Source of the DNA: a virus
Direction: 5' to 3' (one strand)
IMG/VR virus record: IMGVR_UViG_3300008105_000050
Location: 1-36,153 of that record
Length of the DNA: 36,153 nt
The notes beneath the pieces are model-generated. The model made no database searches, was not told where the DNA came from, and saw only the letters and a program-made list of their open reading frames with translations. The translations under genes were made by a program, and so were the position numbers. This document shows positions 1-36,153 of the stretch, one piece after another (position 1 is the stretch's first letter; each line of letters starts with the position of its first letter).

Positions 1-20
1 TTATCAGGAATACAAAAAAA

Positions 21-557
21 ATGTTGCCAACCAAAAAGATTGTAGTTACAGACCAATACATTGTAAAGCCCAATGGCGGCTGGAAAGGTGAAGCGCAGGA
101 CTACTGCGCTTGGGCGGTAGATTCTGAAGCCCAGGCTCTTGCGAGAAGGATTTTGGACGAAGCTACCCTGCACGGGGGTTACTGGTTTACCCCAGTAACC
201 GCTAAATCGGCTGCAATTGCAGCCGGGAGTGAGCACTCTGATGCTCTTAGAAGGAGCCCATTTTTGGGTGACTATCTCCTAGAAGGAGCAATCTTTGTCG
301 GCTCCCACTGGGAGGCAGATGAAAATGGGGACTATCCCTATGTAGACGAAAGCCAATTACTGGAAGCAGCCCAAAAAGCTGCCGAGCTGACGGGACTTCC
401 GTTTGCCTTGGTGGAGCCTTGTGATTTCGTTGCAAGAACTGTTGAAGAGGCTGACCAAGCCCCTTGGAGAACGAGTCACTGGAGAAGGGGGGAGGCGTTT
501 ATGCTTTTCCACATTTGGGGAAAAAGCGAGATATTCCAGTATCAGCGAGTCCGATGA
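21..557 (+). CDS. Hypothetical protein, 178 aa
   Basis: No family recognised. It is a soluble, acidic, Trp-rich protein without signal peptide or membrane segment. The only ATG near the 5' end is used; an AGG lies about 12 nt upstream, so the start is reasonable but not strongly marked. A strong intrinsic terminator follows 8 nt after the stop, so this is the last gene of a plus-strand unit that enters from the left of the window. A smaller overlapping frame inside it is taken as a shadow. Confidence 0.75.
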   Translation: MLPTKKIVVTDQYIVKPNGGWKGEAQDYCAWAVDSEAQALARRILDEATLHGGYWFTPVTAKSAAIAAGSEHSDALRRSPFLGDYLLEGAIFVGSHWEADENGDYPYVDESQLLEAAQKAAELTGLPFALVEPCDFVARTVEEADQAPWRTSHWRRGEAFMLFHIWGKSEIFQYQRVR

Positions 558-564
558 TACAAAG

Positions 565-600
565 ACCTATAGCATCACCACGATGTTGTAGGTTTTTTTT
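565..600 (+). terminator. Intrinsic terminator
   Basis: Stem 565-576 pairs with 582-593 over 12 bp (two G-U pairs) around the loop ACCAC. A run of seven T follows immediately (594-600). It ends the plus-strand gene just upstream and separates it from the convergent minus-strand HNH-like gene. Confidence 0.9.
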
Positions 601-832
601 ATTTCAGGTCATTACAAGCTGGCACTACATCAACAGCATTGCCCATTGTGTAATCACGTTTACGCTTCTTTTCGGTATGTGACACAGGAATTACATGGTC
701 TAAACATTGCGCTGGAAGACCACAGTAAGTACAGAAAAGTTTAGTGTTGAGTTTTGCCATCTTAAAGCCTTTAGTTTTGAATATAAATTTACTACCACCC
801 GAATTTAGAGTTACCTTGCCTCCTACCCCCAT
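599..832 (-). CDS. HNH endonuclease-like protein, short C-terminus
   Basis: The 77-aa product has a zinc-binding pair C34-x2-C37, then D45-H46 in a DHVIPVS block, then N65 and a C73-N74 block. This is the order of an HNH nuclease. The chain stops right after CNDLK, where family members normally continue for several residues with a last metal or structural residue, so it may be truncated or inactive. The start at 832 is chosen because GGAGAGG lies 7-8 nt upstream, inside the end of the preceding gene. A second candidate start is the Met at residue 25. It is the last gene of a three-gene minus-strand unit (1613 to 599). Confidence 0.65.
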   Translation of the reverse strand: MGVGGKVTLNSGGSKFIFKTKGFKMAKLNTKLFCTYCGLPAQCLDHVIPVSHTEKKRKRDYTMGNAVDVVPACNDLK

Positions 833-835
833 AAA

Positions 836-1441
836 CTAGCCCTCTCCGTTAATGTTTGTGTTGGCTAGTGAGTTCATAAGTTTCTCTAGTACGGCTAACA
901 CCTGATTAGTTAGGTTTATGTTTATGTTGATTGAGTCTATGACAGTGACCTTTAGTTCTCTTAGGGATAGGAGTTCATTGTTGTGGGATTCGGAGTACTT
1001 TTTGAGTTCGTAGAGGATAGCGGTCTGGGCTTGTTGTGTTTCGCCTAGGAACCTAATTGCCTCAGTGAGAGTACCTATAGTTTCGATTAGGCTAGAGGTC
1101 TGTTCGCTATTAACCTCAGCTTGGTTAAGAGTTTTGGCGATGAAGGTGTTGAGTAATTCGCCGGTAGACTTGACCGATGACTCTTGTTGCGAAAGGAGAC
1201 TACCAAAGACACGACCTTCTAGCTCTAGCCCTTGCTGACCTTCCCTTAGCTTTAAAGCACGGTCTTCCATGGCTGCCTTAAGTTGGTAGTCAGCATACGC
1301 TTTGAGTATTGCGAGTAAGGCTGCTAGTCCAACACCGTACTGTCCTACCACAGACCAGAAAGGATCGGGTTGAGATATCTGACTATTTGCTGGTATTGGC
1401 TGTATTTGTTGGGTTGACTGAGCCATGATTGGATTGGACAT
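836..1441 (-). CDS. Membrane-anchored coiled-coil protein
   Basis: 201 aa. A polar N-terminus of about 28 residues is followed by one hydrophobic segment (about residues 30-47, VVGQYGVGLAALLAILKA), then a long Gln/Leu/Glu-rich region likely to form coiled coil to the end. No signal peptidase or lipobox site is seen. It overlaps the upstream small membrane gene by 59 bp in another frame, which suggests joint expression. The pair could be a lysis or membrane module, but no holin or spanin family is recognisable, so the function is left open. Confidence 0.65.
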   Translation of the reverse strand: MSNPIMAQSTQQIQPIPANSQISQPDPFWSVVGQYGVGLAALLAILKAYADYQLKAAMEDRALKLREGQQGLELEGRVFGSLLSQQESSVKSTGELLNTFIAKTLNQAEVNSEQTSSLIETIGTLTEAIRFLGETQQAQTAILYELKKYSESHNNELLSLRELKVTVIDSINININLTNQVLAVLEKLMNSLANTNINGEG

Positions 1442-1613
1442 TGGTATTCAGCCTAATTGTAGCAAGTTCAGCCCTTAAGTCTTCAATTTGTTGGGTTTGG
1501 TGGCTCATTTCGATGTGTTGTTGGAAGAGTACCACCACGATGAAGATGGGTAGTACGGCGTTGAGTAGGAAAGACAAGAGTTCATAGTGGCGGCGTAAGT
1601 GTGGACGGCTCAT
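1383..1613 (-). CDS. Small single-span membrane protein
   Basis: 76 aa: a short basic N-terminus (MSRPHLRRH), one strongly hydrophobic span (about residues 12-30, with LPIFIVVVLF), then a short amphipathic coiled coil (QQIEDLRAELATIRL) and a polar tail. This layout (N-in, one span, coiled coil) resembles small phage membrane proteins such as inner-membrane spanins. However, the overlapping partner gene lacks a lipobox, so that call is not made. No Shine-Dalgarno sequence is visible before the ATG. Confidence 0.6.
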   Translation of the reverse strand: MSRPHLRRHYELLSFLLNAVLPIFIVVVLFQQHIEMSHQTQQIEDLRAELATIRLNTNVQSNHGSVNPTNTANTSK

Positions 1614-1700
1614 TGGTGTGTGGGGCTTAACGATACACTTATGTTACTACCCTACGGGGGTTTGTAAATGTTAAGAGGATTTTGGGCGGCTTCTCTACAG

Positions 1701-1717
1701 GACGCTACGCTAAGGGG
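1701..1717 (+). repeat. CTACGCTA dispersed repeat
   Basis: Copy GACGCTACGCTAAGGGG, preceded by GGCTTCTCTACAG. It sits 22 nt upstream of the plus-strand gene at 1739 and points the same way as nearly all other copies. Confidence 0.8.
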
Positions 1718-1738
1718 AGTAAAGAATGAGGGAAGTTT

Positions 1739-2071
1739 ATGAATGACCAAGAGCCAGATGCACCAGATTACTACTACGACTGGATTAACACAAGCAATTT
1801 AACTTGGAAACAAAGGCTACAAGTTCGCGTAATGATTGGCTATTTGGTAGCAAGAGGCTTTTCTGAATGGGGTACAGCCGATAGTCCAGAGTCAGAAGGC
1901 TCTTTTCTGTTGGTCTTATCTCGCCAAGCTAGATTTACCATCGACTTTGCCGAATGGCCTACTAAGCTAGTCTTAAACCTTGGAGAAGGCTTGGGGACTG
2001 ACTTTACAGTTGTCGTAGATGCTAATTCCATCCATGACAGCTACGAGTCTTTGAAAAAGCTACTTCCTTAA
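1739..2071 (+). CDS. Hypothetical protein, 110 aa
   Basis: Not recognised. A small soluble acidic protein with an aromatic N-terminus (PDYYYDW) and predicted alternating strands in the C-terminal half (FTIDFAEWPTKLVLNLGEG). The ATG is preceded by GAGGGAAG at proper spacing, and a CTACGCTA hairpin repeat lies upstream, as for other plus-strand genes. It converges on the primase gene across the candidate origin region. Confidence 0.7.
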   Translation: MNDQEPDAPDYYYDWINTSNLTWKQRLQVRVMIGYLVARGFSEWGTADSPESEGSFLLVLSRQARFTIDFAEWPTKLVLNLGEGLGTDFTVVVDANSIHDSYESLKKLLP

Positions 2072-2288
2072 ATGGGTCGTTTTATGGGACATGGGTCGTT
2101 TTGTTTTAAGAGAAACGACCCATGTCTATCCACCACAGAGCTTGGGTTTAAGGGTGATTGGGTCGGATGGGTCGGGGGTCTATACCCTTTTAGGATAGGG
2201 GTGAAATATGCTTTCGTTTCACTTTGTGTTTTGACCCTTTTTATATAAAGAATAAAGAATATATAACGACCCAACGACCCATTTTGCT
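2072..2288. other. Candidate replication origin with GGGTCG iterons
   Basis: This gene-free stretch lies between convergent genes. It holds seven copies of GGGTCG/CGACCC: near 2074, 2093, 2116 (inverted), 2159 and 2168, and the tandem AACGACCC pair at 2265-2280. A perfect 14-bp hairpin pairs 2088-2101 with 2113-2126. Smaller hairpins follow (GGGTCTATACCC, and GTGAAA with TTTCAC). The tract about 2240-2264 is nearly pure A/T. Iterons, hairpins and an AT-rich tract beside a primase gene are what a plasmid or phage origin looks like. The hairpin could instead act as a terminator, but no T-run follows it. Confidence 0.5.
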
Positions 2289-4268
2289 CTAATCCTTACT
2301 CCATATACGTCTGTCGCGATAAACAGCTAATTTACATGGCTTTGAAGAATAACCCATGTTAGTCAGAATTGCCTTGACTTCAGCCGTGAAACCTTTTGGT
2401 ATGGCTTTTCCTTGCCATATCTGAGCATTAAGAGCAGGGATGAACACAAAGTCATAGCCCGTAGTATGCATGAACGTCTCAACAGCATTTCTTACCACTT
2501 CAAAGTAATCAGACTGGCAAATGTACTGCTGATTATCCCTAGTGGTGGTAGCAATTAGTCTATCGAAAGAACCTAGAGATGGGTTGGTTAATGCTTCTTG
2601 ATAAGCGCTTGCCCAAATAGCATCAACATCAATTCTTAGCTGAGGAATGTTAACTCTAGTGCCAGTTGGAATCTTGCAGACCATCCATCTACGCTGTGAA
2701 TAGGTATCAGAAAGAAACTGATAGTCTGTGGTAGTACCACCTATAACAAATGGGGTAGGTTTTTGTTCATCTCTCGATACATACATTACATTGTAATTAA
2801 CGCATGGTTTAGTAATGAACTCGTTGATTTTGTCCCTGTTTTCTGCCTTGAGAACTAGAACCATTTCATCCCAAAAACATAGCCAGCTCTTAGTAAGTGC
2901 AGACTCGACTCCACTGTGGAAGCTAGACATAGAGTATATCCAAGCTGCCTTCAGAAACAAAGAGAAATACTCGTCCTCTTGCTCAGTCCCACCCCAGTAT
3001 TTACTAGCAATATTAGTGTGGGAAATCCCTTGTTTAACCTTGCAAGACTGCAGGTATTCAATAATAGGATTGTAACTATTCTCTAGGGCTACATGGTCAA
3101 CAATTAAAGGTGCATCCCATCTAGGCATAGAAATATTAGTCTGAGTTCTAACCTTGGCAATGATTTGGTTAATAGTCTTTTTCTCACCTTTGAACTCATG
3201 CCTATTGAGAAGCTTGTTGTATCTGATAGAGCCTTTAGCCCATTCAGTTAAGGCGTTGACAGCATTGCTAAATGGGTTGTCAATAACTTCAGTAGGATCG
3301 TTGTCTAGATGATCCCATGTACCACTAGAGCTAGGTAGATACTTAGCATTAGTAGAGCGCCAGCCACAGTCATAAGCCCATCTAAAGATAGATTTGTAGG
3401 TATAGCCACCTTGATAGCCTTCACCTTGCCATTGTGACCATCTATAGGCAAAGTTACATCTAATAGACTTAGGTGACTGCTCAGACCATCTAACCCAATC
3501 ATCAAAGAGTGATTCAGATGTAGCTTTAAGAGCCATTCCCACCTTGTGCCACCCATCCTCATCGTCAAGGTACTGAGGTGAGTTAATAGCCATTAATGCT
3601 GACCTAACTTCATCTAACAACTCACTCTCAGACTTAGTTGTTTTGACCTTAGACGGCTTAGTTTTAGTTGTAGGAGTAATAGGTTGGTAGTGCCGTTCTA
3701 GCGGCTTAGCAATTTCGTCTAGTGTGTAGGTATAGCCAGTGTGTTTAGCAATGGTAGATACATAGCCCGTCTTAGGGTGGACACCACCAGCTAGCCTCAT
3801 TAGCCGAGCAGGGTTAACTAGTTTTGTATCAGCTTTAAGTACATTAACTAGCATTGTCTGAACTAATACCCATTGTTCAGGGTCTACAGGTTTAGATAGG
3901 ACATAGTAGGAATGAACAGATTTACCACCCGTGTCTACTTGGATGGTAGGTTCTGGCAGTCCATACTTTTGCCACATAGACATAGACTCTTCCTTAGAAA
4001 TGTCATCATGCTCATAGAACAGGGCATAGCTTTGGGTAACATCTTTGTCCTTATAAGCGCGGTTAGGACAATAAAATATATTGAGTTGCTTAGCCTCTTG
4101 CTGACTAATCCCTAGGTAATCAACATCAGGATACACAAAAGATAGCTTTCTAGATGTCTTGCCTTTGCCACCATCTATAGGTAGGCAATTAAGAAGCACC
4201 GTATCCCCTTCAACAAAACCCAACGCACTCAAGTGAGTTAACGCATCTTGTACAGTAGTTTTATCCAT
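2289..4268 (-). CDS. Prim-pol / PriCT-2 / VapE-like replication protein lacking a visible Walker A
   Basis: 659 aa. The N-terminal part resembles archaeo-eukaryotic-type primase-polymerases: acidic EHDD at 86-89, VDTGGKSVHSYYVL from 111, and PARLMRLAGGVHPKTG from 153. Residues about 218-304 look like a primase C-terminal-2 domain (DEDGWHKVGMALKATS ... FDDWVRWSEQSPK). The C-terminal part resembles the VapE/VirE helicase-like ATPase: Walker-B-like LCFWDEM at 463-469 and sensor-like VIGGTTTDYQFL then RRWMV at 508-530. No GxxxxGK[ST] P-loop is present where it is expected, between about 440 and 463. The protein may therefore prime without a working helicase, or rely on a partner. The start overlaps the upstream gene in ATGGATAA. 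Confidence 0.75.
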   Translation of the reverse strand: MDKTTVQDALTHLSALGFVEGDTVLLNCLPIDGGKGKTSRKLSFVYPDVDYLGISQQEAKQLNIFYCPNRAYKDKDVTQSYALFYEHDDISKEESMSMWQKYGLPEPTIQVDTGGKSVHSYYVLSKPVDPEQWVLVQTMLVNVLKADTKLVNPARLMRLAGGVHPKTGYVSTIAKHTGYTYTLDEIAKPLERHYQPITPTTKTKPSKVKTTKSESELLDEVRSALMAINSPQYLDDEDGWHKVGMALKATSESLFDDWVRWSEQSPKSIRCNFAYRWSQWQGEGYQGGYTYKSIFRWAYDCGWRSTNAKYLPSSSGTWDHLDNDPTEVIDNPFSNAVNALTEWAKGSIRYNKLLNRHEFKGEKKTINQIIAKVRTQTNISMPRWDAPLIVDHVALENSYNPIIEYLQSCKVKQGISHTNIASKYWGGTEQEDEYFSLFLKAAWIYSMSSFHSGVESALTKSWLCFWDEMVLVLKAENRDKINEFITKPCVNYNVMYVSRDEQKPTPFVIGGTTTDYQFLSDTYSQRRWMVCKIPTGTRVNIPQLRIDVDAIWASAYQEALTNPSLGSFDRLIATTTRDNQQYICQSDYFEVVRNAVETFMHTTGYDFVFIPALNAQIWQGKAIPKGFTAEVKAILTNMGYSSKPCKLAVYRDRRIWSKD

Positions 4269-4413
4269 TGTCCATAGCCTCGACTCTAGACATTAAATCT
4301 TCAGCTACTTTGCCTTGTGTAGTCTTAACCTCGGCATTGTACTTATCAATAATCAAACGCACTACAGGCACAAGTGGCTCTGGGATTCGTATAGCAGGAT
4401 TTCCCTTGCTCAT
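4261..4413 (-). CDS. Small protein upstream of primase, possible copy-control or RHH-type regulator
   Basis: 50 aa starting MSKGNPAIRIPEPLVPVV. The ATG at 4413 is chosen over a longer frame because AGAGGT precedes it by 6 nt. The N-terminus has the strand-then-helix pattern of cyanobacterial plasmid/phage ribbon-helix-helix proteins that begin MSKGNP, but the assignment is by pattern only. The stop overlaps the primase start by 8 bp (ATGGATAA), so the two are translationally coupled and this is the leader gene of the primase operon. Confidence 0.65.
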   Translation of the reverse strand: MSKGNPAIRIPEPLVPVVRLIIDKYNAEVKTTQGKVAEDLMSRVEAMDNG

Positions 4414-4453
4414 ATCTACCTCTGTTACAATACTGTTGCACCAGTGTAGCACA

Positions 4454-4464
4454 GACGCTACGCT
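4454..4464 (+). repeat. CTACGCTA dispersed repeat, short copy
   Basis: GACGCTACGCT in the divergent intergenic region between the primase operon and the plus-strand gene at 4548, plus orientation. Confidence 0.7.
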
Positions 4465-4513
4465 CTCAGGTTAATGGAGAATACTTAACTTTTAAGTGGG
4501 CTGATTGACCGTG

Positions 4514-4549
4514 ATAGGATTAGGTTTATTAACAACGACCTAATCCTAT
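4514..4549 (+). promoter_or_regulatory. Hairpin covering a start codon
   Basis: A perfect 12-bp inverted repeat (4514-4525 with 4538-4549; loop TTATTAACAACG) ends inside the ATG of the 760-aa gene (4548-4550). No Shine-Dalgarno sequence is seen upstream. As RNA it would hide the initiation site; as DNA it could be an operator in the divergent promoter region. Confidence 0.6.
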
Positions 4550-6830
4550 GTATCGTTACTTCCTTAACACCTATCGCAACTCTATACCCACTGGACTACC
4601 AGCTAGATTGGTTGACCCTACTCTAAGGACTATAGGTGAGCAACCACAGTTCTTGCGGATAGGTGAAGGCGACCATCCTACAAATGAGTTACTAAGGAAG
4701 GTCTATCAGCAACCTAGTAAGGATGTAGTTAGAACTAAGGTGTTGGGTGAGATATACCCGCCTACTGACACAGACCCATACCTTCGTAGACCAGATAACA
4801 TTGCTGCTATTAGGACTGCATCAGAACAATTAGGTATTCCATTAGAACGGACTGGTTTAAGGATAGCTACAAATCCTTTTAGGTTAGAGGGTGAAGTATC
4901 TGATGTGAATCTACTTGCACAGATAACTAATAGGGCTGCTGGTAATCTACAGCGCAGTGGCAAGCCTGTACTTGCTAACGCCTTAACTCGCAAAGCTAAA
5001 TTCTTTAGCCAACCTACAAGCTACAGCGAAATAGCTGTAGATGGCACTGAAGGGGTTGAAGCTATTCTTGAGGCTTATAAAAAAGCTGAACCTAGAAGGA
5101 CTGCCAACTCTCAGGGGAACAGACCTATCCTCATGCAAGCAGATGGGCTAGACCCTAACATTGGCATTCCTAGTGGTAGTCCTGAAAATATACCTTGGGA
5201 TAACATTGAGGGCATGAGAGGTCATAATGCTTATAAACCAGCAGATGAACTTAAGCGTCCTAGATTTATTGACCTAGGCACGGGCATCTACACAAGGTCA
5301 GGTGAACGCATCAATGCAGAGCAGAAGAACCTACTTGATATGGGATTGGCTGACCTTGAGGATAGAAGTTTTATATTGCGTGACCCTGCTAGTGTTAATC
5401 AAGTACCTGTTAGAGCAATGGCTTCAGCACTACCTCCAAACTATTATTCTCAGAGAGATAGGAATATCCCTGCCACCCCAGAATCAATTCCCCCTACTAG
5501 AATGACTAGGGATATTAACAATACTCCTATCTATTACAGTGAATTGCCAGCTAACTACTATGGTGTTAAGAGAGATATCCCTGATGAAGACAGGGCTAAG
5601 TATACTCTTCAGCCAGTCAAAGGTAATTGGGCTACAGGGGTAACAGTTATTGATGAAACCAAGGCATTAACAGATGAGATTGGTAGCATCATTGGCTATA
5701 GACCTACTGCTGAAGAGTATCGTAAATCCAAGAGACTTGGCTTTGAAGTACTTGGCGTAGGGCGGCAAGATACATCAACTCTTAATATCCCAGAGAAGGT
5801 TAGCTACTCTCTAGAAGATGGTGTAACTACAAAGAATCTATGGGGGACAGAAGTAGAAATTCCTACAGGAAGACAAGCAATCAATACCTATGTTGAGCCT
5901 AGTCAGACTAAAGAGATAACTGCTGTTACTCCTGTTAGAAGAATGTCCGATAGTATGTCAGACCGTATTCTTGCTGACCCTAATTACCTTTTACATCTTA
6001 AGCAGAATGTTGAACCATTCAAGTCTGCTAGTACACCTCAATACTACCTAGACCAGAGCAAAGACTTTGTTGGCCCTATTCGTGTTGCTAAGAACAATAC
6101 CTACGGAGTTACGCAAGGGAAGACACCTTGGAGAGAATACTACTCAGATCCATTTGTGTATGAAGATAAAGGATTAGATGGTGAAGTATCTAGACTAGTC
6201 AAAGCTGTCAATGAAGCACCAGCACAGCTAGAGAATGCTTTATCTGATCAAGCTTTAGCTAACCGTAAGGTCTTTGATATTGAACAAAAGATTGCGTATG
6301 TACCTTCTTTAAATAGGATAGCTAAAGGATCAAAGAAAGGCGATCAATCCATAACAGCTAGTCCTGAAGCTATTATAGATTGGGTTGAAGCTCGTGAAAC
6401 TATTAGACCTATTGTTGCCCCATTGCAAAAAGAAAGGCGTATGGCTGAGGTTGAAGCAGCTAAAGCACAAGATAGGATAGCAGAACTTAGAGCAGCACAA
6501 GAGCTAATGGGTGTTGAGTATATGGTTAAGCCTAAGCTATGGGGTGAGGACGTGCTAAGCGGCTATCAACAAGGCAGCAGAACTATTGGGGGCATTCGTG
6601 ATTCTAATGAAACGCCTATCAACAACAAATTTACAGAAGCTATTGATGATGAGATAAAAGTATCTAGGATTGCGTCTCAACCTACTATGCCTATTGAGAT
6701 GCAAAGGAAAGCTATTAGTGTTAAACCTAATGCAGTACAAGCATGGAGAGAAGCTATTCAACAAGAAGCTTTAGATAACCGCAGAGACTATGACATAGCA
6801 TCACTCTTTGGTTTCTCAGGTAATTACTAA
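4548..6830 (+). CDS. Large protein of unknown function, 760 aa
   Basis: No family recognised. It is a mainly soluble, charged protein with many Pro/Tyr turns. A motif is used twice: LPPNYYSQRDRNIP at 295-308 and LPANYYGVKRDIP at 333-345. The last third contains two long charged helices likely to be coiled coil (EVSRLVKAVNEAPAQLEN ...; KERRMAEVEAAKAQDRIAEL). No signal peptide, membrane span or nuclease motif is visible. Size and composition would fit an ejected or internal virion protein, but it lies on the opposite strand from the virion genes, so that is only a guess. Its start codon is partly buried in a perfect hairpin and has no ribosome-binding site. Confidence 0.8.
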   Translation: MYRYFLNTYRNSIPTGLPARLVDPTLRTIGEQPQFLRIGEGDHPTNELLRKVYQQPSKDVVRTKVLGEIYPPTDTDPYLRRPDNIAAIRTASEQLGIPLERTGLRIATNPFRLEGEVSDVNLLAQITNRAAGNLQRSGKPVLANALTRKAKFFSQPTSYSEIAVDGTEGVEAILEAYKKAEPRRTANSQGNRPILMQADGLDPNIGIPSGSPENIPWDNIEGMRGHNAYKPADELKRPRFIDLGTGIYTRSGERINAEQKNLLDMGLADLEDRSFILRDPASVNQVPVRAMASALPPNYYSQRDRNIPATPESIPPTRMTRDINNTPIYYSELPANYYGVKRDIPDEDRAKYTLQPVKGNWATGVTVIDETKALTDEIGSIIGYRPTAEEYRKSKRLGFEVLGVGRQDTSTLNIPEKVSYSLEDGVTTKNLWGTEVEIPTGRQAINTYVEPSQTKEITAVTPVRRMSDSMSDRILADPNYLLHLKQNVEPFKSASTPQYYLDQSKDFVGPIRVAKNNTYGVTQGKTPWREYYSDPFVYEDKGLDGEVSRLVKAVNEAPAQLENALSDQALANRKVFDIEQKIAYVPSLNRIAKGSKKGDQSITASPEAIIDWVEARETIRPIVAPLQKERRMAEVEAAKAQDRIAELRAAQELMGVEYMVKPKLWGEDVLSGYQQGSRTIGGIRDSNETPINNKFTEAIDDEIKVSRIASQPTMPIEMQRKAISVKPNAVQAWREAIQQEALDNRRDYDIASLFGFSGNY

Positions 6831-6850
6831 GACGCTACGCTATAGGATAA
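6831..6850 (+). repeat. CTACGCTA dispersed repeat
   Basis: GACGCTACGCTATAGGATAA begins at the base after the stop codon of the 760-aa gene and leads the next gene, which starts at 6869. Confidence 0.8.
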
Positions 6851-6868
6851 CTTTACTTTGGAGTTAAC

Positions 6869-7234
6869 ATGACAGTTAATGTAGAACTATTACAAAAGAC
6901 CTTGGATGCTATCAAGGCTAACCCGCAACACTGGAAACAATCACGATGGCATTGTGGTACATCGCATTGCTTTGCTGGTTTTGCTGAGTTGATAGATAGA
7001 GGGTTACCTATTGATACGCACGAAGACATTCTAAGAGACGAGCCTGAGTTCTTCTCCCCCTATTACTCAGATTGGAACACGCCATCTCATGCTAGAGAAA
7101 TCCTAGGCTTAGAAAATAATGACGCTACAGAGCTATTCTGGAGTTACAACAGTTTGAGCCGCCTTGAGTCCCTTGTCGCTCACCTTATTGAACATGGCAA
7201 TTTACAAGAGTATGAAGGAGGAAGAAGACAATGA
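6869..7234 (+). CDS. Phage protein with HCGT-C-AG motif
   Basis: 121 aa. The N-terminal block W-H-C-G-T-S-H-C-F-A-G-F matches a small protein type found in many phages (CGT..C.AG) whose role is not known to me; the Cys/His residues could bind a metal. GGAG lies 7 nt before the ATG. It starts a run of four short genes; its stop overlaps the next start (ATGA). Confidence 0.75.
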   Translation: MTVNVELLQKTLDAIKANPQHWKQSRWHCGTSHCFAGFAELIDRGLPIDTHEDILRDEPEFFSPYYSDWNTPSHAREILGLENNDATELFWSYNSLSRLESLVAHLIEHGNLQEYEGGRRQ

Positions 7235-7407
7235 ACAGTAGATACACAATAGAACAAATCACATCCCACCACATTCATCGCTACTCAAATGTCTCGCCTA
7301 GAGATATTGGACTGTGGGTGTACATCATTGATGGTAGAGCCTATGGGTTTTCTATTACCAAAGAGGGCGCTAGGGATAAAGCTGAATTGGCGGTAGGGGC
7401 ATTATGA
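7231..7407 (+). CDS. Small hypothetical protein, 58 aa, paralogue of next gene
   Basis: Starts within the ATGA overlap with the gene before it, after GAAGGAGGAAGAAG. The product ends RDIGLWVYIIDGRAYGFSI then ITKEGARDKAEL. The next gene has the same pattern (GDIGLWCFLVKGCYHGFCSI then KGEAYLRAKAI), so the two are tandem paralogues. Function unknown. Confidence 0.7.
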   Translation: MNSRYTIEQITSHHIHRYSNVSPRDIGLWVYIIDGRAYGFSITKEGARDKAELAVGAL

Positions 7408-7574
7408 CAATCCCCACTGTCTTCCAAATAACACCTGAGATGGTTGAAGCTAGTTCTACCTTGGAAAAAGGGGATATAGGGTTATGGTGCTTCCTTGTTA
7501 AAGGTTGTTATCATGGCTTTTGTTCTATCAAAGGGGAGGCTTATCTTAGGGCTAAAGCTATCTTCACAGACTAA
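7404..7574 (+). CDS. Small hypothetical protein, 56 aa, paralogue of previous gene
   Basis: Overlaps the gene before it by 4 nt (ATGA), with GGTAGGGG upstream as ribosome-binding site. It shares the GDIGLW ... GF.SI ... A core with its neighbour. Such coupled tandem copies are typical of small phage accessory proteins. Function unknown. Confidence 0.65.
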   Translation: MTIPTVFQITPEMVEASSTLEKGDIGLWCFLVKGCYHGFCSIKGEAYLRAKAIFTD

Positions 7575-7579
7575 GGTAA

Positions 7580-7597
7580 GCTACGCGATTAGATAGA
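7580..7597 (+). repeat. CTACGCGATTAGATA variant repeat
   Basis: GCTACGCGATTAGATAG, a variant of the dispersed repeat also present near 13155 and 22123. It sits just upstream of the gene at 7612. Confidence 0.7.
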
Positions 7598-7611
7598 GTT
7601 TGGAAAACCCT

Positions 7612-7773
7612 ATGGTCGCAATTAATCCAATGAGAGGTAAGCGTAATATCAAACAGCTTACCCTAGACTTCTTTGTCAATCCACATCAACTAGAACTAGA
7701 TGAGTGTGAAGAGATTATCAATTTAAGAAGACTAGCTAAGTGGAGAGAGAAAGATGCTAAGTCTGACTCTTGA
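7612..7773 (+). CDS. Small hypothetical protein, 53 aa
   Basis: MVAINPMRGKRNIKQLTLDF: a basic N-terminus followed by an acidic helical segment (LELDECEEIINLRRLAKW). TGGAAAA lies upstream as a weak ribosome-binding site, preceded by a CTACGC variant repeat. Not recognised. Confidence 0.55.
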   Translation: MVAINPMRGKRNIKQLTLDFFVNPHQLELDECEEIINLRRLAKWREKDAKSDS

Positions 7774-7782
7774 GTATCATAT

Positions 7783-7811
7783 CTATCCCGTAGCGCTACG
7801 CTATTGGATAG
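7783..7811 (+). repeat. CTACGCTA hairpin
   Basis: Outer stem CTATCC/GGATAG and inner stem TAGCG/CGCTA around loop CTA. It sits 17 nt before the start of the next gene. Confidence 0.85.
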
Positions 7812-7828
7812 AACTATGGAGAACTACC

Positions 7829-8014
7829 ATGAACGCAATGAATTTAGCTATTACATTTCTTTTAGTGTTCTATTTTCTAGCAGTAGCAGAACGATTCACT
7901 CAACCAGAACTAATCAATGATGATGGTGAGTCTGAGGGTTTAGACCAATACTATGAGCAACAATATCGTGACTATACCTTAGCTGCTGACAAAGGCTATA
8001 TAGGTGACTTCTAG
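7829..8014 (+). CDS. Small membrane protein, 61 aa
   Basis: MNAMNLAITFLLVFYFLAVA is a single hydrophobic N-terminal segment; the rest is acidic and Tyr-rich (DGESEGLDQYYEQQYRDY). A longer frame from 7754 is rejected because its first part runs through the hairpin repeat; the ATG at 7829 has GGAG 9 nt upstream. Likely inner-membrane with a soluble acidic tail. Function unknown. Confidence 0.65.
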   Translation: MNAMNLAITFLLVFYFLAVAERFTQPELINDDGESEGLDQYYEQQYRDYTLAADKGYIGDF

Positions 8015-8025
8015 TGTTAAGACTA

Positions 8026-8050
8026 ATCTGCTAGCGCTACGCTGGTGGAT
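8026..8050 (+). repeat. CTACGCTA hairpin
   Basis: ATCTGCTAGCG pairs with CGCTGGTGGAT over 11 bp (G-U allowed) around CTA. It sits 27 nt before the start at 8077. Confidence 0.85.
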
Positions 8051-8076
8051 AGTTTATTAAATTGCAAAGGAACAAT

Positions 8077-8460
8077 ATGTCTATTTACAACGCTACCCCA
8101 CACCAAATCAACTTCTACTCAAAAGAAGATGTTGCGTTTGATTCATCCCAACGCAAATACATCCTTAATGAAGGTTCTGCTCCTACATTTGTGGTAGCTT
8201 CAGGTACACCTGTCAATGCGAAGACCGCTAATGCGCCAACCCCTGAAGCTGCTTTTGAAGTACCAGTGGTAGGCGCAGTACAATTTGTCAGCGTTGACCC
8301 ATTGCCCGAAGGCTTTGACTTATATATTGTTTCTAACCTCTATCGTAGTGCAGTCCAAAGTTTAGGAGGAGATACTTCTAAACTTGCCACAGTAACTGAT
8401 ACCGTCTATACCAATGACACTATCAAACCTTGTGGCTGCCTTGCATTAGCGGTTGGCTAA
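8077..8460 (+). CDS. Phage protein with N-terminal NATPHxI motif
   Basis: 127 aa beginning MSIYNATPHQINFYS. A short N-terminal N-x-TPH-x-[IV] motif recurs in small proteins of many unrelated phages; their role is unknown to me. The middle (VPVVGAVQFVSVDPLPEGFD LYIVSNLY with a break here) is beta-rich, and the C-terminus has CGCLALAV. The ATG at 8077 with AAAGGA upstream is preferred over the first ATG of the frame (8062). Confidence 0.75.
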   Translation: MSIYNATPHQINFYSKEDVAFDSSQRKYILNEGSAPTFVVASGTPVNAKTANAPTPEAAFEVPVVGAVQFVSVDPLPEGFDLYIVSNLYRSAVQSLGGDTSKLATVTDTVYTNDTIKPCGCLALAVG

Positions 8461-8468
8461 CAATCAAC

Positions 8469-8491
8469 TTCTCTAGCGCTACGCTAGGGAG
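8469..8491 (+). repeat. CTACGCTA hairpin
   Basis: TCTCTAGCG pairs with CGCTAGGGA over 9 bp around CTA. It is the first of two hairpins between the genes ending at 8460 and starting at 8582. Confidence 0.85.
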
Positions 8492-8529
8492 TGATTAGAG
8501 TGTGAAAGTCCTGTTAGGCATCTCTAGTC

Positions 8530-8555
8530 CTATCTCATCCTACGGGGTGGGATAG
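8530..8555 (+). repeat. CTACGGGG-type hairpin
   Basis: CTATCTCATCC pairs with GGGTGGGATAG over 11 bp (two G-U) around the tetraloop TACG. The outer bases match other copies while the inner stem differs. It precedes the SSB-like gene. Confidence 0.85.
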
Positions 8556-8581
8556 TTTATTAAATACTAAGGATTAAAGCT

Positions 8582-9337
8582 ATGCAAGGCTATCGCAATA
8601 TCATCATCACACTTCAGTTTGGTTCTGCTACTACTAATAGCAATGGAACTGAGGCAACATTCTATCATCGCTTTGCCGAATGGACTGGCAGTGAACAGAT
8701 TGACAAGCTATTTCCTATCAGCGTGTGGATTCCACAGAGTGATGCTGGTAGTACAGTAGTCATCTCTCAAGCTCAGGAAGGACAGTTGTTCGATATTGAT
8801 GGCGACCTAGAAATGGGTGATATCAAGGGTGATTACAATGTCTATCATCCATACATCAAGATTCGCGCACACAATGTCTATCAGCACACAGCGCACAAAC
8901 ATTTTAACAAGGTAACTCTCTTTGGTAAAGCTCTACCAGCTACTAAGAAAGATGGTACTCCTTTGTTTGAGGTCTATGCTTCTAAGCCTAACCGCAATGG
9001 TCAAAGCGTACATCGCATGAAGTTTGCAGTTGAAAAGACTGGCTCTAAAAAGTTAGAAGATGGTAGCTACACTCAGTCAGAGAGCGTGTTCTTCAACATC
9101 AGTGCTAATGCTGATGAGAATGGCAAGGGCAAGTCTTCTAGCTTATTCCCTTACTTAGCAGGGCAACACATCTTTGCTACTGGCTCTCTAAGTATTAGTG
9201 GCTCTAAAGGCAAGATCTATACAACAGTGTTTGTTGGTGGCGCTCACGACTTTCTTCAGGGCATCTTAGCTCAGACTGGTGTTCGTAGTGAGCCAGTTAA
9301 GGTCAAGGTCTTTGGCGCTGATAACGAAGTGTTCTAA
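8582..9337 (+). CDS. SSB-like single-stranded DNA-binding protein
   Basis: 251 aa. The central and C-terminal part follows the OB-fold order of phage single-stranded DNA-binding proteins: KVTLFGKALPATKKDGTPLF (strand, loop, strand), HRMKFAVEKTGSKKL, then SVFFNISANA, then PYLAGQHIFATGSLSISGS and KGKIYTTVFVGG. The phrase about a block, a high-level G and short strands near the end resembles the SSB G-x-L core. It heads the replication/recombination group (MazG-like, Gp157-like, nuclease). AAGGA lies upstream of the ATG, with two hairpin repeats before it. An unrelated OB-fold function is the main alternative. Confidence 0.5.
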   Translation: MQGYRNIIITLQFGSATTNSNGTEATFYHRFAEWTGSEQIDKLFPISVWIPQSDAGSTVVISQAQEGQLFDIDGDLEMGDIKGDYNVYHPYIKIRAHNVYQHTAHKHFNKVTLFGKALPATKKDGTPLFEVYASKPNRNGQSVHRMKFAVEKTGSKKLEDGSYTQSESVFFNISANADENGKGKSSSLFPYLAGQHIFATGSLSISGSKGKIYTTVFVGGAHDFLQGILAQTGVRSEPVKVKVFGADNEVF

Positions 9338-9365
9338 TGTTATAGGGGTGTGGCTATCTAAAGCC

Positions 9366-9422
9366 CACTCCATAACGTAGTGACTTTATGGGAGTGTTCT
9401 GTGAGGATAGCTCCCTTTTTTT
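9366..9422 (+). terminator. Intrinsic terminator with competing hairpin
   Basis: GGGAG (9390-9394) can pair with CTCCC (9411-9415), followed by seven T (9416-9422), giving a short terminator. The same GGGAG is also part of a 10-bp helix, CACTCCATAA (9366-9375) with TTATGGGAGTG (9386-9396, one bulge). The two structures exclude each other, as in an attenuator. It lies after the SSB-like gene. Confidence 0.6.
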
Positions 9423-9427
9423 CCCAA

Positions 9428-9440
9428 TAGCGTAGCGTCT
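9428..9440 (-). repeat. CTACGCTA repeat, reverse copy
   Basis: TAGCGTAGCGTC on the plus strand: the only clear copy found in the opposite orientation. Confidence 0.7.
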
Positions 9441-9510
9441 TTACTAGCGAGTTCTGTGAAGTGAGTCCAGCGCCGCAGGCATCCCTTTGAGTCCGAATAC
9501 TGGAAACAAG

Positions 9511-9538
9511 TCTATCTCTAGCTACGCTAGGGGATAGA
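9511..9538 (+). repeat. CTACGCTA hairpin
   Basis: TCTATCTCTAGC pairs with GCTAGGGGATAGA (12 bp, one bulged G) around TAC. It leads the small gene at 9568. Confidence 0.85.
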
Positions 9539-9567
9539 TATTAATGGAATAAGGAAGTATTAAAGTA

Positions 9568-9687
9568 ATGACACAAGGACACAAAATTGCGTTAACCGTA
9601 GGAGTAATCCTAATTCCCTTTAATCCACCACTAGGGTTAGCTGTGATTGCATTGACTGTATATGATAGCCGTAGGGAGTGGAAGTGA
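9568..9687 (+). CDS. Small hydrophobic protein, 39 aa
   Basis: The product MTQGHKIALTVGVILIPF, then NPPLGLAVIALTVYD, is a hydrophobic hairpin or single span with a basic C-terminus (SRREWK). AAGGA lies 16 nt upstream, which is far. The stop overlaps the next start (TGATG), which supports it as a translated leader gene. Likely inner-membrane; function unknown. Confidence 0.55.
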   Translation: MTQGHKIALTVGVILIPFNPPLGLAVIALTVYDSRREWK

Positions 9688-10250
9688 TGACTGAACTACA
9701 CCCTCTACTGACTACACCTACCAATGTTAAACGAGCAGGGGGTGTAATGACCTTGGGTGCTTTACTCTCAGCACACATAGAGTTTCGTACTCGCTTACCC
9801 ATGGGTTGGCAGCAACAGTATCAATTCACTGAGACTCATGCTAAGAACATATACCTTTGTCAATCCATAGCTAAGGAGTACATCACTTGTCAAACCTCAT
9901 GCACTTGCGGTAGTTGGACTGAGCAAGTATCCCTTAGTGAATGGTTACTCAATGAAGGTATTGAGTACAGTCCCATATGCAAACATCAAATGATGTTAGC
10001 CATAGGTCTATCTAATCAACTACCACGTAAGCCAGCGCACTCTATCCTATGGGAATTAGACGGCGATAAGGTTAAGGTATGGGCTACGCGAGATAATAGA
10101 ACTGTTACTGAGTTAAAGGATAAGACCTTTGACATCAGAGACTTTGCTACTAATAAAGTAAAGTCCATTGCTGCTGGCTGGAACTTTATTAGGAAAAATC
10201 AGAATGGATTGGAAGTACTACAAACAACAAGTAGAGGAAAGAGAAGATGA
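9687..10250 (+). CDS. SWIM zinc-finger protein
   Basis: 187 aa. Residues C72-T-C74 ... C98-K-H100 form the CxCx(n)CxH signature of the SWIM zinc finger, a DNA- or protein-binding module. The N-terminal half is helical (TLGALLSAHIEFRTRL) and the C-terminal half looks like a small beta domain (SILWELDGDKVKVWAT). The ATG at 9687 is preferred over a GTG at 9678 because GGGAG lies 8 nt upstream. A second SWIM-type protein is encoded at 24897-25688. Partner unknown. Confidence 0.6.
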   Translation: MTELHPLLTTPTNVKRAGGVMTLGALLSAHIEFRTRLPMGWQQQYQFTETHAKNIYLCQSIAKEYITCQTSCTCGSWTEQVSLSEWLLNEGIEYSPICKHQMMLAIGLSNQLPRKPAHSILWELDGDKVKVWATRDNRTVTELKDKTFDIRDFATNKVKSIAAGWNFIRKNQNGLEVLQTTSRGKRR

Positions 10251-10606
10251 AACCAACTGAAGCTATTGATACAGGCTATACACCGCAACCAGCGCCTATT
10301 AAAAGAACTACCACACCTATCCATGACTTGGTAATCATTGACCTAATTACCTACACAACTGGTAATCATCTTCTAGCTAAGGAGATTGATGATAGGAAGA
10401 AGATTGGACTAGCAGAGTACGGTACTTATCTACAGGCTTTCAATGGTCGTGATTGCGAGACTGATGCTATTGAAGAGATAGTAGACATGATTTGCTATCT
10501 CAAGCAAGGAATCATGGAAGGTAAGGACTATCTAGAACCTATCTACCACAGGGCTATAGCATTGGCTGTAGATGCCATTAACCTACGCGCTATCAACTCA
10601 CCCTAA
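10247..10606 (+). CDS. MazG-like nucleotide pyrophosphohydrolase, phage type
   Basis: 119 aa. The block RKKIGLAEYGTYLQAFNGRD then ETDAIEEIVDMICYLKQGIM matches all-alpha NTP pyrophosphohydrolases of phages: an YGT.L.AFNGRD helix start, then E76-E77-x2-D80 as metal ligands. Such enzymes cleave (d)NTPs to monophosphates and pyrophosphate. The start overlaps the SWIM gene by 4 nt (ATGA). A second, classical MazG protein is encoded at 21490-21822. Confidence 0.65.
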   Translation: MKPTEAIDTGYTPQPAPIKRTTTPIHDLVIIDLITYTTGNHLLAKEIDDRKKIGLAEYGTYLQAFNGRDCETDAIEEIVDMICYLKQGIMEGKDYLEPIYHRAIALAVDAINLRAINSP

Positions 10607-10617
10607 CCTTCAAGTAT

Positions 10618-10647
10618 CTATCCTCAAAGCGCTACGCTAGGGGATAG
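10618..10647 (+). repeat. CTACGCTA hairpin
   Basis: CTATCCTC pairs with GGGGATAG (8 bp, one G-U); inner AGCG/CGCT stem around CTA. It is 19 nt before the next start. Confidence 0.9.
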
Positions 10648-10666
10648 AACTTATGAGATTAAAGTA

Positions 10667-10933
10667 ATGACTGAAGAACAAAAGTACTGCTACCTAGTAG
10701 AGCATCCCCATCACGGGACAAAAGTATTTTACTCTGGTGAATACTATCAAACTGATGCTGCTAAGAATGCTGTTGATTATGCAGAGAACCTATGCATTGT
10801 ATTTAAGCTCCCAATGCATGATAGCCCTATTGAGAAGGTTCAAGACCTAAGCACTCAGTTCAGTGCTATCACTAAGTCCACTGTAGAGCTACCAAACATC
10901 CCAGTTGAAGCCCTGTTATCAGGTGTAGGTTAA
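10667..10933 (+). CDS. Hypothetical protein, 88 aa
   Basis: Not recognised. The N-terminal half is aromatic and likely beta (KYCYLVEHPHHGTKVFYSGE); the C-terminal half is helical and acidic. GAGATTAAAGTA precedes the ATG, giving only a weak ribosome-binding site. It stands alone between two hairpin-type repeats. Confidence 0.65.
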   Translation: MTEEQKYCYLVEHPHHGTKVFYSGEYYQTDAAKNAVDYAENLCIVFKLPMHDSPIEKVQDLSTQFSAITKSTVELPNIPVEALLSGVG

Positions 10934-10939
10934 TTAAAT

Positions 10940-11067
10940 CAAGCCGATGTCATCTTTAGTCCGAACGATTCCTAGACTCGTGTGGCACTCGGACGCAAGG
11001 CTTGTTATGACCGTGATGATGTCCTAGCAGAGACGTGCTGTAATTAGGTATGGAGCAATCCGTACCT
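10940..11067 (+). ncRNA. Candidate structured RNA between genes
   Basis: Nested helices: CAAGCC (10940-10945) with GGCTTG (10999-11004); inside it GTCCGA with TCGGAC (about 10959-10994); inside that ACGA with TCGT. A separate 9-bp hairpin (11046-11054 with 11059-11067) is closed by a GCAA (GNRA) tetraloop. No open frame is present. It may be a leader for the Gp157-like gene or an independent RNA; no known family is recognised. Confidence 0.4.
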
Positions 11068-11068
11068 A

Positions 11069-11089
11069 GTCCCTACGGGGTGGGATAAC
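11069..11089 (+). repeat. CTACGGGG-type repeat
   Basis: CCCTACGGGGTGGGATAAC, very similar to the copy at 8530-8555 but with a shorter stem. It sits just upstream of the start at 11097. Confidence 0.75.
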
Positions 11090-11096
11090 TTTAAAG

Positions 11097-11690
11097 ATGA
11101 CGGTAATGCCACAATACATCCATGAACTAGCCCTAGTACGCTCTACCATTCATCAAGCCGATGAGTTGGTAGAGTTGCTAAGCGATGAAGATACAGACCA
11201 ATCTCAACTCCTTAATCAAATACATTCTATCCTTGAACAAAACCAAGCAGGAGTAGACTTACTCATTGAGTTAAGAAACAAGCTAGAAGCAAATAGCGTA
11301 TTCTACAATGAGCGAGCAGAAGCCTATCGAGAGTTCTCTACTCAAATGGCTGGTGCTTTGTCCTTCGTTAATGAGTCCATCCTTGAACTCTATGAAGTTG
11401 GCGAAATCCCTAACCGATTAGAAGGTAGTGCTGAGTCATTGTGTATTCAGAACAATCCTGTTAAAGCTCAACCACTATTTGATATTTCTGACTCTGAAGA
11501 AATGGAGCGTCTATGTGCAGAGTATCCACACATCTTTAAGAAGAAGGTGATAGTGGAATATTCCTATGACAGTGCATACGTCAAAGCTAACCAAGATAAA
11601 CCAGAAGTGCACAAGTACTTTAACTTTACTCAAGGCAAACACATAAGAGTTAGGCGCTCACAGAATCCAAAGTCTTTACCCAAAGGTTAA
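11097..11690 (+). CDS. Gp157-like phage protein
   Basis: 197 aa. A long helical N-terminal half with coiled-coil character (ELVELLSDEDTDQSQLL ..., LIELRNKLEANSVFYNERAEAYREF) is followed by a short beta part (KKVIVEYSYDSAYVKANQDK ... GKHIRVRRSQNP). This order, with Y.er....Y in the helix and V...YD...VKAN in the strand part, fits the Siphovirus Gp157 family. That family is often found beside recombination genes and has been linked to host-nuclease resistance. The call is by pattern. No good ribosome-binding site is seen. Confidence 0.5.
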   Translation: MTVMPQYIHELALVRSTIHQADELVELLSDEDTDQSQLLNQIHSILEQNQAGVDLLIELRNKLEANSVFYNERAEAYREFSTQMAGALSFVNESILELYEVGEIPNRLEGSAESLCIQNNPVKAQPLFDISDSEEMERLCAEYPHIFKKKVIVEYSYDSAYVKANQDKPEVHKYFNFTQGKHIRVRRSQNPKSLPKG

Positions 11691-11693
11691 GCC

Positions 11694-11879
11694 ATGAAAT
11701 ACATTATTCAAGGTAATCCTAAGAACAGAGGTGAACATTGGGGCGACTCATGGAGTCACGAAAGTGAGCATCTATCATTAGAGTTTGCCAGAGACCAACT
11801 GGCTTCTTTAAAGAAAAGAGATCCTATCGTACAATACAGAATCGTTACCCAAGAACTTGTGACTACTGTTATAGAATGA
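11694..11879 (+). CDS. Small hypothetical protein, 61 aa
   Basis: MKYIIQGNPKNRGEHWGDSW: a small alpha/beta protein with a helix LSLEFARDQLASLKKRDP and a final strand VQYRIVTQELVTTVIE. AAAGG is upstream and only 3 nt separate it from the gene before it, so they form an operon. Not recognised. Confidence 0.65.
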   Translation: MKYIIQGNPKNRGEHWGDSWSHESEHLSLEFARDQLASLKKRDPIVQYRIVTQELVTTVIE

Positions 11880-11909
11880 CTCTGCCTAAAGGCTAACCTT
11901 CTAGCGCTC

Positions 11910-11939
11910 TCCCCTCAAGGACGCTACGCTACTAGGGGA
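11910..11939 (+). repeat. CTACGCTA hairpin
   Basis: TCCCCT pairs with AGGGGA around a loop holding GGACGCTACGCTACT. Confidence 0.8.
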
Positions 11940-12169
11940 AGAAGATAGGATTGCCTTACTCAACTCCTAGTTTCTTCGCAAAGGGTTGAAAGGTTGGGTA
12001 AGCCTCTATGAGGACAACTTAGTCAGCCTACTCCTTTGCTCTCCGTCTCACACCACATCCTTATCCTCTAATGTATAGTCCTCATAACGAGTGTGCCGTC
12101 AATGCCCCACAAGCGCATCTACTTAACAGTAGTTCGATAAGAGTCATGGCTACTACGTTAGGGGATAGG

Positions 12170-12206
12170 GATTCAAAGCCTCTAAAACCCTTTTAGGGAT
12201 TGAAAC
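12170..12206 (+). CRISPR. Solitary CRISPR repeat
   Basis: A 37-nt unit from GATTCAAAGCCTCTAAAACC to TTTTAGGGATTGAAAC. It has the marks of a cyanobacterial type I or III repeat: internal palindrome CCC-TTTT-AGGG and an ATTGAAAC 3' end, which gives the crRNA 5' handle. It is identical over 41 nt (12169-12209) to 15245-15285. No second repeat at array spacing and no cas gene is near. It is therefore a solitary repeat unit rather than an array. Confidence 0.8.
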
Positions 12207-12256
12207 TCAATTCAGCAGAGGACAGATTAGAGTTCTCCCTTTCTCGTAACATCATC

Positions 12257-12278
12257 TCCCAAAGCGCTACGCTAGGGA
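12257..12278 (+). repeat. CTACGCTA hairpin
   Basis: TCCC/GGGA outer and AGCG/CGCT inner stem around CTA, downstream of the solitary CRISPR repeat. Confidence 0.8.
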
Positions 12279-12357
12279 ATGCTTAACGTTAAGCCGTGCG
12301 TCCTTTGCGTACCTCGCAGTTATCACCAGAGTCTGAGCTAGCTCGCGGCGATTTCCT

Positions 12358-13026
12358 TTGCGTTATAACAATAAGGAAAGATGTTTTGCTTTTCAAGCTG
12401 ATGGATTTATTCGTGATGAGAACGAGAATCCTATCATGCCTGATGCGGCTGTCGTAGGACTCTCTCACTTCTATGGTGAACTTCGTACTAGAGAAGATGA
12501 ACAGACCAAAGAAGTAACTCCCATCACTGAGAAGATTTGGGTATTGTATTGGATTGTCCTTCCCACTGCTAAGAACAAGCATGAGTTTCTCCCAGTTGGT
12601 AACCTCATCGCAACGTACCTTGTCACAAAGGCTCAACAGAACTTTGAGAAGCACATGGCAGTAGTTCAGAACTCTGGTAAAGCTCTCTATGAAGTTGTCA
12701 CCACATTCAAGCCAGCTAAGTACGAAACAAAAACTCGTAAGGGTATTGACACTTTAGAGTTTGCTATTGTTGATGACGCTAAGGTTGACAAGGCTACTAA
12801 GGAATACATGAAGAAGGTAGCAGCTTGGATTGAAGGCGAAGGCAGGGATGTTGTATCTAAGATTGGTGAACAAGCTTACGATGGTAGTCTAGTTCCCATT
12901 AGTGGTAATGCAACTATTGATGCTGCTGCTATCTCTCAGTACCATGCACTTAAGGGTAATGCACCCGTAATGCTATCTGCTGCTGTAGATGATGGCGCTG
13001 ACTTTGATACTACTGTAGACGTTTAG
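12358..13026 (+). CDS. Hypothetical protein, about 222 aa, TTG start
   Basis: Not recognised. It appears to be a soluble alpha/beta protein: KIWVLYWIVLPTAKNKHEFL strand-rich middle, LVTKAQQNFEKHMAVVQNSG helix, then YEVVTTFKPAKYETKTRKG. The acidic C-terminal tail ends DDGADFDTTVDV. No ATG exists in frame; the frame opens just after a stop at 12334 and the first start-like codon is TTG at 12358. A good AAGGA lies inside the frame, so the true start is uncertain. Its place between Gp157-like and nuclease genes suggests a DNA-metabolism role. Confidence 0.65.
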   Translation: MRYNNKERCFAFQADGFIRDENENPIMPDAAVVGLSHFYGELRTREDEQTKEVTPITEKIWVLYWIVLPTAKNKHEFLPVGNLIATYLVTKAQQNFEKHMAVVQNSGKALYEVVTTFKPAKYETKTRKGIDTLEFAIVDDAKVDKATKEYMKKVAAWIEGEGRDVVSKIGEQAYDGSLVPISGNATIDAAAISQYHALKGNAPVMLSAAVDDGADFDTTVDV

Positions 13027-13151
13027 GATAATGAGGTTCGCAATCCGTCAACACCATGCGCTAACAGTTTAGTGTGGTAGTCAAACGGGAGCTATAAATA
13101 ATCTACCTAAGCTAACCACTTGGAGTAAGGATTTACCTCTCAACACTCAAT

Positions 13152-13170
13152 TAATGCTACGCGATTAGAT
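13152..13170 (+). repeat. CTACGCGATTAGATA variant repeat
   Basis: ATGCTACGCGATTAGATAA, same variant as at 7580 and 22123. It lies 20 nt before the lipoprotein gene. The rest of 13027-13151 has no gene or clear signal. Confidence 0.7.
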
Positions 13171-13189
13171 AAACAACTAATCCGAGACC

Positions 13190-13315
13190 ATGAGAATACT
13201 TAGCATCCTTTGCGTCATAGTTGTGCTGTTGGCTAGCTGTGACGCAAAGGATGATTCTTGTGTTCCCGGCTATCCAGACTGTCCAACTAAGCCTCAACCA
13301 CGTGAATCTAAATGA
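13190..13315 (+). CDS. Small lipoprotein, 41 aa
   Basis: MRILSILCVIVVLLASCDAK: a basic start, a hydrophobic signal segment and a lipobox L-A-S-C with Cys at residue 17. The short Pro/Cys tail (SCVPGYPDCPTKPQPRESK) would remain after processing. It predicts a lipid-anchored peptide in the cell envelope. Size and Pro-rich tail recall phage outer-membrane spanins, but the gene is far from the membrane-protein pair at 836-1613. The next gene overlaps by 4 nt (ATGA). Part of the coding sequence forms a perfect 14-bp inverted repeat. Confidence 0.6.
   Translation: MRILSILCVIVVLLASCDAKDDSCVPGYPDCPTKPQPRESK
13204..13253. repeat. Perfect 14-bp inverted repeat with TCCTTTGCGT
   Basis: CATCCTTTGCGTCA (13204-13217) and TGACGCAAAGGATG (13240-13253) flank a 22-nt loop inside the lipoprotein gene. 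The same TCCTTTGCGT decamer occurs at 12301-12310 and 12354-12363 around the start of the gene at 12358. Confidence 0.75.
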
Positions 13316-14019
13316 CAAATCTATTTGAAACTGACCCACTACATCCTTCCGAAGTCCACGCTGGTGCTGTAGTTTATTATGCAGACTCTCACACTCATGG
13401 TAATCAATACCTTCACGGTTTACAGACTACTAAGGTAATGGTGAGTGATGACAAGTCCTTTATCCTAGACAATGGTAAGCGTTTTAACCCTACCACAGGT
13501 AGAGAGATTACCCGTGGGAATGAAGGTTATCTATACCCCTACACATCAGTAACTAAGGCTATGGTACTAGACGCTGAGACTAAGCTATTCCTAGTTAATG
13601 AAGTTCTATCCATTGACTTTAGCGCTCTCACAACACAGCAACTATCCATGATCCTTGATGTAGCCCGTGGTGCATTTACCCAAATCACAGCGCCTACTCC
13701 TTGTGGTGGTGGTTGTGGTGATACGGTGAAGGTTGCTGGCATGGATGTTGAAGTAGAGCAGGCAAATACTTTACGCGCTGCTCAACGAGTAGTTACTGCT
13801 GACGAAGTCTCAGCATCTATTGCTAATGATGTAGCTAGAGTCACTGAGTCAATGCGTGATAGACCCTTGCTTACTAACTGGATTCGCTTGATTGCCCCTG
13901 TCGAAGTCTCAGCTACCATTGGCTTGAATGATGCTACCTATGAGTTATCTGACTCTGAGTTAGATGATATTGATGAAGATGATGAAGATGATGAAGATGA
14001 TGACACTGAGCAAGATTAG
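13312..14019 (+). CDS. Hypothetical protein with acidic tail, 235 aa
   Basis: Not recognised. The N-terminal domain (HPSEVHAGAVVYYADSHTHG ... LYPYTSVTKAMVLDAETKLF) is beta-rich with several His. A Gly/Cys turn PCGGGCGD follows near residue 130, then helices, and the C-terminus is almost all Asp/Glu (SELDDIDEDDEDDEDDDTE). Such acidic tails are common on SSB-like and DNA-mimic proteins, but no domain match is claimed. Coupled to the lipoprotein gene by an ATGA overlap. Confidence 0.75.
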   Translation: MTNLFETDPLHPSEVHAGAVVYYADSHTHGNQYLHGLQTTKVMVSDDKSFILDNGKRFNPTTGREITRGNEGYLYPYTSVTKAMVLDAETKLFLVNEVLSIDFSALTTQQLSMILDVARGAFTQITAPTPCGGGCGDTVKVAGMDVEVEQANTLRAAQRVVTADEVSASIANDVARVTESMRDRPLLTNWIRLIAPVEVSATIGLNDATYELSDSELDDIDEDDEDDEDDDTEQD

Positions 14020-14061
14020 ATAGCGCTACGCTATTAGATAGAACTAAAACTATCTAATAGC
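14018..14061 (+). promoter_or_regulatory. Two mutually exclusive hairpins before an HTH gene
   Basis: The repeat hairpin GATAGCG-CTA-CGCTATT shares bases with a perfect 12-bp hairpin GCTATTAGATAG (14030-14041) / CTATCTAATAGC (14050-14061). Only one can form. The second ends 8 nt before the ATG at 14069, which has no Shine-Dalgarno sequence. Confidence 0.6.
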
Positions 14062-14068
14062 TAAACGT

Positions 14069-14644
14069 ATGACACAATTCATTGCGCCCCCTACATCCCC
14101 TATTGCTCTATTGGTATTGTCTCTCCTCTCAACTGGTGGTCAACATCATGAGAAAGAGATTGAGAAATTTGCTCATACCAATAGAGCATCACACTTTATT
14201 TCTGTGCTTCGTAAAGATGGCTGGGAGATACAGACTATTAAGGGTAAGCAAGGTGAAGGCTCTAGTTACATGATGACTAATTCCGACCAAGCATCTAAAG
14301 TACAAGAGTCCCCTGACTTTGATATTACTAGCGCATTAGCAACTATGGAAAACCCACCAGCCGAATTGACTAAGTTTGAAGACTATCAGTTTGCTGCTAG
14401 TAAAGTAGCTAGTCAGCTAAGCCTATTTACTCCTGCTAATTTAGAGCGTGACAAGCGCTTTGACATGACAGACCTTATCGAAGGTTGTGTTGATGTACTT
14501 CGCAAAGTTCAGATTGAAATCCTTGGTGGCAAAGCTCCTAGCATTAAAGAACTCAAAGCTCAAGGGAAACTCTCTAAAGCTCTAGTTGAAGTACTTGGTG
14601 CTATCGATATTCTTAATGGGAAAGAAAAGCCTGAATCTTTCTAA
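14069..14644 (+). CDS. Winged-helix/HTH phage protein
   Basis: 191 aa. The first 65 residues (ALLVLSLLSTGGQHHEKEIE ... RASHFISVLRKDGWEIQTI ... SSYMM) have the order of the phage helix-turn-helix family seen beside replication genes: wing formed by G.....Y. The rest is helical (DLIEGCVDVLRKVQIEILGG) and may mediate oligomerisation. A DNA-binding regulator or replication accessory is likely. The start lies right after a pair of alternative hairpins. Confidence 0.6.
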   Translation: MTQFIAPPTSPIALLVLSLLSTGGQHHEKEIEKFAHTNRASHFISVLRKDGWEIQTIKGKQGEGSSYMMTNSDQASKVQESPDFDITSALATMENPPAELTKFEDYQFAASKVASQLSLFTPANLERDKRFDMTDLIEGCVDVLRKVQIEILGGKAPSIKELKAQGKLSKALVEVLGAIDILNGKEKPESF

Positions 14645-14659
14645 CCATCTAGTACTCTA

Positions 14660-14687
14660 TCCTCAAGGACGCTACGCTACTGGGGGA
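14660..14687 (+). repeat. CTACGCTA hairpin
   Basis: TCCTC pairs with GGGGA around AAGGACGCTACGCTACTGG; 16 nt after the stop of the HTH gene. Confidence 0.75.
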
Positions 14688-14709
14688 CGATGCGGCACAT
14701 TGTCCTGAC

Positions 14710-14742
14710 CACTACCTCTAGCATCTACGCTAGGGGATAGTG
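14710..14742 (+). repeat. CTACGCTA hairpin
   Basis: CACTACCTCTAGC pairs with GCTAGGGGATAGTG (one bulge) around ATCTAC. Confidence 0.85.
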
Positions 14743-15114
14743 TTAGATAACCTCAACCACTATCAAGAGTAGGTGCATATCAGCACTGTACGAGGAACTG
14801 CTCCGTTCTACTGTCACACTTGGATTTAGCAGTTGTTCATCCAAGCGCATACAGCAAGCAAGCTCTGGATTTAGCGGCGAAAGTGTAGAGGAGTCATGAC
14901 CTTTGCTTAGTAGTGTTAGTCTATGTCTAACCTTGCCTCTTGATTAGTCTATCGAACCATGCATCCGAACAGACTTTAAACAGGAAGGTATGGAGAGTTG
15001 TTGCTAAGCTCTTTAAACTGCAAGTGGCGCTATCCACATCCTAAACATGGCAACAGATGTTGAACTGTAAAGACAACTACGGCAAGCTATGGGCCGAGAA
15101 ATATATTAGCGGTA

Positions 15115-15240
15115 AGATGAGTGGCGGAATTGGTAAACGCATAGGCTGGAACTTAATATGTGGAATTAACCCCGTCCTCTGCTATGGCTGTATTGCCAGC
15201 TATCAGAGTGTTCCTTACAGGTTCAAATCCTGTCTCATCT
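15115..15240 (+). tRNA. tRNA-Leu-like element with enlarged anticodon domain
   Basis: Acceptor stem AGATGAG (15115-15121) pairs perfectly with CTCATCT (15234-15240). The D-arm TGGCGGAATTGGTAAACGCA (from 15122) is the tRNA-Leu type. The T-arm is perfect: ACAGG-TTCAAAT-CCTGT (15217-15233). Between D- and T-arms lie 76 nt, about 43 more than in a normal class II tRNA, and no standard anticodon arm can be drawn. Possible inner helices are ATAG-(G)-CTGG with CCAG-CTAT (15141/15203), TTAAT-ATGTGGA-ATTAA and CTCTG with CAGAG. No CCA is encoded. It may be a decayed or insertion-bearing tRNA-Leu, or a tRNA-like structure used for RNA processing. Confidence 0.55.
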
Positions 15241-15245
15241 ATAAG

Positions 15246-15327
15246 GATTCAAAGCCTCTAAAACCCTTTTAGGGATTGAAACTCATCTATAAGGTCTAGG
15301 TGGATAACCCCTATTAGGGATTGAAAC
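15246..15327 (+). CRISPR. CRISPR-type mini-array fused to a tRNA-like element
   Basis: Unit 1 (15246-15282) is identical to the solitary repeat at 12170-12206. Unit 2 keeps the 3' half ACCCCTATTAGGGATTGAAAC (to 15327) but differs upstream. The 13-nt sequence CTCATCTATAAGG occurs before unit 1 (15234-15246, including the tRNA-like 3' strand) and again after it (15282-15294). The 8-23 nt between units is too short for a normal spacer. No cas gene is near. RNase Z cut at the tRNA-like 3' end would free an RNA beginning almost at the repeat. Confidence 0.7.
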
Positions 15328-15492
15328 AACAAAATGCTAGAAAACATCATACCCTTATCCACCAACGCCTCGGTAAGAATGCCCGTTATAACCTTAATAG
15401 AACCTTGCTTTCAGGGTAAAGCCATAACATGAAGCTGCCATAAGGAATGCAGTGTGCAGATTAAAATGGCGTCTACATAAGGGAGGGTATTA

Positions 15493-15623
15493 ACACAGGA
15501 TACTTAGGGAATAATCAATACCTAAGAAGTGGGTTCGTTCATGCTAAGCCTATCCGTTAGAACTTTAAAGTTGCAACTTTAAATCCCAATAGCCGATAGA
15601 GGTAGGACATGGCTATCCTGTGT
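15493..15623 (+). ncRNA. Candidate multi-helix RNA domain
   Basis: ACACAGGATA (15493-15502) pairs with TATCCTGTGT (15614-15623), closing about 130 nt. Inside are CTTAGG/CCTAAG, GTTC/GAAC and a perfect 20-bp palindrome TTTAAAGTTGCAACTTTAAA (15564-15583). The palindrome could also be a repressor operator. No known RNA family recognised. Confidence 0.4.
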
Positions 15624-15866
15624 AGATGATTTGTTGCTATATTGCACAATGCTGTGGGTATCCAAAGGCAGTGTAATAGAGATGGGGGAGTGCAAGTCGT
15701 CCCTGACTAGGAGCTAAGTGGGGTATCTAGCTAGCAATCAATCATCCATTCATTACAGGGAAGTAATTAAAGTGGGAAGCAAAGGAATAGCTAATACTTT
15801 GCACTGACAACGGGTTAATAACCTAACTTAATAAGTGGTTTGCTTATATTCCCACTGTCCATTCTA

Positions 15867-15875
15867 TGCTATAAT
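15867..15875 (+). promoter_or_regulatory. Extended -10 promoter
   Basis: TGCTATAAT is a consensus TATAAT with an extended TGn, about 50 nt upstream of the nuclease gene. No matching -35 is seen at 17 nt. A small ACTC-TTCG-GAGT hairpin lies between it and the start at 15923. Confidence 0.5.
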
Positions 15876-15922
15876 CTATTCATTACTAATGACTCTTCGG
15901 AGTAGAGAGAACTGAATAGATT

Positions 15923-16846
15923 ATGGCTACAACTAAGCCTAAGAAGAAAGCTGAGACTAAACCTAAGCTTACCAACAGTGCTAGATTTTACCCTACTAAG
16001 TGGGGATTCAATGCGCCTAGCGTTACTACTATCCTAAGTGGAACTGAGTCTAGAGCAGCACAGACAAGGCTAGAGAACTGGTCTGAGAAGTGGCTAGCTG
16101 ACCCAGAGAATAAGGGTAAGACAGAGCCAAAGGACAGAGGTTCATTAATAGATGAGCGCCTATCTAAGTACTTTGCCTTAGACCCAGAGTATCGCGTGCT
16201 TCCCACCACATGGGGATTGCCAGAGGATGTAAAGCCATTCATGGATGCGATCCTTAAACCTATGAAGGCTACGGGTAAGTCTATCCTAGCTCAGATTACT
16301 GATGTGATGTGGAGTCAAGGGCTATTGGATTGTGTGGACATTCCTAGGAGTGAGCGTCAGTTCTACCAACCTGACATTAAGATTGCTAGGGAGCAAGAGT
16401 TCATTTCATCTAAGACTTATCGCTATGCTGGTGTCCCTGACTTTGTGGGGAATTACACCAATGCTAAAGGTGAAACTAAACTATCCCTTATCTCTCTCAA
16501 GACTTCTGACAAGAACTATTCAAAGGTTAGCCCTGATTGGAAGGCGTTCAATGCTAGGCTAGCCGAGTGTCGTGCTCAAGGTATTGAGTTTGTACCACCC
16601 GAAGGATGGAGAGAGAACTATGGAGCTAACATGAAGTTCCGTAGAGCAGGGATGCAAGAGAGTGCCTATGACTTTGCTCTACAAGAGTCTCTGGGTATCT
16701 ATGTTGAACAGTACATTGTTTTGGTAGTCACAACTAAAGGTATTCAAACTTTACCTATCGCTGGTATGGAGAAGGATTGGTTTAATCGGATGTGGCTAGA
16801 GAAGGTAGCTAAGTTCTATGAGATGTATCCACAACTAGGAGTTTAA
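15923..16846 (+). CDS. PD-(D/E)XK-type exonuclease-like protein with Ser at the second acidic site
   Basis: 307 aa with a basic N-terminus. Order of motifs: APSVTTIL (31-38), RGSLIDERL (72-80), E159, then YAGVPDF (D173) and LSLISLKTSDK (S191-L-K193). It ends with a helix-strand block (LQESLGIYVEQYIVLVVTT). This is the layout of RecB/Cas4/lambda-exonuclease-like nucleases, where the second motif is usually [D/E]xK; here the acidic residue is Ser. It may be inactive, use another ligand, or serve as a DNA-binding protein. An extended -10 promoter precedes it; the gene closes the SSB/Gp157 group. Confidence 0.6.
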   Translation: MATTKPKKKAETKPKLTNSARFYPTKWGFNAPSVTTILSGTESRAAQTRLENWSEKWLADPENKGKTEPKDRGSLIDERLSKYFALDPEYRVLPTTWGLPEDVKPFMDAILKPMKATGKSILAQITDVMWSQGLLDCVDIPRSERQFYQPDIKIAREQEFISSKTYRYAGVPDFVGNYTNAKGETKLSLISLKTSDKNYSKVSPDWKAFNARLAECRAQGIEFVPPEGWRENYGANMKFRRAGMQESAYDFALQESLGIYVEQYIVLVVTTKGIQTLPIAGMEKDWFNRMWLEKVAKFYEMYPQLGV

Positions 16847-16847
16847 G

Positions 16848-16925
16848 ATGAAGAAGAAATACATTCTAAGACCAGGGTATGTGACAAGCATTAATGATGG
16901 TCACTACTCTCTCGCTAAACCATAA
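16848..16925 (+). CDS. Truncated small phage protein, 25 aa
   Basis: The product MKKKYILRPGYVTSINDGHY then SLAKP has the KYxLRPGYV.S.xDG.xH opening of a small protein common in phages, but ends where those proteins continue with a helix and YGV block. AGGAG precedes the ATG and the stop overlaps the next ATG (TAATG), so it is probably still translated. Likely a cut-short copy. Confidence 0.5.
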   Translation: MKKKYILRPGYVTSINDGHYSLAKP

Positions 16926-17194
16926 TGACTAAGGGTGATATCGTACTATTCAAACCAGCTAAGACTGCCACTAAGGGTAGTGATGGATTAGCACGCATGG
17001 TCAAACAGTACGATTCGCCTTGTGTTGTGTATCAAATCATAGGCTATTGGGCATACCTTTATAGACTAATGGATGGTGGTATTCATGTAGCACCGCGAAG
17101 CGAACACTGGGCTTGTATTGATATAGATTTGTCTGTGTATGCAGATAAGTTAGATATGGTAAGTCATTTATTAGAGGTTGGAAGTAATGAGTAA
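16925..17194 (+). CDS. Hypothetical protein, 89 aa
   Basis: MTKGDIVLFKPAKTATKGSD: an SH3-like beta start (GDIVLF), then YQIIGYWAYLYRLMDGG and a tail IDIDLSVYADKLDMVSHLLE. Not recognised. A diverged copy of its last 30 residues lies 200 bp downstream, beyond the next gene. It starts in TAATG overlap with the 25-aa gene and overlaps the following gene by 8 nt. Confidence 0.7.
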   Translation: MTKGDIVLFKPAKTATKGSDGLARMVKQYDSPCVVYQIIGYWAYLYRLMDGGIHVAPRSEHWACIDIDLSVYADKLDMVSHLLEVGSNE

Positions 17195-17390
17195 AAGAAT
17201 GTCGATTAGCCTTGATAATCAAGCAGAGGCTATGCTTAAGAAAATGGCTGAAAATATGGGAATAACTCAGAATGAAGTTATAAATAAAGCTATTAAGGTA
17301 GAACACTTTGTACAAGAAGCTATTGCAGGAGGCGCTACTGTAGTTGTTAAGTATAAAGATGGGCAGACAACACAGATACTATTTAGATGA
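17187..17390 (+). CDS. Ribbon-helix-helix-type regulator
   Basis: 67 aa. MSKRMSISLDNQAEAMLKKM then AENMGITQNEVINKAI gives the strand-helix-turn-helix of CopG/Arc-type DNA-binding proteins, followed by a two-strand extension (GATVVVKYKDGQTTQILF). The ATG at 17187 is chosen over an upstream TTG because of GAGGTTGGAAG before it. Small dimeric RHH proteins usually repress their own operon. It sits between the intact gene and the decayed copy of the 89-aa gene, as if inserted. Confidence 0.65.
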   Translation: MSKRMSISLDNQAEAMLKKMAENMGITQNEVINKAIKVEHFVQEAIAGGATVVVKYKDGQTTQILFR

Positions 17391-17398
17391 CTCGCTGA

Positions 17399-17493
17399 CG
17401 CGGTGAACATTGGTGTTGTGTTGATGTAGACCTTGATATGTATGCAGATAAGTTGGACTTGATAGGACATTTACTTGAAGTAGGGATAGGATG
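17399..17493 (+). pseudogene. Diverged fragment of the 89-aa gene
   Basis: In one frame this reads RGEHWCCVDVDLDMYADKLD then LIGHLLEVG, against RSEHWACIDIDLSVYADKLD then MVSHLLEVG in the intact gene. A stop sits just upstream in frame (17396-17398), so there is no start. Differences are mostly silent or conservative, so it is the remnant of a second allele rather than a fresh copy. Confidence 0.75.
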
Positions 17494-17718
17494 ATGGCAA
17501 CAATGAGTAGTGACAAAGGCTTGAAGTCTGAGAGCCAAAAGTATAGCTGGATGATAGAGGCTAGGATTGAGGATGGCTCTATACATTGCATAGACAAAGG
17601 TAATGCTCATTCCTTACATCAAGCTTGTTGGGCTAGTGAATTTGCTGCTAATAATGCTCAAAGGTTATACCCAGAGATTACAATAGTGCAGATAGCTATA
17701 CAAATCAGTAACAACTAA
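17491..17718 (+). CDS. Small hypothetical protein, 75 aa
   Basis: Product has SWMIEARIEDGSIHCIDKGN (two strands) and helix QACWASEFAANNAQRLYPE, ending in a strand EITIVQIAIQI. It overlaps the end of the pseudogene fragment and the next gene (TAATG). Not recognised. Confidence 0.6.
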   Translation: MMATMSSDKGLKSESQKYSWMIEARIEDGSIHCIDKGNAHSLHQACWASEFAANNAQRLYPEITIVQIAIQISNN

Positions 17719-18101
17719 TGGGTCAAACCCGCACGCAATTCATCCCCGATGTAACAGTTCAGTCTGACATCAAAAGATACCCTAGGTATATAGGTGAAGT
17801 GTTACCCCATCCTTTAATCCAAAACACATTACTAGAAGTACTAGAAGTGTGGGATGGTAGTGAGGAGATATGGGGTAACTTAAATGAACCTATACCTTTC
17901 CCTTACGGTTCTGAGTCTAATCCTGCAACTAGGGACTGGAACAATCCGCCACCACGCAGAGATGAAAGTTCTAAGTACCCTATCTATAAGTGTCGTATCA
18001 ATGGTGCTTATGACCAGTGGATTATCTTTAAGTGGATATTACTTGATGAGAATATCCCTACTGACCTACTAGGTTATAGCACTGCTAGGACTGGGGGCTA
18101 G
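17718..18101 (+). CDS. Hypothetical protein, 127 aa
   Basis: Pro- and Trp-rich, no signal or membrane segment (KRYPRYIGEVLPHPLIQNTL ... NAYDQW-type end). Coupled to the gene before by a 1-nt overlap. Its last 17 bp overlap the end of the minus-strand Dps-like gene. Not recognised. Confidence 0.65.
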   Translation: MGQTRTQFIPDVTVQSDIKRYPRYIGEVLPHPLIQNTLLEVLEVWDGSEEIWGNLNEPIPFPYGSESNPATRDWNNPPPRRDESSKYPIYKCRINGAYDQWIIFKWILLDENIPTDLLGYSTARTGG

Positions 18102-18588
18102 TCTGCAATCTAGGCTTAGATGCCTCAAACACTGAAGGAATCTTAATGCCTAGCTCAGCACGATAGAAGTACGCTTTCTTATAGTGGTAGTTCTGACGTT
18201 CAGCTAAGTAGTTGGCAATGTCATTAGCACCACACTCTTCTGCTATAGGGAATACGCCCTTGATTAGTTCACCTAAGATATTGTGTCCACTGTAGGCTAT
18301 GTGTAACATTTTCTCACCATCATCTACCTTGGGTAGTTCCTTGATAGATGTGGATAGGGCTAGGTAGTCGCATAGTCTAGTTGGTGGTTCATAGTTGAGG
18401 GTTAGTATTTCTTCTGCGTAGGTATCTACTGAAGCATTGACACTCTCATAGTCCTCGCCTAGGAATGGGTGTAGGTAGATGAAACCAGCACCAGTATACG
18501 TCCAGTGAAAGCCGTGTAGTTGTTGACTAAAGACAAAGGTGTTAGCTAGTAGGGTTGATAGTTGTTGAGCTAGGGGTAGTGCTGACAT
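18085..18588 (-). CDS. dps: Dps-like ferritin family protein
   Basis: 167 aa. All four ferroxidase ligands of Dps are present with exact family spacing: H28 (GFHW), H40 (LHPF), D55 (SVDTY) and E59 (YAEEI), that is H-x11-H-x14-D-x3-E. The flanking residues (LHGFHWTYTG, SYLAERQNYH-like last helix) also fit. Dps proteins form 12-mers that oxidise Fe2+ with H2O2 and can protect DNA. It is the second gene of a minus-strand pair inside the plus-strand region. It lacks a clear Shine-Dalgarno sequence. Confidence 0.8.
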   Translation of the reverse strand: MSALPLAQQLSTLLANTFVFSQQLHGFHWTYTGAGFIYLHPFLGEDYESVNASVDTYAEEILTLNYEPPTRLCDYLALSTSIKELPKVDDGEKMLHIAYSGHNILGELIKGVFPIAEECGANDIANYLAERQNYHYKKAYFYRAELGIKIPSVFEASKPRLQTSPQS

Positions 18589-18601
18589 TGTGGCGGTAGT
18601 A

Positions 18602-19357
18602 TTAGTTAAATGTATTATAGCTAGAAAGGAATGTCATCATAATCATCCATTGCTGAGGGTCTTGATGGGGCACAGCCATCCTTTGCCTCATGCTTTCTTC
18701 TGCTTGTCTTGACCTCATGGTGAGGTAGTCAGGATAATTCATCCCTAACCTTGCTGCTTCTAGTTTCTGCCCCTGCTTGACTTCTTCATCAATAATACGC
18801 AATTCTCTTTCTCTAGGAGTTTCGCTTGATGAAAATCTTCTCCCGTTTACCCAAGACTCTAAATCATACCTCCCAGTTATATTTTCTATTTGCCTAGGAT
18901 TGATATTCCCTAAAGCTTTGTTCACTCCACTGGTTTGAAGTAATCCGTCTAATGCTTGGACATACGGCAAGTCTTCAGGCAGTATAATTCTTCTGTCAAT
19001 TGCTTGCCCACCATTTGGCACATCTTTAAACCCAATTCTTCTATATAGTTTTGCTCTTGATTCTGAGGTTGGACTATTTGTATATATATTTGGGTACTGA
19101 GAAGTGTAGTTATTAAAATCTGACTGCAATTTCCTTAGGTCAGCCATTACTTGCGCATTAAGCCCTCCCCCACCTTTTAAGCTTCCTTGACTATCGGTAA
19201 ACATCACAGAATTGTTTTCTACTCTTCCTGTAAATGAAGGGCTTTCATGCCATACGCCAAACCTAGGTTCGGGATAATACTTGCCAAACCTCTCTATAGC
19301 TTCATCTATACCTATAGGCGGCAAACCTTTAACCATTAATGCAATACGACTAGACAT
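18602..19357 (-). CDS. Unknown protein, possible GNAT-like fold
   Basis: 251 aa. Residues about 95-120 read SPTSESRAKLYRRIGFKDVP, which resembles the R..LY.R.GF element of GNAT acyltransferases, and FGVWHESPSFTGRV may be an early strand pair. A full acetyl-CoA site is not evident. The C-terminus is charged helix (RELRIIDEEVKQGQKLEAAR). It starts directly at a CTACGCTA repeat shared with the divergent gene at 19398, and is 13 bp upstream of the Dps-like gene. A virion-associated role is the alternative. Confidence 0.5.
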   Translation of the reverse strand: MSSRIALMVKGLPPIGIDEAIERFGKYYPEPRFGVWHESPSFTGRVENNSVMFTDSQGSLKGGGGLNAQVMADLRKLQSDFNNYTSQYPNIYTNSPTSESRAKLYRRIGFKDVPNGGQAIDRRIILPEDLPYVQALDGLLQTSGVNKALGNINPRQIENITGRYDLESWVNGRRFSSSETPRERELRIIDEEVKQGQKLEAARLGMNYPDYLTMRSRQAEESMRQRMAVPHQDPQQWMIMMTFLSSYNTFN

Positions 19358-19360
19358 ACA

Positions 19361-19377
19361 CTACGCTACGGGATAAC
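19361..19377 (+). repeat. CTACGCTA dispersed repeat
   Basis: CTACGCTACGGGATAAC in the gap between divergent genes (19357 minus, 19398 plus). Confidence 0.7.
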
Positions 19378-19397
19378 AATAATAGGTTAAGTATACT

Positions 19398-19679
19398 ATG
19401 TCAGAACAAGTAGTTGAGTATGATGCACTTGAGGCTAGCTATCGTAGAGACAACGCAGCACCTTTAGTAATGGACAAGCCTAAGTTTGGTATAGGTGACT
19501 TGCTCAAGGATAGTGATGGTGACTTAGTACAAGTCATTGGTATGGAGTGGGATATTCTTGATAAGTATAGAGAACCCTACTGGAAGTACGTGATATGGGA
19601 TATAGCGCTAGGTTGTGTACTAGATATAGATGACCTGTTACTCAACTCCTATACCCTATCTAAAGACGCTACGCTATAG
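19398..19679 (+). CDS. Hypothetical protein, 93 aa
   Basis: MDKPKFGIGDLLKDSDGDLV then QVIGMEWDILD looks like a small SH3-type barrel (GDLLKD...LVQVIGM). The last residues KDATL and the stop are encoded by the hairpin repeat at 19652-19683. Not recognised. Confidence 0.65.
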   Translation: MSEQVVEYDALEASYRRDNAAPLVMDKPKFGIGDLLKDSDGDLVQVIGMEWDILDKYREPYWKYVIWDIALGCVLDIDDLLLNSYTLSKDATL

Positions 19680-19683
19680 GGTA
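19652..19683 (+). repeat. CTACGCTA hairpin
   Basis: TACCCTAT pairs perfectly with ATAGGGTA over 8 bp around CTAAAGACGCTACGCT. It contains the stop codon of the gene at 19398 and leads the gene at 19705. Confidence 0.9.
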
Positions 19684-19704
19684 ACAGTATACATAAGGAT
19701 AACA

Positions 19705-20040
19705 ATGACCGATAGACAAGATTATTTAAACAAACTGATTGACTACAAAACTTACTATGCCCGCATAGCTCATCACTATAACTATGAAGAACTAGAGAAG
19801 TTAGTCAGTGAGTGGCTAGGGACTAAGTTTAGTTCTGTCACAAAGGAACTGAAGCAATCACTTAAGAATGATGCTCTGCTCAATAACATCAGTGGTTGGG
19901 TTGACCTAGTACCTCTAATTAACTCTAAGCAAATGAGTACCGCTTTCCGAAAAGCTGGTGGTGTTATGGCTAGGGGTGAAGTTGTGTGCGTGTTGAAGGA
20001 AGTGGCTCGTTCCATTGCAGAGCCTAAGACGCTACGCTGA
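19705..20040 (+). CDS. Hypothetical protein, 111 aa
   Basis: All-helical: MTDRQDYLNKLIDYKTYYAR, LEKLVSEWLGTKFSSVTKEL, MSTAFRKAGGVMARGEVVCV. The ATG at 19705 with AAGGATAACA upstream is chosen; a longer frame from 19630 runs through a hairpin repeat. The last residues KTLR and stop are encoded by the next repeat copy. Not recognised. Confidence 0.65.
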   Translation: MTDRQDYLNKLIDYKTYYARIAHHYNYEELEKLVSEWLGTKFSSVTKELKQSLKNDALLNNISGWVDLVPLINSKQMSTAFRKAGGVMARGEVVCVLKEVARSIAEPKTLR

Positions 20041-20044
20041 TAGA
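20027..20044 (+). repeat. CTACGCTA dispersed repeat
   Basis: AGACGCTACGCTGATAGA, overlapping the stop of the gene at 19705 and 8 nt before the start at 20052. Confidence 0.75.
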
Positions 20045-20051
20045 TAAAACT

Positions 20052-20501
20052 ATGAGTAAGGCTATGGACAACATTAAATACCCTAGAGTATTTCTAGGGA
20101 CTTCTATTGAAGGAAAACGCATATACTTAACACCGCCAAACTGGTCTTGTAGCTGGTATTGGAGTTGGGGATGGATTGGTAACCATCATTGCCATTACCA
20201 CTTAGACTCTCTATTCAGAGATACTAATATGCATGATGGTATTAAAGCCCACTTTAAGACTTTTGCTATTACCAATGACAATGACTTATGGACATTCTGT
20301 GAGCTAGTAAGAACTTTCTACCATCTTAGAGACGCATCTGATGTGCTAACTAGAGGTAGTAGTAACTACACCACTAACCCATGTCGAGAGCTAATCAAAG
20401 ATGCTGACTATGCTAACCACATTAATACTGTGTTAATGCCAGCTATCTTTGCTGAGACATATAAACTATTTGAGAAGAAGAATAATGCCAAAGATATTTA
20501 A
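20052..20501 (+). CDS. Conserved phage protein of unknown role, 149 aa
   Basis: The order W-S-W-G-W ... HHCHYHLDSLF ... GIKAHFKTFAITNDNDLWTF then CELVRTFYHLRDASDVLTRG and SSNYTTNPCRELI matches a protein type often found next to DUF932 genes in phages. Aromatic- and His-rich; no catalytic motif identified. It is followed with a 17-nt overlap by the DUF932-like gene, supporting the pairing. Confidence 0.65.
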   Translation: MSKAMDNIKYPRVFLGTSIEGKRIYLTPPNWSCSWYWSWGWIGNHHCHYHLDSLFRDTNMHDGIKAHFKTFAITNDNDLWTFCELVRTFYHLRDASDVLTRGSSNYTTNPCRELIKDADYANHINTVLMPAIFAETYKLFEKKNNAKDI

Positions 20502-21183
20502 AGGATGTGATGTACTAGATGCATCAAAGCTAACTAATGATGAGTTCCTACCACAAGTAGGACGCACATCTACTTACTATCCATTGCCTCATATTGGATT
20601 CTACATGAATGCTGCTACTGTCCTTACAGAGCTTGGCATTGGTATAGTATCTAACTCCTTTGGGCTTACTCCTAAGAGAGATAGAATGTTCATGTGGTTG
20701 GAGACTGATGCTAAGATCAACGATATGCCATTGTGTATCGGTGGACGCAACTCATACGATAAGTCTATGAGTGCTGGATTGTGTGTAGGAACTAAGATAC
20801 TAGTCTGTTCTAATAAGGTGCTTGCGTCTTATGAGAATGGTGGTGTTGTGTCTAGGAAACATACCAGTGCTGAGAATATAGATGAGTTGAGTAGGGAGTT
20901 TTCTGAGTTAGTTAAAGTTCAACAACTACCTAATCGCAAAACTCTATTTGAAGGGCTGTCTGTAGCTAAAGAGACTGGGCTTAGTGACAGGGCTGCAAAG
21001 GAGTTATTAGTAGACCTTGTTCTATCTAACGTCATTGCTCCCACAGACATCCCCCTTATCTGGAAAGAGTTCTATGAGCCTAGCTACTCAGAGTTTAAGT
21101 CTACTAGCAGAACATGGCGTATGTTGATGGCTTGCACAGAAGTATTCAAACTCCACAAAGGAGTTGATTATATAGAGGATTGA
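20485..21183 (+). CDS. DUF932-like phage/plasmid protein
   Basis: 232 aa from the ATG at 20485 (GAGAAGAAG upstream). Hallmarks of the DUF932 family: LCIGGRNSYDKSMSAGLCVG then VCSNKVLASYENGGVV (the NSYD.S ... VCSN signature), followed by helical C-terminus with SRKHTSAENIDEL. The family is widespread in phages and plasmids; its biochemical role is not settled. A longer frame from 20449 is rejected as overlapping the upstream gene too far. Confidence 0.7.
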   Translation: MPKIFKGCDVLDASKLTNDEFLPQVGRTSTYYPLPHIGFYMNAATVLTELGIGIVSNSFGLTPKRDRMFMWLETDAKINDMPLCIGGRNSYDKSMSAGLCVGTKILVCSNKVLASYENGGVVSRKHTSAENIDELSREFSELVKVQQLPNRKTLFEGLSVAKETGLSDRAAKELLVDLVLSNVIAPTDIPLIWKEFYEPSYSEFKSTSRTWRMLMACTEVFKLHKGVDYIED

Positions 21184-21185
21184 GA

Positions 21186-21500
21186 ATGGAATACGATGAG
21201 TACAAAAGATTGAAAGAAGACCTTGAAATGAAGTTAAGAGATTTAAGGACTTACTACATTAACACCAATGGACTGCCTATAGGAACTCCTGTCATTCCTC
21301 TTCAAAGAAATGATGGTTATTCTTGCCAATTTACGGGTCAGTTATGTCATGTATTTGACAGACAGATTGGCCGTGACGGGCGCATTGACCACACTATCAT
21401 TAAAGCCAGAAAAGATGGCACTATGGCAAGAGGCGGAAGACAAGAAATTCTGTTTGACAAAAAAGACTTGCAAGTGGTTGAGGAAGCGAATGAACTTTAA
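21186..21500 (+). CDS. Hypothetical protein, 104 aa
   Basis: Helical start (MEYDEYKRLKEDLEMKLRDL) then a beta part with DGYSCQFTGQLCHVFDRQIG and IIKARKDGTMARGGRQEILF. The ATG at 21186 has GAGG 9 nt upstream. Its end overlaps the MazG start by 11 nt. Not recognised. Confidence 0.65.
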   Translation: MEYDEYKRLKEDLEMKLRDLRTYYINTNGLPIGTPVIPLQRNDGYSCQFTGQLCHVFDRQIGRDGRIDHTIIKARKDGTMARGGRQEILFDKKDLQVVEEANEL

Positions 21501-21822
21501 AGAATATCAAGAACAAGCATTTCGCACTGATGGCGGTAATCTAACTGCACACTTTCTAGGGTTAGGTGGTGAAGCTGGCGAAGTGATGGAACTGTACAAA
21601 AAACACATAGCACATGGACATCCGCTAGAACCCCATAAACTATACAAGGAACTAGGTGATGTGCTTTGGTATATCAGTGCTATTGCTACTGGGCTTAACC
21701 TATCTCTAGAAGACATTGCCATTGCTAATATTGACAAGCTCAAAGCTAGATATCCCGACAAGTTTAGTGCTGAGAGGAGTATTAATAGGGTTGAGGATGA
21801 TGACATACTAGGAGAGGACTAG
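21490..21822 (+). CDS. mazG: MazG-type nucleotide pyrophosphohydrolase
   Basis: 110 aa. The MazG signature is clear: LGLGGEAGEVMELYKKHI (E28, E31, E34) and YKELGDVLWYISAIATGL (E54, D57), then NLSLEDIAIANIDKLKARYP. These residues bind Mg2+ and hydrolyse (d)NTPs or alarmones to monophosphates. GAGGAAGCG precedes the ATG. The stop overlaps a GTG start of the next gene. Phage MazG proteins are thought to adjust the host nucleotide pool. Confidence 0.85.
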   Translation: MNFKEYQEQAFRTDGGNLTAHFLGLGGEAGEVMELYKKHIAHGHPLEPHKLYKELGDVLWYISAIATGLNLSLEDIAIANIDKLKARYPDKFSAERSINRVEDDDILGED

Positions 21823-22082
21823 TGACTTGGAAAGACAAGGCTTTAGAAGTAATCATTCCAGTTCTTGCTCAACACAGGCAATTTTGCAGGGATGGACTAA
21901 TGAATCGCTCTGAACTTAGAAGAGAGTTAAACAAAGTCTATCCCTTTGGTCAGCGCGTCAATCACCCTTATAAAGTATGGTGTGCTGTAGTTAATGAAGC
22001 AATAGAAGACGTGTTTGGAGTTGAGCAGACTGAGATAGAGGAATTGCCATTATTAAATCAATCAAATTACTCAATTCTTTGA
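21822..22082 (+). CDS. Hypothetical protein, 86 aa, GTG start
   Basis: Start GTG at 21822 with GGAGAGGA upstream, in a TAGTG overlap with mazG. Product has ELRRELNKVYPFGQRVNHPY then KVWCAVVNEAIEDVFGV, a small helical protein type found in phages. No function known. Confidence 0.65.
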   Translation: MTWKDKALEVIIPVLAQHRQFCRDGLMNRSELRRELNKVYPFGQRVNHPYKVWCAVVNEAIEDVFGVEQTEIEELPLLNQSNYSIL

Positions 22083-22116
22083 ACTAATGGATTTGTAGAA
22101 CCTAATACAGAGTTCT

Positions 22117-22150
22117 AAATAATGCTACGCAATTAGATAACACATTATTT
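22117..22150 (+). repeat. CTACGCAATTAGATA variant hairpin
   Basis: AAATAATG pairs with CATTATTT over 8 bp around CTACGCAATTAGATAACA; 11 nt before the regulator gene. Confidence 0.8.
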
Positions 22151-22161
22151 TAATTGCACGC

Positions 22162-22401
22162 ATGAACTTAAGAACACAAGTAGCTCAACTGATTAGGGAG
22201 TTGAGGATAGAAGCTGGAATGACTCAATCTGATTTAGCTCGTAAGCTAGGATGCGGTCATTCTAGAATTTCTTTAATAGAAGACGCAAAAAGAGGCATTG
22301 GCTTAGAAGATATTGAACAGATAGCGGAAGCATTAAACCTTGATATTCAAATTACTGTTACTTGGAAAAAGGAACCAGTAGTGAGGAAGATTGATGTTTA
22401 A
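22162..22401 (+). CDS. XRE-family helix-turn-helix regulator
   Basis: 79 aa. VAQLIRELRIEAGMTQSDLA, then RKLGCGHSRISLIEDAKRGI, then GLEDIEQIAEALNLDIQI is a complete five-helix XRE/Cro domain with the usual MTQ.DLA..LG recognition region. It probably controls the local early genes; a hairpin repeat precedes it and no extra operator was identified. The stop overlaps the primase start. Confidence 0.85.
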   Translation: MNLRTQVAQLIRELRIEAGMTQSDLARKLGCGHSRISLIEDAKRGIGLEDIEQIAEALNLDIQITVTWKKEPVVRKIDV

Positions 22402-23299
22402 TATGCTTGACCACATTGACTTACTTACTCATAGGTTAGTCAAAGAGTCTCCAAGTGAGTATCGTTATCTATGCCCTGTATGTGATAACGATACTTTAAC
22501 AGTTAAGAAGCATACTAGCCCTACCTTTACTGCAGGAGCTTACCAATGTTGGGCTGGCTGTCAATGCCATGAGATACGAGAGGCTATGGGTGTTAGAACT
22601 TACAACTCTAACACCGTATCTCTTAATAAGTGGAAAGCATCTAAACCTAAAGAATACCCACCTGTAATACCACCACAACATTTGAGCTTTATCCCAGTAG
22701 AGCCTAGAGCGCCTAGCTTTAGGTGGGATGGTCGCAAGAGAGTGATGAGATATAACTATAGCCCCACTCAATACACAGAGCGCATAGAGTCTATGCAAGT
22801 ATCGGATGATGGTGAGTTAGTTAGAGATAAGACTTTTAGGCAGTACTCCAATGGGCGAATAGGCAAAGGTAATGAGCCTTGGGATATGTATTTATGGAAC
22901 AAGATCCCTTTGGACGAGGGTAATCTAGTTGTAGTTCCAGAGGGTGAGAAGTCAGTACAAGCATGGTGGTTACATGGCATAGCAGCTACTTGCCCTCAAG
23001 GTTCATGTTGGACTTCCACAGACCTTAAGAGATATGCACAACAGTTCAAAGACAAAAGCCTCTATCCTTTACTTATTCCTGATACTGACCTTGCGGGTGA
23101 GCGTAAGAGAGATAAGTGGCTAGAGGCTTGTCGTGAAGTTGGTCTTTGGTCTATGGTACTTGACCTTAGAGAGTTGGTCTATTGGCAGGAAGGATGGGAT
23201 AGCTATGAGTTGTTGATGCTACACACTACCTATACTTTGGGCTTTGTCAAAGACTTGTGTAACATCCAAACCCAAAGCCCCAGACAAGCTAACTACTAA
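22394..23299 (+). CDS. TOPRIM primase-like protein with zinc ribbon
   Basis: 301 aa from the ATG at 22394 (GAGGA 8 nt upstream). N-terminal zinc ribbon C27-x2-C30 ... C52-x3-C56-x-C58 (YLCPVC, YQCWAGCQC). TOPRIM: VVVPEGEKSVQAWW with E183, and LLIPDTDLAGE with D230/D232. This is a primase (DnaG-like) core without helicase, of a type found in cyanobacterial phages and plasmids. It works on template DNA at the fork. It is the second primase in the window. The last 81 bp overlap the 3' end of the minus-strand gene 23219-23677. Confidence 0.75.
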   Translation: MFNMLDHIDLLTHRLVKESPSEYRYLCPVCDNDTLTVKKHTSPTFTAGAYQCWAGCQCHEIREAMGVRTYNSNTVSLNKWKASKPKEYPPVIPPQHLSFIPVEPRAPSFRWDGRKRVMRYNYSPTQYTERIESMQVSDDGELVRDKTFRQYSNGRIGKGNEPWDMYLWNKIPLDEGNLVVVPEGEKSVQAWWLHGIAATCPQGSCWTSTDLKRYAQQFKDKSLYPLLIPDTDLAGERKRDKWLEACREVGLWSMVLDLRELVYWQEGWDSYELLMLHTTYTLGFVKDLCNIQTQSPRQANY

Positions 23300-23677
23300 A
23301 GGATAATCTTCTCTAATAATTGTTGCGTACTCCCAATCTATCTGGGCTGCCTTTGGGAGATTAGATAATGCTAACTCAACCGTATCTAGCAGCCCTAACT
23401 CTAGTAATGCAAGCCTAAGCCTACGAGCATCAATTTCTCTGATAGGCTTAGGCGTTTCATTGATTATGGTGTTGTCCACAATTACAGCGCCATTGCTAAT
23501 TCTCCATTGATTGCGATATTGCCTATCTGGTAATTCGGAATCATCAATAATTAAATATTCTTTTCCATCAGGGACATCCTTTGCGGCGACTTCTTCAATA
23601 GAAAGTCCGCAGTCGGGAATAGGGATAAGAATTGATGCACCACCATCTTCATTTTCAAAAACAATTACTTGAGACAT
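23219..23677 (-). CDS. Phage tail-associated protein, unknown role
   Basis: 152 aa. The middle EYLIIDDSELPDRQYRNQWR then ISNGAVIVD matches the DxSElP.....R..W.......V block common to proteins encoded beside tail fibres. The C-terminal part ARRLRLALLELGLLDTVELA ... QIDWEYATIIREDYPLVVSL resembles a helical module often fused to it (A.RLRLAL...GLLD ... WEYA). Located directly downstream of the fibre-like gene. Probably tail assembly or chaperone. Confidence 0.55.
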   Translation of the reverse strand: MSQVIVFENEDGGASILIPIPDCGLSIEEVAAKDVPDGKEYLIIDDSELPDRQYRNQWRISNGAVIVDNTIINETPKPIREIDARRLRLALLELGLLDTVELALSNLPKAAQIDWEYATIIREDYPLVVSLSGALGLDVTQVFDKAQSIGSV

Positions 23678-23679
23678 GG

Positions 23680-24060
23680 TTAACCAAAGATAGCGACGTT
23701 TACAAAATCCATATCAACATTTGTTAAAGCATCAAAAGCAAGGCAATTAAACCTTAAAGCAGTAGTAGTAGGATCGGCTGTTGAATACCCGAGAAGTGCC
23801 CCTTGAGCAGGATTTCCTGTACGCTTGGCAGGAGTAATGACAGCCGCGTAATTTACATTAGGCATTGCTGTAGTGAAATTTACTGTGTAATCACCTAAAC
23901 CATTATCAGTAATGCTGCTTACATTGCCACTTCCTCGGATTGTAACAGTACCACCACCGTTGAAATTTACCCAAGCTCGACAAGCATAAGCAGGGGCAGA
24001 TCCAGATTGCCCACCATCTAGTTGAACGGCTGATACACGATTCTCTAGAAGTGTTGCCAT
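23680..24060 (-). CDS. Tail-fibre-like protein (short)
   Basis: 126 aa. The run APAYACRAWVNFNGGGTVTI then RGSGNVSSITDNGLGDYTVN and FTTAMPNVNYAAVI is a phage tail-fibre/receptor-binding module: A.CRAW.NF.G ... I..S.NVSSITD.G.G.YTVNF. This gene carries essentially only this head domain, so it may be a separately encoded tip. GAGGAAGG lies upstream; it overlaps the end of the next upstream gene by 1 nt. Confidence 0.7.
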   Translation of the reverse strand: MATLLENRVSAVQLDGGQSGSAPAYACRAWVNFNGGGTVTIRGSGNVSSITDNGLGDYTVNFTTAMPNVNYAAVITPAKRTGNPAQGALLGYSTADPTTTALRFNCLAFDALTNVDMDFVNVAIFG

Positions 24061-24602
24061 TATGTACCTTCCTCTATTCTCATAAAGCCATTAGCACTAG
24101 CCCATATAGCACTAACAACTCCAGTGTAATCATCAAAGTAGAGATAGCCTTGTGGTTGTAGTAGATACACAGATGAGGTAGTTGCAGTACCACTCTTAGC
24201 TATGTACGCAACCGATGTGCTGTCATTTCTAAAGGATGCCCATTTACGAGATGTATTCAAGGCTAGCAAAGTTACTGATGTCGCACTACTAGCTACTGAT
24301 GTAGTAGGAGCAGACGTGGCTTGGGGAGCAGCACCACCAGGGACTACTTGCCCAGTGCTTGGGTCTACATTTGTTACTAGGAGATATCTTTGCCCATTAG
24401 AGCCTGTAGGAGTTGCTAGTACAAAGTCTCCTAGAGAAGCGCCCGATACTGTAGCCGTTTGGTCATTGGTTACGTTGGTAGCAATTAAGGGAAAAGTTAG
24501 GGTTGTTTGAAGTGGGAGAAGAGAACCAAGGATTAAACCTCTTTGAGTCCCAGACAATTCATTGGTATTAGAGAGGGCGCGTTGTCCACCAGTAAAGCTC
24601 AT
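24060..24602 (-). CDS. Virion-type surface protein
   Basis: 180 aa from the ATG at 24602; a GTG at 24641 within the hairpin repeat would add 13 residues. A Thr/Ser/Ala-rich middle is followed by a beta domain ALNTSRKWASFRNDSTSVAY ... GYLYFDDYTGVVSAIWASAN, ending G.MRIEE. This N.SRK....NDST.....K.G ... Y.G...AIW..ANG pattern recurs in phage fibre and decoration proteins. No Shine-Dalgarno sequence. Probable outer virion component. Confidence 0.6.
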   Translation of the reverse strand: MSFTGGQRALSNTNELSGTQRGLILGSLLPLQTTLTFPLIATNVTNDQTATVSGASLGDFVLATPTGSNGQRYLLVTNVDPSTGQVVPGGAAPQATSAPTTSVASSATSVTLLALNTSRKWASFRNDSTSVAYIAKSGTATTSSVYLLQPQGYLYFDDYTGVVSAIWASANGFMRIEEGT

Positions 24603-24633
24603 AAGTTTAGGGCAATAGTTGTAATTCCAATAT

Positions 24634-24658
24634 ACTATCACGCTACGCTATGGGGTAG
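24634..24658 (+). repeat. CTACGCTA dispersed repeat
   Basis: CTATCACGCTACGCTATGGG then GTAG, weak CTATC/GGTAG stem, between a minus-strand virion gene and a plus-strand small gene. Confidence 0.75.
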
Positions 24659-24675
24659 AAATATGTGAGGATGAT

Positions 24676-24780
24676 ATGGATATCGACTTAATCCTAAAGC
24701 TAGTTATCATTGGATATACAGCATTAGGTTTCCTAATTTGCTTAGGAATGTTTATTCTTATTCTAGTAGGTGAACTATGA
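24676..24780 (+). CDS. Small membrane protein, 34 aa
   Basis: MDIDLILKLVIIGYTALGFL then ICLGMFILILVGEL: one long hydrophobic span with acidic ends. TGAGGAT precedes the ATG. The next tiny membrane gene overlaps its stop (ATGA). Too short for comparison; likely inner-membrane peptide. Confidence 0.55.
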   Translation: MDIDLILKLVIIGYTALGFLICLGMFILILVGEL

Positions 24781-24863
24781 CCTTATTCGTTTGGATTGTT
24801 ATGGCTGGTAGTTTCGTAGTTGCGGGCTGGTACGCTAGAGGTTTATGGGACTTCTATAATTGA
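24777..24863 (+). CDS. Small membrane protein, 28 aa
   Basis: MTLFVWIVMAGSFVVAGWYA then RGLWDFYN: a single span with positive and aromatic C-terminus. Coupled to the gene before it by ATGA, with GTAGG upstream. Together they form a hairpin-led plus-strand cassette inside the late region. Confidence 0.5.
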   Translation: MTLFVWIVMAGSFVVAGWYARGLWDFYN

Positions 24864-24896
24864 TGAGTCTAAGTTGGATGGTAAGGAGAAGTGGGA

Positions 24897-25688
24897 TTAA
24901 ACCCATTTAACTCTACCCTTGCCACCACGATTAGACACTTCCTTAACACCTGTCCAATTGACCTTTCTATTGGACTCAGGTTCTAGAGTTGGAGGTGCTT
25001 GTGGCACTGATACTACATCACCTCTGATTAGCCTTACAGACATCACGTGTTTGCATATACCCCTAGAGCCTAGTACACCAAATACCTTTTGTTGTTCACC
25101 TAAGAGTGTGGGGAGAAGGTCGGCTTGTTGTCCTAGGTAGTCAGGGCAAGTGCATCTATAGCCTAGCGCCCTACCAGTAGCTATAGACTGAGTTACTGTC
25201 TCTGGTGTGCCTATCGGTACAATCTCACCTACTGTGGTGACTAGCGCTATGGATTGCCCTTGGTCATTTAGGACAGTATATTGTCCATCTATACCTTTGC
25301 CTTGCGCTTCTAGTAGTTGTTCTGGTGTTAGTGGTTGATTATTCGGTATCGTATAAAAGTATCGCCCTAGTGACTTAACAGTACGCCCTTCGACCTTAAC
25401 AGCATAGGTAGTTGATTGTAGGGCTACCGTTGAGCTATCAATTACTCTAGCGGTTACTCGATAGTCAAAGGATTCGGCATTGGCAGTAAATTGTTGAGAG
25501 TCGGGTCTAATGAATCTAGCATCTAGAGTTAGCCCACTATCAGGGTCAGGCTTCTCAAACTTAACAGAGTCACTAGTATACTCAAGCGCTTTCATGTAAC
25601 GCTTGTACTGGTTAGATATGGTCTGTTGTTGGTCTGGGCTAAGGACAACCTTAGAGCCAAGGGAATAGTCGTTAGTACGATAGGTCAT
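24897..25688 (-). CDS. SWIM zinc-finger protein in late region
   Basis: 263 aa. Residues C179-T-C181 ... C212-K-H214 (YRCTCPDYLGQQ ... GICKHVMSVRL) form a CxCx(n)CxH SWIM finger. Upstream is an unassigned beta-rich region (FDYRVTARVIDSSTVALQST), and the tail is basic (NRGGKGRVKWV). Located among virion genes, it might bind DNA or another structural protein. AAGG lies about 10 nt before the start. A second SWIM-type protein is at 9687-10250, with little other similarity. Confidence 0.6.
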   Translation of the reverse strand: MTYRTNDYSLGSKVVLSPDQQQTISNQYKRYMKALEYTSDSVKFEKPDPDSGLTLDARFIRPDSQQFTANAESFDYRVTARVIDSSTVALQSTTYAVKVEGRTVKSLGRYFYTIPNNQPLTPEQLLEAQGKGIDGQYTVLNDQGQSIALVTTVGEIVPIGTPETVTQSIATGRALGYRCTCPDYLGQQADLLPTLLGEQQKVFGVLGSRGICKHVMSVRLIRGDVVSVPQAPPTLEPESNRKVNWTGVKEVSNRGGKGRVKWV

Positions 25689-25762
25689 TGCAAATACCTT
25701 ACAAGTAGAACACTGAATCGAAGACTAGGACTCTTTGTACGCATGGCTTTAAGTCTTACAAG

Positions 25763-27265
25763 CTACGGACAGGAAGAAGAAACAGATATACTAACAGCGC
25801 CTTGACCAATCATAGAACAACTTACTCCATCAAAGCAAGTTACCCCCTGATCTACTCTATTGCCAAGCGAATCGACTACGATCACCGTATATCGTCCTCC
25901 GCAAATTCCATCTAAATATGTATAGACTGGGGTAAATGGAGCAACAGCTGAAGGGCTTAAAGTAAAAGTGTAAGTTTCTGGGGAACAATTAGCACATCCA
26001 CAAATGGGATTCCAAAAGTTTGCAGAAAGAGTAATAGTGCGGACAAGCGCCGCTTCACATTGTGCTTGCGAACTGTATGAGCCGAAAGCATCAATTACGC
26101 AGACACCTCCACTGCATGAATACCTGTTAAGAGAAGAACACCCTAGATTGTTAGGTGGGAATGTAGCAGGAGTGCAACAAAGGACAAACGAGCCAGCAGT
26201 CTCAAAATCGACCACCCCTCTAGCTATGGTTCCCGCAGGACATAGGTTGGTTCCCCCATTGAGGTTCATATCTACCTGTGCTGATTGAGCGCTAGTCACG
26301 GTGTGCCAAGTACAGTTTTGGATAGGGGTACATCCACCAGCAGTAGGAGGTGGGACACTGTCACTAGGACTTGGGCTAGGCGCTGTAGGTGAGGATGGAC
26401 TACTAGGGTTAGGCGATCCCGGGTTAGGGTCTGGACTAGGAGAACTTGTGCCCGTGGGCGGTGTTGGTAATGGGGTAGGAGGAGGCGGAGTTACAGTGAA
26501 ATCTGCTACTCCTTTCTTCCAAGTGGCAGAAGCAAAAGAGATGGGTAACACAAATTGTGTATCGACAGGAGTATTTGGATTTTCTTCAATCAAATCATTA
26601 CCACTACTAACAGTGGGCGATCCTCCTATAGATGCTGATACGCCACTACCGACTAGAGTGTTGGCTTGTAAATCCCACATCTCAAAGCTGCAAGTATAGG
26701 GTTGTGGTATTGCTAGTCCTAGATAAAGGTTCTGTGCTGGTGGGACATATACTCCTGCTTTGACAGGGAAGCTTCTAGGTATATCAGCCCTAGTAAGTGC
26801 GGGTATAGATATCTCAGCTAGGAGTGTGTAGGTATTGCGAACATTGGCTCTACCAGTGCCATCTTCTCTATATCCCTTCTGCCCGCCCGCAAAGATGCGT
26901 AGTGTATTAGCGATGAAGGATTGTGGTTCGGTTTGCTCAATGAATTCGTCAAGGGCATGAAGTGTTATTGTATCTATCCACTTACCAGCAAAATCTTGCT
27001 GCTCTGTGAGTTGAGGTATTGAATTAGCTATGTTTGATAGATTAGCGCTACTAAGAGATGGGGCTATAGCAGCATCTTGGTTGGCAGGAGTGAAAGCATA
27101 TCCACCGCTAGAATCTCCATACCCCGTTAGCCTTAGATTACCATTACCAAACCTATCGCACTGAGTACCACGCAAGTCATAGCCAAGGAAAGAGCGCCCC
27201 TGTGGTTGAAAGGGTGTGACAAATTCTTTATAGTACTGGGATTCTTGAGGGGAGATTGTACTCAT
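25763..27265 (-). CDS. Large virion protein with Pro/Ser linker and Cys-rich C-terminus
   Basis: 500 aa. Three parts: an N-terminal beta-rich domain (about 1-255); a Pro/Ser/Thr linker (about 259-309, runs of PPPP and SPSP); and a Cys-rich C-terminal domain (CTPIQNCTW, CCTPATF, CSGGVCVIDAF, CGCANC, SCSMIG) that could be disulphide-bonded. This is the build of an exposed adhesin or tail-tip protein. LPISFASATW before the linker recurs as MPISFSTATY at the end of the tailspike gene next to it. No Shine-Dalgarno sequence; the start abuts a CTACGCTA repeat. Confidence 0.7.
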   Translation of the reverse strand: MSTISPQESQYYKEFVTPFQPQGRSFLGYDLRGTQCDRFGNGNLRLTGYGDSSGGYAFTPANQDAAIAPSLSSANLSNIANSIPQLTEQQDFAGKWIDTITLHALDEFIEQTEPQSFIANTLRIFAGGQKGYREDGTGRANVRNTYTLLAEISIPALTRADIPRSFPVKAGVYVPPAQNLYLGLAIPQPYTCSFEMWDLQANTLVGSGVSASIGGSPTVSSGNDLIEENPNTPVDTQFVLPISFASATWKKGVADFTVTPPPPTPLPTPPTGTSSPSPDPNPGSPNPSSPSSPTAPSPSPSDSVPPPTAGGCTPIQNCTWHTVTSAQSAQVDMNLNGGTNLCPAGTIARGVVDFETAGSFVLCCTPATFPPNNLGCSSLNRYSCSGGVCVIDAFGSYSSQAQCEAALVRTITLSANFWNPICGCANCSPETYTFTLSPSAVAPFTPVYTYLDGICGGRYTVIVVDSLGNRVDQGVTCFDGVSCSMIGQGAVSISVSSSCP

Positions 27266-27286
27266 GGACGCTACGCTATGGGGGAA
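27266..27286 (+). repeat. CTACGCTA dispersed repeat
   Basis: GACGCTACGCTATGGGGGAA between the minus-strand start at 27265 and the plus-strand gene at 27306. Confidence 0.8.
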
Positions 27287-27305
27287 AGATTAAGAGGGTC
27301 GGATT

Positions 27306-27476
27306 ATGACTGATAGAGAGAAAGCTTTATTTATCCTAGGGTACTCTCAAGGCAATCAAGAAACAGTAATGAAGTTAATGTTGTTACTAGGTATCAGTAT
27401 TGACTTGCTTGAATCTTGGCATGATGAAATAGCTGAATTAAAGAAAATAATCTTTACTAGGATAGAGAATAAGTAG
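27306..27476 (+). CDS. Small hypothetical protein, 56 aa
   Basis: MTDREKALFILGYSQGNQET then VMKLMLLLGISIDLLESWHD: helical, with an aliphatic middle. GAGGGTCGGATT lies before the ATG. It is a hairpin-led plus-strand gene between two virion genes, and its last 20 bp overlap the end of the tailspike gene. Function unknown. Confidence 0.6.
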   Translation: MTDREKALFILGYSQGNQETVMKLMLLLGISIDLLESWHDEIAELKKIIFTRIENK

Positions 27477-28302
27477 CAGTACTGAAACTAATAGGCATCG
27501 TAAAGCCAAGTTGTGCTTGAGGTATTACTACAGGTTCAGTCTGGGTTACTAAAGTAGTAGAGCCATTGGTAGTACCTAGAATGTCTGTACCGCTATCTCC
27601 AATTATGATTCCGCTAGATTCTTGGATTGAGCGTAAACCTGATGTCGGGTCAGTGCCAGTGTGTCTAAAGTTACGTGCATCTATAATACCAGAACTCTGT
27701 GCCCACAAAGTAGCAGTTAACCAGTTCAAAGCACCTGTAGCTGTTACTTGCCTATTCTGAAGTACTATCTTCCCAGAGCTTCTAGCAAAGGCTAAGGTAG
27801 GTAGTACACCAGTTGTATAGGTAAGGGCAAAGTCATTCATTACCCTAATCACACCATCTAGCTCTGATACTAGGAGTGCTGGCGATGTAGCTTGAGTAAT
27901 GTTGTAGGTGATACCTTCGGCTAGTTCTATGTATCCATTGACAGCAGATACAGCAAAGGTGTTTTCAGGGGCAAACGTTAAGTTCTTGAGGATATATCTA
28001 GTGCGTCTTTGATTGACTTGGATGTTACCCTTGATAATAGTGCCTGCCCCATTCCCAGTAATTGTAATGCTACCACCACCAGTTACTTCAGTTAACGTAG
28101 CACCGTTATAGTATCCATCAGCTAGTTTAATAGTGTGGTCATAGCCTCCAGTATCATACTTAGTACTAAAGGCTAGTATTGCTGCTTGTATAGTTTGAAA
28201 AGCTGTTTGTGGTGCTAGTCCATTATTAGTATCCGAACCCCACCAGTTGACGTAGAGCGTTAGGGATGAGGTAAGAAGTTGCCTGCAAGGGATGATGGAC
28301 AT
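27457..28302 (-). CDS. Beta-helix tailspike-like protein
   Basis: 281 aa. LYVNWWGSDTNNGLAPQTAF then QTIQAAILAFS and IKLADGYYNGATLTE ... ITITGNGAGTIIKGN match the pectate-lyase-type right-handed beta-helix opening (GSD.NNG....AF.TIQ.AI.....I.LADG.Y). Later repeats such as NGYIELAEGI and SGKIVLQNRQ continue the helix. Such proteins form trimeric spikes that bind or cut host surface polysaccharide. No catalytic pair can be named. The start overlaps a repeat; no Shine-Dalgarno. Confidence 0.75.
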   Translation of the reverse strand: MSIIPCRQLLTSSLTLYVNWWGSDTNNGLAPQTAFQTIQAAILAFSTKYDTGGYDHTIKLADGYYNGATLTEVTGGGSITITGNGAGTIIKGNIQVNQRRTRYILKNLTFAPENTFAVSAVNGYIELAEGITYNITQATSPALLVSELDGVIRVMNDFALTYTTGVLPTLAFARSSGKIVLQNRQVTATGALNWLTATLWAQSSGIIDARNFRHTGTDPTSGLRSIQESSGIIIGDSGTDILGTTNGSTTLVTQTEPVVIPQAQLGFTMPISFSTATYSLS

Positions 28303-28304
28303 AA

Positions 28305-28325
28305 GACGCTACGCTAGGGGATAGT
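28305..28325 (+). repeat. CTACGCTA dispersed repeat
   Basis: AGACGCTACGCTAGGGGATA between the tailspike start (minus) and the zinc-ribbon gene (plus). Confidence 0.8.
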
Positions 28326-28342
28326 TTAAATATACTGTGAAC

Positions 28343-28504
28343 ATGGAAGTATCGCTAGAATTTCTTTACCACTACAACTGCGACAGTTGCAGCAAATGGT
28401 GGACGTGTGCTGATATTAAGCCACAAGAGGGGAGCCTTGTGTTTTGCCCTCATTGCGGTTATGTCAACGAAGTTGAATCAATTACAGAATATACAGTGAA
28501 CTAA
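28343..28504 (+). CDS. Small zinc-ribbon protein, 53 aa
   Basis: Two knuckles: Y-N-C-D-S-C-S-K-W-W near residue 12 and VFCPHCGYVN near residue 34, a four-Cys zinc ribbon. The N-terminus MEVSLEFLYHY suggests a short strand. Likely binds nucleic acid or a partner protein. It leads a plus-strand cassette of three genes, beginning one repeat downstream of the tailspike start. Confidence 0.6.
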   Translation: MEVSLEFLYHYNCDSCSKWWTCADIKPQEGSLVFCPHCGYVNEVESITEYTVN

Positions 28505-28783
28505 ATGCTACAAGTTAAAGACCCGCATGACATGAAAATTAAAACAGTTGACGAAGCATTCAAAGATGGAATTTTACATCAAGTGCCAGTCCCATCTGGC
28601 GAAGAAGCAAAGGAGAGCTATATTAAGGTCATGAAATTTAATCGTGCTTTGTTTCTCATGGCATACCGTCTTGGAGTTGCAACAGTGCTGCTAAATCAAT
28701 CAACAGAAACACTTGAAAGCCTATTGGCTGACCAGTGGATTAAAGACAATCTAATTACAGAGGACTCCAATGCTACAAGTTAA
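28505..28783 (+). CDS. Hypothetical protein, 92 aa, MLQVKDP start
   Basis: It starts directly after the zinc-ribbon stop (TAAATG). Product MLQVKDPHDMKIKTVDEAFK ... MKFNRALFLMAYRLGVATVL: helical. Its first 21 nt (from AATGCTACAAG) recur exactly at the start of the next gene, whose start overlaps this gene's stop. Function unknown. Confidence 0.65.
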   Translation: MLQVKDPHDMKIKTVDEAFKDGILHQVPVPSGEEAKESYIKVMKFNRALFLMAYRLGVATVLLNQSTETLESLLADQWIKDNLITEDSNATS

Positions 28784-29102
28784 AGACCCACAAGAAGTGT
28801 TTGATGAAAATATCAAACCTCTATTGCTAGAAGAAGGCGCTGCACAAGATATTGAGCTAACAGATGAGATGCTTAACACTCCCTACTCCATCTTTGTCCT
28901 AGGCGAGATGTATGGAAGTATCAGCACTTGCCTAGCCCAGAACATTCCTATCCCTAAGGAAATGTGGGATATGCCTGTAGTTCAGAGCTTTGTTAGAGGT
29001 GATGTTGATGATGTGGTTGTGGTAGATGGGGTTGAGGCGTTAACCAATGATGATGTTATAGCCAAGATGCAATCCTCTGAACAATCTATCATCATCCTTT
29101 AA
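28770..29102 (+). CDS. Hypothetical protein, 110 aa, MLQVKDP start
   Basis: Product MLQVKDPQEVFDENIKPLLL ... EMLNTPYSIFVLGEMYGSIS; acidic and helical with Asp/Val-rich end (RGDVDDVVVVDGVEAL). Shares the MLQVKDP start and 21 identical nt with the previous gene. Overlap 14 nt. It ends with zero spacing against the convergent virion gene 29103-29555. Confidence 0.65.
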   Translation: MLQVKDPQEVFDENIKPLLLEEGAAQDIELTDEMLNTPYSIFVLGEMYGSISTCLAQNIPIPKEMWDMPVVQSFVRGDVDDVVVVDGVEALTNDDVIAKMQSSEQSIIIL

Positions 29103-29555
29103 TTACTGCCCTAGGAATATAGCCCCAGCCGTATTCCACACAAAGGTAAATGTAGCAGGACTTGGGCTAGGCGATGTAGGAGGTGTGTAGGCTGGTACTA
29201 GTTCAACAAAGCCTAGTGCAATGTCAGTGCTAGCCGAAGTCCCTACAGTCCCCTTGAAGATAACACCACCAACAATGGGGGCAGCAGTAGCAGCCCATAG
29301 TGCTGTCCATACGGTGTTATCAAATCTCAGGGATGAGGCATTAGAAAGATAGGTGTTGGGATTAGTACCACTAGATTTAACTAGGTCTTTCCGCACATAG
29401 GAACCGCCACTAACCTCGTTAGTCAAATCAGCCCTTGTTGATACTGATGTTGAGGGCAGTGCGGTTACTAGTGCGATGTAGAAAGAGTCTGAGAGTAAGT
29501 TGACATTGACTCTAGCAATGTCGTTAGGAAATCGATTAAAGCGGTAGGAAGCCAT
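29103..29555 (-). CDS. Virion-type protein (cyanophage tail-associated)
   Basis: 150 aa. MASYRFNRFPNDIARVNVNL then LSDSFYIALVTALPST and LTNEVSGGSYVRKDL resemble a protein type found among tail genes (sd.f.iaLvt ... LTNEVSG.GYVR). A short Pro/Ser linker (YTPPTSPSPSP) precedes the last strand. The ATG at 29555 shares CATG with the divergent gene at 29554 and has no Shine-Dalgarno sequence. A TTG at 29606 would add 17 residues. Confidence 0.6.
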   Translation of the reverse strand: MASYRFNRFPNDIARVNVNLLSDSFYIALVTALPSTSVSTRADLTNEVSGGSYVRKDLVKSSGTNPNTYLSNASSLRFDNTVWTALWAATAAPIVGGVIFKGTVGTSASTDIALGFVELVPAYTPPTSPSPSPATFTFVWNTAGAIFLGQ

Positions 29556-29787
29556 GATAGTAGATAAGTTAAAAGGTAAGGTTGTTAAATCTGCAAAGTT
29601 TACCAATGAACATAGCGGGTATTACCCTGATATGGCTGGTGAAGTATCAATACTATTTGAGGATGGCAGTGAGTTAATCATTGAACCATTTGATTGCAAC
29701 TATGTAGATACAACCCTAATAGAACCCACCCTGAACAGTGATGTTATACCCATTGGGACTAACACTTTGGGAGAGGGCAGCGTATAA
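29554..29787 (+). CDS. Small hypothetical protein, 77 aa
   Basis: Product MIVDKLKGKVVKSAKFTNEH ... MAGEVSILFEDGSELIIEPF, a small beta-rich protein. AGGAAG precedes the ATG. Start codon shared (CATG) with the divergent minus-strand gene. The last 72 bp overlap the 3' end of the minus-strand gene 29716-30180. Not led by a hairpin repeat, unlike most neighbours. Confidence 0.55.
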   Translation: MIVDKLKGKVVKSAKFTNEHSGYYPDMAGEVSILFEDGSELIIEPFDCNYVDTTLIEPTLNSDVIPIGTNTLGEGSV

Positions 29788-30180
29788 GGATTCGTTAGGG
29801 CCAAGTAGTAATGCTTTGGTTCCTAACACTCCTTGTATTGAGTCAGGTAAAGGGACGTTGATGGTTACTAGGGCAGTAGCGTCATTAACTGATGCACTAT
29901 CAATAGATACTAACTGTACTTCTGGTAGAGCTAGGGTTAATCGTGTACTGTTAGCCCCTTTCTTAAATAGTCTAAGTACAGTGGTAGGTACAGTGCCACT
30001 AGTAGCTACAGGTATTGCTTGAATAGATTCTATGATGAGTCCATTCTCACCAGCTTGGACTAAGAGCAATGCAGAGCTAGTTGTGTCACCACCATTACGA
30101 GGGATGACTTGATTACTCAAAGATACTACTGCTTTAAAGGGTATCTTCTTAAAGATTGGCTCAGTGTTGGGGGATGCCAT
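29716..30180 (-). CDS. Virion-type protein, unknown
   Basis: 154 aa, beta-rich, no signal: VVSLSNQVIPRNGGDTTSSA ... LIIESIQAIPVATSGTVPTT ... LGPNESLYAALSQSV, then GYNITVQGGFY. Location and composition fit a phage capsid or tail decoration protein. No family is certain. The start is 8 nt from a CTACGCTA repeat and lacks a Shine-Dalgarno sequence. Confidence 0.55.
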   Translation of the reverse strand: MASPNTEPIFKKIPFKAVVSLSNQVIPRNGGDTTSSALLLVQAGENGLIIESIQAIPVATSGTVPTTVLRLFKKGANSTRLTLALPEVQLVSIDSASVNDATALVTINVPLPDSIQGVLGTKALLLGPNESLYAALSQSVSPNGYNITVQGGFY

Positions 30181-30188
30181 GAGGGATG

Positions 30189-30208
30189 GACGCTACGCTA
30201 GGGGATAA
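30189..30208 (+). repeat. CTACGCTA dispersed repeat
   Basis: GACGCTACGCTAGGGGATAA leading a plus-strand cassette (30230-31864) between virion genes. Confidence 0.8.
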
Positions 30209-30229
30209 TATCTATAGTACCTTACTTAA

Positions 30230-30448
30230 ATGACTGACAAAGAAATTACGCTAGCTTTATTTGGCTTGCTTGGTGATGACACAAAAACTGTGTTAGAGGC
30301 ATTAGTCTTTTTAAGGCGAGAAATTCCCTTAGAGACTATTACTGAATGCCGCAAAGAAATGATGCAAATGATTAATAATCTAAGCGCACTTCTTGAGCCT
30401 AAGATGAAAGTTGCAATTAAAGATTTACTTGATAAGTTAGGGCTTTAA
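30230..30448 (+). CDS. Small helical protein, 72 aa
   Basis: MTDKEITLALFGLLGDDTKT then VLEALVFLRREIPLETITEC: two amphipathic helices with a likely dimer interface. No domain recognised. Leads a run of seven plus-strand genes. Confidence 0.6.
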   Translation: MTDKEITLALFGLLGDDTKTVLEALVFLRREIPLETITECRKEMMQMINNLSALLEPKMKVAIKDLLDKLGL

Positions 30449-30449
30449 C

Positions 30450-30527
30450 ATGGACGCACGACTACTACTCATAGTCCTAATATGGATTGCAAAAGCTTTA
30501 TTTTGGGAGAAACACAAAGATGACTAG
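30450..30527 (+). CDS. Small membrane peptide, 25 aa
   Basis: MDARLLLIVLIWIAKALFWE then KHKDD: one hydrophobic span with charged C-terminus. Starts 1 nt after the previous stop and overlaps the next gene by 8 nt, which is the only real support; no Shine-Dalgarno is obvious. Confidence 0.45.
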   Translation: MDARLLLIVLIWIAKALFWEKHKDD

Positions 30528-30855
30528 AGCACAAGTACTTTATGATGCAATTCATAAGCAACAAGCTAAACAAGATGAATTGATTATCGCTAATGTTGAA
30601 GACAATCAATTATCTCTCCATCACGACTTGCACACATTCCTATCTAAGCTAGACCCAGATCTTTGCTACTACAGTGGCATTAGATATAAGTCAGAGCTAG
30701 ATGATTGTGGTGTTAGTGTTGATGGTCATACCAAAGGTAATGGTTGGAAGCTAAGGATATCTTGGGATAATGACACTACTGTTCTATGGAGTCCTAACCT
30801 TAAGGCTTTACTGAATGGCGCATTGGACTTTCTTAAGGAGAGGGTGACACCGTGA
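30520..30855 (+). CDS. Hypothetical protein, 111 aa
   Basis: Product MTRAQVLYDAIHKQQAKQDE ... YYSGIRYKSELDDCGVSVDG ... WKLRISWDNDTTVLWSPNLK. Helical start, then a beta part. The ATG at 30520 (GGGAG 10 nt upstream) is chosen over a TTG 33 nt before. Not recognised. Overlaps the first Trp-rich gene by 4 nt. Confidence 0.6.
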   Translation: MTRAQVLYDAIHKQQAKQDELIIANVEDNQLSLHHDLHTFLSKLDPDLCYYSGIRYKSELDDCGVSVDGHTKGNGWKLRISWDNDTTVLWSPNLKALLNGALDFLKERVTP

Positions 30856-31112
30856 AATGGCATTTATCAATTGATGATTGGCAAACATCCGAAGACTGGT
30901 TAAATGCAAGTGACTGTGACCTTGTTATTCTTGATATCAGAACTCTTGGCTATAACACCAATATTGTTTTATCATTTCAACCTATCTGTAATTGGCTATG
31001 GCAATGGGATGTAGATGTATTTAACCCTAGACCTTTTGGCGAAATAATACGGGTCAACCACAAGTTCCCGTCTTTTGATTTTGGGATAGTAGTTAAGAAG
31101 GTGAAAGTATGA
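30852..31112 (+). CDS. Trp-rich small protein 1 of tandem family
   Basis: 86 aa, GTG start at 30852 with GGAGAGGG upstream. MKWHLSIDDWQTSEDWLNAS ... LSFQPICNWLWQWDVDVFNP ... IIRVNHKFPSFDFGIVV. The core F-Q-P-I-x-N-W-L-W-Q-W followed by a hydrophobic strand recurs in the next gene almost unchanged. No transmembrane helix is clear; alternating strands suggest a beta structure. First of four tandem relatives. Confidence 0.65.
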   Translation: MKWHLSIDDWQTSEDWLNASDCDLVILDIRTLGYNTNIVLSFQPICNWLWQWDVDVFNPRPFGEIIRVNHKFPSFDFGIVVKKVKV

Positions 31113-31372
31113 GATGGCATTTATCCATTACTGATTGGCGAAAAGATGAGGAAGAAATGTTGTTTACTATTGCCGATTTTGACCTTGTTATTCTTGTTCT
31201 TTGGGCTTGGGGCTATAGAGTTATCTTCCAATGGTCATTTCAACCTATATATAATTGGCTATGGCAATGGGAGGTACAAGTATTTGGCTCTAGACCTGTT
31301 AATGAGTTAATTAGGATTTATCATAAACTGCCATCGTTAAACTTTCTTGTCATTGTTCACGGAGAAGACTGA
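31109..31372 (+). CDS. Trp-rich small protein 2 of tandem family
   Basis: 87 aa. MRWHLSITDWRKDEEEMLFT ... WSFQPIYNWLWQWEVQVFGS ... LIRIYHKLPSLNFLVIV: closest to the previous gene over the whole length (MxWHLSIxDW, DLVIL, FQPIxNWLWQW, HKxPS). Overlaps the previous stop by 4 nt, with AAGAAGGTG upstream. Confidence 0.65.
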   Translation: MRWHLSITDWRKDEEEMLFTIADFDLVILVLWAWGYRVIFQWSFQPIYNWLWQWEVQVFGSRPVNELIRIYHKLPSLNFLVIVHGED

Positions 31373-31659
31373 TGGAACTTAGAACATCCATTATTGGTTT
31401 CGATCCAACTAACCCTTATTCAGGGTCAGATGATGCTGACTGTATTGAGCTTTATCTAGGGTTAAGTCAATGGCTGCATATAACAATTCAGATGTATTTC
31501 TTCCCCTTATCTTTATGGAATATGACCAACAATGAGTTCAAGTCTTATAAAACGCAACTTAGTTTTGGATTATCAGTTAATCTACCTACTTTCTGGTTTA
31601 GGTTTAACTGTCTGATGTTTCCAAAACATCCAAGGAGGAACATTAACTTTGAAGATTGA
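31372..31659 (+). CDS. Trp-rich small protein 3 of tandem family (diverged)
   Basis: 95 aa. Product MELRTSIIGFDPTNPYSGSD ... LHITIQMYFFPLSLWNMTNN ... LSFGLSVNLPTFWFRFNCLM. Keeps the layout of its neighbours (short start, F.PLS.W core, then LP..WF). More diverged. Starts in a TGATG overlap with gene 2; GGAGAAGAC upstream. Confidence 0.55.
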   Translation: MELRTSIIGFDPTNPYSGSDDADCIELYLGLSQWLHITIQMYFFPLSLWNMTNNEFKSYKTQLSFGLSVNLPTFWFRFNCLMFPKHPRRNINFED

Positions 31660-31864
31660 ACTAACAAAAGACTGGGATTCCAGAGGAATAAAGCTAGTTA
31701 CCAAAACCTTTGCTATTGAACTTATGTTTCATCAGCTTAGTAGTTGGGCTTGGGAATGGAGAATAGAACCAGAGCAGCCTTTAGACAATATCCCTTTATA
31801 TATTTGCTTGCCAACTATGAGCATATATTTATGGGCTAATGTCAAGCTAAATAAGAGTGCATAA
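31649..31864 (+). CDS. Trp-rich small protein 4 of tandem family, TTG start
   Basis: 71 aa. The TTG at 31649 is chosen because AGGAGG (31633-31638) lies 10 nt upstream; there is no ATG in frame near. MKIELTKDWDSRGIKLVTKT ... FHQLSSWAWEWRIEPEQPLD ... YICLPTMSIYLWANVKL repeats the F-[QH]-x-L-x-x-W-x-W-x-W core. The last 23 bp overlap the end of the minus-strand gene 31842-32306. Confidence 0.6.
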   Translation: MKIELTKDWDSRGIKLVTKTFAIELMFHQLSSWAWEWRIEPEQPLDNIPLYICLPTMSIYLWANVKLNKSA

Positions 31865-32306
31865 AGATACGCGATCCTATGTTTGGCACTGCCATACCCG
31901 GGACTGCGTTGATATAGGCGCTACCACTCCTAGAGAATCTATAGGCGTAGTCTTTGTTCCTAAAGTTTGTGACAAATAGAGTGTTAGCTAACTCATCACA
32001 GTACTGACGATAAATCTCACCCCATTGCTTCATTGTGGTAATGGGGGATTTGTCAGTGCGGGTACGGTTGATATCACCAGCAAAGAGTTGTATCTGAGTA
32101 AAGCTATCAGGGTTAGTAGGATCTTTAGCTAGGAATATTGCATCTAAAGTATCTAAGTAACTACGGATATAGGTAAGTACTACCTCATCCCTGATAGTAG
32201 ACATAGCCATTTCTAGCTGCTCGCACTCCCCCGCTTGGATACCAGCATAGTCTGCATAACCTAGATGAAATCTGGTTCTTGATTTATCACGTTCTGACAA
32301 TTCCAT
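31842..32306 (-). CDS. Virion-associated protein, MELSERDKSR type
   Basis: 154 aa. MELSERDKSRTRFHLGYADY then AGIQAGECEQLEMAMSTIRD: the helical, charged start is a type seen among phage head-tail genes of cyanobacteria and relatives. The rest is helical (IRSYLDTLDAIFLAKDPTNP ... MKQWGEIYRQYCDELANTLF) and ends with a Gly/Pro-rich strand. No Shine-Dalgarno. A diverged remnant of its first 12 codons lies 290 bp upstream, beyond a plus-strand gene. Confidence 0.6.
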   Translation of the reverse strand: MELSERDKSRTRFHLGYADYAGIQAGECEQLEMAMSTIRDEVVLTYIRSYLDTLDAIFLAKDPTNPDSFTQIQLFAGDINRTRTDKSPITTMKQWGEIYRQYCDELANTLFVTNFRNKDYAYRFSRSGSAYINAVPGMAVPNIGSRIFMHSYLA

Positions 32307-32317
32307 TAATTACTACC

Positions 32318-32542
32318 ATGAAAGAATATTTAATACAGTCTAAGTATATAAGAACTGAATCCTATAAGGGTGAGGATAGATGGTACACAGTCATGACTAC
32401 TAGCGCACAAGACGATGATAGCTTTACTGGTGCTTACAGTAGATTACTAGCAGAGTTCTTGTCTACTAGAGACGAGTTTGTTCATGCTGAGTTTAGAGGC
32501 ATTAGAAGAGAAACTATCACTACTGATACAGTCCTTGTCTAG
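32318..32542 (+). CDS. Small hypothetical protein, 74 aa
   Basis: MKEYLIQSKYIRTESYKGED then RWYTVMTTSAQDDDSF; mixed alpha/beta with an Arg-rich end (HAEFRGIRRETITT). The ATG at 32318 has no clear Shine-Dalgarno. It is flanked on both sides by copies of the 5' end of the minus-strand gene 31842-32306, so it looks like an insertion between two alleles. Confidence 0.5.
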   Translation: MKEYLIQSKYIRTESYKGEDRWYTVMTTSAQDDDSFTGAYSRLLAEFLSTRDEFVHAEFRGIRRETITTDTVLV

Positions 32543-32595
32543 TATTGCCTACGGCAGAAGCGTACCCTAGATTTATCACGTTCAGAAAGTTCCAT
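32539..32595 (-). pseudogene. Remnant 5' end of a second MELSERDKSR allele
   Basis: Reads MELSERDKSRVRFCRRQY then stop, against MELSERDKSRTRFHLGY in the intact gene at 32306. The DNA differs mainly at silent sites (TTG/CTT, TCA/TCT, AGA/AGG), so it derives from a diverged relative, not from a recent duplication. Confidence 0.75.
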
Positions 32596-32604
32596 GAGGT
32601 TATT

Positions 32605-32802
32605 ATGTCCTATCGTTTAGATGAATCAATATTTTATAGAAACCTACATGGAATATTTGACCATAGACGTGTAGGTAGAGTTAAAAGAGTTGTCTGGGTA
32701 GAGCCTGTTATTGATGGTGTTTGCACAGAACGTTATAAGCAAATTGATTTAGCGGCTACTCTGAAACTACATTCCCAAACACAAGAGAATTATCAGCTTT
32801 GA
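32605..32802 (+). CDS. Small hypothetical protein, 65 aa
   Basis: MSYRLDESIFYRNLHGIFDH then RRVGRVKRVVWVEPVIDGVC: basic middle, no domain recognised. The ATG at 32605 with GAGGT 7 nt upstream is chosen over an upstream TTG that would run through the pseudogene remnant. The last 47 bp overlap the 3' end of the minus-strand gene 32756-33193. Confidence 0.5.
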   Translation: MSYRLDESIFYRNLHGIFDHRRVGRVKRVVWVEPVIDGVCTERYKQIDLAATLKLHSQTQENYQL

Positions 32803-33193
32803 TAGCATCAATAGTAGCTTGGTTGAAGTTGACTTTAGCTAAGGTTAGTACTTCAACTAAGTGTTCAATACTTGTATACCCACCACTAGGGCGGTTGTTT
32901 ACAATACCCTTAGCAATAGCACGCCCTATTCCTCTAACTAACTCAGCTAAGTCAGTTGCAGTTAAGGACTCATCATTAATGTTGACCTGTACTTGTGCAG
33001 GGCTACCAGCAATAGTGGGTGTAGGTGTGACTATGACGGGTGTGGTTGAGGTAAAGGTTTGGATGATATCACCTAAGCCTGATTCAAACCTATTACCACT
33101 AGAGTCTTGTAGATACACGTAGGTGCTGAACTCATTGAGTAAGGTACATAGTCCTCTAGTGCGATGTTGTACGGTTGGTGGATTCATTGTCAT
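32756..33193 (-). CDS. HhH-like virion-region protein 1, paralogue of next
   Basis: 145 aa. TRGLCTLLNEFSTYVYLQDS then SGNRF, then VRGIGRAIAKGIVNNRPSGG then YTSIEHLVEVLTLAKVNFNQ. The second half has a helix-hairpin-helix-like pattern (G-I-G-R-A-I-A-K-G-I...RP..GY.S..HL). The gene upstream is a clear tandem paralogue. HhH motifs usually contact DNA or proteins non-specifically; a tail or capsid accessory role is possible. Confidence 0.6.
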   Translation of the reverse strand: MTMNPPTVQHRTRGLCTLLNEFSTYVYLQDSSGNRFESGLGDIIQTFTSTTPVIVTPTPTIAGSPAQVQVNINDESLTATDLAELVRGIGRAIAKGIVNNRPSGGYTSIEHLVEVLTLAKVNFNQATIDAIKADNSLVFGNVVSE

Positions 33194-33223
33194 TAATAGT
33201 AATTTGCTTATCTAATCTTACTC

Positions 33224-33661
33224 TTAATACAACTCTTCAACACCACCAAACACCACCAATTGCAGAGACTTGAAATGCTCTAAAGTTTTGTGGTCTAGGT
33301 GTACGCCATTAGTAGTGAGGATAGTAGTTAGATGTGGGTAGTCTAGATAGCCTTGATTGGGGCGATTCATGACTATCACTCTAGCTACATCCTCATCTAC
33401 TCCTAGAGCTTTAACTACATCCTCAGTAATGATGGATAGGTCATTGATATCTATAGGATATCTTTGTACGTCAGCTTTAAAGCATGACTCTAGGAAAGAT
33501 AGATTAGGCGATACTTCAGTAGCATTAACATCTATAGGTCTTGTGAACTCATGAGCTTGTGCTTGGAACTTCTTGCCATTAGCATCTACCAGTACGAAAT
33601 AGTCATAGAACTCTGACCAAATACTACATAGTCCTTTTGTTTTGTGGATAACTTTTTCCAT
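33224..33661 (-). CDS. HhH-like virion-region protein 2, paralogue of previous
   Basis: 145 aa. MEKVIHKTKGLCSIWSEFYD then YFVLVDANGKKF, then ALGVDEDVARVIVMNRPNQG then YLDYPHLTTILTTNGVHLDH. Same length and same landmarks as its neighbour (GLC...EF..Y..L.D..G..F; RP..GY....HL; final LVFG). 30 bp separate the two. No Shine-Dalgarno before the ATG. Confidence 0.6.
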   Translation of the reverse strand: MEKVIHKTKGLCSIWSEFYDYFVLVDANGKKFQAQAHEFTRPIDVNATEVSPNLSFLESCFKADVQRYPIDINDLSIITEDVVKALGVDEDVARVIVMNRPNQGYLDYPHLTTILTTNGVHLDHKTLEHFKSLQLVVFGGVEELY

Positions 33662-33696
33662 ATCGGGATCGGGTCAATAATAGTGATGTTCTAATG

Positions 33697-33721
33697 ATAC
33701 CCTACGCTACGCTATGGGGGA
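33697..33721 (+). repeat. CTACGCTA dispersed repeat
   Basis: CCCTACGCTACGCTATGGGG with a short CCC/GGG stem, leading the plus-strand gene at 33738 between virion genes. Confidence 0.75.
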
Positions 33722-33737
33722 GATTTAGGGTTAAGAG

Positions 33738-33971
33738 ATGAGTGAGACTAAAGTTTTTTTATACGTTGTTGAAGTTTGCTTTAAGGATGATAGATGGCTG
33801 CTAAGTGATTACAGTTTAAACACTCCAAGAATAGATAATATTCACGATGCTAGGCTGCTTCTTCAAAAGGCAAGGCGTGAGAATGAAAGTGCTGTTTGTC
33901 TTAATAGTCGGGCTGTTGCAAAATATCGAATTATGAAAGCTACAACTACATTTGAGGTACTAGACTTTTAA
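33738..33971 (+). CDS. Small hypothetical protein, 77 aa
   Basis: MSETKVFLYVVEVCFKDDRW then LLSDYSLNTPRI; strand-helix-strand pattern with LLLQKARRENESAVCL. GGGTTAAGAG upstream gives only a weak ribosome-binding site. A hairpin-led plus-strand cassette facing the virion gene at 34041. The palindrome TAGACTTTTAAAGTCTA (33961-33977) contains its stop codon. Confidence 0.6.
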   Translation: MSETKVFLYVVEVCFKDDRWLLSDYSLNTPRIDNIHDARLLLQKARRENESAVCLNSRAVAKYRIMKATTTFEVLDF

Positions 33972-33984
33972 AGTCTATACAGAG

Positions 33985-34011
33985 AAGCCCCATCCATAAT
34001 AGATAGGGCTT
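33985..34011. terminator. Possible bidirectional terminator
   Basis: AAGCCCCATC pairs with GATAGGGCTT over 10 bp with one mismatch, between convergent genes (33971 and 34041). T-runs on either side are short, so termination strength is uncertain. Confidence 0.5.
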
Positions 34012-34040
34012 TCTGAAATCTTCTTGACCTAAGAGGCGAT

Positions 34041-34742
34041 CTAGATAATTTGACCACGGATGTAGGACAGTGCATCCACAGTAGGAGCTAACCAGTACTT
34101 GATTTGGATAGGGATGTCTACCCATTGTGGGAAGCCAAAACCTACAGGGATGTTAGCTACAGAGATACCACTACCAACTGATGTACCAGCAGTAACCGTA
34201 GAGTATAAGTTAACAGTACGGTCAGCATCAGTACCAGTGTAAGCACCTAAGCCAGTTACCGCCACTGCTTCATTAGCAAATGGGTTAATCACTTTACCTA
34301 GTACGCTGAAGTGGTCAGCAGCTAGGAAGTTGCCATTAGCTTGAACTTGTGCTGATAGACCGCCAAGTGAGTTAGCAACAGTACTAGCAACACCTTGTGC
34401 AGCCGTAGCCACCTTGAGTGTGTTAGTAGAAGTACCAGTCAGCACGTTGAATACAAAGGATTGTTGATTAGGGCTAAATGCACTACCAGGGAGCATCCAA
34501 GACACTTCAGTAACGTAAGCGTTAAGAGGGATGATTAAGTTAGGGGAGATTGTGAGGAGTTCAGAACCCGCTACTTGGTCAGTGCCTAGAGGGTTCGCGG
34601 GGATACGAGCAGTAATGACGGTCTGAGGTGTGGTGGTTACTCGGAATACTCCATCAATAGCGCCTATTACGCCACTGATAGGAGAGTTAACGAGGTTACC
34701 AGCATTCTCAGAACCAATATAGTTTCCAAATGTTGCAGACAT
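34041..34742 (-). CDS. Structural protein next to capsid gene
   Basis: 233 aa, Ala/Gly/Thr/Val-rich, beta throughout: VNSPISGVIGAIDGVFRVTT ... SVLGKVINPFANEAVAVTGL ... FGFPQWVDIPIQIKYWLAP. Its place directly downstream of the capsid and gp49-like genes, and its composition, fit a head decoration or head-completion protein. No specific family is recognised. No Shine-Dalgarno. Confidence 0.6.
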   Translation of the reverse strand: MSATFGNYIGSENAGNLVNSPISGVIGAIDGVFRVTTTPQTVITARIPANPLGTDQVAGSELLTISPNLIIPLNAYVTEVSWMLPGSAFSPNQQSFVFNVLTGTSTNTLKVATAAQGVASTVANSLGGLSAQVQANGNFLAADHFSVLGKVINPFANEAVAVTGLGAYTGTDADRTVNLYSTVTAGTSVGSGISVANIPVGFGFPQWVDIPIQIKYWLAPTVDALSYIRGQII

Positions 34743-34779
34743 AGTTCTTTAGGGTTAGGGAGGTGATGGGAAGGATGAG

Positions 34780-35058
34780 CTATAGTTTGCCCACAAGTTT
34801 GTTTTGAAGGAGATAACCTTCTAGTTGCCACAACTGGTTTTCAGCTTGTTCTCGCGCTACTTGTCTGCCAATCTCAATATTAAAGTTAGCAGGGTCAACA
34901 CAAGCGCCTCTACCAAGCAGGGTAAAGCCTGAAGATAGTTTATAGGACACCACGACTTCTTTATCCCAAAACACTGCTTCTTGGGTTTCAGCAGTGTCAA
35001 GCAATTCCTTGATTTGGGTAAGAGTTACTCGGTTAGAGTTGTGACTAGAATAGTCAAT
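34780..35058 (-). CDS. N4 gp49 / Sf6 gp66 family protein
   Basis: The core SSGFTLLGRGACVDPANFNI then EIGRQVAREQAENQLWQLEG and YLL matches the N4 gp49/Sf6 gene 66 family (G....G.gACVDP.NF..eIG...A...A...lW.L.GY.L), small proteins beside phage head genes. No ATG or GTG lies in frame at the 5' end. The coding pattern NRVTLTQIKELLDTAETQEA continues upstream of the TTG at 35004 to an ATT at 35058. That ATT has AGGAG 5 nt upstream, so it may be the start. Overlaps the capsid gene end by 34 nt. Confidence 0.75.
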   Translation of the reverse strand: MDYSSHNSNRVTLTQIKELLDTAETQEAVFWDKEVVVSYKLSSGFTLLGRGACVDPANFNIEIGRQVAREQAENQLWQLEGYLLQNKLVGKL

Positions 35059-36153
35059 ACGTACTCCTGCCAGATAGCCATTAGGAAGCGGTCATAGTCA
35101 GTGTTGTTGTTAAGCTTGACTCTTGGCCCTTCACCCCAGATAGCTTCACCAATGGCATTAGTACCAATGATGATTGCACATTCTGCTTGACGTACTACAG
35201 AAGTACCATCAGCATAACCTTGTGAGGCTAGACCAGAGGTAGTTAGGGTAACTGGGATAGTAGGTAGGTTAGTTGCTTCAAACCAACGTACACCACCCAT
35301 GATGAACCCTAGTGGCATAACCATAGAGTGCATGAATCCAGTTTGACCATAGAAGCCACCACTCTTGACAAGGTCATTAGGTGACATTGTCCAGTCTTGT
35401 AGAGGCATCATCTGAGGTAGGGTTGCAGATTGTGCGCTCATGGGAAGCATGGATACTGGAACACCTGGGTACTGTGTTACCTGTAAGAAGCGTGAGTCTT
35501 GTTGTAGTTGCAACATGAACCCGGGGCTAGCCAATCCATGATACACATCACCGAAGTTAGATTGGAAAGGAGGGACTAAACGAGAGCGCATATCAGCGAC
35601 TACCTTAAGTACATCTCTAGTGAAGTCTAGTCGAGGTGCACCTGTAGCTGTGTTATAAGTACCACCATTAACTATACCTGCGGGGTTATAGTATCCACCC
35701 ACTAGGTTGTTAGCAACTTGTCCAGTGGTTGCTGTTGCGGGGTTAGCAGATAGAGCTAGACCGATGTAGACGCTATCCTTCCAACGGCGATAGTCTTCAA
35801 ATAGGGTTTCACTACCGATGGATTGATGGAACTGGTCAGCGCGGCTCATGTCATACAGGTTACGCTGCATGGTCATGAGGTCGAACATATTAATCTTTAA
35901 CACCCCGGGTTCATTGGGGTTGGTGCTATTACCAGTGGATGGGCCAGTAAACTCTTGAAGAGTAATGGTGACTGCTTCTTCTGGCAAGCCACGACCACCA
36001 CCAGTACCGATGACTTGTGATTTATCGCGTGCACGGGCAGAGAGTGTGTATGACCCTGGATCGTTCCAGAAGCCAAAGCGTTTCATACGTGCAGTAGAAC
36101 CCGGTTGAGCAGCCCAGTCATGTACGATTTGGGGTTGTACAACATACCGAGCA
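35025..36153 (-). CDS. Probable major capsid protein (partial, 5' end outside window)
   Basis: Open from the right edge without a stop; the coding sense continues upstream of the ATG at 36086 (ARYVVQPQIVHDWAAQPGST precedes it), so that ATG is internal. At least 375 residues. Gly/Ala-rich with FDLMTMQRNLYDMSRADQFH ... LKVVADMRSRLVPPFQSNFG ... FLQVTQYPGVP ... SMVMPLGFIMGGVRWFEATN, then AECAIIIGTNAIGEAIWGEG. Alternating strands, a domain order and length like phage HK97-type or N4-gp56-type capsid proteins, plus the gp49-like gene directly after it, support the call. Confidence 0.65.
   Translation of the reverse strand, partial: ARYVVQPQIVHDWAAQPGSTARMKRFGFWNDPGSYTLSARARDKSQVIGTGGGRGLPEEAVTITLQEFTGPSTGNSTNPNEPGVLKINMFDLMTMQRNLYDMSRADQFHQSIGSETLFEDYRRWKDSVYIGLALSANPATATTGQVANNLVGGYYNPAGIVNGGTYNTATGAPRLDFTRDVLKVVADMRSRLVPPFQSNFGDVYHGLASPGFMLQLQQDSRFLQVTQYPGVPVSMLPMSAQSATLPQMMPLQDWTMSPNDLVKSGGFYGQTGFMHSMVMPLGFIMGGVRWFEATNLPTIPVTLTTSGLASQGYADGTSVVRQAECAIIIGTNAIGEAIWGEGPRVKLNNNTDYDRFLMAIWQEYVLTILVTTLTE

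Follow-up and report, generated by a model that had tools for sequence, protein, structure and literature searches.

Solitary host-type CRISPR repeats as candidate type I-D RNA anti-CRISPRs in a freshwater cyanophage lineage

The window, i.e., the whole stretch of viral DNA analysed here (a virus record of 36,153 bases), carries two full copies of one 37-nt CRISPR repeat. One is solitary (12170-12206, + strand), the other (15246-15282, + strand) directly follows a tRNA-like element (TLS; 15115-15241, + strand). The two full repeats are probably candidate RNA anti-CRISPRs (Racr) against type I-D systems. On balance, we favor the explanation that type I-D repeats of the host were captured and are kept as solitary decoy units, that the TLS is a separate entity, and that the copy at its side is a recent one. 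We infer the identity of the host, transcription, binding of Cas6d and inhibition from the comparisons presented below.

Host-type repeats in the phage genome

Each full copy has a single mismatch to the commonest array repeat of Pseudanabaena lw0831, UWO311 and Phormidium tenue FACHB-1050 (36/37). When the window was compared with this Pseudanabaena 37-mer, the sites at 12170 and 15246 emerged with one mismatch each and the background started at 16 mismatches; thus, the full repeats are not chance occurrences. The 45 nt at 12165-12209 and those at 15241-15285 are 98% identical, and Rfam reports no tRNA at 12165-12209. Both repeats are intergenic, positioned between + strand ORFs of at least 80 aa. 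Aligned with the Rfam family CRISPR-DR5, 15247-15282 matches over the full length with 31.1 bits, which is below the gathering score of 40. Further downstream is a degenerate half-repeat (15304-15327, + strand) which consists of the hairpin and tag part only. It covers the last 24 positions of CRISPR-DR5 (14-37) with 22.6 bits and, in the frame 15291-15327, has 14 mismatches to the Pseudanabaena 37-mer. A sequence-only reading of this DNA had placed CRISPR repeats directly downstream of the TLS and had seen no cas genes nearby. Both statements hold: the full repeat and the half-repeat follow the TLS, and PADLOC found no defence or cas families among ten window proteins. A blastn search with the repeats against isolated phages gave no match.

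A scan of genome contigs for AAACCCTWTTAGGGATTGAAAC returned 49 stretches. Pseudanabaena contributed many of them; among the sources of the others are Microcystis, Lyngbya and Microcoleus. In the SR411 genus set 14 of 26 genomes carry the repeat (at most one mismatch to a 35-nt pattern). Pseudanabaena SR411 has an array of the sister allele on one 8-kb locus together with Cas7d, Cas5d, Cas6d, Cas4d and Cas1. A type I-D Cas6d is encoded in lw0831, UWO311 and FACHB-1050, i.e., in genomes with the matching repeat, which bears out the earlier suggestion that the repeat is suited to Cas proteins of the host. In UWO311 and FACHB-1050 the scanned proteins next to the arrays did not include a Cas protein. 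The phage host is probably Pseudanabaena; since the best match of 1178 spacers, from arrays in 49 loci, to the window was 16 nt, this assignment is deduced from the repeat.

Folding of the window and lw0831 repeats predicts a stem of 8 bp. The one change in the window repeat compared to the host repeat, G15 to A, converts a G.U into a Watson-Crick pair within this predicted stem. In predicted fold energy the window repeat gains nothing over the host repeat (-7.4 vs. -7.5 kcal/mol). Cleavage of the CRISPR1 and CRISPR2 repeats of Synechocystis occurs at the base of the hairpin and leaves an 8-nt tag (PMC3575380). By analogy, a Cas6 cut on the window repeat RNA would fall before ATTGAAAC and the tag would be AUUGAAAC.

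Repeats are also present in related phages. L009, a relative of the window phage with a 90% identical exonuclease, has a solitary repeat at 5067-5103 which is of the SR411-type allele (36/37) and lies 1.5 kb from the TLS of this phage. Its change from the host repeat, T12 to C, again replaces G.U by a Watson-Crick pair when placed by position on the predicted stem. In L007 a hairpin-and-tag half-repeat is located about 210 nt upstream of the tRNAs. The four repeat sites in the three phages are all co-directional with neighboring genes. Scans of viral contigs with two Pseudanabaena repeat forms retrieved the window lineage and L009 alone. As a separate observation, viral contigs with CRISPR-like arrays exist in which the repeat is near GAAGCAATTAAGCTTAAGCCTTATTAGGGATTGAAAC, e.g., L013, L025, L028, L030, L031, L042, L078, and L085; in many of them, genes for tRNA-Tyr or tRNA-Met lie at another place of the stretch.

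Capture from a host is supported by the 36/37 match, by two full copies, by another allele in a relative and by several separate sites. When transcribed, the repeats would fold like the host repeat, the RNA would bind Cas6d, perhaps also Cas7d, and the bound proteins would end in dead-end complexes, as with Racr. A type I-F Racr sequesters Cas6 (PMC10651486). With regard to the properties by which Racr are recognized, the match to the repeat of the probable host amounts to 36/37. According to PMC10651486 no other full or partial repeats should be associated; the 12170 copy has no other repeats nearby, and the 15246 copy has the half-repeat 45 nt downstream. An upstream promoter was used in that study to choose candidates. 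A scan of 14600-15960 with a sigma-70 consensus produced one promoter-like site, where chance predicts 3.1; it lies downstream of the 15246 repeat, and none precedes this repeat. PMC10651486 covered IMG/VR3 and reports 2,103 viral solitary repeats; therefore, the window repeat may already be contained in its supplement.

Alternatively, the repeats could be unexpressed relics or non-functional captures from host arrays which are maintained and spread within the phage by recombination, or they could act just as homology to host arrays. We consider this rather improbable. The copy next to the TLS bears marks of recent recombination, and the half-repeats at 15304 and in L007 look degenerate; yet two copies have kept their full length, L009 has an independent site with the other allele at 36/37, and both of the observed changes maintain the predicted stem.

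The tRNA-like element and its surroundings

The Rfam tRNA model matches 15115-15241 with 40.4 bits (gathering score 29; E 2.4e-05 over the window), so a tRNA-like fold, as first proposed, is present. All pairs of the acceptor (7/7 bp), the D-stem (3/3) and the T-stem (5/5) can form and the D-arm is tRNA-Leu-like. The sequence-only reading had described these arms as perfect. In the energy minimum of the single sequence the acceptor and T-arms are kept, but the D-arm strand is paired elsewhere; hence, for the TLS alone a perfect D-arm is possible, not predicted. The fold has a z of -2.51, with 2 of 200 shuffles equally stable. The discriminator base is A15241, one base later than the end at 15240 assigned before. 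The anticodon arm is replaced by a domain which is closed by GGAAC (15148-15152) and GTTCC (15210-15214). Its enlargement was estimated correctly: about 43 nt are inserted in the Rfam alignment. Compared to a tRNA gene the TLS possesses the acceptor, D- and T-arms, the D-arm outside the energy minimum, and has no 7-nt anticodon loop on a 5-bp stem.

With default settings ARAGORN reports no tRNA in the whole window. When introns are allowed, the TLS is reported as tRNA-Ser(GGA); in this model the intron measures 46 nt and the anticodon stem contains a G.G mismatch. We rejected a Leu or Ser tRNA with an intron: across three TLSs the intron models of ARAGORN disagree on the amino acid and on the place of the intron, and a stem following a conserved GGCT covaries in three of four pairs. 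A tmRNA was rejected as well, ARAGORN having found none in five sources.

Two divergent members of the TLS family were found, one in L009 (3366-3547, by blastn and Rfam), the other in L135 (4626-4747, by a pattern search). In the alignment of the three sequences all 19 drawn pairs are kept in each of them and 11 pairs have changed on both sides. The observed values exceed those of all 500 shuffles. When the structure is slid, 40-55% of cells pair; this comparison is based on only three sequences and favors the structure because it was drawn from them. The stem after GGCT reads GGAA/TTCC, GCGG/CCGC and GGAG/CTCC, with both-sided changes in the three covarying pairs. The TLS is a covariation-supported structured RNA. 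A covarying stem in place of the anticodon arm makes decoding by the TLS unlikely; the earlier view that it is kept for its shape is probably right, given the covariation in three sequences. It would be a tRNA-mimicking RNA apart from the repeats.

Like a phage tRNA gene, the TLS occupies the slot in which L007 and L009 have tRNAs identified by ARAGORN; unlike a phage tRNA gene, it has a closed extra domain instead of an anticodon arm. It shares the acceptor sequence with the L009 tRNA in this slot and resembles the L009 TLS in its interior. Thus, the window TLS may be a recombinant of both.

A search with model R1 in 51 sources, including 45 of 75 pattern loci, yielded only the training sequences and one identical copy. 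Matches of 198 nt at 22.5-22.7 bits occur in L027, L051, L062, and L066. The model has matches in all 26 genomes of the genus set. A TLS in host genomes was nevertheless rejected: except for two, the listed matches are tRNA-sized (74-84 nt), and L155, the one inspected, aligns as a tRNA. The two exceptions are 136 nt long and are found in G005, at a Ro60 locus, and in G014, with the same motif pattern.

The TLS and the repeats at its side are part of a 1.28-kb noncoding stretch (14645-15922, + strand) flanked by a 191-aa ORF on one side and by an exonuclease-family gene (15923-16846; PHROG 298, E 1.2e-24) on the other. The same stretch contains a noncoding module, ACACAGGATACTTAGG ... GTGGGTTCGTTCATGCTAAGCCTA ... 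TAGGACATGGCTATCCTGTG, at 15493-15622, which recurs in L009 (3158-3361) and in the isolated Pseudanabaena phage PA-SR01 (L003, from 3782). It may be an undescribed structured RNA; a drawn helix of this module pairs in 12 of 12 cells when slid by -1. Further, 14853-14942 is 81% identical to 4001-4090 of PA-SR01, noncoding and without an annotated gene in PA-SR01. For the proteins encoded at 15923-16846 and 35025-36086, Synechococcus phage S-EIVl was the sole match among isolated phages, with 28% and 35% identity. As judged by the two proteins searched, the phage thus seems to be far from sequenced isolates. In comparison with L004-L006 or L016, 80-186 nt are missing from the window at each of the points 2944, 12351, 16903, 18672, and 21170, possibly through deletion or an assembly join. 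The gap at 12351 is located at the start of a 222-aa ORF, and none of the five lies within the TLS-repeat region.

Origin of the junction between the tRNA-like element and the repeat

The repeat begins 4 nt past the discriminator base A15241. The 1600 nt around this junction are 100% identical in three other IMG/VR records (L004, L005, L006), and it can therefore be considered sound. Six records possess the TLS, i.e., the window, L004/L047, L005/L071, L006/L073, L016 and L008/L045. In five of them the full repeat adjoins the TLS; in L008/L045 it is absent. The repeat is bracketed by a 13-bp direct repeat, CTCATCTATAAGG, with the first copy at the 3' end of the TLS (15234-15246, + strand) and the second at 15282-15294 (+ strand). 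In L008, which hardly differs elsewhere, exactly 48 bp are missing; the gap extends from one copy of CTCATCTATAAGG to the other and includes the CRISPR repeat, and the TLS is directly followed by the half-repeat region. The sequence-only reading mentions neither the duplication nor this gap, nor the solitary repeat at 12170. The edges of the 12170 site are ATAGGG and CTCA. The empty TLS site reads CTCA and ATAAGG, in the order which a template switch in and out requires. The 12170 repeat would have been copied to the TLS by such a switch at ATARGG on the left and CTCA on the right, by which 13 bp at the 3' end of the TLS would have been duplicated. The flanking duplication, the absence in L008 and the edges of the donor site jointly point to this direction: the TLS-side copy was probably written from the 12170 site, and the adjacency is probably recent and not fixed. 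A deletion between the 13-bp repeats could also have produced the L008 state, with an identical outcome, and the records are too similar to one another to polarize the change.

The sequence-only reading had taken the TLS and the repeat as one processing unit from which RNase P and RNase Z free repeat RNA for host Cas proteins. We regard such a unit as unlikely, and just as unlikely that an RNA is released which starts 4 nt before the repeat. The repeat lies precisely 4 nt past the discriminator base, the acceptor and T-arm helices are intact and five of six TLS records have the full repeat adjoining, all of which would fit such a unit; the scan of 14600-15960, in which nothing promoter-like precedes the 15246 repeat, is compatible with it. 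However, a free copy exists at 12170 and L008 has no first repeat at its TLS. In L009 and L135 the TLS has no adjoining repeat (in L135 none was detected in 8,541 bases), and in L007 and L009 the repeats are located away from tRNAs and the TLS. Also, ARAGORN with default settings misses the TLS and the D-arm is outside the energy minimum. Considering the 13-bp duplication, the 48-bp absence in L008 and two TLS relatives without an adjacent repeat, the fusion is apparently incidental.

Still somewhat less probable is a variant in which the TLS serves as a processing and stabilizing head, host tRNA nucleases releasing a type I-D decoy which needs no promoter of its own. If this were true, copying of the repeat to the 3' end of the TLS would have been kept by selection, as seen in five of six records of the lineage. 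Engineered tRNA-guide RNA cassettes exist; if the junction were processed, it would be their natural counterpart.

L074 and L078 were considered as independent cases of a fusion and rejected. They are the only two of the 75 pattern loci with a tRNA detected by default ARAGORN, which misses the TLS, within 500 nt of AGGGATTGAAAC. In both, AAGGGATTGAAAC is without a stem and lies just 5' of a tRNA-Tyr, and in sister contigs AAGGGATTGAAAC is absent or reads GGGATTGCAAC.

Known systems and significance

The captured repeats, which we favor as solitary decoys, resemble the solitary repeat units and Racr described in PMC10651486: they match a host repeat type, lie between genes of a virus and are distant from cas genes. 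They differ from the Racr of that report in that one copy is placed behind a tRNA-like RNA and ahead of a half-repeat, and in that they are of type I-D, belong to a cyanophage and are candidates by sequence. The word tRNA is absent from the main text of PMC10651486. A lone repeat beside a tRNA-like sequence is reminiscent of the delocalised crRNAs of CRISPR-associated transposons, as outlined in PMC11656645. A literature search for a phage tRNA-like RNA with a CRISPR repeat and RNase Z, with subscription papers mostly outside its reach, produced no report, and the accessible part of a review on solitary repeat units and anti-CRISPRs describes no tRNA-repeat fusion.

Bacterial Y RNAs of the YrlA type mimic tRNAs and bind Ro60/Rsr. 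The TLS shares their general design, i.e., acceptor, D- and T-arms of a tRNA with the anticodon arm replaced, and might be a phage relative of these RNAs with Ro60 of the host as a partner. Mycobacteriophages are said to have Y RNAs (PMC12282133), and R1 detects a tRNA-like element of 136 nt directly upstream of a Ro60/TROVE gene in a Pseudanabaena genome. We nonetheless judge a Y RNA to be a poor prospect. The host Ro60-linked elements have AGGGTTAT, which L156 and L168, the host loci, contain five times each and which is missing from all three phage TLSs, and the 136-nt host elements score 56.2 and 53.4 bits with R1, not above the tRNA-sized host matches (up to 57.1). In L156 (G005 contig 121) and L168 (G014 contig 447) tRNA-like elements stand in a row and share AGGGTTAT, five per locus; some of them are known to Rfam only as tRNA. 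In G005, the genome in which Ro60 was tested, the row is upstream of the Ro60/TROVE gene. Possibly, this is a cyanobacterial Y RNA cluster.

The array of Nostoc cyanophage N-1 is likewise cyanophage-borne, of the DR5 kind and without cas genes; in contrast to the window, it has five repeats with four spacers of 29-37 bp and is transcribed (PMC4916379). The window has no normal spacers. A CRISPR mini-array with a spacer directing the Cas proteins of the host to a rival virus is highly improbable: such arrays are known in viruses (PMC11656645) and the two repeats are 45 nt apart in one direction, yet the 37-nt frame leaves just 8 nt between them, short of a normal spacer, for which reason a targeting spacer was rejected, the first 12 inter-repeat bases copy the 3' end of the TLS, the second repeat is devoid of its 5' half, and L008 has just one repeat there.

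With the captured repeats viewed as solitary decoys, a type I-D RNA anti-CRISPR candidate is named in a freshwater cyanophage lineage in which related phages appear to carry different alleles of the host repeat. Beside it, phage tRNA-like RNAs that lack an anticodon arm have been uncovered as a small family with support from covariation.
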